A stretch of 64,000 bases of DNA from an uncultured Pseudomonadota bacterium (GTDB taxonomy: Bacteria > Pseudomonadota > Alphaproteobacteria > RF32 > CAG-239), in the NCBI GenBank assembly GCA_902763155.1, contig CACWQS010000005.1, forward strand, positions 1 to 64,000, read 5' to 3'. Positions 1 to 64,000 of the stretch are shown here, in pieces. Positions within the stretch are counted from its first letter, which is position 1. Each line of letters begins with the position of its first letter. Made by a program: the position numbers and the translations under genes. The notes beneath the pieces are model-generated. The model did not search any database. It was given only the letters and a program-made list of their open reading frames with translations, and was not told where the DNA came from.

Positions 1-1
1 G

Positions 2-151
2 TGTGTAGGTGCTAAAGAAAGAGTTGTATGTAATGGTAACTATACAGAAGATAGCAGATATGCTGATAAGCATTGTCCGGATGGAAAGACATTTGTTGCG
101 GAATGCCAAGATAATTCCGAGCCTCCTGTTACTTGGGGACATTGCGAATAA
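2..151 (+). CDS. C-terminal fragment of a Cys-rich protein of unknown function
   Basis: An open frame enters from the left edge and stops at TAA 149-151, giving the last 49 residues of a protein. The fragment holds five cysteines spread over its length (in contexts VVCNG, KHCPDG, AECQD and GHCE), plus Gly, Asn and Asp, which suggests a disulfide-rich secreted or envelope protein. The family cannot be named from so little sequence. A strong terminator follows 24 bases after the stop, which supports this being a real gene end. The start lies outside the window. Confidence 0.55.
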   Translation, partial: CVGAKERVVCNGNYTEDSRYADKHCPDGKTFVAECQDNSEPPVTWGHCE

Positions 152-174
152 ACAATATGTAAATATATAAAATT

Positions 175-203
175 AAAAGGCGGTGGAATTATCCGCCTTT
201 TAA
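175..203 (+). terminator. Rho-independent terminator
   Basis: A perfect 9-bp stem (175-183 pairing with 193-201) has a 9-base loop and ends in a short T run that is part of the stem. It closes the partial gene on its left and precedes the promoter at 229. Confidence 0.8.
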
Positions 204-228
204 GTATTGTTGTGGCGCAAAATTTTTG

Positions 229-258
229 TTGACAGTCTGTTTTATTTAGCGCTAAAAT
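229..258 (+). promoter_or_regulatory. Sigma70-type promoter of the 525-residue protein gene
   Basis: TTGACA at 229-234 and TAAAAT at 253-258 are 18 bases apart. The -10 box overlaps the ATG at 257, so that ATG would not be transcribed and the gene must start later, at 281 or 284. Confidence 0.7.
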
Positions 259-283
259 GTGCACATCACGAACGGAGCAGATG

Positions 284-1861
284 ATGATTAAGCTTGCTGA
301 CTTGGCGTATTCTGAAGACGATTTGACGCAAGATGCCATACACTTTTTGGAAACTGCGGTGTATGAACCGTCGTATGTTGAAAGTGTGAAAGAATTTATT
401 GATGATGATTTAGCCGATTTTACCACCTACTATAATGATGAAAATTATGCTTTTTGTAGCGTATACTCCGATGAGTTTCAAAAAGGGTATGTTACCGATG
501 GTGATAACGTGGCCCCGCGCGCCGATTTTAAGCGTTTGACGGCGTATATTGATAATGTTTTTCGCCCGTTTGATGTAGATGAGGAAGATGTAGAACGCTA
601 CGTTTTTGCGCTTGATGCCGAGTTTCGTAAAAACGCATTTTGCTCGCATATGGAACCGTATTTTGTAGGGACAGATGCGGTGGTGGCGACGGTAATTACC
701 GGTTATGCCCGAAATCCGCTTTTTTCAATATATTCTATGGTGCGTGAATGGGCAATGGCTCTGCATTTTAAGTATATGTATCCGGAGGCTATGCGTAAAT
801 TCGGGTATCGTTATCAAATGATTAAAGCTAATTTTACGGGAGAAGAACGTCTAAAAAGACTGATTCATTACAGAGATAAATACAAGTTAACCATGCAAAA
901 TGTAGGGACTTTGCGAGCTATTCATTCCAGTGTATTTGCTTATGTTTATTTGTATTTGAAATCGGTGCAAACGCGAGAGGTACTGACGGCAGAGCAATTT
1001 ATTTTAGATAGTTGCACTTCGCAGATATATCTTTTATTACAAGGTGAGTCTATACAAAATATTGATTATCCGGTGGTAAAATATGCGCTGGATCGTTTGA
1101 AAGAAGGCGATTATAAAAAGCTGATGTATGACGATGGTGCTATTAACTGGGATGCCTTGTATGCCTTTGTAATGGATGCTATTAAAAATGTGGGAAATAC
1201 CGATAAATTGCGTTATTTCGGTTTTGACAGCATTGAAGCAAGAGCTATTCAATCTTTTTGGAATAAGAGTGCGAATATGCAAAGTATGCTTAAAATTTTG
1301 CGGCGTTTGGCTATGGATAATAGTGATCCGATCATCAGTCAACTGATTGAGATGTGTGAATATCGTTTGGGGAGACCGGATAAATCAAAAGAAAAAATGG
1401 AGCAGTTTATAGAAGAAACGCGGCGAATTTTAATGAAACGAGCCTATGAATTGACTCAGCCACGGACGATGGATCAGACATTGATTGCTGCTTTCCCTTC
1501 GGTGTTTTTGGTGTATTTCCAATGGCACCATAACTTGAGGACGATTTACCCGAAAGTGCCTAAGAAGCAAGTGGAAGAAAATAATTTAAGGGTACAGCGT
1601 TCGCAGGCTGAAGATAAATTGAAAAATCGGATATATGCCGATGATGTGCAGAAAGTTAAATTCCAAGAGATTGTGCGCGACAAAACACAACGCGGTTTTC
1701 AAGATACAGATAGACAGCAACGCTCTCAAAAAGATAAGGAACAGTTGAAAATGACTATCCGATCAAATGTTGAAAAAGTGCGAGAAGAAGCTGAAATAAC
1801 GGATAAAAAGCGAGAGCAAAATATTGCAGCTTTGGTAGAACGCTCACAACGGCAGATGTAG
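284..1861 (+). CDS. Hypothetical protein, 525 aa, charged C-terminal tail
   Basis: I do not recognise the family. The protein has no signal peptide and no convincing membrane segment, so it is probably cytoplasmic. The first 400 or so residues are mixed, mostly helical and rich in aromatic residues (for example YVYLYLK and FQWHHN). The last 90 residues are strongly charged (Lys, Arg, Glu, Gln) and look like a coiled coil. I chose ATG 284 because GGAG at 274-277 is 6 bases away; ATG 281 is possible, while ATG 257 overlaps the -10 box. The gene has its own promoter and ends one base before the end of the convergent mtnN gene, with no terminator between them. Confidence 0.7.
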   Translation: MIKLADLAYSEDDLTQDAIHFLETAVYEPSYVESVKEFIDDDLADFTTYYNDENYAFCSVYSDEFQKGYVTDGDNVAPRADFKRLTAYIDNVFRPFDVDEEDVERYVFALDAEFRKNAFCSHMEPYFVGTDAVVATVITGYARNPLFSIYSMVREWAMALHFKYMYPEAMRKFGYRYQMIKANFTGEERLKRLIHYRDKYKLTMQNVGTLRAIHSSVFAYVYLYLKSVQTREVLTAEQFILDSCTSQIYLLLQGESIQNIDYPVVKYALDRLKEGDYKKLMYDDGAINWDALYAFVMDAIKNVGNTDKLRYFGFDSIEARAIQSFWNKSANMQSMLKILRRLAMDNSDPIISQLIEMCEYRLGRPDKSKEKMEQFIEETRRILMKRAYELTQPRTMDQTLIAAFPSVFLVYFQWHHNLRTIYPKVPKKQVEENNLRVQRSQAEDKLKNRIYADDVQKVKFQEIVRDKTQRGFQDTDRQQRSQKDKEQLKMTIRSNVEKVREEAEITDKKREQNIAALVERSQRQM

Positions 1862-1862
1862 C

Positions 1863-2528
1863 TTATAAAACAGATAAAATTTTTTGAAATATGGCAAATG
1901 AATTTTGCGGGGCATTGCGCCAGAATTCATCGTATTGTTCGGCATGATGCTTAATTCCCGGTGTGTCACTGATTTGGCGCACGCACAAAAACGGTATATT
2001 GTGTAGATAGCAAGTTTGAGCAATAGCCGCACTTTCCATATCTACTGCCAAAGCCGATGGGAAATTTTCTTTGATAGGGAGTGTTTCTTCAGGTTTTATA
2101 ATAAATTTATCTCCACAGCAGAGCAATCCGTGTTTATATTCCGACAATTTTGCCGCCAATTCAGAATCCGAGTGAAAATAAAGCGGCAAGTTGCTGATTT
2201 GCCCGTATTGGTCGGGTTCGCCGCAAAAAACATCATGATAAACGATATCCGTTCCCACGACGAAATCACCTATTTGCAGAGAAGAGGCTAAACCGCCGGA
2301 TATACCGATGTTAACTATGAGATCAACATTAAAATTGTTTATCAGGTAGGTAGCACAGATAGCGGCGTTAGTTTTACCTATACCGGCGACAACGGCAATA
2401 ATTTCTTTGTCGTTAAGCTGACCTTGTAAAAAAGTTTTTCCGGCAATGACGGACTTGGAGAAATTGTGCAGATTTTTTGCAAAAAGTTCCAATTCTTTTT
2501 CCATAGCAATAATAACACCGATTTTCAT
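1863..2528 (-). CDS. mtnN: 5'-methylthioadenosine/S-adenosylhomocysteine nucleosidase
   Basis: It cleaves adenine from S-adenosylhomocysteine and methylthioadenosine, the by-products of SAM use. At 221 residues it is of normal length for the family. It begins MKIGVIIAMEKE, carrying the conserved early Glu. It keeps the GIGKTNAA loop, the NIGISGG phosphate-site motif, the VDMESAA ribose-binding Glu, and the catalytic Asp in RQISD near residue 196. AAGGAG lies 7 bases before the ATG at 2528. It is divergent from metK, so synthesis and salvage of SAM sit side by side. Confidence 0.95.
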   Translation of the reverse strand: MKIGVIIAMEKELELFAKNLHNFSKSVIAGKTFLQGQLNDKEIIAVVAGIGKTNAAICATYLINNFNVDLIVNIGISGGLASSLQIGDFVVGTDIVYHDVFCGEPDQYGQISNLPLYFHSDSELAAKLSEYKHGLLCCGDKFIIKPEETLPIKENFPSALAVDMESAAIAQTCYLHNIPFLCVRQISDTPGIKHHAEQYDEFWRNAPQNSFAIFQKILSVL

Positions 2529-2593
2529 TTGTCTTCTCCTTAGCTTGATTGAGGTTATTTTACTTTAAAATCGATAAAAGGCAATATAAATTA

Positions 2594-2623
2594 TTGACAG
2601 TTACAAAAGATGAGGTGTATATA
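2594..2623 (+). promoter_or_regulatory. Sigma70-type promoter of metK
   Basis: TTGACA at 2594-2599 is followed by a TATATA-like -10 box at 2618-2623, 18 bases on (or GTATAT at 2617, 17 bases on). Transcription would start near 2630, leaving a leader of about 70 bases that contains the riboswitch-like fold. Confidence 0.65.
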
Positions 2624-2646
2624 TCAACTTGTCGCGAGTAATCGCA

Positions 2647-2696
2647 ATGTGGATTTAACCGAATTGTCCAGCATATAAATGGACTAAACAGGAGAT
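2647..2696 (+). promoter_or_regulatory. SAM-II/SAM-V-like riboswitch before metK
   Basis: A short stem (2647-2653 with 2667-2674, one bulged A) encloses the loop TTTAACCGAATTG. It is followed by ATAAATGGACTAAACAGGAG, which contains the metK Shine-Dalgarno (AGGAG 2690-2694). From memory, this matches the SAM-II core order: stem, loop starting UUUAACCG, the AUAAAUG segment, then A-rich and G-rich 3' bases that form the pseudoknot. Because the 3' pseudoknot strand holds the Shine-Dalgarno, SAM binding would block translation, as in the SAM-V class. The class assignment is from pattern memory; placement before a SAM synthetase supports it strongly. Confidence 0.75.
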
Positions 2697-2702
2697 TTTA
2701 AG

Positions 2703-3704
2703 ATGATAAAAACAGCAGAAGCGGTGTCTTTGGGGCATCCGGATAAAACGGCAGACTATATTTCAAGCTACATTTTGGATAGATTTTTGGAGCAGGACGA
2801 AAATGTTCGTTATGCTGTTGAAGTGATGATTAAAGGTAATACGGTGGTTTTGGGCGGCGAAGTGAGTAGCACATTCGTTGAGGCGCCGTATGAAAAATAT
2901 GTGGCAGAAGCGCTGCGTGAGATTGGTTATGACGAGCACTACGCCGATATTTGGGGCGAAAATGCTCTTAATGTGCGTAAGCTGAAAGTGATAAATTTAA
3001 TCAGTCATCAGTCGGAGCAAATTGCGCAAGGCGTTTTGCAAGACGGTTGGGGCGACCAAGGTGTGTTTGTCGGTTATGCTTGCCAAGGCGAAGAAAATAT
3101 CAGTCGTGAGCTTTATTTGGCACGCAAACTTAATCGGGTATTGTATGAAAAATCACGCAAAAGCGATAATTTAGGGCTTGATATCAAGACGCAAATCACG
3201 CTTGATGAAGATGGTATTAAGACGGCAATTGTGGCGATACCGATGCTTAAAGATGAAGACTTAAGCACTTTTGTAGCGGAAGTTTTAGGGCAAAAACCTG
3301 AGCGGTTGATTATTAACGGCACCGGTAATTATGTGGCGCATTCGAGTATTGCCGATTGCGGCATTACGGGGCGGAAATTAGCTTGTGATTTTTATGAAGC
3401 CGCGGCGCCGATCGGTGGCGGTTCGCCATGGACTAAAGATGCGACCAAGGCGGATTTGACGCTCAATTTGTATGCCCGAAAATTGGCTCTGGATAATCTG
3501 AGAGATTATGATGAAGTGTGGGTATATTTGTCGTCGTGTATCGGGCAGGCATGTCTGCCGAGTGCGACTTTGAAGTGGCGCAAAGGCGAAAAATATGGCG
3601 AAGAAGTCTTGCCGGTCGGGGAATTGCGTCCGTCGGTTTTGATTAAAAAGTTAGGCTTAAATAGGCCGGTTTATGCAAAGCTGTGCCGAGACGGATTGGT
3701 GTAG
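2703..3704 (+). CDS. metK: S-adenosylmethionine synthetase (short, divergent)
   Basis: It makes S-adenosylmethionine from methionine and ATP in the cytoplasm. Family motifs are in order: GHPDK at residues 11-15, GWGDQGVFVGYA around residue 119, a glycine-rich GGGSPW loop followed by KDATKAD near residue 245, and CIGQACLPS late in the protein. At 333 residues it is about 50 shorter than E. coli MetK, mostly from trimmed loops, so it belongs to a divergent subfamily. AGGAG lies 8 bases before the ATG and inside the riboswitch-like fold, so expression is probably repressed by SAM. Confidence 0.9.
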   Translation: MIKTAEAVSLGHPDKTADYISSYILDRFLEQDENVRYAVEVMIKGNTVVLGGEVSSTFVEAPYEKYVAEALREIGYDEHYADIWGENALNVRKLKVINLISHQSEQIAQGVLQDGWGDQGVFVGYACQGEENISRELYLARKLNRVLYEKSRKSDNLGLDIKTQITLDEDGIKTAIVAIPMLKDEDLSTFVAEVLGQKPERLIINGTGNYVAHSSIADCGITGRKLACDFYEAAAPIGGGSPWTKDATKADLTLNLYARKLALDNLRDYDEVWVYLSSCIGQACLPSATLKWRKGEKYGEEVLPVGELRPSVLIKKLGLNRPVYAKLCRDGLV

Positions 3705-3726
3705 TGTATAATTGGGGACTGTAATA

Positions 3727-3798
3727 ATGATCTGTTGTAGATATTGCTATGCCGTTCGTCAAGAATTAGAAGACGGTTATCAACGCAATCCGGTTTAG
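3727..3798 (+). CDS. Possible small Cys-rich protein, 23 aa
   Basis: A 23-residue open frame starts 22 bases after metK and begins MICCRYCYAV, with a CCxxC motif that could bind metal. GGGGA lies about 10 bases before the ATG as a possible Shine-Dalgarno. It would be co-transcribed with metK. Support is only the frame, the possible ribosome site and the position; it may be chance. Confidence 0.3.
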   Translation: MICCRYCYAVRQELEDGYQRNPV

Positions 3799-3813
3799 TT
3801 GATAAATAAATGA

Positions 3814-6800
3814 TTACAGCAAATCCAGTAGTTGTTTGATGAGTTTTTTAATCATGGTAATGCGGGTGGTATAATCGGATAAATCACGTTCAAAAAACAG
3901 CTTTTGGTCAGGGCGGATTTTAAGGGTGCCGAAAGAGCGCATCACCAATTCAAAAAGTTTATCGGCGGCGGCAAATTTGTTGTTATGAAACGCGAGTAAA
4001 ATACCCTTCGCACCGGCATCGATTTTAGCGATATTGGCTTTATAGCAAAGTTGCTTAATTTCGATTGTCTGCAACAAGTTTTCAACCTCTTGCGGAATGG
4101 CGCCGAAGCGGTCAATTAATTCTTCTCGCATATCGGCAAGTTCGGTTTCGTCTTTTAAGGCACCGATGCGGCGATATAAACCTAAACGAACTCCCAAGTC
4201 TTTTACATAATTTTCCGGAATTAAAAGCGGAATGCCGGTGGTGATTTGCGGAGCCCAATCAGTATTGCCGGCGGCTTGAATTTGTGCAGTTTGTCCGGCT
4301 TTTTGGCGCATGATTTCTTCTTCTAACATGTGGTGATAAAGCGCCATACCAACATCTTTTATATGTCCGGACTGTTCGGTACCCAGCACATTACCGGAAC
4401 CGCGGATATCCATGTCGTGACTGGCGAGCGAAAAACCGGCGCCGAGGGTATCTAAGGCCTGCAAAATCGCCAATCTTTTCTCAGCTATCTGATTGAGTTT
4501 TTTCTTTGGTGGCACCGTAAAATAGCAATAGCCGCGAATTTTAGAACGCCCGATGCGCCCGCGTAATTGATATAGCTGTGCTAAACCAAACATATCGGCA
4601 CGATGAATAATCATGGTATTAACGCGCGGCATATCAATCCCCGACTCAATAATGGTGGTAGAAAGCAAGACATCATATTGGCCGTCAGCAAAAGCACCGA
4701 CAATATCTTCCAACTGTGACGGTGGCATTTGACCGTGAGCGACGGCGATTTTAATATCCGGCACCAGAGCGTGCAAAATCTTTTCTATTTCGGCAATATC
4801 AGACACACGCGGGCAGACGAAAAAGGTTTGACCGCCGCGGAATTTTTCGCGATAGATGGCCTCTTTAATCATCACACGGTCAAACGGCATCACAAAAGTA
4901 CGCGCTGCCAAGCGATCAATCGGCGGAGTGGCGATAATGCTCAGCTGCTTAACGCCGGTGAGCGAAAGTTCCAAAGTGCGCGGGATTGGGGTGGCGCTCA
5001 AAGTCAGGACATGTACGTCCGATTTTAAGGCTTTGAGCTTCTCTTTATGCGCAACGCCGAAATGCTGTTCTTCATCAACAATTAACAGCCCTAAATTGCA
5101 GAATTGAACGTCTTTGGATAGCAGGGCGTGGGTACCGATAACGATATCAACCGAACCGGCGGTCAGCCCTTCTTTGGTTTGGCGGACTTCTTTAGCCGTA
5201 GAAAGGCGCGAAAGCATCTTAATGGTGAGCGGAAATCCTTGCATACGCTCAATGAAATTGAGGTAGTGTTGGCGAGCGAGCAGAGTGGTCGGCACAATCA
5301 GCGCCACCTGTGCGCCGCTCATAGCTACCGTGAAAGCGGCACGCAAAGCAACTTCGGTTTTGCCGAAACCGACATCGCCGCAAACCAGTCTATCCATCGG
5401 TTCACCGGCGTTTAAGTCTTGTAAGACATCATGAATGGCGTGTAATTGGTCGTCGGTTTCGCTAAACGGAAAACGGGCGCAAAATTCGTCATAAGCGCCG
5501 CTCGGAGCAATGTAACTGTCGGCTGATTTTAAGTGTCTTTCGGCGGCAACGCGTATCAATTTTTCGGCAATATCTTTGATTTTTTCTTTAACTTTGGCTT
5601 TTTTAGCCTGCCAAGCCTGTCCGCCGAGAGTATCAAGCTGAATATTGGCATCATCGGAACCGTAGCGCGAGATAACATCAATGTTTTCGACCGGCACGAA
5701 TAATTTATCATCGTGGGCGTATAAGAGCTTGATGCAGTCGTGCGGTGCACCGCCGGCCATAATGTTTTCCAGCCCCATAAAACGCCCGATACCGTGCTCT
5801 ATATGCACCACCAATTCGCCCACCGAAAGCGAAGAAACGTCGGCAATAAAGTCTTTAGATGTAACCTTACGGGCTTTACGGTGCTGACGTTCGCCCAAAA
5901 TATCCTGTTCTGAAATTAGGCAATATTCGCGATCGCGAAAGCCGTGCGGTAAGTCGGCGATAAGAAGTGCAATTTTCTTCTGTGTGCAAAGTTTTTCGGC
6001 TGTTTTCCAGTCGGTAGCGACAATCACATCTTTAATGCCGTATTCTTGCAACATAGCCATCAGGCGTTCACGCGAGCCTTCGGCGTAGCAACAAATAATG
6101 CGCTTCAGCAGTCCGTTTTCAATGAGGTAATTTTGTAACTCTTCGTATAAAGAAGCAACGCTGATATGCTTGTTATGAGCAAAATTGCGTCCCGGTATGG
6201 TGTGCATATCAATAATATCCGATGCTTGCGGCAACGAAAGAGAGTTGAGATGAGCGGTTTGGCGTTCGTTTAATTTGGCAATAAACTGATCGGCATTCAA
6301 ATACATTTTTTCCGGCGGCAGAGGACGGTAGATTTCTTCTTCAGGGGCTTTTTTACTGATATTTAAGGCTTCCAAACGCGCTTCGTAATAGTCATAAATG
6401 CCATCGGTTTTGACCTTGGCGGCATCTTCGACATTTTTACCGGCAACGACCAACGCATCGGGCATATAGTCGAATAATGTCGGCAAGTTTTCATCATAAA
6501 ATAATGGTAGCCAATTTTCCAACCCAATGTATTTTCTACCGGCCGAAACAGCCTCGTAGAGTTCGTCGCGCATACCTCCGGCACCGAATGTTTCACGGTA
6601 ATTTTCGCGAAAATGGCGAATGGTATTGGCGTCTAAAATTACTTCATTTGCCACTTGAAAGCTGTATTGTTCCAAATTGCCGATGGTGCGTTGGGAAATA
6701 GCATCAAAGATGCGAATACGCTCCACTTCATCATCAAACAAGTCAATACGGATAGGGTTTTCCATACCGCTCGGAAAAATATCGATAATATCACCGCGCA

Positions 6801-7281
6801 CGGCATATTCTCCGGCCTCCATCACCTGTTCCACACGGGTATAACCGTTAATGGCGGCATAATGCAAGAAATTATCGAAATTAAGTTTGCTACCGACTTT
6901 AATTTGCTTTTTGGCATTGCGAAAGATTTTTGCCGGTGCCACTTTTTGCAAAATTGCTCCGACACTGGTGATGACAACATAAGGAGTTTCAGACTCGGTA
7001 AAAACGATTTCCGACAGCGTTTCAATGCGTTTGGCGGTAATGGCGCTGTTTGGCGAAACGCGGTCATAAGGTACCGTATCCCATGCCGGAAATTCCAAAA
7101 TTTTTGCTTTGGGTTCTATGGTACGCAAAAGAGTAGCGGTTTGTGCCAAAGTGATGCCGTCACTGGCAATGTATAAAATATGTTTTTGATTTTGCATCAT
7201 CTGTCGCAGAACAAACGCATCATAGCCATCGCAAACATTGGTCAGAGTTTTATTTTTCCAGTCATTAACATCTTTTGGCAT
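3814..7281 (-). CDS. mfd: Transcription-repair coupling factor Mfd
   Basis: It removes RNA polymerase stalled at DNA damage and recruits UvrA for nucleotide excision repair. The 1155 residues match the family length. The UvrB-like module occupies residues 1-340, with FPAWDTVPYD and GEYAVRGDIIDIFP. The CarD-like RNA polymerase binding domain is near 485-560 (GELVVHIEHGIGRF). The SF2 translocase has Walker A GDVGFGKTE at 635-643, DEEQ at 736-739 and the SATPIPRTL motif. The TRG and C-terminal TRCF domains follow. It is divergent from recG, another double-strand DNA translocase. Confidence 0.97.
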   Translation of the reverse strand: MPKDVNDWKNKTLTNVCDGYDAFVLRQMMQNQKHILYIASDGITLAQTATLLRTIEPKAKILEFPAWDTVPYDRVSPNSAITAKRIETLSEIVFTESETPYVVITSVGAILQKVAPAKIFRNAKKQIKVGSKLNFDNFLHYAAINGYTRVEQVMEAGEYAVRGDIIDIFPSGMENPIRIDLFDDEVERIRIFDAISQRTIGNLEQYSFQVANEVILDANTIRHFRENYRETFGAGGMRDELYEAVSAGRKYIGLENWLPLFYDENLPTLFDYMPDALVVAGKNVEDAAKVKTDGIYDYYEARLEALNISKKAPEEEIYRPLPPEKMYLNADQFIAKLNERQTAHLNSLSLPQASDIIDMHTIPGRNFAHNKHISVASLYEELQNYLIENGLLKRIICCYAEGSRERLMAMLQEYGIKDVIVATDWKTAEKLCTQKKIALLIADLPHGFRDREYCLISEQDILGERQHRKARKVTSKDFIADVSSLSVGELVVHIEHGIGRFMGLENIMAGGAPHDCIKLLYAHDDKLFVPVENIDVISRYGSDDANIQLDTLGGQAWQAKKAKVKEKIKDIAEKLIRVAAERHLKSADSYIAPSGAYDEFCARFPFSETDDQLHAIHDVLQDLNAGEPMDRLVCGDVGFGKTEVALRAAFTVAMSGAQVALIVPTTLLARQHYLNFIERMQGFPLTIKMLSRLSTAKEVRQTKEGLTAGSVDIVIGTHALLSKDVQFCNLGLLIVDEEQHFGVAHKEKLKALKSDVHVLTLSATPIPRTLELSLTGVKQLSIIATPPIDRLAARTFVMPFDRVMIKEAIYREKFRGGQTFFVCPRVSDIAEIEKILHALVPDIKIAVAHGQMPPSQLEDIVGAFADGQYDVLLSTTIIESGIDMPRVNTMIIHRADMFGLAQLYQLRGRIGRSKIRGYCYFTVPPKKKLNQIAEKRLAILQALDTLGAGFSLASHDMDIRGSGNVLGTEQSGHIKDVGMALYHHMLEEEIMRQKAGQTAQIQAAGNTDWAPQITTGIPLLIPENYVKDLGVRLGLYRRIGALKDETELADMREELIDRFGAIPQEVENLLQTIEIKQLCYKANIAKIDAGAKGILLAFHNNKFAAADKLFELVMRSFGTLKIRPDQKLFFERDLSDYTTRITMIKKLIKQLLDLL

Positions 7282-7297
7282 AATTAAAGCTTTCGTA

Positions 7298-7326
7298 TTT
7301 ACAAACTAAGTTAGAATATATACAAT
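7298..7326 (+). promoter_or_regulatory. Probable promoter of recG
   Basis: TTTACA at 7298-7303 and TACAAT at 7321-7326 are 17 bases apart, in the 83-base gap between divergent mfd and recG. TSS would be about 30 bases before the recG start codon. Confidence 0.5.
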
Positions 7327-7364
7327 ATAGGAAATATCGCAACAAAAAAGAAGATAAATTAACA

Positions 7365-9446
7365 ATGCGTCCGAGTATTTTATATGCCATGTTTTCGCCG
7401 ATAAGTACCCTTAGCGGGGTAGGGCCGCGCTATGCTAAATTAGTAGAAAATTTGTGCGGTTCGAAGATTATTGACTTGTTATGGCATCTGCCAGTTAATA
7501 TTATCGACAGGCGTTGCGGAGTGTCGCTGAGCCAAGCGCAGAACGGACAATTATGGACCGGTAAAGTGCGGGTAATAGAACATGTGCCGCCTAAAACAAA
7601 AAAACATCCATATCGCATTGTGGTTGAAGATGGCTCGGAACAGTTGATACTGACGTTTTTTAAGACGTATGGCGATAGTTTGACTAAGCAATTTCCAGTG
7701 GGTGGCGAGAAGATTATCAGCGGTAAAATAGAAATTTTCAACGGTTCATTACAAATGGCGCATCCGGAATATGTAGTTGATGCAACCACACCGGAGCAAA
7801 TGCCACAAGTTGAACCGGTCTATCCGCTCACAGCCGGTGTGACCAATAAAATGATGAATAAATTGCAAAAGCAGGCACTACATTGTGTGCCGAAAATGCC
7901 GGAGTGGCTCGATGAAAATTTGCTCAAGGCGCAAGGTTGGAGTGATTTTAACACAGCTTTGTGTCAGGTACATCAGCCGCAAAGTTATGCTGATTTACAG
8001 CCAAATTCATCGGCACGGCGGCGTTTGGCATACGATGAGTTATTGGCAAACCAACTCTCTCTGGCGATTGTGCGCGGGCGCTTGAAAAAACAACAAGGAC
8101 GAATGTTACAGGGCGACGGGCGTTTGAAAGAAAAATTGCAAAATATGTTGCCTTTTGCTTTAACCAATGCGCAAAAACGAGTGATTGCCGAGATTGAAAG
8201 CGATTTGTTGGCGCCATATCGGATGTCGCGTTTGTTGCAAGGCGATGTGGGAAGCGGCAAGACCATTGTGGCTTTAATGACGATGCTGAATGCGGTGGAA
8301 TGCGGTGCGCAGGCGGCCATTATGGCGCCGACGGAGATTTTAGCACAGCAACATGCGGAAACAATGAGTGAATTGTGCGATGAGATAGGAGTGCGTATCG
8401 CATTATTGACCGGTAGCGTTAAAGGTAAGGCGCGCGTCCAACTTTTAGAAAGGCTTGAAAAGGGAGAAATTGATATTCTTATCGGGACTCATGCCTTATT
8501 TACGGAAAATGTCAAATTTAAGGATTTGGCTTATATTGTGGTGGATGAACAGCATCGTTTTGGGGTGCGGCAAAGACTGAATTTGTCGGAAAAAGGGCAA
8601 AATGTAGATGTTTTAGTGATGACGGCAACGCCAATTCCGCGCACTTTGGTGCTAACTCAATACGGCGATATGGAATATTCCAAGATTGATGAATTACCGG
8701 CAGGGAGAAAGCCGGTAATGACAACAGTGATGCCACTGACTAAGATTCATGCTGTGGTCGAAGCTCTGCAACGTAAATTGCAAACCGGTACACAGGCTTA
8801 TTGGGTTTGCCCGTTGGTCGAAGAATCTGAAAAGATAGATTTATCTGCCGCTACCGAACGTTATGAAAGTTTGCAAAAAATTTTTGGTAACATAGTCGGA
8901 TTGGTTCACGGTAAAATGAAAGAAAGTGAAAAAAATGCCGTTATGGAAGATTTCAAAAGCGGAAAGATAAGGCTTTTGGTTTCGACAACAGTGATTGAAG
9001 TCGGCGTAAATGTGCCGGCAGCGACGGTAATGATTGTGGAACATGCAGAGCGGTTTGGTTTGGCACAACTGCACCAGTTGCGCGGGCGGATTAAGCGCGG
9101 GCAAGAGGCATCGAGTTGCATTTTGATGTATGGTTTTCCGCTCAGCGAAGTTGCGCGGGCGAGGTTGAATATTATGCGGCAGACCGAAGATGGATTTTTG
9201 ATTGCCGAAGAAGATTTGAAGTTGCGCGGTGGTGGCGAGATTTTGGGAACAAGGCAATCCGGTTTTAACAGTTTTCGTTTGGCAGATATGAGCCAACATA
9301 CGGATTTATTGTTAACCGCGACCAAAGATGCGGCACTGATTTTGAATCAAGATCCGAACTTGCAAAGCGCGCGCGGAGAGGCTTTGCGCACGCTGTTATA
9401 TTTGTTCGAGCGCGACGAGATGATTAGAACCTATAAAGCGGGGTAA
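7365..9446 (+). CDS. recG: ATP-dependent DNA helicase RecG
   Basis: RecG remodels stalled replication forks and branch-migrates recombination intermediates. The 693 residues start MRPSIL, typical of alphaproteobacterial RecG, which supports this start despite a weak ribosome site. The wedge/OB domain spans about residues 55-150. The helicase core has GDVGSGKT at 293-300, DEQH at 394-397, TATPIPRTL, and the C-terminal QLHQLRGRIKRG motif. It converges with the U32 peptidase gene, 12 bases apart, with no terminator between them. Confidence 0.97.
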   Translation: MRPSILYAMFSPISTLSGVGPRYAKLVENLCGSKIIDLLWHLPVNIIDRRCGVSLSQAQNGQLWTGKVRVIEHVPPKTKKHPYRIVVEDGSEQLILTFFKTYGDSLTKQFPVGGEKIISGKIEIFNGSLQMAHPEYVVDATTPEQMPQVEPVYPLTAGVTNKMMNKLQKQALHCVPKMPEWLDENLLKAQGWSDFNTALCQVHQPQSYADLQPNSSARRRLAYDELLANQLSLAIVRGRLKKQQGRMLQGDGRLKEKLQNMLPFALTNAQKRVIAEIESDLLAPYRMSRLLQGDVGSGKTIVALMTMLNAVECGAQAAIMAPTEILAQQHAETMSELCDEIGVRIALLTGSVKGKARVQLLERLEKGEIDILIGTHALFTENVKFKDLAYIVVDEQHRFGVRQRLNLSEKGQNVDVLVMTATPIPRTLVLTQYGDMEYSKIDELPAGRKPVMTTVMPLTKIHAVVEALQRKLQTGTQAYWVCPLVEESEKIDLSAATERYESLQKIFGNIVGLVHGKMKESEKNAVMEDFKSGKIRLLVSTTVIEVGVNVPAATVMIVEHAERFGLAQLHQLRGRIKRGQEASSCILMYGFPLSEVARARLNIMRQTEDGFLIAEEDLKLRGGGEILGTRQSGFNSFRLADMSQHTDLLLTATKDAALILNQDPNLQSARGEALRTLLYLFERDEMIRTYKAG

Positions 9447-9458
9447 ATTTATCATTAT

Positions 9459-11729
9459 CTAAATATTGTTATTCAAAAAGTTGCTTTTAATACAATCAGA
9501 TATATTTTCAAATTTAAGCAGTTTATTAGATATTTCCAGTATTTTTTCGGCAGTATATGGGCGGTATAAGAAGTCCATTCGGAAATAGTTTGGCTCTAAA
9601 TCTGCCGCTTCTGAAGATATGCAGAATGGAAGGCTATCAAAAACCATCATTTGGCAATCGCGTGATAAAGCTTTATAAGTTTTGCCGCTGAGTGAAAGGT
9701 CTGACCACATTTCGCCCCGCGGGCAAACTTGGCAATCGTTATTACGGATACAGCCGACACTGATAAAAAGCGGGATATCTGTATAGATTATTAAGTCGGT
9801 AGAAAGTTGAGGTTTTTTTATTAAAGAACAAATATTTGTCTTTGTATCTTCAAGTGATAATGTAATTGATGAAGCGCCGATTTTTTGTGCCATTGAGATG
9901 GCTTGAGTGTTGAGCATATATAAAGAGCTGTCAAAACTGATATCTAAGCGGTCCGGCGGCAAAATTTGTAAAGCCCAGTAGTTGGCAACCTGCCACTTGG
10001 AGTATTCCATTGACAGCAATTTATCAATTAAATCGGTAAAAAGAATAGGGCGGCGACAAACGGCAGGTAGTGCCAACCGAACCTTATTTTTCGGTAATTT
10101 CGCGATTTCATCTATGTTACTCTGCGGATTTAACAAATAAATTATTTCTGCAAAATTATCCAAATTCAGCAAACGTAAAGAATCAAGATTATCAACTTTG
10201 ATCTTGAATTGTCGTGTTTTTTGGATATTTTGAGGTGCTGATATTTGCGGTAATTTCCCTTTAGGTTGCTCGATTTGTATTTTGGCATATAACTGACGGC
10301 GCAATTCGTTCAAAAGCGAAGCCGGTGTGAATAAATTTTCTTTATTTTCAATGCGTAACTCTTTTAAGTTGAATTTTGTTTCACCGGTCTTGGCAAAGGC
10401 TTTTTGAATGGCCTCCGTACTCTTTTGCGGATTATCCGTAGGGGTAAAATCGCCGGTAATTTGTGCTTCAAATTGGTTACATCTGGCGGTTATGGTGTTT
10501 TTCTCAACCTTTACTTCTACCGATATGTCATTGGTATTGCGATATAAATTTGCCTTAGGCTTTTCATAATGGTAAGCACCTTTTACTTCGCTCGAAGAAG
10601 CAAGGTATATTTTATCACCGGTTTTCAAATGCGGGTAATTCGGTGGTAAATCAATTTCCACCGTATCACCGGTTTTGGCTTCGAAGCAATTTTTGTGATT
10701 AACTGACAGTTTTTGCACCGAAAAACCGAAAGGTTTATCATCGCCGGCGGCATCAATTTGCAAACCATCAAAACGGGCAATTTTATGGTTGGTTTTGAAA
10801 ATCAGTTTGCCATGGGCTATTTTTTCAACTTCGCCGACGAAAAGACCACGATGACCGACGAAATTACGGTCAATCACATTTTTATCCTTGCCGGCAAAGT
10901 GAAATTTGCACCACGGACGCGAGAAAATTTGCTTAATATGTTCTTCACGGCGGCTGTCTGCACCTTTGCCATCAAGGATTTGTCGGTAATAATCGGTAAC
11001 GGCGGCAACATAGAGGGCTGATTTTTTGCGCCCCTCAATTTTCAGCGAATCAACAGGCATTTTTAAAATATCTTCTTGTAAAGCCATATCTTTCATGGAA
11101 AAAATGTTGCTCTCGCGACCGTTACAAATAAAGCGAGCACGGCATGGATAGGTGCATTTGCCGCGATTGGCGCTACGGCCGTTTTCAATGGCGGAAAATT
11201 GGCATAAGCCGCTGTAGGAATAGCATAAGGCACCATGGATAAAGGCTTCGGTTTCGAGATTGGGAATGGCGGCGATTTCTTTGATTTCGGCTAACGTGAG
11301 TTCGCGCGCCAAAACCACCCGTTTGAAGCCCATTTTTTGCAAAAACAAGGCGCCTTCTTTGTTATGGACGGCCATTTGAGTGCTAGCGTGCATTTCAAAC
11401 CACGGATATTGCTCTTTGATGACATTGGCAACACCCAAATCTTGGATAATGATGCCGTCAACCCGGCAACGGGTGCAAATATCAAGGCTCTCGATTAAAT
11501 CAGGCAATTCGCTTTCTTGCAAAACGGTGTTGATTGCCACATAGACTTTACGATTAAGGTGATGGGCATAGGCGGTAAATTCGTCTAAGGCCGTTTCATC
11601 AAAGTTCGTAGCCGTGGCGCGAGCCGAAAATTTAGATAATCCCAAATATATGGCGTCTGCCCCATAGTAAAGTGCCGCATAACCGGCTTCGATGTCGCCG
11701 GCCGGAGCCAAGAGTTCTTGTTTTTTCAT
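9459..11729 (-). CDS. U32 family peptidase (RlhA-like, long form)
   Basis: It starts with the U32 signature ELLAPAGDIEAGYAALYYGADAIY split over residues 5-28. It has HGALCYSYSGLCQFSA near 170 and Cys residues in CTYPCR and again in CQVCPRG near the end, consistent with an iron-sulfur or metal site. The 756 residues include a central and C-terminal region of the DUF3656 type, as in E. coli RlhA, which hydroxylates C2501 of 23S rRNA. Many U32 proteins are RNA-modifying rather than proteolytic, so RlhA-like activity is likely but not proven. Confidence 0.85.
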   Translation of the reverse strand: MKKQELLAPAGDIEAGYAALYYGADAIYLGLSKFSARATATNFDETALDEFTAYAHHLNRKVYVAINTVLQESELPDLIESLDICTRCRVDGIIIQDLGVANVIKEQYPWFEMHASTQMAVHNKEGALFLQKMGFKRVVLARELTLAEIKEIAAIPNLETEAFIHGALCYSYSGLCQFSAIENGRSANRGKCTYPCRARFICNGRESNIFSMKDMALQEDILKMPVDSLKIEGRKKSALYVAAVTDYYRQILDGKGADSRREEHIKQIFSRPWCKFHFAGKDKNVIDRNFVGHRGLFVGEVEKIAHGKLIFKTNHKIARFDGLQIDAAGDDKPFGFSVQKLSVNHKNCFEAKTGDTVEIDLPPNYPHLKTGDKIYLASSSEVKGAYHYEKPKANLYRNTNDISVEVKVEKNTITARCNQFEAQITGDFTPTDNPQKSTEAIQKAFAKTGETKFNLKELRIENKENLFTPASLLNELRRQLYAKIQIEQPKGKLPQISAPQNIQKTRQFKIKVDNLDSLRLLNLDNFAEIIYLLNPQSNIDEIAKLPKNKVRLALPAVCRRPILFTDLIDKLLSMEYSKWQVANYWALQILPPDRLDISFDSSLYMLNTQAISMAQKIGASSITLSLEDTKTNICSLIKKPQLSTDLIIYTDIPLFISVGCIRNNDCQVCPRGEMWSDLSLSGKTYKALSRDCQMMVFDSLPFCISSEAADLEPNYFRMDFLYRPYTAEKILEISNKLLKFENISDCIKSNFLNNNI

Positions 11730-11830
11730 GCATGAATATCCTTTTTGTGTATCTTGTTGGTCAAACTATTGCAAAATGGCTAAAATGTCAAGCGAATGCT
11801 ATAAAGTGTTTAAAAAATAAAAAAAAGTGC

Positions 11831-11858
11831 TGGACATTTAATTTTTTTATGATATAAG
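11831..11858 (+). promoter_or_regulatory. Probable promoter of the rimP-nusA-infB operon
   Basis: TGGACA at 11831-11836 and TATAAG at 11853-11858 are 16 bases apart. The TATAAG box is the same as in the strong ffh promoter at 46003. It lies just upstream of the hairpin before rimP. Confidence 0.5.
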
Positions 11859-11885
11859 GGTGTCAACATAATATATTATCAAAGT

Positions 11886-11909
11886 CGGGGCCGCAAGCTC
11901 CGCTTTTTT
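11886..11909 (+). terminator. Attenuator-like hairpin in the rimP leader
   Basis: A 6-bp stem (11886-11891 with 11897-11902, one G-T pair) with loop CGCAA is followed by six Ts at 11904-11909. It sits between the promoter and rimP, with the ribosome site AAAAGGAAAGG just after. That arrangement suggests premature termination that is sometimes bypassed; leader terminators before rimP-nusA are known in other proteobacteria. Confidence 0.6.
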
Positions 11910-11925
11910 ATTAAAAGGAAAGGTA

Positions 11926-12423
11926 ATGCAAAAACATTATTTACAAGATTTAATTGAACCGGTGGTGAAAAAAGAAGGTTATGAACTGGTGCGCGTAATG
12001 ACCATCGGACAGGCTAATCCTACGTTGCAAGTGATGATTGATACGTTAGACGGTCGTGATGTAACAGTTGATGATTGCGCCAAAGTCAGTCATGTACTTT
12101 CGGATATACTGGATGAAAAAGACCCAATTGAGAATCGTTATTCTTTGGAAGTCAGTTCTCCGGGGTTGGACAGACCGCTGACTAAGTTAGAGCATTTTGA
12201 ACGTTTTTTAGGCTATGATATAAAATTAGAAACCGAAGAAAAAGTGGAAAACAGAAAGCGTTTCAAAGGAAAAATAGCTAAAGTTGCCGACCAAAATGTA
12301 ATATTGTCGGCCGAAGATGCAGAATATACCATTCCGTTTGCTACCATAAGCAAGGCGAAATTGGTGATTACAGATGAATTATGGGAAGAATATCAGGCAG
12401 CACATACTGCTGAAGAGTTTTAA
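11926..12423 (+). CDS. rimP: Ribosome maturation factor RimP
   Basis: RimP is needed for late assembly of the 30S subunit. The 165-residue protein has the two-domain form: an N-terminal domain with EPVVKKEGYELVRV and the conserved YSLEVSSPGLDRPL around residue 75, then a C-terminal Sm-like domain with F(K)GK and a VILSAEDAEYTIPF strand. It has a good ribosome site (AAAGG, 5-6 bases). It is the first gene of an operon with nusA, ylxR, infB and rbfA. Confidence 0.95.
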   Translation: MQKHYLQDLIEPVVKKEGYELVRVMTIGQANPTLQVMIDTLDGRDVTVDDCAKVSHVLSDILDEKDPIENRYSLEVSSPGLDRPLTKLEHFERFLGYDIKLETEEKVENRKRFKGKIAKVADQNVILSAEDAEYTIPFATISKAKLVITDELWEEYQAAHTAEEF

Positions 12424-12443
12424 CTTTATATAACGAGGAAAAA

Positions 12444-13991
12444 ATGGAAAATTTTGAAAATATGCCAAGACCGGAAATTGTAGCTGTTGCCGATGCAGTA
12501 GCACAAGAGAAAAGTATTGATCGTGAAGATGTTTTTACGGCGATGGAAATTGCTATTCAAAAGGCGGGACGTACCAAATATGGTGTAGAACACGATATCA
12601 GGGCCAAGATTGACAGAAGAACAGGTGCTATTGCTTTGTCACGTTATCGTGAAGTGGTGGCTGATGATGCCTTGATTGAAAATGAAGCGGCACAAATTCG
12701 TCTTATTGATGCGCATGATTATGATAAAAAATATAAAGTTGGCGATTTTATCATTGATCCGTTACCGCCGATTGATTTCGGGCGTATTGCGGCACAAACC
12801 GCCAAGCAAGTGATTATGCAAAAGGTGCGTGAAGCAGAACGTAATAAGCAGTATGAAGAATATAAAGAAAAAGTTGGTACAATTATTAACGGTACGGTTA
12901 AGCGTGTTGAACTCAACAGCCGCGGTTTTATCAGCAGTGTGATTTTAGATATCGGTAAGACCGAAGCTATTTTGCGCTATGATGAAATTATCCCTAGAGA
13001 ACACTTCAAGAGCGGCGACAGAGTTCGTGCTTATGTTTTAGATGTTCGTCGTGAAGTTAAAGGACCGCAAATTTTCTTGTCGCGCACTTGTCCGGAATTT
13101 ATGGCCAAATTGTTCACCCAAGAAGTGCCGGAAATTTATGATGGGGTGGTGCAAATTATGGGTGTGGCTCGTGATCCGGGGTCTAAAGCAAAGATAGCCG
13201 TACGTGCTAATGATAAGACTGTGGATCCGGTAGGTGCATGCGTAGGTTTGCGCGGTATTCGTGTTCAAGCTGTGGTAACCGAATTACAAGGCGAAAAGAT
13301 TGATATTGTGCCGTATTCGGAAGACAAAGCACAGTTTATCGTCAGTGCTTTGGCTCCGGCAGAAGTAACCAAAGTAGTGTTAGATGAAGAAAATAATCGT
13401 ATCGAAGTTGTGGTTGCCGATGATCAATTTTCTATTGCTATCGGACGCAGAGGACAGAATGTGAAATTGGCTTCACAATTAGTCGGTTCGCAAATCGATG
13501 TTTTGACCGAGGAACAGGAACAGGAACGTCGCTCTAATGAAAATAAGGTTCGCACCCAACGCTTTATTGAAGCTTTGGACGTTGATGATATGATTGCACA
13601 TTTGTTAGTGGCAGAAGGGTTCTCGACAGTAGATGAAGTAGCTTTGGTTGATTTGAAAGAGTTGGCTGAAATCGAAGGTTTTGATGAAGATATTGCTCAA
13701 GAGTTGCAAAGCCGTGCTCAAGAATTTGTGGCTAAGCGCAATGAAGAATTCGCAGTTAAGAGTAAGAAATTGAAGATTGATGACAGTTTGAAGACTGTGG
13801 CAGGTCTTGATCAAGATATGATTTTAACCTTGGCTGAAAATGGTGTTAAAAATATTGATGATTTGGCTGACCTAGCTGCTGATGAATTAATTGAGATGCT
13901 GGGTGAAAATTCTCTTTCGGAAACGGAAGCAAACGACATAATTATGTCGGCGCGCGAACACTGGTTTACCGAAGAAGAAAAGAAGGACTAA
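12444..13991 (+). CDS. nusA: Transcription termination/antitermination protein NusA
   Basis: NusA binds RNA polymerase and controls pausing, termination and antitermination. The 515-residue protein has the N-terminal polymerase-binding domain (1-130), an S1 domain (about 140-205, GTIINGTVKRVE), two KH domains (about 230-345, with GRRGQNVKLASQLVG in KH2) and two C-terminal acidic helix-hairpin-helix repeats (residues 365-500). GAGG lies before the ATG. It is 20 bases after rimP. Confidence 0.97.
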   Translation: MENFENMPRPEIVAVADAVAQEKSIDREDVFTAMEIAIQKAGRTKYGVEHDIRAKIDRRTGAIALSRYREVVADDALIENEAAQIRLIDAHDYDKKYKVGDFIIDPLPPIDFGRIAAQTAKQVIMQKVREAERNKQYEEYKEKVGTIINGTVKRVELNSRGFISSVILDIGKTEAILRYDEIIPREHFKSGDRVRAYVLDVRREVKGPQIFLSRTCPEFMAKLFTQEVPEIYDGVVQIMGVARDPGSKAKIAVRANDKTVDPVGACVGLRGIRVQAVVTELQGEKIDIVPYSEDKAQFIVSALAPAEVTKVVLDEENNRIEVVVADDQFSIAIGRRGQNVKLASQLVGSQIDVLTEEQEQERRSNENKVRTQRFIEALDVDDMIAHLLVAEGFSTVDEVALVDLKELAEIEGFDEDIAQELQSRAQEFVAKRNEEFAVKSKKLKIDDSLKTVAGLDQDMILTLAENGVKNIDDLADLAADELIEMLGENSLSETEANDIIMSAREHWFTEEEKKD

Positions 13992-14011
13992 TCCGGTAAG
14001 GAAGGTAGTTG

Positions 14012-14587
14012 ATGACTGTAGAGTTAGAAACGAGAAAATGCGTATGGACGGGGCAAATCAGAAACAAAGTTGATTTGTTACGTTTCGTGGTACTGAAAAA
14101 CGGTACATGCTTGCCTGACTTCAATAAGAAGTTGGACGAACGCGGCTTTTATCTTTCTAACTCTAAAAAGTTGTTACAAGAGTTGATAGAAAAGAAAAAG
14201 CCTTTGAATAAAATTTTGCATAAAGATGTAATTATGGCAGAAGATATGCCGCAAATTGTAGAACAAATTTTGCAAAAAAAAGCCCTGGATGCGATAAATC
14301 TGGCGCGAAAATCCGGAGATTTGGTCTTAGGGTTCGAAAAGGTTAAAGAAAGTATTGGTAAAAATACGGCGGCTTTTGTAATAAAAGCGTCTGATGCCGG
14401 TGCCGACGGGCAACATAAGATTGCGGAAGCGGCTAAGGACTTAGAGCAATGGTCATTGTTTGATATTGATACATTGAGTCAGACGTTAAATCGTGAGAAT
14501 ACGGTTTATTTGGTGGTAAAAAAAGGTCCGATGGGCAATATGGTTCGGCAGGCCTTCTATCGATATCAGACATTTTTGAATGCATAA
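14012..14587 (+). CDS. YlxR (DUF448)–L7Ae-like RNA-binding fusion protein
   Basis: The first 80 or so residues are a YlxR domain (RKCVWTGQ... LRFVVLKNG... LDERGFYLS). The remainder is an L7Ae/L30e-like RNA-binding domain (ALDAINLARKSGDLVLGFEKV... AAFVIKASDA). This fusion between nusA and infB is common in alphaproteobacteria. The exact role is unsettled; it probably binds RNA or helps RNase P or the ribosome. I chose ATG 14012 over the TTG at 14009; AAGGAAGG is a few bases upstream. 191 residues. Confidence 0.9.
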   Translation: MTVELETRKCVWTGQIRNKVDLLRFVVLKNGTCLPDFNKKLDERGFYLSNSKKLLQELIEKKKPLNKILHKDVIMAEDMPQIVEQILQKKALDAINLARKSGDLVLGFEKVKESIGKNTAAFVIKASDAGADGQHKIAEAAKDLEQWSLFDIDTLSQTLNRENTVYLVVKKGPMGNMVRQAFYRYQTFLNA

Positions 14588-14602
14588 CGGAGATAAGTAT
14601 TA

Positions 14603-17104
14603 ATGACTGAAGAAAGCACAAAGGGAAAATTGACATTATCCGGTAAATCAACACTAACATTAAAGAAACCGGCTAAAGCACCTCTTAATGACGGTAAGAA
14701 AGTGGTGCAAGTTGAGGTGCGCAAAAAAAGAGTGATTACTCAAGCTAAACCGGCAGTCAAAAAAGAAGAAATTGACGAGGCTACGGCGCAAAAATTAAAG
14801 CTTTTGGCAGAGGCAAAAGTCCATGAGGCTAAACGTCGGCAGGAAGAGGAGGCCAAGGAAGCCGTGCGTTTGCAACAGCAGGCCGAAAAAGCAGCAGAAG
14901 AGGCGCGTATAGAAGAAGAGTTGGAAGCCCAAAAAGCTAGAGAAGCTGCGGAAGAAGAACGTAAGAAAGAACAGGAATCCCGTGTAGTAAAGGAAGAGCC
15001 TAAAGCATCGACTAAGGTTGATAGTGTTGTTGATTATAAGTCTAAGAAAAATAAAGATTATGACGATGATGATGAAGATGATGAGGACAGTTCTTATTAT
15101 AGAAAAGCAAAAAAAACATCTTCGGTAGTTGAAAAACATGTGATGACCAAAGAAGAAACGTTTGAACAGGAACGTAAGAAAATTCAGAAACGCAGTTTTG
15201 AACCGCAACGTCGCAATAATAAGATTAGTATCAATAATTATATGGGTAGTAACGATGATGACGACGATTACGGGTATATGCCGCAACGCAGATTTAAGAA
15301 AAAACAACCAAAACCGATAGTAACACAGGTTTCTCCGGCTGAAAAGGTGGTGCATGAGGTTGTTATTCCGGAAACGATTACGGTGCAGGAATTAGCTAAT
15401 CGTATGGCGGAAAAAAGTGCTGATGTGATTAAGCGCTTGATGTCAATGGGGGTTATGGCAACCATTAACCAAGCCATTGACGCAGATACGGCGCAGATTA
15501 TTGTTGAAGATATGGGACATAAATATAAGCGTGTTGCCGACAGCGATGTGGAAGAAGGTCTAGGCGGTGCCGAAGATGCGGCGGAAGATTTGTTGCCGCG
15601 TGCTCCGATTGTGACGGTGATGGGACACGTTGACCACGGTAAAACATCATTGCTTGATGCTTTGCGCGAAACCAATGTGGTGGCTAAAGAGGCTGGCGGT
15701 ATTACCCAACATATCGGTGCTTATCAAATTACCGTTGCTAACGGGCAAAAAATTACGTTTATTGATACGCCGGGCCATGAAGCCTTTTCGGAGATGCGTG
15801 CACGCGGTGCCAAAGTTACGGATATTGTGGTATTGGTAGTGGCCGCTAATGACGGTGTAATGCCGCAAACAGTTGAGGCTATTCGTCACGCTCAAGCTGC
15901 CGAAGTGCCGATTGTGGTAGCAATCAATAAGATTGACTTACCGGGGGCTGACCCGATGCATATTAAAACCGAATTGTTGCAATATGGCATTGGTGTCGAA
16001 GAAATGGGCGGTGAGTCGCTTTGTGCCGAGATTTCTGCTAAAAAGCGCATCAATATTGATAAACTGGTTGAGGCTATTTTGTTGCAGGCGGAAATGCTTG
16101 ATTTGAAGGCAAATCCAAATCGTGTGGCCGAAGGTGCGGTGGTTGAAGCTAAGATGGAAAAAGGGCGCGGTTCGGTGGCAACCGTATTAGTGCAGCGCGG
16201 AACACTCAATGTCGGAGATATTTTAATTGCCGGTAAGGAATGGGGGCGTGTGCGTGCAATGTTTAATGAACATGGTAAAAAAGTTGTGTCTGCGGGACCG
16301 GCTACTCCAGTAGAAGTTATCGGTTTACAAGGAACTCCGATGGCCGGTGATAACTTTGTGGTTGCAAAAGATGAGACTCAGGCGCGTGAAGTAACCGGAT
16401 ATCGTATCAGAAAAGAGCGTGATGCCAAGTTGGTGAAGAGCGCAAAATCGGCGATGGAACAGATGATGGATAAGATTAAATCCGGTGAATCTAAGCATTT
16501 GGCGGTGATTATCAAGGCCGATGTTCAAGGTTCGATCGAAGCGCTGGAAGGCAGCTTGAAGAAACTTTCGAATGATGAAGTGAGTGTGCAGGTGTTACAC
16601 TCGGCCGTGGGTGGTATTTCCGAATCGGATATTACGCTGGCTAAGGCATCTGATGCGTTTGTTATTGGATTTAATGTTCGTGCCAATGCGCAAGCGCGTG
16701 ATATGGCGCATCGCGACGGTATTGATATTCGCTATTATTCGATTATTTATGATGTGGTTGACGATGTGAAGAAAGCGCTTGAGGGTATGTTAACACCGGA
16801 ATTGCGTGAAAAGATTTTAGGCTATGCGCAAATCAGGAATGTGTTCAATATTACCGGTGTTGGTAAAGTTGCCGGTTGTATGGTTACCGAAGGTATGGTT
16901 AAGCGTGGTGCGAAGATTCGGTTATTGCGTGATAACGTGGTGATTCATGATGGTAATTTAGGACAGCTTAAGCGTTATAAAGATGACGTCAAAGAGGTTA
17001 AAGAAGGTTACGAGTGCGGTATGAGTTTTGAAAACTATAATGATATTCAAGTTAATGATAATATTGAATGTTATGAAGTAGAAGAAATCGCCAAGACACT
17101 GTAA
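14603..17104 (+). CDS. infB: Translation initiation factor IF-2
   Basis: IF-2 is the GTPase that brings initiator tRNA to the 30S subunit. The 833-residue protein begins with a long low-complexity region of about 250 residues, rich in Lys, Glu and Ala with Asp runs. The IF2_N segment follows ([19 protein letters not shown], about 263-285). The G domain carries GHVDHGKTS near 339, DTPGHEAF and NKIDLP. Domains II-IV run to the C terminus, including the domain binding fMet-tRNA. It is 15 bases after ylxR. Confidence 0.98.
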
Positions 17105-17129
17105 TTTTGTTGTAAAAAGGAGAAGGTAA

Positions 17130-17501
17130 ATGGCACAGGAATTATCACAAAGACAATTACGTGTAGGGCAGGAAGTGCGTAAGGTAATTGCCGAAGCAAT
17201 AGAGCAGGGTGAAGTGCGTTCTCCCGAAATTTCAGAGGCTTTTATTACCATAACTCAAGTAATTATGTCGCCGGATTTGAAGTATGCTACTGTTTATCTT
17301 ATGACATTAAACGGCAAAAATTTGGGGGTGGTTTTGGAGCAGTTGCAAGCTGAAAAGTGGCTGTTTAAGAAATTGGTGGCGGCGAAATTAAAATTGCGCT
17401 ACACCCCTGATATAAATTTCCGTGTTGACGATACATTCGATGAAATTGATCGTGTCAACAAGCTGATGAATGATCCGAAAGTTCAAGCAGATTTGGCTTA
17501 A
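17130..17501 (+). CDS. rbfA: Ribosome-binding factor A
   Basis: RbfA binds the 30S precursor and is needed for 16S rRNA 5' maturation. The 123-residue protein starts with RQLRVGQEVRKVIAEA, has the KH-like fold strand sequence SPDLKYATVYL, and ends with the typical RVNKLMNDPK. AAAAAGGAGAAGG precedes the ATG. The operon ends here with a terminator, so truB, rpsO and pnp, which often follow, are not in this window. Confidence 0.95.
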   Translation: MAQELSQRQLRVGQEVRKVIAEAIEQGEVRSPEISEAFITITQVIMSPDLKYATVYLMTLNGKNLGVVLEQLQAEKWLFKKLVAAKLKLRYTPDINFRVDDTFDEIDRVNKLMNDPKVQADLA

Positions 17502-17531
17502 GATAATACAGTATATTTAATGATGTTTTAA

Positions 17532-17568
17532 ACGCACCTCAAATCAATGTTTGCGGTGTGTTTTTTTT
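17532..17568 (+). terminator. Terminator of the rimP-rbfA operon
   Basis: A 7-bp outer stem (ACGCACC with GGTGTGT) and an inner CAAA/TTTG pair close a hairpin that is followed by eight Ts. It lies 30 bases after rbfA. Confidence 0.8.
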
Positions 17569-17637
17569 CTTGCTAAAAATCGATTTATGATATATAAAAT
17601 AATCATTGTTTAACTTATCTAAATAGAGATTTTGTGT

Positions 17638-18234
17638 ATGAATAATTTGGTTAGAATTGATGATCCTCATTTTATTGAGGATTTGATGTATGCCCGCAAA
17701 GACAATATGCTCGGGCAAGATGTTTATGGTAGTATTGGCTTTGGCAACAAGGCTTATATGCACGAAGATGTGCGAAAAGCATTGCTCTCTATGGTGTCGG
17801 TATTGGAAGAAAAAGGTTGGAAAATGCGCATTTGTGATGCGTATCGTCCGCCTTTGGCACATCAGAAGATGGTGGAAATTATCCCAATTCCGGGCTTTTT
17901 TAAGGCCGATTATCGTACAAGCAACCATTGTCACGGAACGGCAGTTGATGTGTGTTTAACCGATTTAGAGGGCAATAACTTGGCTTATCCGTGCGAGGTT
18001 GACGCCTATGAACCACAGTTCCAAAGGCAAGTGGCGATGGGTAATTTTGCGCCGTTTCAGGAACACTTGAGAAAAGCAAGGCACGACTATGCCGGTGCTA
18101 CGGTTGAAGAAATCGGTAATCGCGAATTTTTGCGCAAACTGATGACAAGCCACGGTTTCGAGGCCATACCACATGAGTGGTGGCACTACAACATTATCGG
18201 TTGGCAGAATTATCCGGTAGTGGAGTGGAAATAG
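17638..18234 (+). CDS. D-alanyl-D-alanine dipeptidase, VanX/DdpX type (M15)
   Basis: It hydrolyses D-Ala-D-Ala, either to recycle cell-wall peptides or for use as food. The zinc ligands are recognisable: SNHCHGTAVDV (the SxHxxGxAxD motif near residue 101-110) and EWWHYN near residue 180, with the catalytic Glu. The RICDAYRPP motif with the conserved Arg is present near residue 63. 198 residues, no signal peptide, so it acts in the cytoplasm. No VanA or VanH gene is nearby, so this is not a vancomycin-resistance cluster. ATG 17638 is chosen over the upstream TTG. Confidence 0.9.
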   Translation: MNNLVRIDDPHFIEDLMYARKDNMLGQDVYGSIGFGNKAYMHEDVRKALLSMVSVLEEKGWKMRICDAYRPPLAHQKMVEIIPIPGFFKADYRTSNHCHGTAVDVCLTDLEGNNLAYPCEVDAYEPQFQRQVAMGNFAPFQEHLRKARHDYAGATVEEIGNREFLRKLMTSHGFEAIPHEWWHYNIIGWQNYPVVEWK

Positions 18235-18240
18235 CCAATA

Positions 18241-18277
18241 AAAAAAGAGCTTCCGATTAAGGAAGCTCTTTTTTTAT
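18241..18277. terminator. Bidirectional terminator between convergent genes
   Basis: An 11-bp perfect stem (18244-18254 with 18261-18271, loop GATTAA) has an A run before and a T run after. It can stop both the dipeptidase transcript and that of the minus-strand hydrolase. Confidence 0.9.
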
Positions 18278-18300
18278 TAGCTTATGAACAGCGTTTAGAA

Positions 18301-19176
18301 TTAACGGTTCATGGCAATAGCCTCGTCATACAGCCAGCTAAAGATTTTTTGCTGCGTGGTATCACCCTTAACAGATAAATCTTCCGGATGCCACTGAACA
18401 CAGAGAATGCCGCGTGCCATATCGCCGATTGCTTCGGGGATGCCGTCAGTGGCGGTGGCGTAAACCTCCAGTGGCAGGATATCGCCATCAACCAGCTGCA
18501 GCTCCTCACGCTGAACACGCTCCGGCGCAACAAATTCGGTGTGGCGCGAGTTCACGGAAAGTTTTTCCGCACCACCGGCCAGTTTGGCGAACGGCGTGTT
18601 CGGCTTCAGCCAAACCGCGTGCGCGTCATCTTTGTCAGATTTGTGCTCCAGCGGGCTCTCGAAATAATCTTTCGAACGGAACAGCTTCATGCCTGCAAAG
18701 CCGGCCATCATCTGCATTCCGGCGCAGATGCCTAAGGTAGGTATACCATATTTCAGTGCGTCCTTAATGCACCAGAAATACACCTCTGAACGATCGCTGG
18801 GGTGCTTAAGTTCAGTGGTTTTGGCGTCGGTGTAATACTTTTCCGGCGAGGCAAAAGCGCCACCGGGAAGAACTAGAGCATCGCAACCAATTATTTGGTC
18901 GCGGTAGTTCACATGATCCAGTAACATAATCTGTGCACCGGTTGCAGCTACTGCCTGCAGATAGTTTTTACCAATGCAATAGTGCTCTTTTTCGCGTCCG
19001 AAGAGGATTCCTATAACAGGAGCATCTTTTTTCGGGGTGTGGCAACCAAGCTTGGTGTAGTCCTCCGGCTTAAGCCAGAATGAGAGGTTCTGCACGTTAC
19101 GATACTTACGCCATTCGGCGTCTGCAATGCCATAGCCGTTGAACTGTGGCAATTTTTGAACAAAAACTTTCTTCAT
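18301..19176 (-). CDS. Class I glutamine amidotransferase-like hydrolase (peptidase C26 family)
   Basis: It resembles gamma-glutamyl-GABA hydrolase (PuuD). The nucleophile Cys sits in LGICAGMQMM, and the His-Glu pair in VQWHPED near the C terminus. The substrate is not predictable. I start at the ATG ending at 19176 (MKKVFVQKL, 291 residues), because the upstream frame runs through the promoter at 19232-19260. Codon use is unlike most neighbours, with many CTG, CTC and GCC codons and higher GC, which suggests transfer. No Shine-Dalgarno is seen before the start. Confidence 0.8.
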   Translation of the reverse strand: MKKVFVQKLPQFNGYGIADAEWRKYRNVQNLSFWLKPEDYTKLGCHTPKKDAPVIGILFGREKEHYCIGKNYLQAVAATGAQIMLLDHVNYRDQIIGCDALVLPGGAFASPEKYYTDAKTTELKHPSDRSEVYFWCIKDALKYGIPTLGICAGMQMMAGFAGMKLFRSKDYFESPLEHKSDKDDAHAVWLKPNTPFAKLAGGAEKLSVNSRHTEFVAPERVQREELQLVDGDILPLEVYATATDGIPEAIGDMARGILCVQWHPEDLSVKGDTTQQKIFSWLYDEAIAMNR

Positions 19177-19231
19177 AAGCGTTTTGTTTTGGTTAATAAT
19201 TAAAAAAATTAATAATGATTGAATTGACAGT

Positions 19232-19260
19232 AATCTAGCATAAGAAAAAATATTTGTCAA
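19232..19260 (-). promoter_or_regulatory. Promoter of the C26-family hydrolase gene
   Basis: On the minus strand TTGACA (19260-19255) and TAGATT (19237-19232) are exactly 17 bases apart, placing the start of transcription about 45 bases before the ATG. Confidence 0.65.
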
Positions 19261-19870
19261 ATTTTTTATGAAAAAAAACGACGCTGGGATATAGTGACTT
19301 CAGTTTCGTTAAATTTATCACACTAAAGTGCGGAAATCCTCGCCTTCATTGCATTTTGCCAAAGATGATAGTATTTAAGTATTTTCGGGATTTAGAGTGG
19401 GAATATAAGGTTACAAAACAGGAAGAAGTAAAGTTAAATTTCTTGTTTATATTGCGAATACCTTACCTGTTTTCTGAGATTCCCTCATTCGCTTCATTCA
19501 TTTGAGAATGACGACGGAAATGGCTGAGTCAAGTGCAAGAATTGACATAGGGAATATACGGGCACGGGGTTTAATTGGCAACAGTAAATATTATATATAA
19601 AAAAACGAATCGGGATATTTTATAAAAATTATGTAAATTCAATGTGTTAATTTTTATTATAGAATATAAACAGGCAAAATCGATTTTTTTCGATAAATGT
19701 AATAAAATAAGATTTATATCATATAATTTGCTAAATTTGAAATATTTATCTTATAATTTAGACATTTTTTAAAAAATAGTAAAAAAATACTTAACAAATG
19801 ATTAATTTTCTGTTAACACTAAAGGTAGTATGAATATGCAAAGTTTTCAGAAAATTAACTGGAGGATTTT
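19261..19870. other. AT-rich intergenic region with palindromes
   Basis: No gene is convincing in these 610 bases. They hold an 8-bp inverted repeat (19415-19422 with 19466-19473) and, right after it, a short palindromic segment at 19476-19517. That segment reads GATTCCCTCATTC to GAGAATGACGACGG and looks like a small dispersed palindromic element. The last 250 bases are very AT-rich and should contain the promoter of the lipoprotein gene; TTAACA boxes are seen near 19790-19820, but no clear pair. Confidence 0.5.
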
Positions 19871-20266
19871 ATGAAAAATTTATTTTATTTATCTGTTCTG
19901 GTTTTGGCTGCCGGTTTGTCAGCTTGTGCCAGCGACGAAATAAATGATACGAACGGTTATCAATATAACGGTCGTACCGGATGTAGTGATACATTGATTA
20001 AGCCTGCTCCGGCACCGGTTATGCAACCGGCACCGATTGCACAAGCTTGTCCTTGCCCTGCAGCTGCGCCAACTTGTGGTTGCCCTGCTCAGGAATATAC
20101 GGTTAGAACACCGGTTAAGGTAATTTACCAAAATACCACATATCGCACAGTTTATGAACCGAAGACGTTCACAACAACTTCGTATGAGGAACGTCCTTAT
20201 GTAGGTTGCCCTACAGGTGGATGTATGGCACCGCAACGTCCGGTTATGGCTTATCAGATGAGATAA
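19871..20266 (+). CDS. Small Cys- and Pro-rich lipoprotein
   Basis: The signal peptide ends in a lipobox, LSAC, with Cys at residue 19, so it should be lipidated and anchored in the envelope. The mature part has a Pro/Ala-rich stretch (PAPAPVMQPAPIAQ), a Cys-Pro cluster (ACPCPAAAPTCGCP), and a strand-like segment with repeated Tyr and Thr. The C terminus has two more Cys. 131 residues. GGAGG is 6 bases before the ATG. The function is unknown; it resembles short surface lipoproteins of this lineage such as the His-rich one at 59352. Confidence 0.75.
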   Translation: MKNLFYLSVLVLAAGLSACASDEINDTNGYQYNGRTGCSDTLIKPAPAPVMQPAPIAQACPCPAAAPTCGCPAQEYTVRTPVKVIYQNTTYRTVYEPKTFTTTSYEERPYVGCPTGGCMAPQRPVMAYQMR

Positions 20267-20290
20267 TTTTATAAGCAAGTTAACTTAATT

Positions 20291-20327
20291 GCCGATGGCT
20301 CGGATTTTGGGCTGTCGGCTTTTGTTT
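20291..20327 (+). terminator. Terminator after the small lipoprotein
   Basis: An 11-bp stem with three G-T pairs (20291-20301 with 20309-20319) is followed by a T-rich tail. Confidence 0.8.
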
Positions 20328-20413
20328 TATGGACTTGACTTTTAGACGAAAATATGCTAATGATACGATGAAAATATTATAATTTATATAAGTCATTCTA
20401 AACATTTACAATT

Positions 20414-21178
20414 ATGAACAGTGAGATTTACAAGATGCAGTCGCCCGAATGGGAAAGGACTGTGATGATGCATCTGATTATCAAGGGAGATGCTGAGAAA
20501 GTGGCAGAGCTGGTGGCAGACGGCTGGGGTGTGTATCCCGAAATTTTGAATTTGCTGGCAGCTTTTGAGGACACCAAGGTGCTGAACAAGGTTCTTAAGG
20601 CAGCAGCCGCGGTGGAGCGCTATAATGTAGAGAGGCTCTGTGGTTGGTTCAAGGCGTTTTTCGGGGCAGGTTGGAAAAAAGAGGTGGTTGAATATCGTCT
20701 GCAGCGCATCGCTGCCGAATATTTTACTCCGGAGGAGTGTGAAGAAAACGAATTTTGGGAGGCGCTGAAGGATAATTGCAGTTTTACCTCATGTGAAATT
20801 CTGCACAAGCACTTCGGTATGAAGTGGATGTTCAACTGGTGCGACGAACTGCGTGAGGCATCAAAGGCTAATCCGCTCTCTGACGAAGCCAGAAGTAAGC
20901 TAGAATATTGCGAATACTTCCTGAGTCAGCAAGGGCAATTCGAATATTTGCGTAAAAACGCGTGCTGGAAAGCTCTGCGCTACAAGGCAGGCTACGAATA
21001 TTTGGCCTCGGTGGGCGACTATATGGCAATTATGAACTGCGTATGCGTGAAAGACGACCTCCCAGACGAGCTTAAAGTTTATGTGCGGTCGATTTTGGAC
21101 GCCGCCGAAGCCAAGATGAGTAAAGATGACAGAGCTTGGTATAAGGCGATTAGGAGCGGACTTCTCTTGAAGATATAA
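20414..21178 (+). CDS. Hypothetical helical protein, 254 aa, atypical codon use
   Basis: I do not recognise the family. It is acidic, Trp- and Cys-rich (motifs GWGVYPEI, CGWFKAFFGAGW, KWMFNWCDEL) and looks all-helical, possibly repeat-like, with an ankyrin-like start (KGDAEKVAELVADGW). It has no signal peptide. A TTGACT/TAATGA pair at 20335-20363 may be the promoter. No Shine-Dalgarno is seen. Codons are richer in CTG, GAG and GCC than the neighbours, which suggests acquisition. A terminator follows. Confidence 0.65.
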   Translation: MNSEIYKMQSPEWERTVMMHLIIKGDAEKVAELVADGWGVYPEILNLLAAFEDTKVLNKVLKAAAAVERYNVERLCGWFKAFFGAGWKKEVVEYRLQRIAAEYFTPEECEENEFWEALKDNCSFTSCEILHKHFGMKWMFNWCDELREASKANPLSDEARSKLEYCEYFLSQQGQFEYLRKNACWKALRYKAGYEYLASVGDYMAIMNCVCVKDDLPDELKVYVRSILDAAEAKMSKDDRAWYKAIRSGLLLKI

Positions 21179-21207
21179 GTTGCAGAAATTGTAAAATTTT
21201 ACCAAAC

Positions 21208-21233
21208 GGGGTGCCGATCTGGCACCTTTTTTG
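21208..21233 (+). terminator. Terminator after the 254-aa gene
   Basis: A 6-bp GC-rich stem (GGTGCC 21210-21215 with GGCACC 21221-21226) is followed by six Ts. Confidence 0.8.
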
Positions 21234-21403
21234 TTTTACATACCGGTTTAATTTACAAAATTTTGCAAAACGATATATAAAACACTTGATTTTTGTATTT
21301 TATAATATAATATAAGCAGACAAGTGGGCAAATATTTTTATGGGCACACTGTGAAATAGCGAATATTTATATTTGCGATCAATTATAATTGAAAGGAACA
21401 AAA

Positions 21404-21859
21404 ATGAAAAAACAAGTTGTTGTATTAATTGCGATTATTGCATTTGTATTAGGTGCTGTTGCTTGCTGCTTAGGTTGCTGCGGCAAATCTAAAATTGCTG
21501 TAGTTGATATTGCTGCTATTGTCAGCCAATCTGAACAAGTTCAAGCTTTGAAGAATGAGCAAGCTGCTCAGGCTCAGGCCTTAACGCAGTGGTTGCAGGC
21601 TGCTCAAGACGAAGTTGAAAAGCAGACAGATACAAAGAAAAGAGATGAATTATTGCAAAAATATAATGCAGAATTTGCTCAAAAGAGAGATGCCGCTGCA
21701 CAACAATATGCCGCAAGATTGCAAGAAGTTGACAACAGCATCAGACAAACAATTGTTGAAGTAGCTAAAGATAAGGGCTATAAGATGGTTGTAGTTAAAG
21801 AAGTTGTTATTGACGGTGGTAAAGATATTACCGAAGATGTTGCTAAAATTGTAAAATAA
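21404..21859 (+). CDS. OmpH/Skp-like periplasmic chaperone family protein
   Basis: The 151-residue protein has one N-terminal hydrophobic segment (VVVLIAIIAFVLGAVACC), then the family-like KIAVVDIAAIV strand, then a long coiled coil rich in Gln, Ala and Lys (about residues 45-110), then a strand-helix end. This is the shape of Skp, the jellyfish-like chaperone for outer membrane proteins. Here the N-terminal segment ends in a Cys-rich CCLGCCG, so it may be membrane- or lipid-anchored rather than soluble. AAAGGA precedes ATG 21404; bamA and lpxD, its common neighbours, are absent. Confidence 0.75.
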   Translation: MKKQVVVLIAIIAFVLGAVACCLGCCGKSKIAVVDIAAIVSQSEQVQALKNEQAAQAQALTQWLQAAQDEVEKQTDTKKRDELLQKYNAEFAQKRDAAAQQYAARLQEVDNSIRQTIVEVAKDKGYKMVVVKEVVIDGGKDITEDVAKIVK

Positions 21860-21877
21860 TCAATATTCGTTGATTAC

Positions 21878-21912
21878 AAAAAAGTCCTCGCTACAATGGC
21901 GGGGATTTTTTG
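21878..21912 (+). terminator. Terminator after the OmpH-like gene
   Basis: A 7-bp stem (21885-21891 with 21899-21905, one G-T pair) is followed by six Ts. It also lies in front of the convergent helicase gene. Confidence 0.8.
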
Positions 21913-21927
21913 TTTAGATAGATAAAA

Positions 21928-24276
21928 TTAAGCGCGGTGCAAATAAGAACCCATCACTTTTTTGCGTCCGAATTTTTCAAACTGGACCTCACAAGATTGA
22001 CCTGAAACTGCAACAATTTTACCATATCCGAAGCTTTCGTGAAAAACTTTAATTCCAATCAGGCTGGATGTTCGCCCACTTTGATAGGAATTGTAGTCGG
22101 CATAATCGTCCGGTTCGTATGAATATTCATGTTCCTCTTGAGGTTCATATCTTTGGTAGCTCGGTTTTGTTGAAAACGCCGGTTTGCGTCGGTTATAGTT
22201 TTGCCGATATCCATTATATGAACGCCCGTAATTTCCGTAAGATGAACCGCCACTGTAACACTGACTCATTTGGTTGCTGATAGTAAGGCAATCTGTTGGA
22301 ATTTCGTTAATAAAACGCGATGGTTCATTATTTTGCCATTGACCATATAAACGCCGACTGTGCGCCAAAGTAATGTAGAGGTTTTGTTTGGCTCGGGTAA
22401 TTGCAACGTATGCCAATCTACGTTCTTCTTCCAAAGAATCGGACCCGCCTTCTTCCAAACTTTTTTGATGAGGAAACAGTGTTTCTTCCCACCCCGGCAA
22501 AAAAACCGTATCAAATTCCAAACCTTTGGCAGAGTGAAGCGTCATCAGCATCACTTTGTTCGAATCGGTAACACTATCGTTATCCATAACTAAACTGACA
22601 TGTTCCATAAATTCACTCAAATTAGGGTAATTAGCTTCATCACCCATAACATTTATCAGCTCGCGGAGGTTATCAAGACGCCCCGGAGCCTCAACCGAAG
22701 TGTCATTTTTAAGCATATCCCAATAGCCGGACTCGGTTAAAACCTGTTCTGCCAACTCTCCAAGCGGAATGGCTTGTTCCATTTTATCCCATTCGGCAAA
22801 ATGTTGCATCAGCTCACTTAAATTGTTTTTGACTTTGCCGCTGATGATGTTTTGTTCAATCGCTAAATTGACGGCGGCGTAGAGAGATATGTGTTGATCT
22901 CGGGCAATTTGTTGCAGTTTTTCTATGGTTTTGGCACCAACACCGCGCGTCGGTTTGTTAATAATGCGTTCAAAAGCCAAGTCGTCAGAAGGTTGAAGAA
23001 TAACTCGATAATAGGCCAAAGCATCACGAATTTCAGCACGTTCGTAGAACTTCGGACCACCGATAACTTGGTAGGGAACCGCTTCTCGCACAAATTTTTC
23101 TTCGAATTCGCGGGTTTGGAAGGCTGTGCGCACCAAAACCGCCATATTGGCATAGTCTTTGCCGGTGCGATGCAAACGTTCAATTTCGGCGGCAATCCAT
23201 TCGGCTTCTTCACTACCGTCTGTCATGGCAATCAGGCGAATTTTTTCGTTATTTTCTTTTGTGGCCGGACTATTTTCAGCGACGCGTAATGTTTTGCCTA
23301 AACGGGTGGCGTTGTGAGCAATCAAACTGCTGGCGGCGTTCAAAATATTAGCCGTGGAACGATAATTGCGTTCCAGACGAATAACCTTAGCATCTTCAAA
23401 ATCTTTTTGGAAGCGCATTATATTTTCTATTTCGGCACCACGCCAAGAATATATGGATTGATCATCATCTCCGACACAACACAAATTACGGCTTTTTTGC
23501 GAGAGTAAGCGCAAAAACAGATATTGAGTAACATTGGTATCTTGATACTCATCAACCATAATATAGCGAAATTTATCTTGATATTTTTGCAAAATATCGG
23601 CATTTGACATCAAAATAATGAGCGTATAAAGAAGAATATCGCCAAAATCAACACAGTTTAATTCCAGCAAACGAGCCTGATATTTTTGATAGACCGTAAT
23701 CAGCACATTGGAGCGAAAATCGGAAGCGGCTTTATCAACGGTGATACCCTTATCTTTAAGGCGTGAGATTCTTTCAACAAGACTTTGCGGCGGGTATTTT
23801 TTATCATCAATACCTTCGGCTTCTAAAATTTGTTTAATCAACCGTTTTTGGTCATCTTCGCCTAAAATTGTAAAATTTGGCTTTAAGCCTACTAATTCGG
23901 CATTAACGCGCAAGATTTTTACGCATATGCTGTGAAAAGTGCCAAGCCAGACATTATTCACCATATCGCCAATCAGATTTTGGACGCGTGCGCGCATTTC
24001 TTTGGCGGCACGATTGGTAAATGTGACGACCAAGCAATTCCATGGGTTAGCCAAGTTTTTTGTTAAAATATAAGCCAATCTTGTGGTTAAAACTTTGGTT
24101 TTACCGGTGCCGGCGCCGGAAAGCACCAAAAGAGGACCTTCGGTGTTTTCCACTGCTTGACGTTGTTCCGGATTAAGCTCATCAAGCCATGGCGTTTGCG
24201 GTTTTAAGGCGCTGATATTATCGTATATTTGCGGTGCGGTATTATCTTCGTCCAAATCAAAAATATCGTCATTCAT
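21928..24276 (-). CDS. uvrD: UvrD/PcrA-type ATP-dependent DNA helicase
   Basis: This is an SF1A 3'-5' helicase acting in excision and mismatch repair. Walker A is LSGAGTGKTKVL near residue 52-63, the Walker B is VDEYQDTN, and DDQSIYSWRGA and VAITRAKQNLYI follow. After residue 670 comes a Tyr/Ser/Gly-rich linker. A Tudor-like C-terminal domain follows (GIKVFHESFGYGKIVAV), the RNA polymerase contact of PcrA/UvrD. 782 residues. Confidence 0.95.
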   Translation of the reverse strand: MNDDIFDLDEDNTAPQIYDNISALKPQTPWLDELNPEQRQAVENTEGPLLVLSGAGTGKTKVLTTRLAYILTKNLANPWNCLVVTFTNRAAKEMRARVQNLIGDMVNNVWLGTFHSICVKILRVNAELVGLKPNFTILGEDDQKRLIKQILEAEGIDDKKYPPQSLVERISRLKDKGITVDKAASDFRSNVLITVYQKYQARLLELNCVDFGDILLYTLIILMSNADILQKYQDKFRYIMVDEYQDTNVTQYLFLRLLSQKSRNLCCVGDDDQSIYSWRGAEIENIMRFQKDFEDAKVIRLERNYRSTANILNAASSLIAHNATRLGKTLRVAENSPATKENNEKIRLIAMTDGSEEAEWIAAEIERLHRTGKDYANMAVLVRTAFQTREFEEKFVREAVPYQVIGGPKFYERAEIRDALAYYRVILQPSDDLAFERIINKPTRGVGAKTIEKLQQIARDQHISLYAAVNLAIEQNIISGKVKNNLSELMQHFAEWDKMEQAIPLGELAEQVLTESGYWDMLKNDTSVEAPGRLDNLRELINVMGDEANYPNLSEFMEHVSLVMDNDSVTDSNKVMLMTLHSAKGLEFDTVFLPGWEETLFPHQKSLEEGGSDSLEEERRLAYVAITRAKQNLYITLAHSRRLYGQWQNNEPSRFINEIPTDCLTISNQMSQCYSGGSSYGNYGRSYNGYRQNYNRRKPAFSTKPSYQRYEPQEEHEYSYEPDDYADYNSYQSGRTSSLIGIKVFHESFGYGKIVAVSGQSCEVQFEKFGRKKVMGSYLHRA

Positions 24277-24405
24277 TGTTTTCTTCTTATATATTTTGCT
24301 TGTCTTTAATCTTTTTAAAACTTATATATACAATTATAATAAGTTGAAAATAAATAAAAGCGATTTATCGACTTTTAAGCAATTTTTTGTGAGGAGAATT
24401 TGAAG

Positions 24406-25377
24406 ATGTCGGACGTGCGGGAAAAAATTGTGGCATTGCAAAAATATATGGAAAGCCGGATTTTAGGGCAGGAAGATTTGGTGAAAAAATTGGTAATTAC
24501 GCTGATTGCCGATGGTCATGCTTTGGTAGAAGGGGCACCGGGGTTAGCTAAAACGAAGGCGATTAAGACTATGTCACAGTGTATAGAGGCGGATTATAAT
24601 CGTATTCAGTTTACGCCTGATTTATTGCCGTCAGATATTACCGGAAGCGAAATCTATGTAGCATCAACGGGAAAATTTGAATTTCGTCCCGGACCGGTGT
24701 TTGCCAATTTGGTATTGGCTGATGAAATTAACCGTGCGCCGGCGAAAGTGCAGGCGGCGCTCTTGGAGGCTATGGCTGAAAGGCAAGTCAGTGTGGGCGG
24801 AAAGCAATATAAATTGCCGGCGTTGTTTATGGTTATGGCCACACAAAACCCGATAGAGCACGAAGGAACATATAATCTGCCGGAAGCACAACTTGATCGT
24901 TTTTTGATGTTTATTAAAATTGATCAACCGAATGCGGCAACCGAGCATAAAATTTTGCGCCTTGTGCGCCAAGAGGAAATTGATGAAGATATTGAGGCGC
25001 GTGAAAAGGCGTGTTCGGTGCGCCAAGAAGATATTATGACGGCACGCGCGGAAGCTCACCATATACATTGTTCAAATGCGGTAGAAGAATATTTGGTGCA
25101 GTTGATTATGGCAACAAGACATCCGGAAAAATATGATGATAGTTTGCGCGGTAGTATTGCTTTTGGCGCCAGCCCGCGTGCAACGATTGCACTTGATAAA
25201 TGTGCACGGATTCACGCATGGCTGGAGGGACGTGATTTTGTAACACCTGAGGATATTCACGCTGTGGTGTTTGATATCTTACGGCATCGTTTGATTTTGA
25301 GTTTTGAAGCGCAAGCCGGCGGTTTGACGGCCGATGCTGTAATAAGTAAGCTGTTGCAAGTGGTGCCGTTGCCGTAA
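24406..25377 (+). CDS. MoxR family AAA+ ATPase
   Basis: MoxR ATPases act as chaperones that mature or activate partner proteins, often VWA-domain proteins. The 323-residue protein has Walker A as EGAPGLAKTKA near residue 45, Walker B LADEINRAPAKVQ near 108, the sensor ATQNPIEHEGTYNLPEAQLDRF, and SPRATIALDKCAR in the lid. ATG 24406 follows GAGGAG by 9 bases. It is in an operon with the DUF58 gene, the classic pairing. Confidence 0.93.
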   Translation: MSDVREKIVALQKYMESRILGQEDLVKKLVITLIADGHALVEGAPGLAKTKAIKTMSQCIEADYNRIQFTPDLLPSDITGSEIYVASTGKFEFRPGPVFANLVLADEINRAPAKVQAALLEAMAERQVSVGGKQYKLPALFMVMATQNPIEHEGTYNLPEAQLDRFLMFIKIDQPNAATEHKILRLVRQEEIDEDIEAREKACSVRQEDIMTARAEAHHIHCSNAVEEYLVQLIMATRHPEKYDDSLRGSIAFGASPRATIALDKCARIHAWLEGRDFVTPEDIHAVVFDILRHRLILSFEAQAGGLTADAVISKLLQVVPLP

Positions 25378-25392
25378 TGTGAGGGTTTTGAG

Positions 25393-26325
25393 ATGCAATT
25401 TTTCGGTTGGAATTTGCAAGCAACTAAAAAACAAGATGAGCTCAAAGGATTAGCTGTGAGTGTGAATGAACTGATTGAGCAACAACGGTATGTTCCGTAT
25501 TTATCAATGTCGGAAAATATGATGACCTCGGACAGAGCCGGTGATGTGAAGTCGGTGTTTAAAGGTCGCGGTATGGAATTTGAAGAAGTGCGAACTTATA
25601 ATTTCGGAGATGATATACGGGATATTGATTGGCGAGTAACAGCTCGTAAAGCCGAGCCTTATACCAAATTATTTCGTGAAGAAAAAGATCGAGAAATTGT
25701 GGTATTGTTAGATTTATCATCTTCAATGGTTTTCGGAACCAAAGGAGAATTAAAATCGGTGGCAGCGGCAAAGTTAGCTGCGCTTATCGGTTGGATGACA
25801 TTAAAAAATAAGGATCGCTTCGGTTTATTATTATTTGACGGTAAAGATACCACTTATTATAAACCGCAAAATAATCAAAAATCGCTAATGATGTTATTTC
25901 AGGTGATTGCAGATAAAAGCAAGCAGATTTTGCGGGAAAATTACGATGGTGATTTATCGGCGGCATTGAAAATGTTTGAATTAAGTCATAAGGGGCAGGG
26001 GACATTTTTTGTTTTGAGCGATTTTTACAATATTTCCGATAAATTTTTTAAGAATATTGCCGCTTTATCGAGGCAACATTGCGTTTATTGTTGGCGCATT
26101 TTTGATATTTTGGAAGATATTGCTCCGTTTGATGGAGTATATGCGGCGCAAAATGGTGAGCAAAAGGTGGTTTTTGATACCTCTGTAGAGGCTTTTAAGA
26201 CAGAATATCGGCAGCATTTCGCTCTGCAAAGGCAAAATTTTCAAATAAATTGTCAAAAATTTTTCTGCAGATATTTGGAAATTAGGACAGATAGCCCTAT
26301 TTTCAAACAGTTAGTCAGGCTATAA
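25393..26325 (+). CDS. DUF58 domain protein (VWA-like partner of MoxR)
   Basis: The DUF58 signature is clear: the RTYNFGDDIRDIDWRVTARK region near residues 74-93, then a VWA-like fold with VLLDLSSSMVFG, a DxSxS metal site, near 112-123. 310 residues, with no membrane segment. The pair MoxR/DUF58 is usually followed by BatA or BatB membrane proteins; here the next gene is a TPR protein with its own promoter. Confidence 0.88.
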   Translation: MQFFGWNLQATKKQDELKGLAVSVNELIEQQRYVPYLSMSENMMTSDRAGDVKSVFKGRGMEFEEVRTYNFGDDIRDIDWRVTARKAEPYTKLFREEKDREIVVLLDLSSSMVFGTKGELKSVAAAKLAALIGWMTLKNKDRFGLLLFDGKDTTYYKPQNNQKSLMMLFQVIADKSKQILRENYDGDLSAALKMFELSHKGQGTFFVLSDFYNISDKFFKNIAALSRQHCVYCWRIFDILEDIAPFDGVYAAQNGEQKVVFDTSVEAFKTEYRQHFALQRQNFQINCQKFFCRYLEIRTDSPIFKQLVRL

Positions 26326-26330
26326 ATAAC

Positions 26331-26359
26331 TTGACATAATAATATTTGTGTGCTATAAA
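26331..26359 (+). promoter_or_regulatory. Promoter of the TPR protein gene
   Basis: TTGACA at 26331-26336 and TATAAA at 26354-26359 are exactly 17 bases apart. The pair overlaps the upstream frame of the next ORF and so fixes its start at 26393. Confidence 0.8.
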
Positions 26360-26392
26360 TGGTTTAATTATTTTGTAAAAGAAGAGGTCAAA

Positions 26393-27394
26393 ATGGTAAA
26401 ATTAAATGAAAATACGTCCTATAAAAGAGGACAGGAGTTACTTGATGCCGGGCATTATGAAGAAGCCGTGGCTAAGTTTTCAGAAGTAATCAGTGATAAT
26501 CCGCGTGCTTGGAAGGCGCTTAATTCGCAAGGTTTTGCATTTCAAAAAATGAGTAAATATACCGATGCTGTGGAATGCTTCGATAAGGCTTTGGCAATTA
26601 ACCCGAAGTCGGTTGAGGTGTTGAACAACAAAGGCGTTACTTTGTCGATGCGTGGTTTATATAAGGAAGCTATATCTTGTTTTGATGAAGCGTTCGGTAA
26701 TGATAGAACCTCATTAGAAGCTCTGAACGGTAAGGCAATAGCATTGCAGCATATGTTCTCATATAAAGAGGCATTAGATGTTTTGGAAGAAGCTATGAAG
26801 GTTGATCCGAAGCATCCGCAGACTTTGCTCAGTATTGCCGTAACTTTGCAAAAATTGAAGCAGTATGATCGCTCAATTTCGTTTTTCAAAAAAGTACTTT
26901 CCGGTGATAAATATAATACTAAAGCATGGAACGGTATCGGGGTAACTTATCAGTTAATGGGCGATAATGATTCGGCTCTTAAGTGTTTTACCAAAATTTT
27001 GAATATCAATAGCCAAGATTTGCAAGCATGGGTTAGTATTGGCTATGTGTATCAGAAAATGTTTAAGTTTAAGGACGCTTTGAAGTGCTATAAGAAAGCG
27101 CAAGCGGTGGTTAACGGACGCTACACGCATAAGCTGTATGATGGTTTGGCTTCGTGTTTAACCAAACTTTCGGAATTTGATCAGGCTATTGAAGTCTATA
27201 AAGTAATTTATCAGAGCGAAGAAGGAAAGCGCAAGTGGGATGCACAGCGTTCAATTAAGTTTGTTAATAAATTGAAACGTAAACAAGCCATTGGGGCATT
27301 GCCGGATATTATGCCGAAGGGCGATGACGGTACCGGCGCCACGGTGGTTGAAGACGTAGTTGAAGGTAACAATTCGGTTCCGCTTGACGACTAG
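26393..27394 (+). CDS. Tetratricopeptide repeat protein
   Basis: Some seven TPR units of 34 residues run through residues 8-265, with the pattern A.nslG..f.....y.eAi.cfdkAl.inP (for example KALNSQGFAFQKM and VLNNKGVTLSM). The units form a scaffold for protein binding; the partner is unknown. The C-terminal tail is acidic and probably disordered. The start is ATG 26393, after AAGAGG. No signal peptide, so cytoplasmic. A strong promoter and a 15-bp terminator make it a single-gene unit. Confidence 0.88.
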   Translation: MVKLNENTSYKRGQELLDAGHYEEAVAKFSEVISDNPRAWKALNSQGFAFQKMSKYTDAVECFDKALAINPKSVEVLNNKGVTLSMRGLYKEAISCFDEAFGNDRTSLEALNGKAIALQHMFSYKEALDVLEEAMKVDPKHPQTLLSIAVTLQKLKQYDRSISFFKKVLSGDKYNTKAWNGIGVTYQLMGDNDSALKCFTKILNINSQDLQAWVSIGYVYQKMFKFKDALKCYKKAQAVVNGRYTHKLYDGLASCLTKLSEFDQAIEVYKVIYQSEEGKRKWDAQRSIKFVNKLKRKQAIGALPDIMPKGDDGTGATVVEDVVEGNNSVPLDD

Positions 27395-27410
27395 ATTTAT
27401 TGTTTATTAT

Positions 27411-27449
27411 AAAAATCCTCGATTTGGAAAATCTAAATCGAGGATTTTT
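27411..27449. terminator. Strong bidirectional terminator
   Basis: A perfect 15-bp stem (27411-27425 with 27435-27449, 9-base loop) begins with A5 and ends with T5. It serves the TPR gene and the convergent secreted-protein gene. Confidence 0.92.
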
Positions 27450-27469
27450 AATATGAGAATATATTACAT

Positions 27470-28543
27470 TTAAGAATCTGTTTTGCTGACTTCATTACTA
27501 TCAATGTTGCCGGCAGGTGCTGTTGAAGCTGAATAGCTACTGCCGTTGCTTTTTATGCCGCCAATCCAACTGGCATCGCCGCTTTTGGTCATCATATTGA
27601 TTACGAAAACAGTTGCCGAAAGTAAGAAACAACTGAACATAATGGTTGCGAACAAAGGCCACTTGACCTTACCAAAAATGGCGGCAAACGAAAAGACGAT
27701 GAGACCAAAACCGGCAATCATATAGGCTACGCTCTTTAAACCACTGCCAATGGTACCGGCGCGGCAGGCTAGTTGTTGGAATATATTACCTGAACTACAA
27801 GACCCCATACCATAGTCTTCGTTAAGCGAGGAGGCTCCGGTGAAGCTTGATTGTTCCACCTTGCCGCTGACGGAAGAACCGGCAGGCTGTGTTGCTCCAC
27901 CTTTGTTACCTCCGCCGGATTGTCCACCCTCAACACTTTGGTTAGCCAAATTTACAGGCGAATTGGAAGAACCACCGCCAAGCAAATCGCCGGCGTTCGG
28001 CACCGCGCCGCCGATTAATTCTTTAGCGCGTTCAACTTCCGGAGAATTTTGCGAAAAATCAATTCCCAGCGCATTTGTACTGTTTGAAGAAGTTTTGCTT
28101 GAGGAGCTGTCGCGTTCAATTTCCGGCGGATTAAAAGCAATACTGCTTAAAAAGTTAGCATCAACGGAGTTATTGTTGCTACTATTGTTTTGCGGAGCCG
28201 GTGTTGGATTATTACTAGCATCATTTTTACTGTTATTGATCTGTTCTTTTAAATTGTTCTTACTTTCATTATATGAATCATACTTTTCATCTGCAGGTGA
28301 TCCTGAATACTCTGATGGGTGGTTTTTGTAATATTCTTTCAAGCCTTTTTCCTGTTCTTGCGTAACACAAGATGCGGTACAATTTTTATAGTTTGGAAAA
28401 CATGAACCCGAACGGCAGGTGCTGTTACATCCTTCTAGCACAGAAGACATTTCTTTAGCAGTGCAATAAAGTGCCGCAGCGTTTGAAGCAAAAAGCGGAT
28501 GCACCAAAGCAACAACGGCGATAAAAAGTAAAAATTTTTTCAT
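27470..28543 (-). CDS. Secreted low-complexity protein with a VirB2/TrbC-like C-terminal part
   Basis: It starts with a signal peptide (MKKFLLFIAVVALVHPLFA). Residues 25-62 are Cys-rich (seven Cys, with CNSTCRSGSCF). Residues 70-235 are low-complexity Ser/Asn/Gly. Near residue 250 a second Cys-containing stretch leads into two hydrophobic segments, VAYMIAGFGLIVFSFAAIFG and PLFATIMFSCFLLSATVFVI, separated by a short KVKW loop. This is the layout of a TrbC/VirB2 pilin. 357 residues, three times longer than a usual VirB2. No other type IV secretion gene is in the window, so pilin function is a guess. Confidence 0.6.
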   Translation of the reverse strand: MKKFLLFIAVVALVHPLFASNAAALYCTAKEMSSVLEGCNSTCRSGSCFPNYKNCTASCVTQEQEKGLKEYYKNHPSEYSGSPADEKYDSYNESKNNLKEQINNSKNDASNNPTPAPQNNSSNNNSVDANFLSSIAFNPPEIERDSSSSKTSSNSTNALGIDFSQNSPEVERAKELIGGAVPNAGDLLGGGSSNSPVNLANQSVEGGQSGGGNKGGATQPAGSSVSGKVEQSSFTGASSLNEDYGMGSCSSGNIFQQLACRAGTIGSGLKSVAYMIAGFGLIVFSFAAIFGKVKWPLFATIMFSCFLLSATVFVINMMTKSGDASWIGGIKSNGSSYSASTAPAGNIDSNEVSKTDS

Positions 28544-28710
28544 TGTTCATTATCCTTGTTTAATTATATCATTTTGCAGAAAACACTGTATGTTTTCCAC
28601 AACCTGACTATATGCTAACATTTTTGCTTTTGGCATGCAAGTGTTTTTAAAAGATTCGTGTGCTTTTGCGAGCAGGAAAAATACGCTTGTGGATTGTTGA
28701 TGCTTTTTGG

Positions 28711-28738
28711 TTAACGAGCACAAAAAAATGTTTATACT
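28711..28738 (+). promoter_or_regulatory. Possible promoter of the mltB-like gene
   Basis: TTAACG at 28711-28716 and TATACT at 28733-28738 are 16 bases apart, 38 bases before the ATG at 28776. The rest of the gap between 28544 and 28710 shows no gene, only a small palindrome around 28577-28595. Confidence 0.5.
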
Positions 28739-28775
28739 AAACTGGATTTAGTGCTTTTTGAGGGTTTAGTAGAAA

Positions 28776-30086
28776 ATGTTGCGCACGATTTGTTTGCTTT
28801 TGGTGGTTTTGTTGGTTAACGGGTGTGAGAGTGTGCCAACGGCGCAAGCGGAAACAGTAGAAACAGAACAATTACAGAATGTAACTCCGCCGCAAGAGTG
28901 GACCAAGTGGTTGAACGATTTGCAGAAAGAAATGCTGAAACGCGGAATCAGCCAAAAGACGCTTGATGTGGCTTATAAAGGCAAAAACTATTACCATCCG
29001 GCGCCAAAGGTGGTGCAACACGATAAAAAACAGACTGAATTTGTGCTTACGACCTGTGCCTATGTGAATCGATTGGTAAGTAAAGAGCGTGTAAAAGAGG
29101 CGCGTAAGCAGTATGCGATTTTAAAGAAAAAATATGCCAATATAGAAGATAAATACAATGTGCCGTTGAATTATATGGTGGCATTTTGGGGCGTGGAAAC
29201 CAATTTTGGGCAAAACAAAGGTAAGTTTAACTTGATTGATAGTCTGACTAATTTGAGTTACAAAAACAGACGGTCGGAATTTTTCAAAAATGAGCTGTAT
29301 AATGTGCTGAAAATTATGGAAAAACATAACTTAACCGGTGAAAAAATCCGCGGTTCATGGGCGGGAGCAATGGGACATTTCCAGTTTATGCCGTCGACGT
29401 ATCGGCACTATGCGGTGGATTTTGACGGGGATACAGTGCCGGATATTTGGAATTCTTTTCCTGATGCTTTGGCTTCGGCAGAAAATTATTTAACCGAACT
29501 GGGGTGGAAGAAAGATGAACCGTGGGGAGTGCGGGTGCAGTTGCCTTGGGACTTTGAACTTAAAGATGCAGGACGTAAAAATTATAAAACCGTGGCCGAA
29601 TGGAAGCAAGCAGGCGTGAAGACTTATGCCGGAAATGCCTTGCCGTTTGCCGATGATTTAAAAGCGGCAATAATGTTACCTGATGGTTATAAAGGTCCGG
29701 CATATTTGGTAACAAGCAATTTTAATCGGGTGATGATTTGGAATCATTCGGATAACTATGCTTTAGCAGTGGTAATTTTGGCCGATTATGCGGCAAATCC
29801 GGATAAAAAGTGGGTGCCGTTAGAGGCTACGCAACAATATACGATGAATAATGAAGAAATTTTGCAAATTCAGAAATTTTATAACAAGTATTTCAGAAAA
29901 AATATTAAAGAGGACGGTAAACTCGGTTCACAAACTCGTGAAGCGATAAAGGCTTTACAAAAAGCGGCAAAATTGCCGCAGGACGGGTATCCGGATTACA
30001 GATTATTGCAAAAAGTGCAAAATTATTCATCAAAACAAGGGTTGGCAACGGCAATTCCGAGCAAAAAACCGCAGAAGAGAAAATAA
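28776..30086 (+). CDS. mltB: Lytic murein transglycosylase, MltB family, with peptidoglycan-binding domain
   Basis: It cleaves the glycan strands of peptidoglycan to 1,6-anhydro products. The signal peptide ends in lipobox LVNGC (Cys17), so it is a lipoprotein. The slt-like catalytic domain (residues 40-340) has the catalytic Glu141 in FWGVETNFGQ, then GSWAGAMGHFQFMPSTY and DFDGDTVPDIWNS. A C-terminal PG_binding_1 domain (about 360-420) is next. 436 residues; followed in 29 bases by rlpA and then a D,D-carboxypeptidase, so it starts a cell-wall operon. Confidence 0.93.
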   Translation: MLRTICLLLVVLLVNGCESVPTAQAETVETEQLQNVTPPQEWTKWLNDLQKEMLKRGISQKTLDVAYKGKNYYHPAPKVVQHDKKQTEFVLTTCAYVNRLVSKERVKEARKQYAILKKKYANIEDKYNVPLNYMVAFWGVETNFGQNKGKFNLIDSLTNLSYKNRRSEFFKNELYNVLKIMEKHNLTGEKIRGSWAGAMGHFQFMPSTYRHYAVDFDGDTVPDIWNSFPDALASAENYLTELGWKKDEPWGVRVQLPWDFELKDAGRKNYKTVAEWKQAGVKTYAGNALPFADDLKAAIMLPDGYKGPAYLVTSNFNRVMIWNHSDNYALAVVILADYAANPDKKWVPLEATQQYTMNNEEILQIQKFYNKYFRKNIKEDGKLGSQTREAIKALQKAAKLPQDGYPDYRLLQKVQNYSSKQGLATAIPSKKPQKRK

Positions 30087-30115
30087 AATAACTATATTAG
30101 CAGAGAAAAAAACAG

Positions 30116-31243
30116 ATGAAAAAAAAGGACTATATAAAATTTTTAAGCGTATTTGTGATGATGTCATGGTTAGCCGGGTGTGCCACGGGAACTCCTGAAT
30201 TGGCGGGTCTTTCGCCGCAGGCACAAGCCGAGATTATCAAAAACTATGGTGGTATATATAAAGTGGGAAAACCTTACCAAATTGCCGGTCGGTGGTATTA
30301 TCCGAAGGAGGATTATAATTATTCGGAAACAGGCATGGCTTCTTGGTATGGGGAAGATTTTAACGGTAAAGTTACGGCGAACGGCGAGCGTTATAACATG
30401 AATACTTTGACAGCAGCACATCGAACATTGCCATTGCCGTGCATTGTGAAAGTGACCAATTTACAAAACGGGCGTTCGATTGTGGCTAGGGTAAATGACA
30501 GAGGTCCGTATGTAAAAGACAGAATTATTGATTTATCGAAGCATGGAGCACAACTTTTAGGGTATATGGGGCAAGGGACAACCAAGGTAAAGGTTGAAAT
30601 TCTAGCTAAAGAAAGTAAGGCTCTGAAGGCGGCAATGCTTAATGAACCAGATGCTGATAAAGAAGCAGCTTTGGCAGCGGCAGAGAGTGCAAGACCGGCT
30701 GCTTCGTTGTATGAATCTTCGGAAGAAAGAAGGAAAGTTAGTGCTAAGGAAGAAGAAAAAATGGCGGCAATTTATGCCAGTGCCGGTGGAAAAACGTTAA
30801 AGGTCGGGAGTTATGAAGCTAAAGCTGCGGAAGGGGAACCGGTGGCGTATGGTTCGGCCGCAGCGGCAGATGGAAGCCAGAAAAGTGGTTCTTATGGTCA
30901 AATAAGTGGAAAGGGAAATTTGACTGATAATTCCGGTATATATGGAACTGCGGCAACTAATCCGAATATTGATACTGGTAAAGCGCAGACAAATAAAGGT
31001 TTTCAATACATTTCAGGATATTATTATATTCATGCCGGTTCTTTTTCACGTTATGACTATGCGCATCAACAACTGGTGCGTTTGAAAGAATATGGCAGTG
31101 CGCATATTACAAATGTTAATGTCAATGGTAAATCTTATTACCGAGTGGTAATGGGACCATACAGCAAAAAAGAAGAAGCGGTAGTGGCGCAAGCAAAAAT
31201 GAAATATTACGGAATTAGGGATACAACGATTTTGCAAAAATAG
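30116..31243 (+). CDS. rlpA: RlpA-like septal ring lytic transglycosylase with SPOR domain
   Basis: It is a lipoprotein (LAGC, Cys22) that cuts peptidoglycan lacking stem peptides at the septum. The double-psi beta-barrel spans about residues 70-165 (GMASWYGEDFNGKVTANGE... with the catalytic Glu; AAHRTLPLP; VNDRGPYVKDRIIDLS). An Ala/Glu/Ser-rich linker follows, then a C-terminal SPOR domain (about 300-375, YYYIHAGSFSRYDYA) that finds denuded glycan at division sites. 375 residues. It is in operon with mltB and the carboxypeptidase. Confidence 0.95.
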   Translation: MKKKDYIKFLSVFVMMSWLAGCATGTPELAGLSPQAQAEIIKNYGGIYKVGKPYQIAGRWYYPKEDYNYSETGMASWYGEDFNGKVTANGERYNMNTLTAAHRTLPLPCIVKVTNLQNGRSIVARVNDRGPYVKDRIIDLSKHGAQLLGYMGQGTTKVKVEILAKESKALKAAMLNEPDADKEAALAAAESARPAASLYESSEERRKVSAKEEEKMAAIYASAGGKTLKVGSYEAKAAEGEPVAYGSAAAADGSQKSGSYGQISGKGNLTDNSGIYGTAATNPNIDTGKAQTNKGFQYISGYYYIHAGSFSRYDYAHQQLVRLKEYGSAHITNVNVNGKSYYRVVMGPYSKKEEAVVAQAKMKYYGIRDTTILQK

Positions 31244-31252
31244 GAGGGAGCG

Positions 31253-32398
31253 ATGAAGCTATATAAAATATGTTTCGTATTGGTATTGAGCGGATTGTTT
31301 ATGGCAACGCAAGTTTGCGCTTATGAAACAACGGCGAAAAATGCGATATTGATGGATTTTGATACCGGAGAATATTTATTTACAAAAAACATTACCGAAC
31401 CGGTACCACCGGCCTCAATGAGTAAGTTGATGACCGTGTATATTTTGATGAATAAAATTAAAGACGGCAGTATTAAACTGACCGATACATTTACGACAAG
31501 CGAGAATGCGTGGCGCAAAGGCGGAGCTGCAACCGGCGGTTCAACGATGTTTTTAGCCATTGGGGATGAAGTAAGTGTGGAGGATCTGATTAAAGGTATT
31601 GTTATTCAGTCGGGTAATGATGCTTGTATTGTGGTGGCAGAGAATATCTCCGGTTCGGAAGAAGATTTTGCCGTTTTGATGAATAAGACGGCGCAAGATT
31701 TAGGATTAAATAACAGTAGTTTTGCCAATTCTACCGGTTTGCCGCATCCGGATCAAAAGATGTCAATGGAAGATTTGGCAAAACTTTCGCAACATATTAT
31801 CAAAGAATTTCCGGAATTGTATCACTATTTCAGCGAGAAGGAATTTACTTATAATAATATTAAGCAAGGCAATCGAAATCCGCTTTTGTATTCGATGAAA
31901 GGAGCAGATGGGCTAAAAACCGGACACACGGAGGAAGCCGGATTTTGTCTTAATGCTTCGGCAGTAAAAGGTAATCGTCGTCTGATTGAAGTGATGAGCG
32001 GAATGAGCAGTAACAAAGAACGTTCGGAAGAAGCTGAGCGCTTGATGAGTTGGGGTTTTAGAGAGTTTGATAATTTTAAGTTGCTTACGAAAGGGCAAAA
32101 TATAGCTAAAGCCAAGGTTTGGTACGGAAAAATGCCAGAAGTTGAGTTGACGGTGGCAGATGATGTGATTAAGACCATGCACTTAAGTAAAGTTGATAAA
32201 GTAAAGGTCAAAGCCGAGTTTGATGAACCGGTAACAGCTCCGGTGGTAAAAGGGCAACAAGTGGGGCAATTAAAAATAAAAGTTAAAGGACAAGATGCCG
32301 TATTTGTGCCACTGATTGCTGCAAATGAAGTTGAAAAATTAGGTTTGTTCGGGCGGTTTTGGGCTAATGTAAAATATTTTGTTTTCGGAGCTAAATAA
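31253..32398 (+). CDS. dacA: D-alanyl-D-alanine carboxypeptidase (S11, PBP5/6 type)
   Basis: It trims the terminal D-Ala from peptidoglycan stem peptides. Signal peptide of about 23 residues (cut after VCA). The three penicillin-binding motifs are SMSK (Ser55-Lys58), SGN near residue 122 and KTG near residue 222 (LKTGHTEEAG). The second, C-terminal PBP5_C beta-domain follows (residues 275-360), with a short hydrophobic/aromatic end (FGRFWANVKYFVFG) that may anchor it to the membrane. 381 residues. The stop is one base before tmk. Confidence 0.95.
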   Translation: MKLYKICFVLVLSGLFMATQVCAYETTAKNAILMDFDTGEYLFTKNITEPVPPASMSKLMTVYILMNKIKDGSIKLTDTFTTSENAWRKGGAATGGSTMFLAIGDEVSVEDLIKGIVIQSGNDACIVVAENISGSEEDFAVLMNKTAQDLGLNNSSFANSTGLPHPDQKMSMEDLAKLSQHIIKEFPELYHYFSEKEFTYNNIKQGNRNPLLYSMKGADGLKTGHTEEAGFCLNASAVKGNRRLIEVMSGMSSNKERSEEAERLMSWGFREFDNFKLLTKGQNIAKAKVWYGKMPEVELTVADDVIKTMHLSKVDKVKVKAEFDEPVTAPVVKGQQVGQLKIKVKGQDAVFVPLIAANEVEKLGLFGRFWANVKYFVFGAK

Positions 32399-32399
32399 G

Positions 32400-33044
32400 A
32401 TGAACGGGCGGTTTATTACTTTAGAAGGCGGAGAAGGTTGCGGTAAGTCAACACAGGCAAAGTTGTTATCTTCTTATTTGCAGTCTAAAGGAATAGAAAC
32501 AGTGCTTTCCAAAGAACCGGGCGGAACGCCGGAAGGTTTGGTCTTGCGCCAACTTTTGGTAACGGGGGATAAAGATAAGTTTGATGCCGTAACCGAATGT
32601 TTGCTTTACTATGCCGACAGACGTAATCATTTGACCAAGGTAGTGTGGCCGGCAATGGAACAGGGCAAATGGGTAATCAGCGATAGGTATGCAGATTCTA
32701 CCGAAGCGTATCAGTATTATGGTTATGATAAACGGATTGATTATAATACGCTACAAAATATGTATAAGATTGTTGCCGGAGATTTTAAGCCGGACTTGAC
32801 ACTTATTTTGGATATGCCGCCGGAAGTGGGAATGAAACGCTCGTTTGCTAAAGCTGCCAATATGGAAAATAAAGAGTTGCGTTTTGAAAACAGACAAATG
32901 GAATTTCATAATAATTTGCGGCGTGGATTTTTAGAAATAGCCAAGCGTGAACCGAACAGATGTGTGGTGGTTAATGCCGATACGGATATTGAAACGTTAC
33001 ATAAGCAAATTGTGGCGGTTGTGGCAGAAAGGTTCGGTATTTGA
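32400..33044 (+). CDS. tmk: Thymidylate kinase
   Basis: It phosphorylates dTMP to dTDP. The P-loop is GGEGCGKST at residues 8-16, then EPGGTPEG, the DRYADST motif near residue 92 (the DRY of TMP kinases) and an LID-like region. 214 residues. ATG 32400 is one base after the dacA stop, with GGAG 9 bases before it. In operon with holB, as in many alphaproteobacteria. Confidence 0.95.
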   Translation: MNGRFITLEGGEGCGKSTQAKLLSSYLQSKGIETVLSKEPGGTPEGLVLRQLLVTGDKDKFDAVTECLLYYADRRNHLTKVVWPAMEQGKWVISDRYADSTEAYQYYGYDKRIDYNTLQNMYKIVAGDFKPDLTLILDMPPEVGMKRSFAKAANMENKELRFENRQMEFHNNLRRGFLEIAKREPNRCVVVNADTDIETLHKQIVAVVAERFGI

Positions 33045-34096
33045 TGGATGAGGTAGTAGAAGTAACGCCACGTGCCAACAGTTTTTTAATTGGGCAAGAG
33101 GAGGCCGAAAAAGTTTTTCTGCAGGCTTGGCAAAACGATAATATGCATCATGCATGGATACTGAGCGGTCCGAAAGGGATTGGTAAGGCAACTCTTGCTT
33201 ATCGAATTGCTCGTTTTCTGCTGAGTGCTGATGCCCATAACAAAAATAATTATAAAAGTTTACAAGTGGCGGAAAATTCGGCGGTATTTCAGCAGGTGGC
33301 AAGTGGTTCAAATCCGGATTTAATGGTGGTGGAGCGCGATTATATCGAAACAGATAAAAAGAAGATATTAAGTGCCATTAAAAAAGGTGAAGCTATGGAT
33401 GAAGCTGAACTTGCCGGGCTGAAAAAATCGGCATTCATTCGAGTAGATGATGTGCGTAAGATTAGCGAATTTTTGAGCAAGACATCTTTTAATGACGGTT
33501 GGCGGGTGGTAATTATTGATAGTGCCGATGATATGAATAAAAATGCGGCAAATGCACTTTTGAAAATTCTTGAAGAACCGCCGGCAAAGACTATATTGCT
33601 ACTTATAAGCCATAATGCCGGATTGTTGTTGCCAACAATCAGGTCGCGTTGTGCTAAATTACCGTTAAAGACCTTGCAAAATAATGAAGTTGCAAGTTTG
33701 TTGAGGAGATACCGCCCGAATTTGGAAGAAAAAACGATAGCCAAACTGGTGGAAATGTCCGGAGGTAGTATCGGTAAGGCGATTATATATGCGGATATGC
33801 AGGCATTTGCTATATATGAAGAGCTTTGCGGTATTTTGTATGCGCGGCAAAAATTTAAACTAAGTGATATGCTGGATTTTTGTGCAAAAATGGCAGCAGA
33901 TGCCGATAAATTTGCACTTCTGGAAGAACTATTGATGAAGTTTTTCAAGGATAATATGTCGTCTTGCCAAGATGTAGAAGCATTTTATCAATGTAAAGAG
34001 GAAGCCGTCAGAATGTTTGATGATTGCGTAAGTGTTAATATGGATAAGCGATTGATGCTGATTAATTTGTTGACCGAGATTTGTCAGGTGATGTGA
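33044..34096 (+). CDS. holB: DNA polymerase III delta' subunit
   Basis: It is part of the clamp loader that puts the beta clamp on DNA. The AAA-like fold has LSGPKGIGKATLAYRIAR (a P-loop variant, residues about 38-55), then KISEFLSKTSFNDGWRVVIIDSADDMNKNAANALLKILEEPP, given here in parts, and SRCAKLPL, all typical of DnaX-like clamp-loader subunits. 350 residues. The start ATG overlaps the tmk stop by one base (TGATG), and it overlaps tatD the same way. Confidence 0.93.
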   Translation: MDEVVEVTPRANSFLIGQEEAEKVFLQAWQNDNMHHAWILSGPKGIGKATLAYRIARFLLSADAHNKNNYKSLQVAENSAVFQQVASGSNPDLMVVERDYIETDKKKILSAIKKGEAMDEAELAGLKKSAFIRVDDVRKISEFLSKTSFNDGWRVVIIDSADDMNKNAANALLKILEEPPAKTILLLISHNAGLLLPTIRSRCAKLPLKTLQNNEVASLLRRYRPNLEEKTIAKLVEMSGGSIGKAIIYADMQAFAIYEELCGILYARQKFKLSDMLDFCAKMAADADKFALLEELLMKFFKDNMSSCQDVEAFYQCKEEAVRMFDDCVSVNMDKRLMLINLLTEICQVM

Positions 34097-34878
34097 TGTG
34101 GGCGGATAGTCATTGTCATACAAATGCCGAGGAGTTTGATGATGACCGCGATGAGGCGGTAAAAAGAGCGCGCCAAAACGGTGTGAAGTATATTTTAGAT
34201 GTGAGCGATGATATTGCAAAAACAGCGGAAATTGTCGAGTTTTGCAAGAAAAATGAAGGGATATATACCACGGTTGGAGTGCATCCGGAAATTGCCGATA
34301 AATATGCTGATTTATGCGCAGAACAACTGATTGAACAAACAAATTCACCTTATGTGGTGGGGATTGGCGAATGCGGATTGGACTATTATTACAATGCCGA
34401 TATTAAGGATTTTCAGCTTAAGATATTTAGAGAGCATATTGTGGCGGCACAGGAAACCGGATTACCGTTGATTGTGCATAATCGTGATGCCGATACTGAT
34501 ATGATAAGGCTTTTGACCGAAGCCTATGCAAAAAAGCCGTTTAAAGGGGAACTACATTGTTTTTCATCATCAGAAAGACTTTGTCGGACTGCGCTTGAAA
34601 TGGGATTTTATATTTCAGCTTCGGGAATTATTACATTTAAAAAAAGCGAGGAATTGCGGCAGATTTTTGCTAAAGTTCCACCGGAGCGCTTGCTGGTGGA
34701 AACCGATGCGCCGTTTTTGGCACCAACGCCATATCGCGGTAAGCGTAATGAACCGGCTTTTGTAGTGCATACGGCAGAAGTGTTGGCAGAGGTTAAAGGT
34801 GTGACAATTGAAGAATTGGCGTTACAGACTACGCAGAACTTTTTGACGCTTTTTGGTAAGGTGAAGCAAAATGGATAA
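34096..34878 (+). CDS. tatD: TatD family metal-dependent hydrolase (DNase)
   Basis: A TIM-barrel amidohydrolase-like DNase. The metal site DSHCHTN (His6, His8) opens the protein, followed by VGVHPE, GIGECGLDYYY, IVHNRDADTD, GELHCFSSS and VETDAPFLAP, which is the full set of TatD motifs. 260 residues. ATG 34096 overlaps the holB stop by one base. The operon tmk-holB-tatD-MBL is a common arrangement. Confidence 0.94.
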   Translation: MWADSHCHTNAEEFDDDRDEAVKRARQNGVKYILDVSDDIAKTAEIVEFCKKNEGIYTTVGVHPEIADKYADLCAEQLIEQTNSPYVVGIGECGLDYYYNADIKDFQLKIFREHIVAAQETGLPLIVHNRDADTDMIRLLTEAYAKKPFKGELHCFSSSERLCRTALEMGFYISASGIITFKKSEELRQIFAKVPPERLLVETDAPFLAPTPYRGKRNEPAFVVHTAEVLAEVKGVTIEELALQTTQNFLTLFGKVKQNG

Positions 34879-35689
34879 GGTTATTATATTAGGAAGCGGA
34901 GCAGCATCTGGAGTGCCGACCATATCTAACGGTTGGGGAAAATGCGATGCTAAAAACAGTAAAAATCGGCGCAGTCGTGCCGGCGTTTATGTGCAAATCG
35001 GCGAAAATAAAGTTTTAATCGATACATCAGCTGATTTACGTAACCAATTGATTGAAAATAATATTCGTAAAGTCGATGCTGTTCTTTATACTCATGTTCA
35101 TGCTGATCATCTTATGGGAATAGATGATTTGCGGGCAATGAATTATACGGTTAATGAATTGTTTGGAGGTGGAAAAAATATCAAAGGGAAAAGATTGAGT
35201 ATTTACGCCATTAAGGAACATCTTGATGAAATTCGCCATAGATTTGGGTATGTATTGGCAGATGAAAAATCTCCGGAAATTACGCATCGTCCGCAATTAG
35301 TTTCTTATGAAGTTGAATATGGAACGGAAATATTAATTGGAAAAATGAGAATTATGCCACTGGCATTTGCGGGGCATCCGGTGCCGACAACGGGCTATGT
35401 TTTCAATGAAGGGCAGTTGGTAGTGGTGCCGGATTATAAGATTATACCGTCGCAAACACTGGAGTATTTGCAAAATATTGATGTTAATGTTTTAATTATG
35501 CCCTTGACGAATATCAGAGAATGTATTTATCATGCCGGTATGGATATTGATTTGGATTATATCAAAAAAATTAAGCCGAAACGGGTGTTTTTTACTCATC
35601 TGGGGCCGGAATGCGATTATGAAACGGTGCTGAAGATGTGTCCTAAAGGCATTGAGCCGGCTTATGATAATTTGGTAATTGAACTTTAA
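34871..35689 (+). CDS. MBL-fold metallo-hydrolase, PhnP-like
   Basis: The metallo-beta-lactamase metal motif THVHADH is at residues 74-80 (His75, His77, Asp79, His80), with further ligands in FAGHPVPTTGY and FFTHLGPE. Early GSGAASGVPTISNGWGKCDA matches the PhnP / RNase Z-like phosphodiesterase group. 272 residues. It overlaps tatD by 8 bases and uses AAGGTG as ribosome site. The substrate is unknown; a cyclic nucleotide or phosphodiester is likely. Confidence 0.9.
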   Translation: MDKVIILGSGAASGVPTISNGWGKCDAKNSKNRRSRAGVYVQIGENKVLIDTSADLRNQLIENNIRKVDAVLYTHVHADHLMGIDDLRAMNYTVNELFGGGKNIKGKRLSIYAIKEHLDEIRHRFGYVLADEKSPEITHRPQLVSYEVEYGTEILIGKMRIMPLAFAGHPVPTTGYVFNEGQLVVVPDYKIIPSQTLEYLQNIDVNVLIMPLTNIRECIYHAGMDIDLDYIKKIKPKRVFFTHLGPECDYETVLKMCPKGIEPAYDNLVIEL

Positions 35690-35699
35690 GAGGTGGATG

Positions 35700-36584
35700 A
35701 TGCTGTGTATTTATCATATTGCCGATCATGACGGAAAAGGCTCGGCGGCGATTGTAAAATTGATGTTTCCTGAGACGGAGTTGATGGGTTTAAATCATGA
35801 TATGGAAGTGCCGTATGAAGAAATTGAAAAGCACGATAAAATAGTGATTTGCGATATCGCCTTGCCGATAAAATACATGTTGGAGCTGAATAAAAAAATT
35901 GATTTAACGTGGATTGATCATCATATTTCGGTGATTAAGGAATATGACGAACTGATGGCAAGCGGAGAATATGAGCCGATTAAAGGTTTGCGCAAAGTGG
36001 GAACGGCGGCACTGGTGTTGACTTGGCAATATTTTCATCCGAACGAAGAACTTCCGGAAGGTCTGCGTTTGTTGGGGTTGAACGATATTTATGATTTGCG
36101 CGATAGACGGGTGCGCCCGTTTGAACTGGCTATTCAGTCTTATGGCGTTAACCGACCGACAGATAAGGTATGGCAGCAAATTATCAATGGTGAACTGGAC
36201 ATCAAAGCTGTGGTAGAAAAGGGTAATTCCATTTTAGGTTGGGTGCGTCAGAAAAATTATCGTTTGGTGCGTGGCATGGCTTTTGAGAGCGAGTATAAAG
36301 GGTTGAAATGCATTTGTTCGAATATGGCACAAGGACAGTCGGAGTTTTTTGATTCGCTTGAAAATTTGCGCAGTTATGATTTTATGGCTAATTTCTTTAT
36401 GAACAAGCGTAATAAGTGGAATGTAACGTTTTATACATACAAAGACGATGTTGATGTGTCAAAAATTGCGGCAGAATTCGGTGGCGGAGGTCATGCCAAA
36501 GCGGCGGGGGCTTCGTCGCTTGATAAATTGCCGGACTTTCTCTTGAACGGTAAGCCGTGGACCAGACCGGCACCGAAGGAATAA
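35700..36584 (+). CDS. DHH family phosphoesterase
   Basis: The N-terminal DHH domain has IADHDGKGSAAI (Asp9 and Asp11), ICDIALP and the WIDHH motif near residue 72. The C-terminal DHHA1 domain carries the glycine motif FGGGGHAKAAG near residue 263. These enzymes cut short oligoribonucleotides (NrnA type) or cyclic dinucleotides such as c-di-AMP; this branch is not assigned. I place the start at ATG 35700, 6 bases after AGAGG; ATG 35697 is also possible. 294 residues. It is the last gene of the run from mltB. Confidence 0.88.
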   Translation: MLCIYHIADHDGKGSAAIVKLMFPETELMGLNHDMEVPYEEIEKHDKIVICDIALPIKYMLELNKKIDLTWIDHHISVIKEYDELMASGEYEPIKGLRKVGTAALVLTWQYFHPNEELPEGLRLLGLNDIYDLRDRRVRPFELAIQSYGVNRPTDKVWQQIINGELDIKAVVEKGNSILGWVRQKNYRLVRGMAFESEYKGLKCICSNMAQGQSEFFDSLENLRSYDFMANFFMNKRNKWNVTFYTYKDDVDVSKIAAEFGGGGHAKAAGASSLDKLPDFLLNGKPWTRPAPKE

Positions 36585-36637
36585 GGAGTGTTAAAAGTAT
36601 ATATTTAAAATGTTGTCGCGAAGGGCGGTTTCTTTCT

Positions 36638-36745
36638 ACGTCATAGCTAGTTTGAAAGATTAGTGTGGATTTCGCCAGAAAGGCGCCATATTTGTGAGCT
36701 AAAGCGACCAAAATATGTAATCTTTCTTCTACAAAGCTATCCAGA
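36638..36745 (-). repeat. Divergent inverted copy of the palindromic repeat
   Basis: On the plus strand it reads ACGTCATAGCTAGTTTGAAAG to AAGCTATCCAG. That is the reverse-complement order of the 99-bp repeat (ACGTCAT, AGCTA, TTGAAAA, then CTAAAGCG and ATCCAG). It also has an internal 9-bp inverted repeat (GAAAGATTA 36654-36662 with TAATCTTTC 36717-36725) and a GCC/GGC hairpin. It lies next to copy 1 in opposite orientation. Homology is judged by eye. Confidence 0.5.
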
Positions 36746-36768
36746 ATCTATATAGCTTATTTATCCTA

Positions 36769-36867
36769 GATTATCACGCGAATTGAAAATGGATTTTTCT
36801 TGCGCTTTAGGCTTGGAAAAATCAGCCTATTGCATAGGCTTACATTTTCAATAGCTCATAATGACGT
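36769..36867 (+). repeat. Palindromic repeat, copy 1 (99 bp)
   Basis: This 99-bp unit recurs at 39220-39318 with one mismatch. Inside it a 10-bp inverted repeat (ATTGAAAATG ... CATTTTCAAT) encloses a small hairpin, AGCCTA TTGCA TAGGCT. The ends read GATTATCACGCG and CTCATAATGACGT. Similarity extends some 27 bases further left at a lower level (CCAGAAT...). It codes for nothing; the shape suits a MITE- or REP-like element. Confidence 0.85.
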
Positions 36868-37001
36868 TTGTGTTTTCACTGTAATTTTTGAATATTCAGG
36901 CTGAAGAATTATTTTTTAGTACTTTTTGTGATTTTTGATATATTGTTCAAGGGTAAAAGTAAATTTCTAAACAAAAAAACAAAATTTGTATAATTTTTTT
37001 G

Positions 37002-37030
37002 TTGCAAAATCGTTATAAATAAGGTAATAT
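37002..37030 (+). promoter_or_regulatory. Promoter of the structured leader RNA
   Basis: TTGCAA at 37002-37007 and TAATAT at 37025-37030 are exactly 17 bases apart, in very AT-rich DNA. Transcription would start near 37037. Confidence 0.6.
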
Positions 37031-37036
37031 GAATAA

Positions 37037-37331
37037 TAGATAAGCGGAGTTCTTTTCGGTAGAAAGGGCGGTGCTTGTTTAGAATCAGAGGTGGTTCGGA
37101 GCTGTCAGAAGCTCTCATATTACACTCGGTAAAGGGATTTATCGTTAGGTTATAAGGCTTATTGCCTGACCGATTTCCCAGACTATAAAAATGGTCTGGG
37201 AGCTTTTAGCGGATGTCCAAGAGTTGCTTAATTTATCTCTGGACAAAAAGCAACTTGAAAGGCTAAAAGAGTCATTTAGTGTAATGTGATTTCTGAACTC
37301 TCAGACCACCGCAATAGGTGGTTTTAATTTT
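37037..37331 (+). ncRNA. Unidentified structured RNA or switch-like leader
   Basis: About 290 bases with many nested stems. GGTGGT 37090-37095 can pair with ACCACC 37305-37310. CATATTACACT (37116-37126) pairs with AGTGTAATGTG (37278-37288). TCGGT/ACCGA, CCCAGAC/GTCTGGG (37177-37183, 37194-37200), CTTTTAGC/GCTAAAAG and GTCC..AGAG/CTCTGGAC are further stems. ACCACC can instead pair with GGTGGT 37317-37322 to form a terminator followed by TTTAATTTT, so two folds compete. I can match it to no known family (not tmRNA, RNase P or SRP RNA). It may be an independent RNA or a regulator of the next gene. Confidence 0.6.
37305..37331 (+). terminator. Terminator at the end of the structured RNA
   Basis: ACCACC 37305-37310 and GGTGGT 37317-37322 form a 6-bp stem with loop GCAATA, followed by TTTAATTTT. 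The left arm also pairs with 37090-37095, so formation may be conditional. Confidence 0.6.
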
Positions 37332-37348
37332 GCGCGGGAGTAAAGAAA

Positions 37349-39145
37349 ATGAGCAAAATTGTTCAAAAAAGAGAATTACAGGAAGATGGACACTATCAAG
37401 TTAGTTCATATGATACCGAAACACAAAAATTAACACATCGTTGGTATGAAAACCAAAATGGCAAAAAAGATGGTGAAGAACTAGAATTCAATTATACAGG
37501 TAAAGTCCATAGGGTTACTGATTGGAAAAATGGCAAAAAAGATGGTATTGAAATTTGTTTTAATACAGGAATTTCTATTGAAGATTTAGAAGAAACAAAA
37601 AGTAGATGTAATAAAGGTGATTATGCTTATATTTCTTTCCTTTATGTAACTAACTGGAAAGATGATATAAAACATGGGGAAGAAATTATAACAGATTTGG
37701 GAAAAAATCTGACTGCAAGAAGTGAATATAATAATGGGCAACAAATTAAGAATATCCAATATTTGTATAAACTGACTCCTGAAATAGAACAATTTTTAAA
37801 AGATGTGCGTGCTCCTTGGTTATCTAATCCTGAAAGCATTTATATTAAAAAAGACGGTATAAAAAATGAAATTTTATACATTGAAATGAATAAACCAGCA
37901 AGACATTATGTTCACGAATATACAGGTTTTCACTATGCGATGAAGTTCAAAGATGGAAAGGAGTATGATGGCGACTATAGATATCACCATATTAGAGATC
38001 AAGAACATTATTCATTAAAAGAAGGAAAACTTAATGGTAGTTTCTGGCTCGAGAATAGAGTAGGAAGCTATTGGGATGGTAAATTTTCTGGAGAAGAAAC
38101 AATATCTATAACAGATACACCATTAGGTAATAATATTGAAGATTTGAAAAATTTTACAAACCAATGGACGATAGAAAATAAAGGCATTAAGAATGCATCA
38201 AAAATTATTCATGCCGATAAAGTAAGTGGTTACAAAATTAAAACAGCAAAAGAGGAATATGATATACCACTAAATGGTAATGCACATCTTGAAAATTATG
38301 GCATAGTCATAGATTGTGAAATTAAAGATGGAAAACTGAATGGTTTATATAAAGCATTCGGAGATAAAGTGCTTGATGGTGATTGCTCTTTCAAAAAAGA
38401 ATGCTCTTATAAAGATGGAGTACTTGATGGAGATTATACAGAAACAAGAGAAAGAATTATACCTCATGAAGCATATAGAAATGGTATAAAAGAAAAAATA
38501 GAAATTAAATGCCAATATAAAAATGGTGAATTAGATGGCATATACGAAGAAGTAAAGCAACCAGCAGAAGATGTAGCATATCAATATAGGTATAAGTATA
38601 AAAATACTTTTGAATATAAGGATGGTGTTTTAGATGGCGTTTATATAAATGAAGAAGAAAGAGTATCTACTCATTATAAAGAAGGTAAATTAGATGGAAA
38701 ATATGTAAAGTTTTCATCTAAAAATAATCAAAAAGAAACAGAAAAAGAATATAAAGATGGAAAATTAAACGGAATATGCATTGAATATGATGAGTACGGT
38801 TTCAAAACAGTTGAAAGTACATATAAAGATGATGTGCTTGATGGACCATATAAAGAATATTTCAGAAATGGAAAGCCAAAATGTGAAGGTTCATATAGCA
38901 ATGGTGAAAAAAATGGTTTTTGGAAAACTTATGTTGATAATGGTGATTTAATTGAAATGCGCCGTTTTGAAAATGATAAAGATGTAACCGAGCGTTATAA
39001 TAAGCTAAAGAAAATCGCCTCTAAGCGGATTGATAAAGAAAAAGCCATTGAGGCCGAAACCGGCGTCAAGACTCGTTTGCCGAAGATGAGTAAAGGCGCT
39101 AAAGTGGTCGCTATGGTCAAGGAAAGTTTAGGATTGTCGAAGTAG
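37349..39145 (+). CDS. MORN_2/YwqK-like repeat protein, 598 aa
   Basis: Repeats of the type YKDGxLDGxYxEY run through most of the length (for example YKDGVLDGDY, YKNGELDGIY, YKEGKLDGKY, YKDGKLNGIC and YKDDVLDGPYKEY). They match MORN_2 repeats, found in YwqK-type antitoxins and surface proteins. No signal peptide. The last 55 residues are a different, basic tail (from ERYNKLKKIASKR to ESLGLSK). Codon use changes there, from AGA Arg to CGN Arg. GGGAG is 8 bases before the ATG, right after the RNA terminator. Function unknown. Confidence 0.8.
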   Translation: MSKIVQKRELQEDGHYQVSSYDTETQKLTHRWYENQNGKKDGEELEFNYTGKVHRVTDWKNGKKDGIEICFNTGISIEDLEETKSRCNKGDYAYISFLYVTNWKDDIKHGEEIITDLGKNLTARSEYNNGQQIKNIQYLYKLTPEIEQFLKDVRAPWLSNPESIYIKKDGIKNEILYIEMNKPARHYVHEYTGFHYAMKFKDGKEYDGDYRYHHIRDQEHYSLKEGKLNGSFWLENRVGSYWDGKFSGEETISITDTPLGNNIEDLKNFTNQWTIENKGIKNASKIIHADKVSGYKIKTAKEEYDIPLNGNAHLENYGIVIDCEIKDGKLNGLYKAFGDKVLDGDCSFKKECSYKDGVLDGDYTETRERIIPHEAYRNGIKEKIEIKCQYKNGELDGIYEEVKQPAEDVAYQYRYKYKNTFEYKDGVLDGVYINEEERVSTHYKEGKLDGKYVKFSSKNNQKETEKEYKDGKLNGICIEYDEYGFKTVESTYKDDVLDGPYKEYFRNGKPKCEGSYSNGEKNGFWKTYVDNGDLIEMRRFENDKDVTERYNKLKKIASKRIDKEKAIEAETGVKTRLPKMSKGAKVVAMVKESLGLSK

Positions 39146-39183
39146 CAGTATAAGGTATGTATCGCGAGCTTGTTCAGTATTCA

Positions 39184-39229
39184 CGTGGTAATCCAGAATA
39201 AATTTGCTATACCATACTGGATTATCACG
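39184..39229. repeat. Inverted repeat partly overlapping copy 2
   Basis: CGTGGTAATCCAG (39184-39196) and CTGGATTATCACG (39217-39229) are inverted with one mismatch around a 20-base loop. The right arm is the start of repeat copy 2, so the left arm looks like the remains of an opposite-facing repeat. Confidence 0.7.
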
Positions 39230-39318
39230 CGAATTGAAAATGGATTTCTCTTGCGCTTTAGGCTTGGAAAAATCAGCCTATTGCATAGGCTTACATTTTC
39301 AATAGCTCATAATGACGT
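39220..39318 (+). repeat. Palindromic repeat, copy 2 (99 bp)
   Basis: Same unit and orientation as 36769-36867 with a single difference (TTTTTC versus TTTCTC near position 16-20). With copy 1 it brackets the RNA and the MORN-like gene as direct repeats about 2.45 kb apart. Confidence 0.85.
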
Positions 39319-39369
39319 GGAAAAAAGTTCGCTATGACGAGAATAAAGACAATGTGAAGTCTGAAATTG

Positions 39370-40314
39370 TTATTTTTGATAAGAGGCGCGTTTGATGCGG
39401 TCGTTTATTGCTAAGCCTAAGCCGGTGGTAGGTATCGGGGCAATGGCTATTTTGCCGTATATGGCTTTTTCATCAGCAATGCGTAAAAAGGCAAACAAGT
39501 TGCTTGCCGCTTCAGCTAAATTTCCGCTTTTGCTTAAATTCAAATTACCGTCGTATTTACCAAAGCCAATATAAAATTCATCATTATCAGGATTTTGAAT
39601 ATTGATGCGTAACGTATTTTTAGGTGCGTAATGGCGTAGAAGTTGTCCCGGGGCAGTAGGTAAGTCAGGATTACCGCTTGAGACTATTATTTTCTCGCCT
39701 AAAAATTCTTCAATATCTTCCTTGGCGGTTCCGCCGGCACGTAACAATACCGCGTTTTTGCCGGTCAAATCAATGATTGTGGATTCTACTCCTACCGCGC
39801 AAGCTCCGCCATCTAAAATCATATCTACTTTATCTCCTAGGCCGTCTGCCACATGTTGAGCAGTAGTAGGGCTAATCGACTGGTACTTGTTGGCTGATGG
39901 AGCCACAATCGGCACGCCGGCGGCTTTAATTAAAGCTAAGGCAGTCGGATGGTTTGGCATTCGCACGGTTAAGGTGCGCAAACCGGAACAAGCCAAATCT
40001 ATACTAGGGTTTTCTTCTATACGATTTAATACCATTGTCAGCGGTCCGGGCCAAAAACGCTTGGCCAGAGCAAAAACTCGCTCATCGGTAGCGGCATATT
40101 CACGCAGAAAATCTACTTCGGCAATATGCGAAATCAGCGGGTCAAAATGCGGACGTTGTTTAGCGGCAAAAATGTTTGCTACCGCCTTTGCATTATATAC
40201 ATCTGCCCCCAAACCATATACTGTTTCGGTCGGAAAAGCAACAAGTCCACCGTCTAAAATAACTTGCGCTGCCTTCTTTATATTTTCTTCGGTATTGCTG
40301 TATATATTACTCAT
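39370..40314 (-). CDS. tsaC: L-threonylcarbamoyladenylate synthase, Sua5 type
   Basis: It makes threonylcarbamoyl-AMP for the t6A modification of tRNAs, a nearly universal step. The YrdC domain has FPTETVYGLGAD near residue 28, KQRPHFDPLISH near 52, RFWPGPLTMVL and PSANKYQSISPT. The extra C-terminal Sua5 domain (about 210-314, APGQLLRHYAPK linker) makes the 314 residues of the Sua5 rather than the short TsaC type. Starts 3 bases after the SMI1-like gene on the same strand. Confidence 0.95.
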   Translation of the reverse strand: MSNIYSNTEENIKKAAQVILDGGLVAFPTETVYGLGADVYNAKAVANIFAAKQRPHFDPLISHIAEVDFLREYAATDERVFALAKRFWPGPLTMVLNRIEENPSIDLACSGLRTLTVRMPNHPTALALIKAAGVPIVAPSANKYQSISPTTAQHVADGLGDKVDMILDGGACAVGVESTIIDLTGKNAVLLRAGGTAKEDIEEFLGEKIIVSSGNPDLPTAPGQLLRHYAPKNTLRINIQNPDNDEFYIGFGKYDGNLNLSKSGNLAEAASNLFAFLRIADEKAIYGKIAIAPIPTTGLGLAINDRIKRASYQK

Positions 40315-40317
40315 CTT

Positions 40318-40719
40318 TTACACATTAAAAATTTCGTTTAAAGCATTGCCAAGTTCTTTTTCTTCATATTTTTCCAATACTTCAAAATCTTCACGATCAA
40401 TAATTTGATATTCTTTTAAGACGTAGTTATAAACCAGATAATCAAATTCATTACATCCCAATAAGATAACATTTTCGGGGCGAGGCAGTTGTTCATTTTG
40501 GTCAATGATATCTAAATCATCATCGACAGTTGCGCCAAACAGATAGCTACCATTGGCCTTAATGCCGTTATAATGTTTTAAAAACGCCACATAGGTTTGC
40601 GGAATAAAATCCATACCCATATTATACAAAACTTTTTGGGCCACAATAACGGCTTCCTTTTCCAAAGGTTCACCTGCTCGAAAAGACTTCCCTTCTAAAT
40701 ATTGTAAAAAGTTTTTCAT
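40318..40719 (-). CDS. SMI1/KNR4 (YrhA-like) family protein, possible immunity protein
   Basis: 133 residues, soluble. The pattern IPQTYVAFLKHYNGIKANGSYLFGA near residues 39-63, then VILLGCNEFDYLVYNY and YQIIDREDFEVLEKY, is the SMI1/KNR4 fold, YrhA-like. Proteins of this fold are the commonest immunity proteins of bacterial toxin systems. Its ATG overlaps the stop of the HNH-like gene by four bases (ATGA), which couples translation. Function as an immunity protein is inferred from fold and context. Confidence 0.75.
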   Translation of the reverse strand: MKNFLQYLEGKSFRAGEPLEKEAVIVAQKVLYNMGMDFIPQTYVAFLKHYNGIKANGSYLFGATVDDDLDIIDQNEQLPRPENVILLGCNEFDYLVYNYVLKEYQIIDREDFEVLEKYEEKELGNALNEIFNV

Positions 40720-42404
40720 CTTTTCCGCATTCCTTTCTTCATTTTTGCAACGGCAATTTGCATTAATTCTTCATCACTCAAATGCCGTTTTTTTTGCTTA
40801 ACATTTTTGTTTTTCTGCCCCATCTGTTTCTTTTCTTTGCGGCTCTCATCTTTTTTCTGGCGGCGGCTTTTCTTTTGTCCTTTTAACCACTTGATATATT
40901 CACCTTCAAACCCTTGTATATCAATTTTCGGATTTTCTCTAATACTCTTAATTTCTTCCAATTTTTGTGTAATGACAACCTTGGTATAGTTGATATTATA
41001 TTTTGTGGCAGTCTCAACCTCGTTTTTCAATCTTTCCGCAGTCATTTTGTTATAATTAACAATATAAAGCTTATCTTCTTCTTCGCGTTTTTTAAATTCT
41101 CCATTATTTTCAAAATCGGCTAAAATCCACTTGTTTTTACCAAAACCGAGCATTGCTCGCGTTCTTTTGTTTTTAATGATTAAGCGCTGATAAAATTCTT
41201 CTTCGTCATTATGCTTTAAAATGCGGTCATAATAATGGATATATTTTTTATGATAGCGCTGACCAACCAAAACAAACATATCAGGATAATTGGTTCGAGC
41301 CAAATATCCGTTGCTTGCCGCAATTAACACTGCGCCGATATGGTGTAACTCTTCACCTTCCAAACCCTCAGTGGTTATTACCTTATCATTTTCGTCACGT
41401 GCTTGTATCAATCTTTCCTGATGATGCATTACCAAATAGTCGGTAAATTCTTGAGGAATCGGCGAACCTACCGCAATGTCTTGAACATCGTATCCGGCTT
41501 TTTTCAAATCTTTCAAAATATGCGGCGTATAAACAAAAGATGTGACCGTAATTTTGTTTGGGTCGGTTATTCCCCATAAACGCATTGCATTACATAGCGA
41601 TTCTACCGCCTCCGGCCTAATGCCCCGCTGCTCGGCATCTTCCAGTTTTATTTTTTTATATTGCTCGCCACAGCGTCGCATAAATTCTTTTACATATTTA
41701 GCTTTGATGCTTTCCCCTTCAGGTAAAAAAGAAACCTTTGTTTCTTTAAATGACTTTTGGTATGCATTAAAAATCACATCGCAGAAATCACTAACCGTCA
41801 TTACTTTTAAAGCGTCAGGGTTAATTCCTTTTTTCTGCATATATTTGCGAATTTCCGGTGTAATTTTACGAAAGCTTTCAAACTGCATAAACACACGCCA
41901 CATCGGTGATTTTTTCATATCATAAGCGCGTAAATTCCACTTACCTTTATTTTCAGGCTTATTGAAAAATTTATAAAAAACACTTAGCTGATGAGGAGTA
42001 CGTAAGTTAATCGTGCCATGACATTCCATACGAATAAGGCGTTTTTCATCACGGTTAATTTTAGTAAAAACACCTTTGTCATATTCGGTTCCCGCAATTT
42101 CGTGAATATTATCAAGCAAATATTCGGCGCCTTCGGCAAAATCTTTAACAAAACCTTTTAAGTTGTTATTTTTACCGTATTCAATAGTTTCAGCCAACAA
42201 CTGATTCATCGCCAACTGCTCGTCGAGCTTTAATTCCATAAATTTTTTCTTAAAATTTGTCGGCTCCAGCAAAATATCCATCAACTTTGCTTCATACGGA
42301 GATTTAGTCCGCTTAGGAGGCAGCAAATGTTCATACACCGGCACTTGCGAGTTATTTTCTTGAACTTTATCTTGATGTTTATTTTTGTAACTGCCTTTTG
42401 CCAT
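40716..42404 (-). CDS. HNH-nuclease-like protein, candidate effector
   Basis: 562 residues. The middle part has an HNH-like pattern: ELHHIGAV with His354-His355, Asn372 in RTNYPDMFVLV, then YHKKYIH with His385 and His390. That is the HH...N...HxxxH order of HNH endonucleases. There is no signal peptide. The N terminus (1-30) is polar, the rest of the first half is helical, and the C terminus (about 495-562) is a Lys/Arg-rich tail with KSRRQKKDESRKEKKQ, perhaps for nucleic-acid binding. The overlapping SMI1/KNR4 gene suggests an effector–immunity pair. The exact family is unknown to me. Confidence 0.6.
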   Translation of the reverse strand: MAKGSYKNKHQDKVQENNSQVPVYEHLLPPKRTKSPYEAKLMDILLEPTNFKKKFMELKLDEQLAMNQLLAETIEYGKNNNLKGFVKDFAEGAEYLLDNIHEIAGTEYDKGVFTKINRDEKRLIRMECHGTINLRTPHQLSVFYKFFNKPENKGKWNLRAYDMKKSPMWRVFMQFESFRKITPEIRKYMQKKGINPDALKVMTVSDFCDVIFNAYQKSFKETKVSFLPEGESIKAKYVKEFMRRCGEQYKKIKLEDAEQRGIRPEAVESLCNAMRLWGITDPNKITVTSFVYTPHILKDLKKAGYDVQDIAVGSPIPQEFTDYLVMHHQERLIQARDENDKVITTEGLEGEELHHIGAVLIAASNGYLARTNYPDMFVLVGQRYHKKYIHYYDRILKHNDEEEFYQRLIIKNKRTRAMLGFGKNKWILADFENNGEFKKREEEDKLYIVNYNKMTAERLKNEVETATKYNINYTKVVITQKLEEIKSIRENPKIDIQGFEGEYIKWLKGQKKSRRQKKDESRKEKKQMGQKNKNVKQKKRHLSDEELMQIAVAKMKKGMRKR

Positions 42405-42494
42405 GTCTCACCTTTTTCGTATTTTGTCCAAGTATAGCATATAATTTATAAAAGTCTACTTATTTTTTTAGCTTTCGGCACAAAACATTAAATC

Positions 42495-42522
42495 TTGCAA
42501 AAATTTTTTTAATGATTAAAAT
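42495..42522 (+). promoter_or_regulatory. Probable promoter of pepA
   Basis: TTGCAA at 42495-42500 and TAAAAT at 42517-42522 are 16 bases apart, 35 bases before the pepA start. Confidence 0.5.
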
Positions 42523-42557
42523 GTGTCCCAGGTTAATTTGCAACAAGGAGTTGAAAA

Positions 42558-43976
42558 ATGGTTGAAATCACGTTGGGAAAAAATATCTTAGGTGCGCATA
42601 ACAAAGTAATTGTGGCGGCATCAAATTCAGAATTTGAAAAAATTTTCTCCAAATCAGAACAAAATTTGTTGCCGGCGATTAAAAAACAGACTGTAAAAGA
42701 CGGCATTAAGGAATATAATTTGGGTTCTTATTCGGTTTTTGCTGTGCGCGTAAAGGAAAAACAACCGGCACTTGTATGGCAACAACTTGGCGGTAAAGTG
42801 TATAAAGCTGTTAAGCATTTACCGGCAATTAAAGTTTGTCTTGCAACAGCTAAACATTATGTCTTTGATTTTGCTTTCGGGGTGGAGTTGGCGTCTTATC
42901 GTTTTGATAAATATCATACAAAATTAAAGGCTGATGATTTACCAAAGTTGGAAAAAATCGTGTTGACCAACAGCGGTTACAAAAATTTAGATGAATACAA
43001 GCCTTATGCCGGCTTGGCAAATGCCGTGCGTTATGCGCGCGATATGATAAACGAACCGGCAAATGCTTTAACGCCGGAAATTTTCGCCGCTGATATTAAG
43101 AGATTGGAATATTTAGGATTAAAGGTGAATATTTTGGACGAAGCACAGATGAAATCCGAAGACTTTAATTTGGCTTTAGCCGTGGCACAAGGCTCGCAAA
43201 ACCGGCCTAAAGTAGCGGTTTTACAGTGGCTAGGTCAGCCTGAAAGTGATGAAATTACACTTGGTTTAGTTGGAAAAGGTGTTACTTTTGATAGTGGCGG
43301 TATTTCTATTAAACCGGCGGCTAATATGGGAGAAATGAAGCAGGATATGGCCGGAGCAGCTGCGGTGGTAGCGGCAATGAAAGCTGCGGCGCTGCAAAAA
43401 ATAGAAAAGAACATTGTTGCGGTGGTTGGTTTGGTAGAAAATATGCCGTCCGGCAGTGCTTATCGTCCGGGAGATATTATTCGTTCGATGTCCGGTCAGA
43501 CGGTAGAAGTGGATAATACCGACGCTGAAGGGCGTTTGGTTTTGGCGGATTGTTTGACGTATATTCAAAAACGTTTTAGTCCGAAAAATGTGGTTGATAT
43601 GGCAACTTTGACAGGGGCGATAGTTGTTGCTTTAGGGCATACGTTTGCCGGTTTGTTCAGCAATAATGAAAATTTAGCCGCTAACATTATTACGGCAGGT
43701 AATACTTGTGGCGAAAGAGTATGGCGGATGCCGATTGATGAAGAATTTGATAAAATGATGGATTCTGCGATTGCCGACATGAGAAACACCGGCGGACGAG
43801 CGGCAGGTTCATCTACGGCGGCTTGTTTCCTGCAACGTTTTGTGGATAAAAATCGCAGTTGGGCGCATATTGATATTGCCGGTATGGATGCCACTGACGG
43901 TAAAAAAGTGCTTTATCCTAAGGGAGCAAGCGGTTTTGGGGTAATGCTTCTTAATGAACTGGTTAAAAAAATCTGA
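42558..43976 (+). CDS. pepA: Leucyl aminopeptidase (M17)
   Basis: It removes N-terminal residues from peptides in the cytoplasm. The M17 metal motifs are KGVTFDSGGISIK near residue 238-250 and the signature NTDAEGRLVLAD near 318-329. MINEPANALTPE and GGRAAGSSTAACFL are also conserved. The N-terminal half is the usual, less conserved domain. 472 residues. AAGGAG is 8 bases before the ATG. It converges with ruvX, 4 bases apart. Confidence 0.96.
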   Translation: MVEITLGKNILGAHNKVIVAASNSEFEKIFSKSEQNLLPAIKKQTVKDGIKEYNLGSYSVFAVRVKEKQPALVWQQLGGKVYKAVKHLPAIKVCLATAKHYVFDFAFGVELASYRFDKYHTKLKADDLPKLEKIVLTNSGYKNLDEYKPYAGLANAVRYARDMINEPANALTPEIFAADIKRLEYLGLKVNILDEAQMKSEDFNLALAVAQGSQNRPKVAVLQWLGQPESDEITLGLVGKGVTFDSGGISIKPAANMGEMKQDMAGAAAVVAAMKAAALQKIEKNIVAVVGLVENMPSGSAYRPGDIIRSMSGQTVEVDNTDAEGRLVLADCLTYIQKRFSPKNVVDMATLTGAIVVALGHTFAGLFSNNENLAANIITAGNTCGERVWRMPIDEEFDKMMDSAIADMRNTGGRAAGSSTAACFLQRFVDKNRSWAHIDIAGMDATDGKKVLYPKGASGFGVMLLNELVKKI

Positions 43977-43980
43977 TTAT

Positions 43981-44442
43981 TTATCGTTGGTAATTAAGGG
44001 CGTCAAGAGCGCCTTGGAGGATATATGCGGCGGCAGAAGAGTCTAGCACTTTTTGGCGCTTTTGCCGCGATAAGTCAACTTCTTTGATTAAGAAATTTTC
44101 TACCGCTGATGAGGATAGGCGTTCATCCCAAAAAATGTATGGTAAAAGCAATTCTTTAGCCAATTTTTCAGCAAATGCGCGGACTTCATGGGCGATTTCG
44201 CCCTCTTCGCCATTCATTTGTAGTGGCAAACCATAAACGATACCTCCGATTTCTTTTTCAGTAACAATACGTTTAATTTCAGCTACATCTTTTTGCCACG
44301 ACGAGCGGTAGATTATTTTGTATGATGTAGCAATACCGCGCAACAAGTCGGAAACGGCTATTCCCATACGTTTGCTACCGTAATCTATGCCCATCAATGC
44401 CTTGTATGGTGGCAATATTTTTTTTAATTCGTTTAGTTCCAT
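43981..44442 (-). CDS. ruvX: Holliday junction resolvase-like protein RuvX/YqgF
   Basis: A small RNase-H-fold protein needed for 16S rRNA 5' processing or as a resolvase. Motifs are MGIDYGSKRMGIAVSD near residue 17, GIVYGLPLQMNGEEG, and WDERLSSSAVENFL near 105. 153 residues, standard length. Divergent from tolB. Confidence 0.94.
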   Translation of the reverse strand: MELNELKKILPPYKALMGIDYGSKRMGIAVSDLLRGIATSYKIIYRSSWQKDVAEIKRIVTEKEIGGIVYGLPLQMNGEEGEIAHEVRAFAEKLAKELLLPYIFWDERLSSSAVENFLIKEVDLSRQKRQKVLDSSAAAYILQGALDALNYQR

Positions 44443-44592
44443 TTTGTCTCCGTTGCTATGCTGACATTAGCATTGTTTTTTGTGAAAAGTCAAACTATTT
44501 ATAGACTTGTCTATAATCATTATTTTTACTTTACTATTTTTAATTTTCGGTATATGTTGAGAAAAACAAAATTTTTGATAAGGTGTAATGCT

Positions 44593-45918
44593 ATGAAAAT
44601 AAAATATCTTTTAGCGGTATTGTTGACGATGATTTTTGCTTTGCCGGCGCAGGCAGAAGTGGAAATTAACGTGAGCGGTGCGCAACGTAAAGCAATGAAA
44701 ATCGCCATTCCGGAAATGCTTGGTGCTAATTCAAATATTTTTGCTAAAATCGTCGGCAACGACTATGGCGATAAAGTGCGTGATGTGGTTGTTGCTGATT
44801 TGGAACGCAGCGGTTTATTTGAAGTGATTTCGCCGCGTAGCTATATTGAAAAGATTCCGTCACTTGATTATCATCCGAGTTTTGTGGATTGGCAGGCAAT
44901 CAGAGCACAGGCTTTGGTGCAGAGTCGTATTCAGGAATTGCCGGGGGATAAACTGAAAGTAGATTTTCGTTTGTGGGATACTGTTACCGAACAGGAATTG
45001 ACCGGCAAAACATTTACAACCACAAAAAGTAACTGGCGTCGGTTAGCGCATGTGGTAGCAGATGCCATTTATGAGCGTTTGACCGGTGATAAGGGATATT
45101 TTAATACTCGCGTAGTTTATGTTTCGGAAGGTGGTATGGCTACCCGTAGAGTAAAACGTTTGGCTATTATGGATCAAGATGGCGAAAATCATCGCTTTTT
45201 GACCGATGGGCGTAATTTGGTTTTGACTCCGCGTTTTTCACCGAATATGCAACGTATTACTTATTTGGAATATGTTCGTCAAAGCCCGCGTGTTTACATT
45301 ATGGATTTGAACAGCGGCAGTCGTCAGGTTTTGGGTAATTTCCCAGGCATGACATTTGCTCCGGTGTTTTCTCCGAAAGGGGATAAGGTGTTGATGAGCT
45401 ATGCCAATAACGGGGCAACTAATATTTATGAAATGAACTTGAGTAGCCGCTCCATTAAGCAATTAACGCACGAAAAAGGCACGATTTCAACCTCACCGAG
45501 CTACTCGCCTGATGGTTCGAAGATTGTGTTCAATTCGGATAGAGGCGGTAATCAGCAACTTTATGTGATGAATGCCGATGGTAGTAATCCGGAACGTATC
45601 AGTTTTGGTAAGGGACGTTATGCTACGCCGGTATGGTCGCCGCGCGGTGATTATATTGCCTTTACCAAAATGGCAAACGGGGCGTTTTATATCGGAGTGA
45701 TGGCGCCGGATGGTACCGGGGAACGCATTTTGGCTGACGGATTTTTGGTAGAAGGACCGACTTGGTCGCCGAATGGTCGTGTGCTGATGTTCTTCCGTCA
45801 GGATAGAGGCGGGCCGGTGCGTTTATATACCATTGATATGACCGGTTATAATGAACGTCGTATCGTAACGCCATCTGACGCTTCAGATCCGGCTTGGTCG
45901 CCGCTTTTGAGCCTGTAA
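44593..45918 (+). CDS. tolB: Tol-Pal system protein TolB
   Basis: A periplasmic beta-propeller that works with Pal and TolA in outer membrane integrity and division. ATG 44593 (AAGGTG upstream) gives 441 residues with a signal peptide of about 21 residues (MKIKYLLAVLLTMIFALPAQA). An N-terminal alpha/beta domain is followed by PD40/WD-like blades, with repeated FSP, YSPDG, WSPRGD and WSPNG motifs. TATAAT at 44512-44517 upstream rules out the longer frame. The other tol genes and pal are not in the window, and a terminator follows directly. Confidence 0.94.
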   Translation: MKIKYLLAVLLTMIFALPAQAEVEINVSGAQRKAMKIAIPEMLGANSNIFAKIVGNDYGDKVRDVVVADLERSGLFEVISPRSYIEKIPSLDYHPSFVDWQAIRAQALVQSRIQELPGDKLKVDFRLWDTVTEQELTGKTFTTTKSNWRRLAHVVADAIYERLTGDKGYFNTRVVYVSEGGMATRRVKRLAIMDQDGENHRFLTDGRNLVLTPRFSPNMQRITYLEYVRQSPRVYIMDLNSGSRQVLGNFPGMTFAPVFSPKGDKVLMSYANNGATNIYEMNLSSRSIKQLTHEKGTISTSPSYSPDGSKIVFNSDRGGNQQLYVMNADGSNPERISFGKGRYATPVWSPRGDYIAFTKMANGAFYIGVMAPDGTGERILADGFLVEGPTWSPNGRVLMFFRQDRGGPVRLYTIDMTGYNERRIVTPSDASDPAWSPLLSL

Positions 45919-45947
45919 ATTATAATAAAAAAGTTTTCTACACTTCG

Positions 45948-45983
45948 ACGGCAGATGTGAAAATGTCTGCCGTTTTAGTTTTA
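45948..45983 (+). terminator. Terminator after tolB
   Basis: An 8-bp stem (45948-45955 with 45966-45973) is followed by TTTAGTTTTA. It separates tolB from the ffh promoter. Confidence 0.75.
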
Positions 45984-46002
45984 AAAAATTAGGAAAAAGT
46001 GC

Positions 46003-46031
46003 TTGACAAGAGGGATTTTGTAGCGTATAAG
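46003..46031 (+). promoter_or_regulatory. Strong promoter of the ffh-rpsP-rimM-trmD-rplS operon
   Basis: TTGACA at 46003-46008 and TATAAG at 46026-46031 are exactly 17 bases apart. The leader to ffh is about 125 bases and holds two small hairpins (see findings). Confidence 0.8.
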
Positions 46032-46163
46032 AAAGCGAATTTAGAGAATTTTTACCATTGAAAATGTTGTAAAAATATCGACTCTAAGGAGTTCCGTCAG
46101 TCAGCGAGGGTTCGCACACTGGCGTAAATTTGTTTGTTATGGCAATAAAGGAAAACGACTTTA

Positions 46164-47543
46164 ATGTTTGAAAGTTTAACAAATCGGCTCAGCCAAGCTT
46201 TTGCGAAGATAACATCACGCGGTGTTCTCTCGGAAAAAGATATTGACGATGCCATGCGCGAAATTCGCGTGGCGCTTTTGGAAGCCGATGTATCCCTTTC
46301 GGTGGTTAAAGACTTTATTGCTAATGTTAAAACCGAAGCTTTGGGTGAGAAGGTGGTTAAATCAGTTCAGCCGGGGCAAATGGTTATTAAAATTGTGCAC
46401 GATGAACTGGTTAAATTACTGGGTGCCGAAAATACGGAGCTTAATTTTAATGCGCCGGCACCGGTGGTGTTTTTGCTGGTTGGTCTGCAAGGTTCGGGTA
46501 AAACCACAACAGCGGCAAAAATCGCTAAAAAATTAAAGAAAAATAAGCGGATTTTACTGGCGTCTTTGGATATTTATCGTCCGGCGGCGCAAGAACAACT
46601 GGCACAGCTTGGCAAACAAATTGAAGTTGATGTATTGCCGATTGTGGCCGGAGAAAAGCCGTTGGAGATTACCAAACGGGCTTTGACGGCGGCGAAAAAC
46701 GGTGTGTATGATTTGTTGATTTTAGATTCAGCCGGCAGATTGCAAATCGATGAAGATTTGATGAAGGAAGCGGCGGAAGTTAAAAAAATGGCGAATCCAA
46801 CAGAAACATTGTTGGTGGCTGATGCTCTTATCGGGCAAGAAGCTTGCAATGTGGCAAAAGAATTTAATGACAAAGTTGGTGTGAGCGGGCTGGTGCTGAC
46901 ACGTATGGATGGCACCTCGCGTGCCGGAGCAGCCTTGTCAATGAAAATGGTGGCAGGCGCACCGATTAAGTTTCTGGGCACGGGTGAAAAACTTGATGAT
47001 ATTGAGGAATTTCATGCAGACCGTGTTGCCGGCAGAATTTTAGGACAGGGTGATGTGGTAAGCCTTGTAGAAAAGGCGATGGAAAATGTTAATCGGGAAA
47101 CCGCTGAGCAGATGGCAAAAAAAATGTTCAAAGGTTCGTTTGATTTGAACGACATGTTGAGCCAGATGCAACAAATGAAAAAATTGGGCAGTATAGGGAG
47201 TATTATAGGTATGCTTCCGGGGTTGTCTAAATTTCAGGCGCAGATTGAGGAATCCGGCGCAGGCGATAAACTGATGAAATCTCAGGAGGCAATTATTCTT
47301 TCGATGACTAAAGAAGAACGGTTGCATCCGGATATCATCAAAGCATCGCGCAAACGGCGGATTGCGGCGGGCGCCGGTGTGGAAGTTCATGATGTCAATG
47401 TTTTGCTTAAATCTTATGAGCAAATGGCGACAATGATGAAAAAAATGGGCAAATTCGGCGGATTGGCGTCGATGGCCAAATTGTTAAAAGGTAATCCGTT
47501 CGGTAAAATGCCGGGCGGAATGAAAAATAATTTTCCGTTTTAG
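46164..47543 (+). CDS. ffh: Signal recognition particle protein Ffh
   Basis: It binds signal sequences on the ribosome and takes them to FtsY at the membrane. The N/G domain has the P-loop GLQGSGKTTTAAKIA near residue 106, DIYRPAAQEQL, DSAGRLQ, and TRMDGTSRAGAALS. The Met-rich M domain (about 300-459, with MLSQMQQMKKLGS and KASRKRRIAAGAG) binds SRP RNA and signal peptides. 459 residues. First gene of the operon. Confidence 0.98.
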   Translation: MFESLTNRLSQAFAKITSRGVLSEKDIDDAMREIRVALLEADVSLSVVKDFIANVKTEALGEKVVKSVQPGQMVIKIVHDELVKLLGAENTELNFNAPAPVVFLLVGLQGSGKTTTAAKIAKKLKKNKRILLASLDIYRPAAQEQLAQLGKQIEVDVLPIVAGEKPLEITKRALTAAKNGVYDLLILDSAGRLQIDEDLMKEAAEVKKMANPTETLLVADALIGQEACNVAKEFNDKVGVSGLVLTRMDGTSRAGAALSMKMVAGAPIKFLGTGEKLDDIEEFHADRVAGRILGQGDVVSLVEKAMENVNRETAEQMAKKMFKGSFDLNDMLSQMQQMKKLGSIGSIIGMLPGLSKFQAQIEESGAGDKLMKSQEAIILSMTKEERLHPDIIKASRKRRIAAGAGVEVHDVNVLLKSYEQMATMMKKMGKFGGLASMAKLLKGNPFGKMPGGMKNNFPF

Positions 47544-47578
47544 GAAAATAAACGCTAATATATTGAAAGGAAATAAAA

Positions 47579-47980
47579 ATGGCAGTTCGTATCAGATTAT
47601 CTCGCGGCGGTTCAAAAAAACGTCCGTATTATCATATTGTGGCGGCTGATGCAAGAGCACCGCGTGATGGTAGATATATTGAAAAATTGGGTGCATACAA
47701 TCCGTTGTTGCCTCAAGACAACGAAAACAGAGTAGTTGTTGATAAAGAAAAAGTAAGCGCTTGGTTGTCTAAAGGTGCTCAACCGACCGAAAGATTGCAA
47801 AAGATTTTTGCTAATTTAGGTTTGTGTGCTGCGCCTGTTTTGGGTGAACAACCGAAGAAATCTGCTCCTAAAGCCAAAGCTTTGGAAAGATTGAAGGAAA
47901 AAGAAGCAAAAGCTGCCGCTGCTGCAGAAGCCGCTGCTGCCGCTGCAACTGAAGCCGAACCGGCTGCAGAAGCTGAATAA
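47579..47980 (+). CDS. rpsP: 30S ribosomal protein S16
   Basis: S16 starts with [20 protein letters not shown], typical of the family. The core is the first 80-85 residues. The rest is an Ala/Lys/Glu-rich tail (residues 95-133) that many alphaproteobacteria have and E. coli lacks. AAAGGA is 6 bases before the ATG. Confidence 0.98.
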
Positions 47981-48036
47981 TTTTCAGTAACGTAAAAATT
48001 AAGTGGTTATTTTGAGCCTAAAAAGGACTTTAAGTA

Positions 48037-48570
48037 ATGAACGAGCGGATTTGTATAGGTAAAATTGTGGCTGCCCACGGAATTAGAGGGGAAGTGAAGG
48101 TGCAGAGCCAAACCCAAACCCCTACCGATTTGGATAAATTCGGTGATGTGGAAAACAAGGATGCCAGCCGTAAGTTCAGTATTAAAGTTTTAGGTATGAT
48201 CTCAAGTAATGTGCGTGTGAAGATAAAAGGTGTTGACACTCGTAATGATGCCGAAGCCTTAATCGGAACAGAGCTTTATGTGGCGCGCAGTGCATTGCCG
48301 GAATTAGCGGAAGATGAATTTTATAAGGGCGATATTGTCGGCTTGAAAGTTTGTCTTAGAACACCGGATAATGAGATTGGAACAGTTGTTGGGTTTGCAA
48401 ATTTCGGTGCCGGAGAGATTATTGAAATTAAACTCAAAGGGCAGAAGGAAACGGAACTTTTACCGTTTACCAGACAATATGTTCCAGTAATAAATCTTGA
48501 GAGCGGGTATATTATCGTTTCTTCAGCAACGATGATTTTTGCTGAAGATGACGATGAGGACATTAAGTAG
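48037..48570 (+). CDS. rimM: 16S rRNA processing protein RimM
   Basis: RimM helps mature the 30S head. The N-terminal domain carries ICIGKIVAAHGIRGEVKVQS, and the PRC-barrel domain has LAEDEFYKGDIVGL near residue 88 and LLPFTRQYVPVIN near 148. 177 residues. Its stop is immediately before the trmD ATG. A weak AAGG ribosome site is present. Confidence 0.95.
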   Translation: MNERICIGKIVAAHGIRGEVKVQSQTQTPTDLDKFGDVENKDASRKFSIKVLGMISSNVRVKIKGVDTRNDAEALIGTELYVARSALPELAEDEFYKGDIVGLKVCLRTPDNEIGTVVGFANFGAGEIIEIKLKGQKETELLPFTRQYVPVINLESGYIIVSSATMIFAEDDDEDIK

Positions 48571-49251
48571 ATGAGTTTTAAGGCTAAAATCTTGACGATT
48601 TTTCCGGAGATTTTCCCGGGGTTTTTGGGAACGTCGCTGACCGGAAAAGCCTTAAAAGAAGGTATTTGGTCGCTTAAGACAGTTAATATCAGGGATTATG
48701 CTTTTGATAAGCACGGTTCGGTTGATGATACACCTTGCGGCGGCGGTGCCGGAATGATTATGCGTCCCGATGTGTTGGGAGAAGCTATTGAGCATAATTA
48801 TACAAAAGGCAAAATCATCTATATGAGTCCGAAAGGCAAGCCTTTGACGCAAGCTAAGGTGCGTGAGATGAGCAAACTCGATGAGCTGACGATTATTTGC
48901 GGACGCTTTGAGGGGATTGATGAACGCGTACTGGAAGAATATGACATCGAGGAAATAAGTATCGGTGATTATATTTTGACAGGCGGTGAGCAGGCGGCGA
49001 TGATTATGCTTGATGCAGTTGTTCGTTTGTTACCGGGGGTGCTCGGTAATGCGGCATCAACCGAAAACGAAAGCTTTGAAGCACAGCTGTTGGAATATCC
49101 GCAATATACACGCCCGATAGAATGGAAGGGGCGGAAAGTACCGGAAATTCTCTTAAGTGGTCATCATGAAAATGTGGCTAAATGGCAAAAGGAGCAGGCT
49201 CTTCAAATAACAAAACAACGTCGGCCGGATCTATTAGAAAAAAATACTTGA
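48571..49251 (+). CDS. trmD: tRNA (guanine-37-N1)-methyltransferase
   Basis: TrmD makes m1G37 in tRNA using SAM and prevents frameshifting. The SPOUT trefoil knot region is clear: [44 protein letters not shown]. The tail has LSGHHENV and KWQKEQAL. 226 residues. It begins at the base after the rimM stop. Confidence 0.97.
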
Positions 49252-49307
49252 TTTACAATAGATTCCGGTGTATAGAGAATAACAAATTAAAAGTAAAGGT
49301 TAAAAAA

Positions 49308-49709
49308 ATGAACATTATTGAAAATATTGAAAAAGAGCAAATTGAAAAGTTGATGGAAGGCAAAAATATGCCGATTTTCAAGCCGGGTGATACTTTGCGT
49401 GTGCATACCAAAGTTAAAGAAGGCGATCGTGAACGTATCCAAGTTTATGAAGGTGTTTGCATTGCCCGCAAAAATGACGGTTTGAATTCATCTTTCACGG
49501 TACGTAAAATTTCGTTTGGTGAGGGTGTAGAACGTGTATTCCCGCTGTATTCTCCGAATGTAGCAAAAATTGAAGTTTCACGCGTTGGTAAAGTTCGTCG
49601 TGCAAAGCTGTATTTCTTGCGTGCTTTGCGTGGTCGTTCTGCCCGTATTGCCGATGACTTGTCGGTGTCGGTTAAGGATGTGAACAGCGGCGTTATCAAC
49701 AAGAAATAA
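49308..49709 (+). CDS. rplS: 50S ribosomal protein L19
   Basis: L19 sits at the 30S-50S interface. Conserved segments are [22 protein letters not shown], here cut at residue 22 onward, [31 protein letters not shown] and [12 protein letters not shown]. 133 residues. ATG 49308 matches the family start; the longer upstream frame is not used. Last gene of the ffh operon. Confidence 0.97.
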
Positions 49710-49731
49710 CGCATCTAGCTAGTAACTACTT

Positions 49732-49781
49732 GTTTGCTTCTTTGCTTATGTAGTATTTCTACACCGCGCAAAGAAGCAAAC
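49732..49781 (+). repeat. Long 3' hairpin after rplS
   Basis: GTTTGCTTCTTTGC (49732-49745) pairs perfectly over 14 bp with 49768-49781, with an inner GTAG/CTAC stem. No T run follows, so it may stabilise or process the end of the ffh operon transcript, or be a repeated element. Confidence 0.7.
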
Positions 49782-49849
49782 GGCGTATTTACACGCCAGC
49801 TGTGTTATTTAAGCCTCATTCTCTGAGCTTTTAGGCTCAAGTGCTATTT

Positions 49850-49878
49850 GAAGGATTTTTCTTGATGAAAAATCCTTC
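49850..49878 (+). repeat. 12-bp hairpin before the 257-residue gene
   Basis: GAAGGATTTTTC (49850-49861) pairs with GAAAAATCCTTC (49867-49878), loop TTGAT. It is one of three hairpins after rplS (another GGCGT/ACGCC near 49782-49797). It could stop transcription weakly. Confidence 0.6.
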
Positions 49879-49923
49879 TTCGTATTAAGTGCAAATTTTT
49901 AAATATCGCGGTCAATTTAATTC

Positions 49924-49951
49924 TTGACAAATTGGCAAAAAAGACTATAAT
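49924..49951 (+). promoter_or_regulatory. Near-consensus promoter of the 257-residue protein gene
   Basis: TTGACA at 49924-49929 and TATAAT at 49946-49951, both full consensus, are 16 bases apart. Transcription would start only about 17 bases before the ATG, so the leader is very short. Confidence 0.8.
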
Positions 49952-49975
49952 ACGCTTGAACTAAAATTATTGCGT

Positions 49976-50749
49976 ATGAATAAATTATTAACATTAAAGA
50001 AATGTTCGCATCCAGAGGATGGTGGGCATGTTGTGTTTTGCAACCGGCAGGCGAATCTGCATATGCAATGCGAAAATTCGCAGCTGCTAAGGATTGAGGT
50101 GTCGGCGGCAAATCCGCAATTTGTTTGGCATAATTCGGCCACATCGTTTGAATTTCCGGAGTTTGTTCGGGCTTTTTGTTTTGAAGAGACCGAGCCGATT
50201 GACGCGTTCAAAAATGTGCATCCGGTTGCACCTGATGAGGCTTTTTGTTTCAATGGTCGTTGCTATTATTTGGCGGAAAATGAGGCGAAAACGTTTTCTA
50301 TTCGTCAGGTGGATATTTATTGCTCACAAAAACTGATTGAGCAAATCTCTTATTACAATTATCTGCCCGAGACTGTAAGTGAGATTTATCTTGTGAATAT
50401 ATACAGAATCGGCCATGGTAAGGAATTTGCTTATGCTGCTTGGGTGGTTGAATATCCGTCCGTTAACTTCCATATTCCGGTGGTAGATGCGGATGGCTGT
50501 GAAATGTGTGAATTGCTTGACACCTCGCTGTATTTAGAAGAGCGGATACGTGTTGGCGAAACATTTGTTCAGAATGGCAGAAACTATCAGGTGGTTTTGG
50601 ATAAAGAAAAAAAATTACATTTGGCTGAGGTATCAGCTGAATTTTTGAGCGACAAAGCACGCAAAATTACAATGCTCTTTGATGAACGGAAGTTGCGTTC
50701 CGAGCGCCAAAATGAAAATGTGAATGCAAAGATTTTGCCACTCATGTAA
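49976..50749 (+). CDS. Hypothetical protein, 257 aa
   Basis: I do not recognise the family. It has nine Cys, several in pairs (CSHPEDGGHVVFC, CENSQ, CEMCE), and strand-rich aromatic segments (NGRCYYLAENEAKTF, QISYYNYLPETV). It has no signal peptide. ATG 49976 has no Shine-Dalgarno and lies only some 20 bases after the promoter, so the mRNA is nearly leaderless. Codon use is a little atypical. A 14-bp terminator follows, so it is a single-gene unit. Confidence 0.7.
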   Translation: MNKLLTLKKCSHPEDGGHVVFCNRQANLHMQCENSQLLRIEVSAANPQFVWHNSATSFEFPEFVRAFCFEETEPIDAFKNVHPVAPDEAFCFNGRCYYLAENEAKTFSIRQVDIYCSQKLIEQISYYNYLPETVSEIYLVNIYRIGHGKEFAYAAWVVEYPSVNFHIPVVDADGCEMCELLDTSLYLEERIRVGETFVQNGRNYQVVLDKEKKLHLAEVSAEFLSDKARKITMLFDERKLRSERQNENVNAKILPLM

Positions 50750-50754
50750 TACTA

Positions 50755-50786
50755 AAAACCGCTGAAACAGATGTTTCAGCGGTTTT
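50755..50786. terminator. Strong bidirectional terminator
   Basis: A perfect 14-bp stem (50755-50768 with 50773-50786, loop AGAT) begins with A4 and ends with T4. It lies between the unknown gene and convergent psd. Confidence 0.9.
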
Positions 50787-50805
50787 ACATTTAGGGTATT
50801 ATAGG

Positions 50806-51654
50806 TTAGATGATTTCCGCCATTTTGGTTCCCATATTAACATGTCGTTCCTCGACTAGTGAATTTTCGAATTTGATTTTATCTTTTTCAAACAAGCAAA
50901 TGACGGTGCTTCCCATCATAAATTTGCCGATTTCATCACCTTTATTAAAGTTAATATTTTGATTATTGTATTGGATTACAACAGGTATTTTACTTTTTTG
51001 AGGAGCTACGATACCACACCAATTCATTGCAATACTGCGAACGATTGCGGCGCCAACCAAAATAACAGCCATCTTACCGATTTCGGTTTCAAAAAGGCAA
51101 ACGACTCTTTCGTTGCGTGAAAAAAGTTCCGGAATATTTTTAGTATAAAGAGGATTAACCGAAAAAAGTTCACCAGGCACATAGGTCATTTTTAAGAGTT
51201 TGCCTGCAAGAGGAATGTGGACACGATGGTAATCGCTCGGAGACAGATAAACGGTTATATATGAACCATTTTTAAAGGTTTGGCTGTCTTGTTCAGAAGC
51301 TAAGAGAGCATCTATGGTAAAATAGTGATTTTTGGCCTGTAATTGCAGATTATCTTTTAAATTTCCGAAAGCACTTATGCGGCCGTCAGCCGGAAAGACA
51401 AGGCTTTTATCATCTGAATTTATCGGGCGCGCCCCTGCTTTGAGCGGGCGGGAAAAAAAATCGTTAAAAGTTTTGAAATCTTCTATTTTTCCTGACATTT
51501 CTGCTGTGTTTATATGATAGAATCTGGCAAACTGTTTGATGGCTAATGTAGTCAGTGAACCTAGTTTTAAATCGGCAAAAAAACCGACAATTATGGTTAA
51601 CAGATGCTTAGGTAAAAAATATTGAGCGTAAACTTTAAGATTATCAAAATTCAT
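50806..51654 (-). CDS. psd: Phosphatidylserine decarboxylase proenzyme
   Basis: It makes phosphatidylethanolamine from phosphatidylserine at the membrane. The self-cleavage motif is MGST near residue 247 in FMMGSTVICLFE, where Ser becomes the pyruvoyl group. FNDFFSRPLKAGARP near 63-77, FPADGRISAFG and YHRVHIPLAG near 143 are family motifs. 282 residues. The usual partner pssA is not adjacent. Confidence 0.94.
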   Translation of the reverse strand: MNFDNLKVYAQYFLPKHLLTIIVGFFADLKLGSLTTLAIKQFARFYHINTAEMSGKIEDFKTFNDFFSRPLKAGARPINSDDKSLVFPADGRISAFGNLKDNLQLQAKNHYFTIDALLASEQDSQTFKNGSYITVYLSPSDYHRVHIPLAGKLLKMTYVPGELFSVNPLYTKNIPELFSRNERVVCLFETEIGKMAVILVGAAIVRSIAMNWCGIVAPQKSKIPVVIQYNNQNINFNKGDEIGKFMMGSTVICLFEKDKIKFENSLVEERHVNMGTKMAEII

Positions 51655-51782
51655 TTTTTTACTCCTTTTTTACTATTCATAGCTTTTATTTTATAATGAG
51701 TCAATAATGATATTTTCTTGCAACAATTTAAGATGTGTGCTAAAGTGTGGGCAAGTTAGGATGAAGACAAAAGGACTTGCTG

Positions 51783-54700
51783 ATGAAAAATTTTAATATT
51801 ACTGTTTCTCTGTCTGTTTTACTTAGTTTATATACGACACAAGTTTCGGCTTGGGGCTCAATGACTGATGATATATACAATGCCGCTCGACGCGGTAACA
51901 TTAAGCAACTTGAGACTTATGCGAATCGTGGTAATTTAGATGCAACAAATAGTAATGGTACAACAGCGTTGTGCAAGGCCTATGCCGAAGGTAATACGAG
52001 AGCTTATAATCTTTTATTGCAATATGGAGCAAATCCGTCAGCACCATGTATGTTCAGAGTAGAAAGTTTGAGAAGTTCAGGTATAAACAGAATATCTCCG
52101 ACAGCATATGTTGTCGGAGGTGTTGTTCTTGCAGGTGCAGGAATAGCAGCCGCCGCCGGAGGTGGTGGCGGTGGTGGCGGCAGTGGCGGAAGCGGTGGTG
52201 CTTCGTCATCTAATTCCAGTGATTCAAATCATTCAAATAATTCAAGCAATAACAGTGATTCATCAGAAAATAATTCTGACAATAATAGTAGCGGAAGTAA
52301 CATCGATGGTGGTTCTGTAGAGGTTGGCGATGAGGCTATTATCGGAGGAACTCCGGGAGGTGGGTATAACTATGGGGTTATTATAGGTGATGAGGAAATT
52401 ATCAGTGGAGGAGATAACACCGGTGGTTCCGGTATTACTATTGGTGATGAAGTTGTAATTGGCGGTGGAGATTCCGGTAATACCGGCGGTGGAAATTCCG
52501 GTAATACCGGCGGTGGAGATTCCGGTAATACCGGCGGTGGAGATTCCGGTAATACCGGCGGCGGAGATTCCGGTAATACCGGCGGTGGAGATTCCGGTAA
52601 TACCGGCGGTGGAGATTCCGGTAATACCGGTGGTTCTGGTATTTCTATTGGAGATGAAGTGGTAATTGGCGGCGATGATGATCCAACACCGATATTGAAT
52701 GGAAATGTGGCTACATTTTATCCGGAATCATATTATTTGAATAAGAGCGAGTATACCGGTCAAAGTTTTGGTAGCGGAAATAAACAATCGGTTAATTATT
52801 TGGGGGCAATTAATGCGGCAAAGGCGTATTCTTATTTTATCGGCGAAGGTGCTGATGGTAAATTGGCTACCAATTTGCAAGATGTTAAAGTTGGTGTAGT
52901 TGATACCGGGGTTTGGCTGACACACTCTGAATTTAAACTTGATGACGGCAGTAGCAAAGTAAGTGGTTATAATTATGATTTTGGACCATGCCGAAACGGA
53001 GATACTACCCACTGCTGGGGAATAAAATCAGAAGGTTTATCAAAAAAACTTGTGTTTTATATTGATAGTAACAAATATACGAGCTATGACTGGTATCTTA
53101 CTTCCGCAGAGGTAGCTGAATTTGAAAAATGGTCATCGTTTTATCCAGATAACTATGATTGGGATAAGTTGAAGACGAATATTGAGCCGAATTTATATAT
53201 TTCTTCAACCGGAGCTTATGAGCCAAACAATATGCATGGGACGCATGTTTCCGGCTTAATTGCGGCTAATATGGATGATAAAGGTATGATGGGGGTAGCT
53301 TTTGCTAATGCTAAAATCATAGCAACACGATGGGATTTTCAATCTACACTATTAAATCCAGTCAATTATTTGTTAAAAAACGGAGCGCGTATAATAAACT
53401 TAAGTATGGGAATGTCCAGCACAAGTGAGAGCGAAAATGCCAGTCATTTGTCCTCAGATAATGATTTGAGTTCCGGTTTTAGAAACAGTATGCAGGCGGT
53501 TCTTGCGAAAAATAGCAACAAAAACGGCAAAGTTGATGGAGTTATTGTGGTAAAAGCTGCCGGTAATGAAGGTGTTTCTAATCCGGATTTGCAATCGGGT
53601 ATCAAAAACTTAGATGCCTACAAAAATTTGCAAATGTTGGTGGTGGTGGCGGCAGATGTTGCAGTTGATTCTTCAACCGGTAAATTACAAAGTTACAGTT
53701 TATCCTCATATTCTAACCAATGTGGTGTCACCAAAGGGTATTGTTTAGCGGCACCTGGGGGGAGTAATAGCGGTGGTTCTAAAGGAATATACAGTAGCGG
53801 ACAGATTGGTGGATCACAAAACTATTATGCAACAATAGGGACATCGCAAGCAACACCGATTGTCAGTGGTGCTTTAGCCTTTTTGGAAGGGGCTTTCCCG
53901 TATATGTCTTCGCAGGAAATAATAGAGTTGGTGTTGGCGACTGCTAATAGAAATAAGAATATTGCACCTGATTATAGCGAAGAAAAATATGGTGCCGGTA
54001 TGCTCGATTTAGGAGCGGCGGTTACCACGTATATTCCTTATAGCCAAGATATGCAAACAGCAACTTTCAGCGGCAACTCGGTTCAGTCTATGCCGGTTAA
54101 TTTAGATGGAGCAAGTTTGGTAGTGCCGACGGCTTTACAGGAAGCAGTACAGAGGGCATTGCCGGCAAGTATTACCACGTTTGACCGCTATAATCGTCCG
54201 TTTGATAAATCTACGGCAAACTTTGTGCATACTACGCACGGTGGGTATAAAACTTTGAAAAATGACGTGCAGAATATAGCTATGCCGCAAGAAATGCCTG
54301 TTTATAAAGAAGGAAATTTGAGTTTTCAATACGCAGAGAGTATGCGTAAAAACGGGCAAGGTGAAAAGGGATATTTCAATATAAGCTACAAGAGTGAAAA
54401 ACATTCGAGCAGTTTTTATTTCAGTGAAAATACGGCTTATAAATCGGCAGAAAATGCGGCACGTGAAATGAAAAATCCGTTTATGGCAATGAATAATGCA
54501 TATGGAGTGCGTCATGATTATGACTTCAGCAAAAAAATGCGTTTCAAATTTGAGGCGATGAGCGGAGAAAACGGTCTTTATGACGGGGATAAAGATTTTA
54601 ATGATAACACATTTAAGAGAAGAGCTTATGCCGTAAATATGGGAGTGCAGTTGCACCAGGATAAGAAATATTCGCTGGCGCTTTCTTCAGGGATACTTTA

Positions 54701-55223
54701 TGAAGAAGATGCTTTATTAGGTGCCAATGGTAAGGGAGCTTTTTCCTTAAATGGTGGTAATACTTATACCGTTGGGGTTCATGCATCTTGGAGACCGGTA
54801 GATAAATTTACCTTAAACGGCAGTTATTATCGCGGATATACGGCGGCACAATCTTTTGAAACAGATTTGTTAAGAACTTCAAAGATAGAGAGTAGCAGTT
54901 TTGCTCTTGAAGTGGATTACGAAGCCGATAAAACAATGCATTACGGATTGCGCTTTTCTTCACCACTCAGAGTGGAAAAGGGGCGTTTGTTTGTAGATTT
55001 CCCGAGTGGACGTGATAATTTTTCGGATACGGTTTATAGGAATACTTATGCGGCAGGTTTGAAACCGAGTAAGCGTGAGTATAAGCTTGCGGCATATTGG
55101 CAGAAAAAGATAAGTGATAAAATCAGTTTGCGGACAGAAAGCGGAGTGCGCTTTAATCCTGAACACCAAAATGCTGCGAATGATTATCGCGCTTTGCTGG
55201 GATTGAGTTGGACGTTCAATTAA
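51783..55223 (+). CDS. Subtilisin-type (S8) autotransporter with ankyrin-like N terminus
   Basis: 1146 residues. A signal peptide (about 1-23) is followed by an ankyrin-like segment (25-88: IYNAARRGNIKQLETYANRG and LLLQYGANPS), a hydrophobic YVVGGVVLAGAGIAAAA (109-125), a Gly run and a Ser/Asn linker. Seven GGGDSGNT octapeptides are near 227-282. The S8 protease has Asp374 (GVVDTG), His485 (NNMHGTH), Asn595 (AGNEG) and Ser688 (GTSQATP). An autotransporter-like C-terminal barrel (about 850-1146) ends in LSWTFN. It is probably displayed on the surface or released. AAAGGA precedes the ATG. Confidence 0.85.
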   Translation: MKNFNITVSLSVLLSLYTTQVSAWGSMTDDIYNAARRGNIKQLETYANRGNLDATNSNGTTALCKAYAEGNTRAYNLLLQYGANPSAPCMFRVESLRSSGINRISPTAYVVGGVVLAGAGIAAAAGGGGGGGGSGGSGGASSSNSSDSNHSNNSSNNSDSSENNSDNNSSGSNIDGGSVEVGDEAIIGGTPGGGYNYGVIIGDEEIISGGDNTGGSGITIGDEVVIGGGDSGNTGGGNSGNTGGGDSGNTGGGDSGNTGGGDSGNTGGGDSGNTGGGDSGNTGGSGISIGDEVVIGGDDDPTPILNGNVATFYPESYYLNKSEYTGQSFGSGNKQSVNYLGAINAAKAYSYFIGEGADGKLATNLQDVKVGVVDTGVWLTHSEFKLDDGSSKVSGYNYDFGPCRNGDTTHCWGIKSEGLSKKLVFYIDSNKYTSYDWYLTSAEVAEFEKWSSFYPDNYDWDKLKTNIEPNLYISSTGAYEPNNMHGTHVSGLIAANMDDKGMMGVAFANAKIIATRWDFQSTLLNPVNYLLKNGARIINLSMGMSSTSESENASHLSSDNDLSSGFRNSMQAVLAKNSNKNGKVDGVIVVKAAGNEGVSNPDLQSGIKNLDAYKNLQMLVVVAADVAVDSSTGKLQSYSLSSYSNQCGVTKGYCLAAPGGSNSGGSKGIYSSGQIGGSQNYYATIGTSQATPIVSGALAFLEGAFPYMSSQEIIELVLATANRNKNIAPDYSEEKYGAGMLDLGAAVTTYIPYSQDMQTATFSGNSVQSMPVNLDGASLVVPTALQEAVQRALPASITTFDRYNRPFDKSTANFVHTTHGGYKTLKNDVQNIAMPQEMPVYKEGNLSFQYAESMRKNGQGEKGYFNISYKSEKHSSSFYFSENTAYKSAENAAREMKNPFMAMNNAYGVRHDYDFSKKMRFKFEAMSGENGLYDGDKDFNDNTFKRRAYAVNMGVQLHQDKKYSLALSSGILYEEDALLGANGKGAFSLNGGNTYTVGVHASWRPVDKFTLNGSYYRGYTAAQSFETDLLRTSKIESSSFALEVDYEADKTMHYGLRFSSPLRVEKGRLFVDFPSGRDNFSDTVYRNTYAAGLKPSKREYKLAAYWQKKISDKISLRTESGVRFNPEHQNAANDYRALLGLSWTFN
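52461..52628 (+). repeat. Seven tandem 24-bp repeats in the autotransporter linker
   Basis: Seven units of GGCGGTGGAGATTCCGGTAA-TACC (24 bp, hyphen added) run in frame and code for GGGDSGNT. Unit 2 has A for G (Asn for Asp) and unit 5 has a silent change. The near identity suggests recent expansion, and the copy number may vary between strains without breaking the frame. Confidence 0.95.
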
Positions 55224-55237
55224 AGACAGAGGAAATT

Positions 55238-58200
55238 ATGAAAAATGATTTATGGCGCGGTCAACGTTTTTTGCCGCTTCTAGTGACGCAGTTTTTGGGT
55301 GCGTTTAATGATAATTTGTTCAAAAATTCGTTTATGACGTTTGTGGCATATAAGATGTTTGCCGAACAGCAAACAGTCAGTTTATATGCTAATCTTGCTG
55401 CCGGTTTGTTTATACTTCCTTATTTTTTGTTTTCGGCATTTGCGGGATTATTGGCAGATAAATATAACAGAGCCAAAATTGTGCGAATTTTGAAAATTGT
55501 CGAATTGGTGTTGATGATTTTGGCGGTAGCGTTTTTTGCTATTCCCAGTCCGGCTCTTTTGATGGTTGTGCTGTTTTTGATGGGGTTGCAGTCAACGTTT
55601 TTCGGACCGATAAAATATGCGTTGCTACCGCAGCTGTTACGGCAAGATGAACTGATTGCCGGTAATGCAGCAGTAGAGGGGAGCACTTATATATCAATTA
55701 TTTTGGGCTCGATTATGGGAACAGTATTGCCGGTTTCAGTCAGTCTGGGGTTATTGATATTTTGTGCGATTATCGGTATTGGTGCGGCGTGGAAAATTCC
55801 ACAAACGCACGGGTTGCAACCATTGTTAAAATTAAATTTCAATATTATCGGGCAAATTCGGGATAATATTCGTTTGATAAAGTCGCACGTTATTGTTTTT
55901 CGGTGTATTATCGGGGCGACGTGGTTTTGGATTTTGGGGGCGTTTTTCTTAACGCAACTGTTCCCGCTATGCAGTAAGGTTTTTAATACCGAAAAAGAAG
56001 TTGTTACACTGTTTTTGGTGTTGTTTTCATTAGGTGTCGGTGCTGGCTCTTATTTTTGCAATAGGCTTCTTAAAGGCGAAGTTTCGGTGGTTTATGTGCC
56101 GCTCAGTGCGGTGGGCTTAAGTATTTTTGCCTTTTGTATTTATCTGCTTTCTGTTGGTTTTGCGGCACCGGAAAATCCGATTTCGGTGTGGCATTTTTTA
56201 AGTCAGCCGCGAGGAATTTTTCTGGCGATATGTTTGTTCGGTTTTGCCTTTATGGGTGGGCTTTATGTGGTTCCGCTTAATGCATTGATGCAAAAAAAAG
56301 CGCCGAAAGACAGCGTGGCTTCGGTAATTGCCGGTAACAATATTATAAATTCGCTGGGTATGGTGGCTATTTCGGTCTTTGCGATGTTGCTTATCGCTTT
56401 AGGATTTAAGATTACCGATTTGTTTTTGTTTGTGGCAGTTATCAGCTCCGGTGTGGCATTTTATATTTGCAAATTGTTGCCGGATGCTTTAGTGCGCTCA
56501 ATTTTTTGCTCGATTTTGGACTTGTTTTTCAGAGTAAAAATTGAAGGAGTGCAAAATTTGCGCAAAGCCGGCTCAAAAGCTTTGATTATTGCCAACCATG
56601 TTTCGCTTTTAGATGGAGTGTTGATAGCTGCTTATTTGCCGCGTAAAATTACTTTTGCCATAGATAGCGGTTGGGGAAGCAAATGGTATGTGAAAATGTT
56701 TAGCGGGCTGGTTGATTTTTATCCGCTTAATCCGACTAATCCGTTGGCGATACGTTCGCTGATTGAAGTGGTAAATAAAGGAAAAACGGTAATGATTTTT
56801 CCGGAAGGGAGAATTAGTGTAACCGGCTCATTGATGAAGGTGTATGAAGGTGCCGGTGTGGTAGCGGAAAAGAGTGGTGCAAAATTGATTCCGCTACGCA
56901 TAGACGGAGCACAATATTCGCGTTTTTCATATATTGGTGATTTAATTAAAACACAAGTATTTCCGAAGATTAAACTGCATATTTTACCGGCATGCGAAAT
57001 TAATTTACCGGAAGATTTGAGCGCACGTGAGCGGAGACGCCTGACTTCGCTGAAGTTGCACGACATTATGGCTGATATGATATATGATACCGAAGATAAA
57101 AATAGATCTGTCTTTCAAGCATTGTTAAAGGCTGAAAAACTTTATGGAAGCGAGCATAGAATTGCGCTTGATATAAATAAAAATACGCTGACTTACGGGC
57201 AGTTTTTGCTTAAGAGTTATGTCTTAGGCTCGTTTTATAAAAAAGTGTGTGCAAAAGAAGAAAGAGTAGGGGTATTGCTACCGAACAGTTTGGCAGGAGT
57301 AGTTAGCTTCTTTGCTTTGCAAGCGGTGGCAAAGGTACCGGTAATGCTGAATTTTTCTCTAGGAAAAAGACAATTTGCTTCGTGTTTGCAAACAGTGGAA
57401 TTAAACACGATTATAACGGCGCATCAGTTTATTGAACAAGGACATTTGGAAAAATTAGAAGAAATTGCCAAGGATAATAATGTTCGCTTAGTGTATTTGG
57501 AAGATGTGGCGAAGCAATTATCTTTTATCGATAAATTGGTGGGTATGAAAAGGTATTTCATGCGTCAGACCTTGGCTATAAATGCTGATAAAACGGCGGT
57601 TATATTATTCACCTCAGGCTCAGAAGGATTGCCGAAAGCTGTGTTATTATCGCATAAAAATTTATTGGCCAATGCGTTGCAAATTCATTTGGCGGTGCCG
57701 TTTAATGCCAGAGATGTTTTGCTTAATGCGCTACCGATGTTCCATTCGTTCGGGCTTACGGTGGGGACAATTTTGCCTATGCTTAACGGTGTAAAGACGT
57801 ATTTTTATCCGTCACCGCTGCATTATCGGATTATTCCGGAGGTGGCTTATGACGTGCAAGCGACGGCTATTTTAGGAACGGATACGTTTTTGTACGGATA
57901 TGGAAGGATGGCAAATCCATACGACTTTTTCCCGATACGCTTTGCCGTGGTTGGAGGAGAAAAACTTAAAGAACGGACGGCAGAATTGTGGATACAAAAA
58001 TTTGGAGTGCGGATTTTTGAAGGTTATGGCACGACCGAAACTTCTCCGGTTTTGTCGGTAAATACGCCGATGTTTTATAAGCAAGGGACAGTCGGGAGAT
58101 TTCTGTCGCGAATCGAATATCGGCTTGTTCCGGTTAAAGGTATTGATGAAGGCGGGCAGCTATTGGTCAAAGCAGATAGTGTGATGCAGGGATATATTTT

Positions 58201-58618
58201 GCCGTCATTACCAAATAAGTTGCAAAAAGCCGACGAATGGTATGATACCGGAGATATTGTATCGGTTGATAACGATGGTTTTGTGCAAATTTGCGGACGT
58301 GTGAAACGTTTTGCAAAAATAGGCGGCGAAATGGTTTCGCTTAGTGCGGTTGAGCAGTTAATTGATGATTTATACAGTGACGCCAAGCAGGGGATAATTG
58401 CCGTAAGCGATGAGAAAAAAGGCGAAAAACTGGTGCTGGTTACATCAGCAGAAAATGCAAATTGTTCTCAAATAGCGCAATATTTCAAAGATAAAGGAAT
58501 GAGTGAACTTTGGGTGCCAAAGGAGATTGTTTATATTAAAAACCCGCCTATTTTAGGTAGTGGAAAATTTGATTATTTGACCGCTCAAAAGCAATATGCC
58601 GATAATATGCAGTCTTAA
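55238..58618 (+). CDS. aas: MFS transporter–acyltransferase–acyl-ACP synthetase fusion (Aas/LplT type)
   Basis: 1126 residues in three parts. Residues 1-420 form an MFS transporter of the LplT kind (LGAFNDNLFKNSF; many hydrophobic helices). Residues about 430-620 are a PlsC acyltransferase (NHVSLLDG and FPEGRIS). The rest is an AMP-binding acyl-ACP synthetase (TSGSEGLPKAVLLSH, EGYGTTETSP, YDTGDIV). Together they import lysophospholipid and re-acylate it. ATG 55238 follows AGAGGAAA. It is 14 bases after the autotransporter and converges with the next gene, overlapping it by 4 bases. Confidence 0.92.
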   Translation: MKNDLWRGQRFLPLLVTQFLGAFNDNLFKNSFMTFVAYKMFAEQQTVSLYANLAAGLFILPYFLFSAFAGLLADKYNRAKIVRILKIVELVLMILAVAFFAIPSPALLMVVLFLMGLQSTFFGPIKYALLPQLLRQDELIAGNAAVEGSTYISIILGSIMGTVLPVSVSLGLLIFCAIIGIGAAWKIPQTHGLQPLLKLNFNIIGQIRDNIRLIKSHVIVFRCIIGATWFWILGAFFLTQLFPLCSKVFNTEKEVVTLFLVLFSLGVGAGSYFCNRLLKGEVSVVYVPLSAVGLSIFAFCIYLLSVGFAAPENPISVWHFLSQPRGIFLAICLFGFAFMGGLYVVPLNALMQKKAPKDSVASVIAGNNIINSLGMVAISVFAMLLIALGFKITDLFLFVAVISSGVAFYICKLLPDALVRSIFCSILDLFFRVKIEGVQNLRKAGSKALIIANHVSLLDGVLIAAYLPRKITFAIDSGWGSKWYVKMFSGLVDFYPLNPTNPLAIRSLIEVVNKGKTVMIFPEGRISVTGSLMKVYEGAGVVAEKSGAKLIPLRIDGAQYSRFSYIGDLIKTQVFPKIKLHILPACEINLPEDLSARERRRLTSLKLHDIMADMIYDTEDKNRSVFQALLKAEKLYGSEHRIALDINKNTLTYGQFLLKSYVLGSFYKKVCAKEERVGVLLPNSLAGVVSFFALQAVAKVPVMLNFSLGKRQFASCLQTVELNTIITAHQFIEQGHLEKLEEIAKDNNVRLVYLEDVAKQLSFIDKLVGMKRYFMRQTLAINADKTAVILFTSGSEGLPKAVLLSHKNLLANALQIHLAVPFNARDVLLNALPMFHSFGLTVGTILPMLNGVKTYFYPSPLHYRIIPEVAYDVQATAILGTDTFLYGYGRMANPYDFFPIRFAVVGGEKLKERTAELWIQKFGVRIFEGYGTTETSPVLSVNTPMFYKQGTVGRFLSRIEYRLVPVKGIDEGGQLLVKADSVMQGYILPSLPNKLQKADEWYDTGDIVSVDNDGFVQICGRVKRFAKIGGEMVSLSAVEQLIDDLYSDAKQGIIAVSDEKKGEKLVLVTSAENANCSQIAQYFKDKGMSELWVPKEIVYIKNPPILGSGKFDYLTAQKQYADNMQS

Positions 58619-58917
58619 TATCTGCGGTTAAGATATTGCTCGGGCATAGTGGAAATGCCGCGCAGAGCAGCAATTTTTTCGGCTACGGTTTGTTTATGAA
58701 TGGCAATTTTGTCTGTAATTTCGGTCGGTTCGATATGTGGTTGCGGTTTTGTTGTTTTCCCTTCTTCAATGAGTAAATTGGTAAAGGTTTGAGTGTTTTC
58801 TTCATCTTCTATCGCAAACACCTCGTCTCCTTTTAAATAAGCGAGCTTGCGACTGACGGCCTCGCTCATCGGTACAATTTGTTTTTGCAAAGTTCTTTTC
58901 AAAACGTTTCTATCCAT
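58615..58917 (-). CDS. Hypothetical protein, 100 aa
   Basis: A small charged protein without membrane segments; the central part has an acidic stretch (FAIEDEENTQTF) and the end is NRRY. Not recognised. Its start overlaps the end of the TerB-like gene by eight bases, so the two are translationally linked. Its stop overlaps the convergent aas stop by four bases. Confidence 0.6.
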   Translation of the reverse strand: MDRNVLKRTLQKQIVPMSEAVSRKLAYLKGDEVFAIEDEENTQTFTNLLIEEGKTTKPQPHIEPTEITDKIAIHKQTVAEKIAALRGISTMPEQYLNRRY

Positions 58918-59341
58918 TGTCTTTTTCCATAATAATGCGACCGGTTTTATTCAAAATAAGACTATCTAAAACCCAACGGTTAATGAGTATCACTTTTTCG
59001 TCTTCTATACCCAAAACACGAGCGACATCAATGATGATATCTAGTTCTTTATCGTGTAAATCTTCATCAATATTAGCTAAGACGCATAGTTCTTTTATCA
59101 GTTCCAAAGCATGTTGGCGTGATGATATATTATGGGCTTCGGTTAAGTAGTCGATTGTATCGGCACCTTTAATTATTTCAACCATTTTAGCATTATTGAC
59201 ACCATAACGAGTGGCAATCATTTTTAGAAAGCTAACCTCTTCGCTATCAATATTACCATCGACTCGGATTAGTTTGCAAAAAATTTTCAGAAAAGCTAAT
59301 TTTTCATTTTCTGAAAGGGTGGCAATGTATTCTTCTTCCAT
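58910..59341 (-). CDS. TerB-like (tellurite-resistance TerB fold) protein
   Basis: 143 residues, all-helical, with the TerB/DjlA-like pattern LAFLKIFCKLIRVDGNIDSEEVSFLKMIATRYGV cut into pieces here: the signature is VDGNIDSEE near residue 26-34 and ANIDEDLHDKELDII later, two acidic metal-binding loops. I start at ATG 59341, seven bases after AAGGAG. The role is unknown; TerB-fold proteins are often linked with stress or envelope signalling. Confidence 0.75.
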   Translation of the reverse strand: MEEEYIATLSENEKLAFLKIFCKLIRVDGNIDSEEVSFLKMIATRYGVNNAKMVEIIKGADTIDYLTEAHNISSRQHALELIKELCVLANIDEDLHDKELDIIIDVARVLGIEDEKVILINRWVLDSLILNKTGRIIMEKDNG

Positions 59342-59351
59342 CATTTTCTCC

Positions 59352-59750
59352 TTATTTGTGATGGTGATTACCTTGATGCGGTTTGGTAGCGCCGGTGTGG
59401 GTAATCTTGTTTTTGTGTGCCGGGCGATTGTGGTGGCCGCCATCAAAGTGGTGACCGCTATGGTGATGAGATGGGCGTGGTGCATAACTATAGTGATGAT
59501 GGTGATGCGGACGTCCATATATCAGAGGGTTAGGCAGATATACATAAGTAGGAGCGACATCTTCTACATAAACCACAGGGGAACTTTGCTCAACATAGAC
59601 AACACTCGGTGTTGTATAGGTCGCCGGTTGGGTATAATATACCGTTGGAGCAACATATGGTTCAACATAAGTATCTTGTGCCGGCGGAACGGTAGAATAG
59701 CACCCGCTTATGGCAAAAACGGTGAAAACCGTGAGTAATTTTTTCATCAT
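59352..59750 (-). CDS. His-rich small lipoprotein
   Basis: 132 residues. The signal peptide ends in lipobox ISGC (Cys17). The middle is rich in Tyr, Thr, Val and Pro. The last 50 residues hold about 20 His, with a run of five near residue 83 and groups GHHFDGGHH and GNHHHK at the end, so binding of Zn, Ni or Cu is likely. AAAGGA is just before the first of two ATGs (59750, 59747). The next gene, 10 bases on, is the TerB-like gene. Confidence 0.75.
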   Translation of the reverse strand: MMKKLLTVFTVFAISGCYSTVPPAQDTYVEPYVAPTVYYTQPATYTTPSVVYVEQSSPVVYVEDVAPTYVYLPNPLIYGRPHHHHHYSYAPRPSHHHSGHHFDGGHHNRPAHKNKITHTGATKPHQGNHHHK

Positions 59751-59942
59751 TTTTCCTTTCTTTCTCTTAACTGATTCATATGTAGCATAAATTTTATTTA
59801 TTGGCTATTATTTTTTTGTTTTTTGGGTATGTATAACTTATAACATGCGGTAAATGCATATTTTTTTTGTAAAAACAAGTAAATATTTAGAGGTATAATA
59901 ATACCGTATAGATAAAATATTGAAAAAAGCACATTTTTTGTG

Positions 59943-59970
59943 TTGACAAAGCAAAATTATTGTGTATATT
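59943..59970 (+). promoter_or_regulatory. Promoter of rplM-rpsI
   Basis: TTGACA at 59943-59948 and TATATT at 59965-59970 are 16 bases apart, about 40 bases before the rplM ATG. The gap from 59751 to 59942 otherwise contains only AT-rich DNA. Confidence 0.75.
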
Positions 59971-60010
59971 GGCATCGAATTGTAACATTTTAACAAGAAA
60001 GAGATATAAA

Positions 60011-60481
60011 ATGATTTCTACACATGCAACGAAACCGGCTGATATCGAAAGAAAATGGTATGTTGTCGATGCCAGCGGTGTTATTTTAGGTCGTCTTTCT
60101 GCCGAAATTGCAAAAATTTTGCGCGGGAAGAATAAGCCGTATTTTGCTCCGAATTTGGATTGCGGCGATTATGTAGTGGTTATTAATGCTGAAAAGGTTA
60201 AATTGACCGGTAAAAAATTGGCAAATAAGCACTATTATAAACATACCGGTTATGTTGGCAGCGTAAAAGATACCACAGCCGGAAAAATTTTGGAAGGTCG
60301 TTTCCCGGAACGCGTGATTCAAAAAGCTGTTGAACGCATGATTTCACGTAATCCGCTTGGTCGTCAAATGATGACAAAGTTGAAAGTTTATGCCGGTGAA
60401 AATCATCCGCATACTGCGCAAAATCCGATTGTTTTGGATATTGCTTCTCAAAACCCGAAGAATAAAAGGAGTGCTTTATAA
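60011..60481 (+). CDS. rplM: 50S ribosomal protein L13
   Basis: L13 binds 23S rRNA early in assembly. Conserved pieces are [65 protein letters not shown] and HPHTAQNP. 156 residues. ATG 60011 gives the family start; the upstream in-frame start at 59960 lies in the promoter. Confidence 0.98.
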
Positions 60482-60972
60482 TGGCTAGAAAGAAGATTGA
60501 ATCTTTACAAGATATCAAAGAGGCTGTTTCGGCAACAACTGCTGAAACCGAAGTTAAGGCAACAAAAAAGGCTGTTAAAGATAAGCAAGGTCGCTCTTAT
60601 GCTACGGGTAAGAGAAAAGATGCTGTGGCTCGCGTTTGGATTATGCCTGGACATGGTAATATGACTATTAACGGTCGTTCTTTGGATCAGTATTTTGCTC
60701 GTCCGGTTTTGAAAATGGTTATCAATCAACCGTTTGTTATTACGAATCGGGAAAATGAGTTTGATGTTGTATGCACGGTAAAAGGTGGTGGTTTGTCAGG
60801 TCAAGCCGGTGCTATCCGTCATGGTATTTCTAAGGCTTTGAATGATTATGAGCCGGAGTTGAGATCGACATTGAAGCAAGCCGGATTATTGGTTCGCGAT
60901 GATCGTGTGGTTGAACGCAAGAAGTATGGTAAAGCAAAAGCTCGTCGTTCTTACCAATTCAGCAAACGTTAA
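60481..60972 (+). CDS. rpsI: 30S ribosomal protein S9
   Basis: S9 contacts P-site tRNA with its tail. The core has [42 protein letters not shown] and the conserved C-terminal [11 protein letters not shown]. The N-terminal 38 residues are an extension typical of alphaproteobacteria. 163 residues. It starts within the rplM stop (TAATG). Confidence 0.98.
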
Positions 60973-60995
60973 TATCGGACACTTGGAAGATATCA

Positions 60996-61030
60996 AAAAA
61001 AAGAACTGCAAATATTGCAGTTCTTTTTTT
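60996..61030. terminator. Strong bidirectional terminator after rpsI
   Basis: A perfect 16-bp stem (60996-61011 with 61015-61030) with a three-base loop begins in A and ends in T7. It is the end of the core genome side next to the phage-like genes. Confidence 0.92.
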
Positions 61031-61050
61031 GTATGGCGAATTTATGTTAC

Positions 61051-61491
61051 TTAGTTAGATTTTTTCAGCTCGTCATATATCTCGATATATTCGAGTATTT
61101 TTCCTGATGCAACATCCAGTGGGTCGCTTTGTAATTTCATGTATAAAAAGCGGATAAGTTCGGCTTTGTTGCGAGCGGTATATGTGCGTTTATGCTCGAG
61201 AAGCCATTGTTCAACGCTTTCAATAATAATGGTAAGCAAATCCGGATTTATGGCGGCAGCTCCATTACATACAGGGAGAGTTAAATCTGTTAACTCTTGC
61301 TCATCAACACGTAAAATTTGTGCTAATCGATGGCGCTCTACCTCACCGAGACGACGCGGTGAGCCGTTTTTGATGAATTGTTGCAAATAGGCAATATTTT
61401 TACCTATGGCAAGGGAAAGCTGTGCATAATTCAGTCCGCGTTCATTAATTAATCTTTTGATTTTTTTTCTGATTTCATCGGTATTTTCCAT
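61051..61491 (-). CDS. HTH (XRE/cI-like) repressor-type protein
   Basis: 146 residues. The N-terminal 60 form a lambda-repressor-like HTH (IRKKIKRLINERGLNYAQLSLAIGKNIAYLQQFI given here as pieces; the helix-turn-helix is around residues 18-40). The C-terminal half is helical (VEQWLLEHKR, LIRFLYMKL). It is likely the regulator of the phage-like genes that face away from it. It has its own minus-strand promoter. AGGAGAAGG precedes the ATG. Confidence 0.75.
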   Translation of the reverse strand: MENTDEIRKKIKRLINERGLNYAQLSLAIGKNIAYLQQFIKNGSPRRLGEVERHRLAQILRVDEQELTDLTLPVCNGAAAINPDLLTIIIESVEQWLLEHKRTYTARNKAELIRFLYMKLQSDPLDVASGKILEYIEIYDELKKSN

Positions 61492-61511
61492 GTTCCTTCT
61501 CCTTGCATCAG

Positions 61512-61540
61512 ATTATATAATATATATCTTAGAATGTAAA
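61512..61540 (-). promoter_or_regulatory. Promoter of the HTH gene
   Basis: On the minus strand TTTACA (61540-61535) and TATAAT (61517-61512) are exactly 17 bases apart, 20 bases before the ATG. The plus-strand promoter of the next gene should be within 61550-61605, where TTGACT is seen at 61556-61561. This is a natural operator region. Confidence 0.65.
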
Positions 61541-61619
61541 ACGATATTTTTATTATTGACTTACTAATATTATTCTTATAACGTTGCTTTGTTATTAACT
61601 ATAATTACTAAGGTGCATG

Positions 61620-62108
61620 ATGAGGAAAATAATTAAAAATAATGTAAAAAATAAGGTGGTAGATGAGAAAATCAAAAATATAGACGAGTGCCGCAAGAAG
61701 CCGATTTTACAAATATATTTTGAAGCCGGTTACTTGGGAATAATAAATAGTAAGTTCTCGCCGGAAGATCGTAAAAGAGCTGGGGAAATGTTGGCGCAAG
61801 ATTACTATTTGGGAAACTATAATAGTTTGCAAAAATCTCGTTTTATGCCGATAAATATTCATACAATCGGGGATTGGACACGAGAAAAATCTTTGTTTTT
61901 TAAGGAAAGGTATTTGCGGGCAATAAAAACGCTACCGATAGAGTTTTGGACGATTGTGAGAAGAGTTTGTGTGGAAGATCTGCCGATTTCTAGTGATGAA
62001 GCATCAGGAACAATGCGTAAGTATGATATCTATCATCAAAAAATTTTGCTAAACTACGGATTAGACAGACTAATTTGTTTTTATTATAAAAAAAATAATT
62101 TTTTTTAA
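61620..62108 (+). CDS. DUF6456-like phage protein, probable regulator
   Basis: 162 residues, basic N terminus. The C-terminal half (FWTIVRRVCVEDLPIS, then MRKYDIYHQ, then NYGLDRLICFYYKK) resembles the DUF6456 pattern found in alphaproteobacterial proteins and prophages. It may act in transcription or packaging; a small terminase role cannot be excluded. I chose ATG 61620 over 61617 for spacing to AAGGTG. No terminator is directly after it; the next promoter starts at 62118. Confidence 0.5.
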   Translation: MRKIIKNNVKNKVVDEKIKNIDECRKKPILQIYFEAGYLGIINSKFSPEDRKRAGEMLAQDYYLGNYNSLQKSRFMPINIHTIGDWTREKSLFFKERYLRAIKTLPIEFWTIVRRVCVEDLPISSDEASGTMRKYDIYHQKILLNYGLDRLICFYYKKNNFF

Positions 62109-62117
62109 AAAAAGTTC

Positions 62118-62146
62118 TTGACATCTATGCGCCATTCGTGTTAAGA
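62118..62146 (+). promoter_or_regulatory. Possible promoter before the GroES-like gene
   Basis: TTGACA at 62118-62123 is perfect. TTAAGA at 62141-62146 is a weak -10 box, 17 bases on. Confidence 0.5.
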
Positions 62147-62193
62147 AAATTATTAGAGTGAGAAAGTGTAATAATTTAAAGCTTAATTTAAGA

Positions 62194-62224
62194 AGAGATT
62201 TATCCTATGATAAGTCTCTTTTTT
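62194..62224 (+). terminator. Hairpin with T run before the GroES-like gene
   Basis: An 11-bp stem (62194-62204 with 62209-62219, one G-T pair, loop CTAT) is followed by a T run through 62224, 20 bases before the GroES-like ATG. It lies after the promoter, so it would act as an attenuator. Confidence 0.65.
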
Positions 62225-62244
62225 GCTAAAAGAAAGGAGGTAAA

Positions 62245-62490
62245 ATGCTTATAGCAATAGCAGATAGAATTATTGTGCGTCCCGATTCGGCAGACGAATC
62301 GAAGATTTTATTGCCTGATAGTGAAAATATTCATACGAACAAAGGGGAAGTATTGAGTGTGGGACCACTGGTAACATCAATCAAAATAGGAGATCATATT
62401 GTGTTTCATCCTTTTGATGAATTGGTGCTGCCGGAAAAAAATTTGGTGGCAGTGCGCGAAAAAAGCGTATTGGCAATATATAAAGACTAA
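62245..62490 (+). CDS. Miniature GroES-like co-chaperonin
   Basis: 81 residues, shorter than the 95-100 of host GroES. It starts MLIAIADRIIVRPDSAD, has ILLPDSE (mobile-loop position), NKGEVLSVGP and IKIGDHIVFHPFDELVL, and ends VAVREKSVLAIY. This is the Cpn10 barrel. The ribosome site AAAGGAGGT is strong. Right before the portal gene, it probably helps fold the capsid or portal with host GroEL. No groEL is adjacent. Confidence 0.8.
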   Translation: MLIAIADRIIVRPDSADESKILLPDSENIHTNKGEVLSVGPLVTSIKIGDHIVFHPFDELVLPEKNLVAVREKSVLAIYKD

Positions 62491-62616
62491 ATTGGAAAAT
62501 AAATAGTCGAAAAAGACTGATCAAGCTGCTCTGAACGCTAAAGGGTGGCTTTTTGTGTATCGCCGCTTTTATAAAAGCGCCGATATTTTAATTTATTAAA
62601 AATGAAAGGAGAGAAT

Positions 62617-64000
62617 ATGACTGAATATGCAAGTCACCAGAAGCAAAGAGATTTGTGGATGCAAAAGATTAGCGCGGCAGAGAAAAAATATGCCGAATAT
62701 TATAATTTGATTGATGAGATAAGACAATATTATCGCAATGAGCGGCAACGTAATAAACAAAATATATTTTGGGCATCGGTAGAAACGCTGAAGCCGTTTA
62801 TATATTTTAGGCAACCACAACCGTTTATAGTGCGAGTGAATAAAGATGCCAATGAGGCTGAATCGTTAGCATGTAAAATTTTGGAGCGAGCCTTAGCTTG
62901 GGATATGAAGCAATTTGATTTTGATAGTGCAGTAAAATATGCCCGTAATGATTTTTTGCTTTCCGGAATGGGAATTTTATGGGAGCAATATCATTCTTCG
63001 TTTAAGAAAATCGGGCAAGATCTGATTAAAGATAAAGAACAGGTAGATACAATCTATGTAAATCCGAATACGTTTTTGGCAGATACCGACAAAGTTAATG
63101 TTTGGGAAGATGTGGAGTGGGTGGCCAGACGTATGTATATGAGCGTGTCAGAGATAAAAGAAAATTTTGCACCGGAAGTCGCACAGCAAGTGCTTTCAAT
63201 ATGTGGCGAAGATGGAGTTTTGACGGTATATGAAATTTGGGATAAACCGACAAGAAACGTGTATTACTTAAGTCCGCAATACGGGGCAGATTTTTTGCAT
63301 ATACAGCCCGATGTTTTGCATCTTAGCGGCTTTTTTCCTTGCCCAAAGCCGATTATGGCAACCATGACCAACGACGGGATTATACCGGTGCCGGATTATG
63401 TGGAGATTAAGAGCCTATTGGAAGAGCTGGACGGAGTAAATAATCGGATGCGTTTGACTATGCAAGCACTCAAAGTTTCAGGCTGCTATGATAACAGTTT
63501 TCCGGAGTTGGCTAATATATTGGATAAAGATATAACCCTGATTTCGCTTACCGATTTTGATAAACTCAAAGATGCCGGTGGAATTAAGGGAGTAATAGAT
63601 TTTGCACCGATAGGACAATATGTGGAAGCATTGCAAATTTTGGCGCAAAGACGGCAAGTTTTAATTGATTCGATTTATGAAGTCACCGGCGTGAGCGATA
63701 TTATGCGCGGAACTTCGCAACGGGTAGAAACTGCAACCGCAGTAACGCAAAAAACACATTTCGGGACTTTGCGTAATCAGGACAGACAGAATGATATGCA
63801 GAGATTTTTGAAAGATTTATTGCAAATAAAAGCAGAAATTATTTGTGAGCATTTTTCGCCGGAATTTTTGTTGTCATTTTTAACTGCGGAAGAACGGCAG
63901 AATCATGAAACTATGGTAAAAGCAGTGCATATTTTGCGGCATGATAAATTGCGCGATATGATTATCGATTTGGAAACCGATGGGCAATACAGTCAAGAAG
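62617..64000 (+). CDS. Phage portal protein (podovirus/P22-like), truncated by window edge
   Basis: The frame from ATG 62617 (AAAGGAGAG upstream) is open to the right edge, 461 residues so far. It reads as a portal protein: IYVNPNTFLADTD, DVEWVARRMYMSV, YEIWDK, then YEVTGVSDIMRGTS with RVETATAVTQ, FGTLRNQDRQ and LLQIKAEII. These are typical of the portal family of short-tailed phages. The portal is the ring through which DNA is packaged. It shows that the region is a prophage or remnant. Confidence 0.8.
   Translation, partial: MTEYASHQKQRDLWMQKISAAEKKYAEYYNLIDEIRQYYRNERQRNKQNIFWASVETLKPFIYFRQPQPFIVRVNKDANEAESLACKILERALAWDMKQFDFDSAVKYARNDFLLSGMGILWEQYHSSFKKIGQDLIKDKEQVDTIYVNPNTFLADTDKVNVWEDVEWVARRMYMSVSEIKENFAPEVAQQVLSICGEDGVLTVYEIWDKPTRNVYYLSPQYGADFLHIQPDVLHLSGFFPCPKPIMATMTNDGIIPVPDYVEIKSLLEELDGVNNRMRLTMQALKVSGCYDNSFPELANILDKDITLISLTDFDKLKDAGGIKGVIDFAPIGQYVEALQILAQRRQVLIDSIYEVTGVSDIMRGTSQRVETATAVTQKTHFGTLRNQDRQNDMQRFLKDLLQIKAEIICEHFSPEFLLSFLTAEERQNHETMVKAVHILRHDKLRDMIIDLETDGQYSQE

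Follow-up and report, generated by a model that had tools for sequence, protein, structure and literature searches.

The described RNA closest to the one analysed here is sRNA-Xcc1, which in Xanthomonas is an 88-nt RNA with mapped ends that has been treated as a trans-acting sRNA, in that study (PMC2996969) and in later ones; its family has been reported in integron cassettes, and sRNA-Xcc1 upstream of symE (PMC12444791). It is known as a free-standing RNA of which databases list only the 3' half: the Rfam model, RF02221, is labelled an sRNA gene and spans only the 3' 87 nt of the fold described below. In the open-access literature, outside which most subscription papers lie, we found no description of this leader or of a cis-acting sRNA-Xcc1. 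Two kinds of regulatory leader also invite comparison. Riboswitches with termination or SD-sequestration platforms share with our RNA a pseudoknotted core, interchangeable platforms, and mutually exclusive helices, but the targets of our leader are accessory genes without a common pathway, and a genome may hold as many as 91 copies of it. Transcription attenuators of the leader-peptide type resemble it in having alternative hairpins of which one is a terminator, and differ in that our leader has no conserved leader peptide, the AUG in its P5 loop being replaced in several lineages. Among the genes that the leader precedes are some related to QseM, an antiactivator that has been described together with its DUF2285 domain (PMC10359603).

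We analysed a 64,000-nt stretch of an uncultured alphaproteobacterial genome (GTDB order RF32, family CAG-239; contig CACWQS010000005.1), referred to as the window.

A conserved RNA upstream of a MORN-like gene

Positions 37037-37330 of the window are one copy of a conserved pseudoknotted leader RNA, situated in the 3' part of a 764-bp intergenic gap between a DHH-type gene (ending at 36584) and a 598-aa MORN-repeat-like gene (starting at 37349). The predicted fold reaches -107.8 kcal/mol against -76.8 kcal/mol for shuffled sequence (z -5.6), a value that 0 of 100 shuffles reach. An earlier, sequence-only reading had begun the element at 36585, which is too early because 36585 to about 36958 is not conserved at the orthologous locus of genome G014; homology picks up again at about 36959, and the leader RNA is 93% identical between the two loci and the flanking gene 83%. 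The non-conserved part of the gap contains a hairpin (AGCCTATTGCATAGGCT, 36824-36840) that is terminator-like on either strand.

That reading had located the hexamers ACCACC (37305-37310) and GGTGGT (37090-37095 and 37317-37322) exactly, as the sequence confirms. Its terminator hairpin and T-tract were recovered at 37303-37324 (-11.5 kcal/mol), and the MORN-like gene does start 18 nt 3' of the T-tract. The "clear promoter" that it had described did not hold up: the best -35/-10 pair in 36980-37060 matches at 8 of 12 positions and the consensus scan listed none there, so that a clear sigma-70 promoter is rejected. Promoter-like matches are modestly enriched across the low-GC copies (56% versus 31%). 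The downstream protein matches MORN_2 below the cut-off (E 0.0022) and the adhesin model NF033566 far below it (E 1e-4), and its gene (37349..39145) is very probably the target of the leader. Elsewhere in the window, positions 46080-46132 match the Rfam family RF01793, "ffh sRNA", above its cut-off (37.5 bits).

Table 1. Features of the window copy, with the evidence for each
Feature	Coordinates	Strand	Basis
Weak promoter candidate TTGCAA-17-TAATAT	37002..37030	+	8/12 only, absent from consensus scan; predicted
5' hairpin, varies among copies	37037..37081	+	MFE fold; similar ones by eye in other copies
P0 hairpin GAATCAGAGGTGGTTC, holds the 5' GGTGGT	37082..37097	+	MFE fold
P1 hairpin, loop holds strand a	37098..37114	+	100% of cells paired, both alignments
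Strand a (TCAGAA), P1 loop, pairs with a' (pseudoknot PK1)	37105..37110	+	pairing counts
Strand b (ATTACACT), pairs with b' in P7 loop (P2)	37119..37126	+	8/8 pairs with two-sided changes, 92.7% paired
P3 hairpin	37127..37144	+	93.4% paired
S1 (CCCAGACT), pairs with S2 (P4 hairpin)	37177..37184	+	100% paired; at least 7/8 pairs in 169/173 copies
S2 (GGTCTGGGAG), common to S1 and S3	37193..37202	+	alignment pairing, 173-copy count, folding energies
P5 (37203-37210:37262-37269) with P6 (37222-37227:37250-37255)	37203..37269	+	P5 100% and 98.4% paired
P7 hairpin (TCAT:GTGA), loop holds b' (37278-37285)	37272..37289	+	high-GC copies 99% paired, 4/4 two-sided
Strand a' (TTCTGA), pairs with a	37291..37296	+	pairing counts
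S3 (CTCTCAGACC), pairs with S2 or joins terminator	37298..37307	+	S2:S3 at least 9.5/10 in 163/173 copies
Intrinsic terminator AGACCACC-GCAATA-GGTGGTTT plus T-tract, overlaps S3	37303..37330	+	terminator search; 113/129 low-GC copies
Shine-Dalgarno GGGAG	37336..37340	+	sequence
Putative regulated gene, 598-aa MORN-repeat-like protein	37349..39145	+	open frame; sub-cut-off domain matches

Covariation and the conserved helices

Pairs were counted on two alignments only, A1 (27 copies aligned without structure; 53 pairs counted) and A6 (54 high-GC copies, likewise structure-blind and independent of A1), because alignments A2-A4 were fitted to covariance model R1. In A1, 94.7% of cells are paired, against 75.8% after shuffling and 31-45% when slid, and 40 of the 53 pairs show two-sided changes; in A6 the figures are 90.6% and, for shuffles, 75.7%. 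For each alignment 0 of 500 shuffles reach the observed value. The covariation in A1 is decisive. The real, conserved stems number eight helices in the window clade and ten in the high-GC copies, pseudoknots counted in. Among paired positions G.U outnumbers A.C by 117 to 17, which indicates selection on the plus-strand RNA, and so strong a G.U bias argues against a DNA-level function such as an attC site.

The pseudoknot PK1 (a:a') is paired in 100% of A1 cells and 99.6% of A6 cells; 4 of its 6 pairs in A1 and 4 of its 5 in A6 show two-sided changes, as do all 8 pairs of P5 across the two alignments. The P5/P6 region contains a conserved internal loop (GGATGTCCA / GAAAG) with invariant loop columns. 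The P0 pairs show two-sided changes among the high-GC copies, although just 68% of their cells are paired. The P5 loop has an AUG after GGGGAG that might have opened an upstream ORF or encoded a leader peptide; we rejected this reading because the AUG is lost or replaced in several lineages.

A proposed three-strand switch

From the single sequence, a two-state design had been proposed in which the GGTGGT at 37090 competes for ACCACC. Mutually exclusive folds, one of them a terminator, are supported by the comparison, but the partner strand is S2 and not the 5' GGTGGT. The latter pairing is present in the window and close relatives and is not conserved beyond them; among 135 low-GC copies, 34% contain a GGTGGT:ACCACC match of at least 5 nt, compared with 25% when partners are swapped. 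The 5' arm of the terminator does have a conserved competitor, S2 (37193-37202), which pairs with S3 (37298-37307). Of 173 distinct copies, 163 retain at least 9.5 of the 10 S2:S3 pairs and 169 at least 7 of the 8 S1:S2 pairs. The constancy of S2 in these counts is partly a selection artefact because the search pattern fixed most of S2 in recruited copies, while S1 and S3 were free. Where S2 carries a CTG variant, S1 and S3 both read CAG (9 of 9 copies). Taken by itself, the high-GC alignment has S2:S3 paired at 99.6% but shows no covariation in it; outside the clade the two strands are rewritten yet still pair, for example at loci L284, L285, L289 and L295 (e.g. CUCCGGGGG:CCCCCGGAG).

In the window copy, S2 pairs with S1 (the P4 hairpin) at -15.6 kcal/mol and with S3 at -16.1 kcal/mol. 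Under nested folding, with no pseudoknots, S1:S2 plus the terminator beats S2:S3 by about 17 kcal/mol; because this favours the OFF state, reaching the ON state would depend on pseudoknots, co-transcriptional kinetics or a ligand. In the mechanism that we propose, P1, P2, PK1, P3, P5-P7 and S2:S3 would form a compact fold in which S2 sequesters S3, and with S3 so held the terminator would be incomplete and the MORN-like gene would be transcribed (ON). In the alternative fold S2 would pair with S1, releasing S3 into the terminator and stopping transcription before the gene (OFF).

Expression platforms in three lineages

A terminator overlapping S3 in the expected position occurs in 113 of 129 low-GC copies, against 3.7% in the control, and in 0 of 59 high-GC copies. 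In the high-GC copies S3 complements the ribosome site over at least 5 nt in 31 of 34 cases, against 13.8% of control genes, and 13 of 19 RF02221 members have an extra copy of loop a further downstream, close to the ribosome site, against 11% in the control; downstream copies of loop a find no support in the window clade (13% versus 8%). These comparisons indicate that one core has three outputs by lineage: a terminator, S3 against the Shine-Dalgarno, and pseudoknot-loop repeats near it. High-GC Alphaproteobacteria would use the core to set S3 (CUCCCC) against the Shine-Dalgarno, and RF02221-type members would use it with an extra pseudoknot-strand copy close by. We infer that the compact fold is the ON state in each of the three platforms.

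Two further features lie 3' of the core, before the start codon. Among high-GC alphaproteobacterial copies, L164 and L104 for instance, 50 of 59 have a strongly conserved hairpin, GCGGGGGCGYACCGC, in the stretch that follows S3, and its 3' part is able to pair with P0 in some copies. In the region from S3 to the start, the RF02221 members L301-L320 repeat loop a, and by eye often loop b, around the Shine-Dalgarno, as in L316 (CCGAAAA-GGAG-CAAACAG).

Distribution and downstream genes

Homologous leaders, whose presence in related genomes had been suggested as a check, were found widely by blastn and covariance models. A blastn search with 37000-37348 against 56 relatives matched 22 genomes, often several times each and before different genes. 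Model R1, whose E-values, like those of all home-made covariance models, are rough, detected copies in 85 of 101 genomes belonging to the window's family, in 108 of 125 genomes of an order sample (nearly all from that family), and in 22 of 289 genomes of the class. Model R2, which was built on A6 (54 high-GC copies) and holds no window-clade sequence, recovered the RNA from 45 of 337 genomes of the class and 33 of 398 of the phylum, including some that lie outside the class, where the signal is weaker. A DNA pattern taken from the core matched at least 115 contigs, including Rhizobium, Methylobacterium, Paracoccus, the Sphingomonas group and Acidobacteria, with confirmation by R1. Relatives of a pTi copy occur on 173 plasmids, of which 143 are conjugative; blastn against a phage collection gave no match. 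Copies per genome reach about 91 in G016 (a 1.6-Mb genome), 51 in G124 and 37 in G011. The window's own genome has two R1 copies and a third, RF02221-like copy below the cut-off (L321, C4:16273-16359, minus strand), which has a terminator and no clear gene directly downstream.

When 220 copies were scanned for downstream starts, 211 were called and 170 of these (about 81%) fall 20-79 nt past the core; the starts were called automatically and some are wrong, and because the scan is permissive it is the clustering of start positions, and not the 211, that counts as evidence. The 192 usable downstream proteins fall into 71 unrelated clusters with no shared pathway. They include TraM, RovC_DNA-bd, pilins, BspA-type LRR proteins, outer-membrane barrels, glycosyltransferases, PD-(D/E)XK and GmrSD-type nucleases, HTH regulators and others. 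On pSinA the leader RNA lies immediately 5' of traM. Small RovC_DNA-bd proteins follow the RNA at L158 (Pfam tested) and, by eye, at L188, L200, L232, L292 and L298; we take RovC_DNA-bd to be the present name of DUF2285, the domain found in the antiactivator QseM. The same leader precedes two unrelated antiactivators, RovC_DNA-bd proteins (QseM-related, mobile-element transfer) and, in other elements, TraM. In G016 (loci L065-L091, L247-L266), 30 of 30 sampled copies precede paralogous pilin-like genes (GRSMIEMLGVLAIIGVLSVGGIAGYSKAM).

Relation to sRNA-Xcc1

The sequence-only reading knew of no family that fits, which is half true because the leader, while under any Rfam threshold in its window copy, is a distant full-length relative of RF02221. 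An Rfam search of the window, at the gathering cut-off and at E 10, gave only chance matches at the RNA and no RF02221; the window copy does not reach the RF02221 cut-off of 53 bits, and the C4 copy in the same genome scores 37.9 bits (E 2.6e-5), also below it. Model R2 bridges the two, matching the window copy (E 1.4e-9) and several RF02221 members end to end, over model positions 1-192 at E 5.6e-7 and 2.7e-6; R1 matches these members only weakly. Divergent R2 hits match RF02221, and one locus that R2 detected, L300, reaches 56.2 bits in Rfam. R2 thus supports homology across the 3' domain that both share (outer helix, P5/P6, P7).

We sampled 19 genuine or near-threshold RF02221 members from the best matches. 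S2:S3 is kept in all 19, and in 18 of them the sequence 5' of the Rfam model holds a P1-like hairpin with a loop complementary to a' over at least 6 nt, against 15% with swapped a'. The S2:S3 outer helix, P5/P6 and P7 correspond between the two groups, which also share the P1/PK1 5' domain. The window clade departs from RF02221 in possessing S1, one more hairpin 3' of P3 and a platform made of a terminator, where RF02221 has the repeated-loop platform; S1 cannot be readily recognised in every RF02221-type member. The mapped 88-nt Xanthomonas RNA is the size of the S2:S3-closed domain. Together, the model matches and shared helices support remote homology of the window RNA to sRNA-Xcc1.

Discussion

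Sequence comparison shows the helices and the S1/S2/S3 design, the platforms, the placement of the RNA ahead of genes and its homology to sRNA-Xcc1. Probably, in our view, the product is a leader RNA that acts in cis in the manner of a riboswitch or attenuator and is built from a large pseudoknotted core and a platform separable from it. This general reading had already been made from the single sequence and remains the best account of the comparative data, although its competing strand was wrong and its promoter is weak. The RNA resembles a riboswitch in its 5' leader position, in its conserved core with a platform, and in its exclusive pairings tied to a terminator or ribosome site; for a metabolite riboswitch, 71 target families that share no pathway would be unusual. 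The choice of fold is presumably regulated, and a small molecule, an ion or a protein may drive it. We tentatively propose, as a possibility somewhat short of probable, an undescribed and widespread predicted riboswitch class in which sRNA-Xcc1 would be the 3' half of a ligand-sensing leader of about 200 nt, with reciprocal loop-strand pseudoknots and at least three platforms, controlling accessory genes (pilins, adhesins, TraM and QseM-like quorum-sensing antiactivators, phage antirepressors, nucleases) in Proteobacteria and some Acidobacteria.

The 88-nt, end-mapped form in which sRNA-Xcc1 accumulates in Xanthomonas (PMC2996969), the copies on conjugative plasmids and the reported integron cassettes (PMC12444791) would suit a trans-acting small RNA gene with its own terminator, whose adjacency to genes is a by-product of shared travel on mobile elements. 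We regard this as quite unlikely. Start codons cluster 20-79 nt downstream, the terminator is present in 0 of 59 high-GC copies, which complement their own ribosome site instead, loop copies adjoin the ribosome site in RF02221 members, and the 88-nt RNA matches the S2-to-S3 closed domain, as expected of a processed stable core; moreover, the pseudoknot letters differ among copies, so no common target pairing is kept. That orientation and spacing to the gene are constant also tells against a mobile or selfish repeat whose only contribution is a promoter and a terminator, without regulation, as do the strong compensatory evolution and the single copy per sampled pilin paralogue in G016 (30/30), which fits co-duplication with the gene; despite the very high copy number (91, 51 and 37 per genome) and the occurrence on plasmids, we give this reading very little credence.

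A cis-acting leader could also answer to a protein, such as an antitermination or autoregulatory factor, or to temperature, and not to a small ligand. The diversity of targets, many of them envelope and mobile-element genes, fits such a leader, and the second hairpin of the high-GC copies (GCGGGGGCGYACCGC, 50/59) is a possible protein site. Several pseudoknots and an invariant internal loop resemble an aptamer, however, and GC content and stem strengths vary so greatly across lineages as to be ill-suited to a thermometer, and on balance we think this alternative unlikely.

Across Proteobacteria, copies of the leader lie ahead of hundreds of genes that are unrelated to one another and of surface, mobile-element or defence type. 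If the leader reading is right, an RNA listed so far as a small trans-acting molecule from plant pathogens belongs to a leader-RNA superfamily that extends from gut Alphaproteobacteria to conjugative plasmids, with about 91 copies in one genome. The three-strand switch offers precise, testable mutations. The signal, once found, would reveal the condition that switches on envelope variation genes, and the same signal would bear on the conjugation-restraining proteins of Ti-like plasmids and integrative elements.
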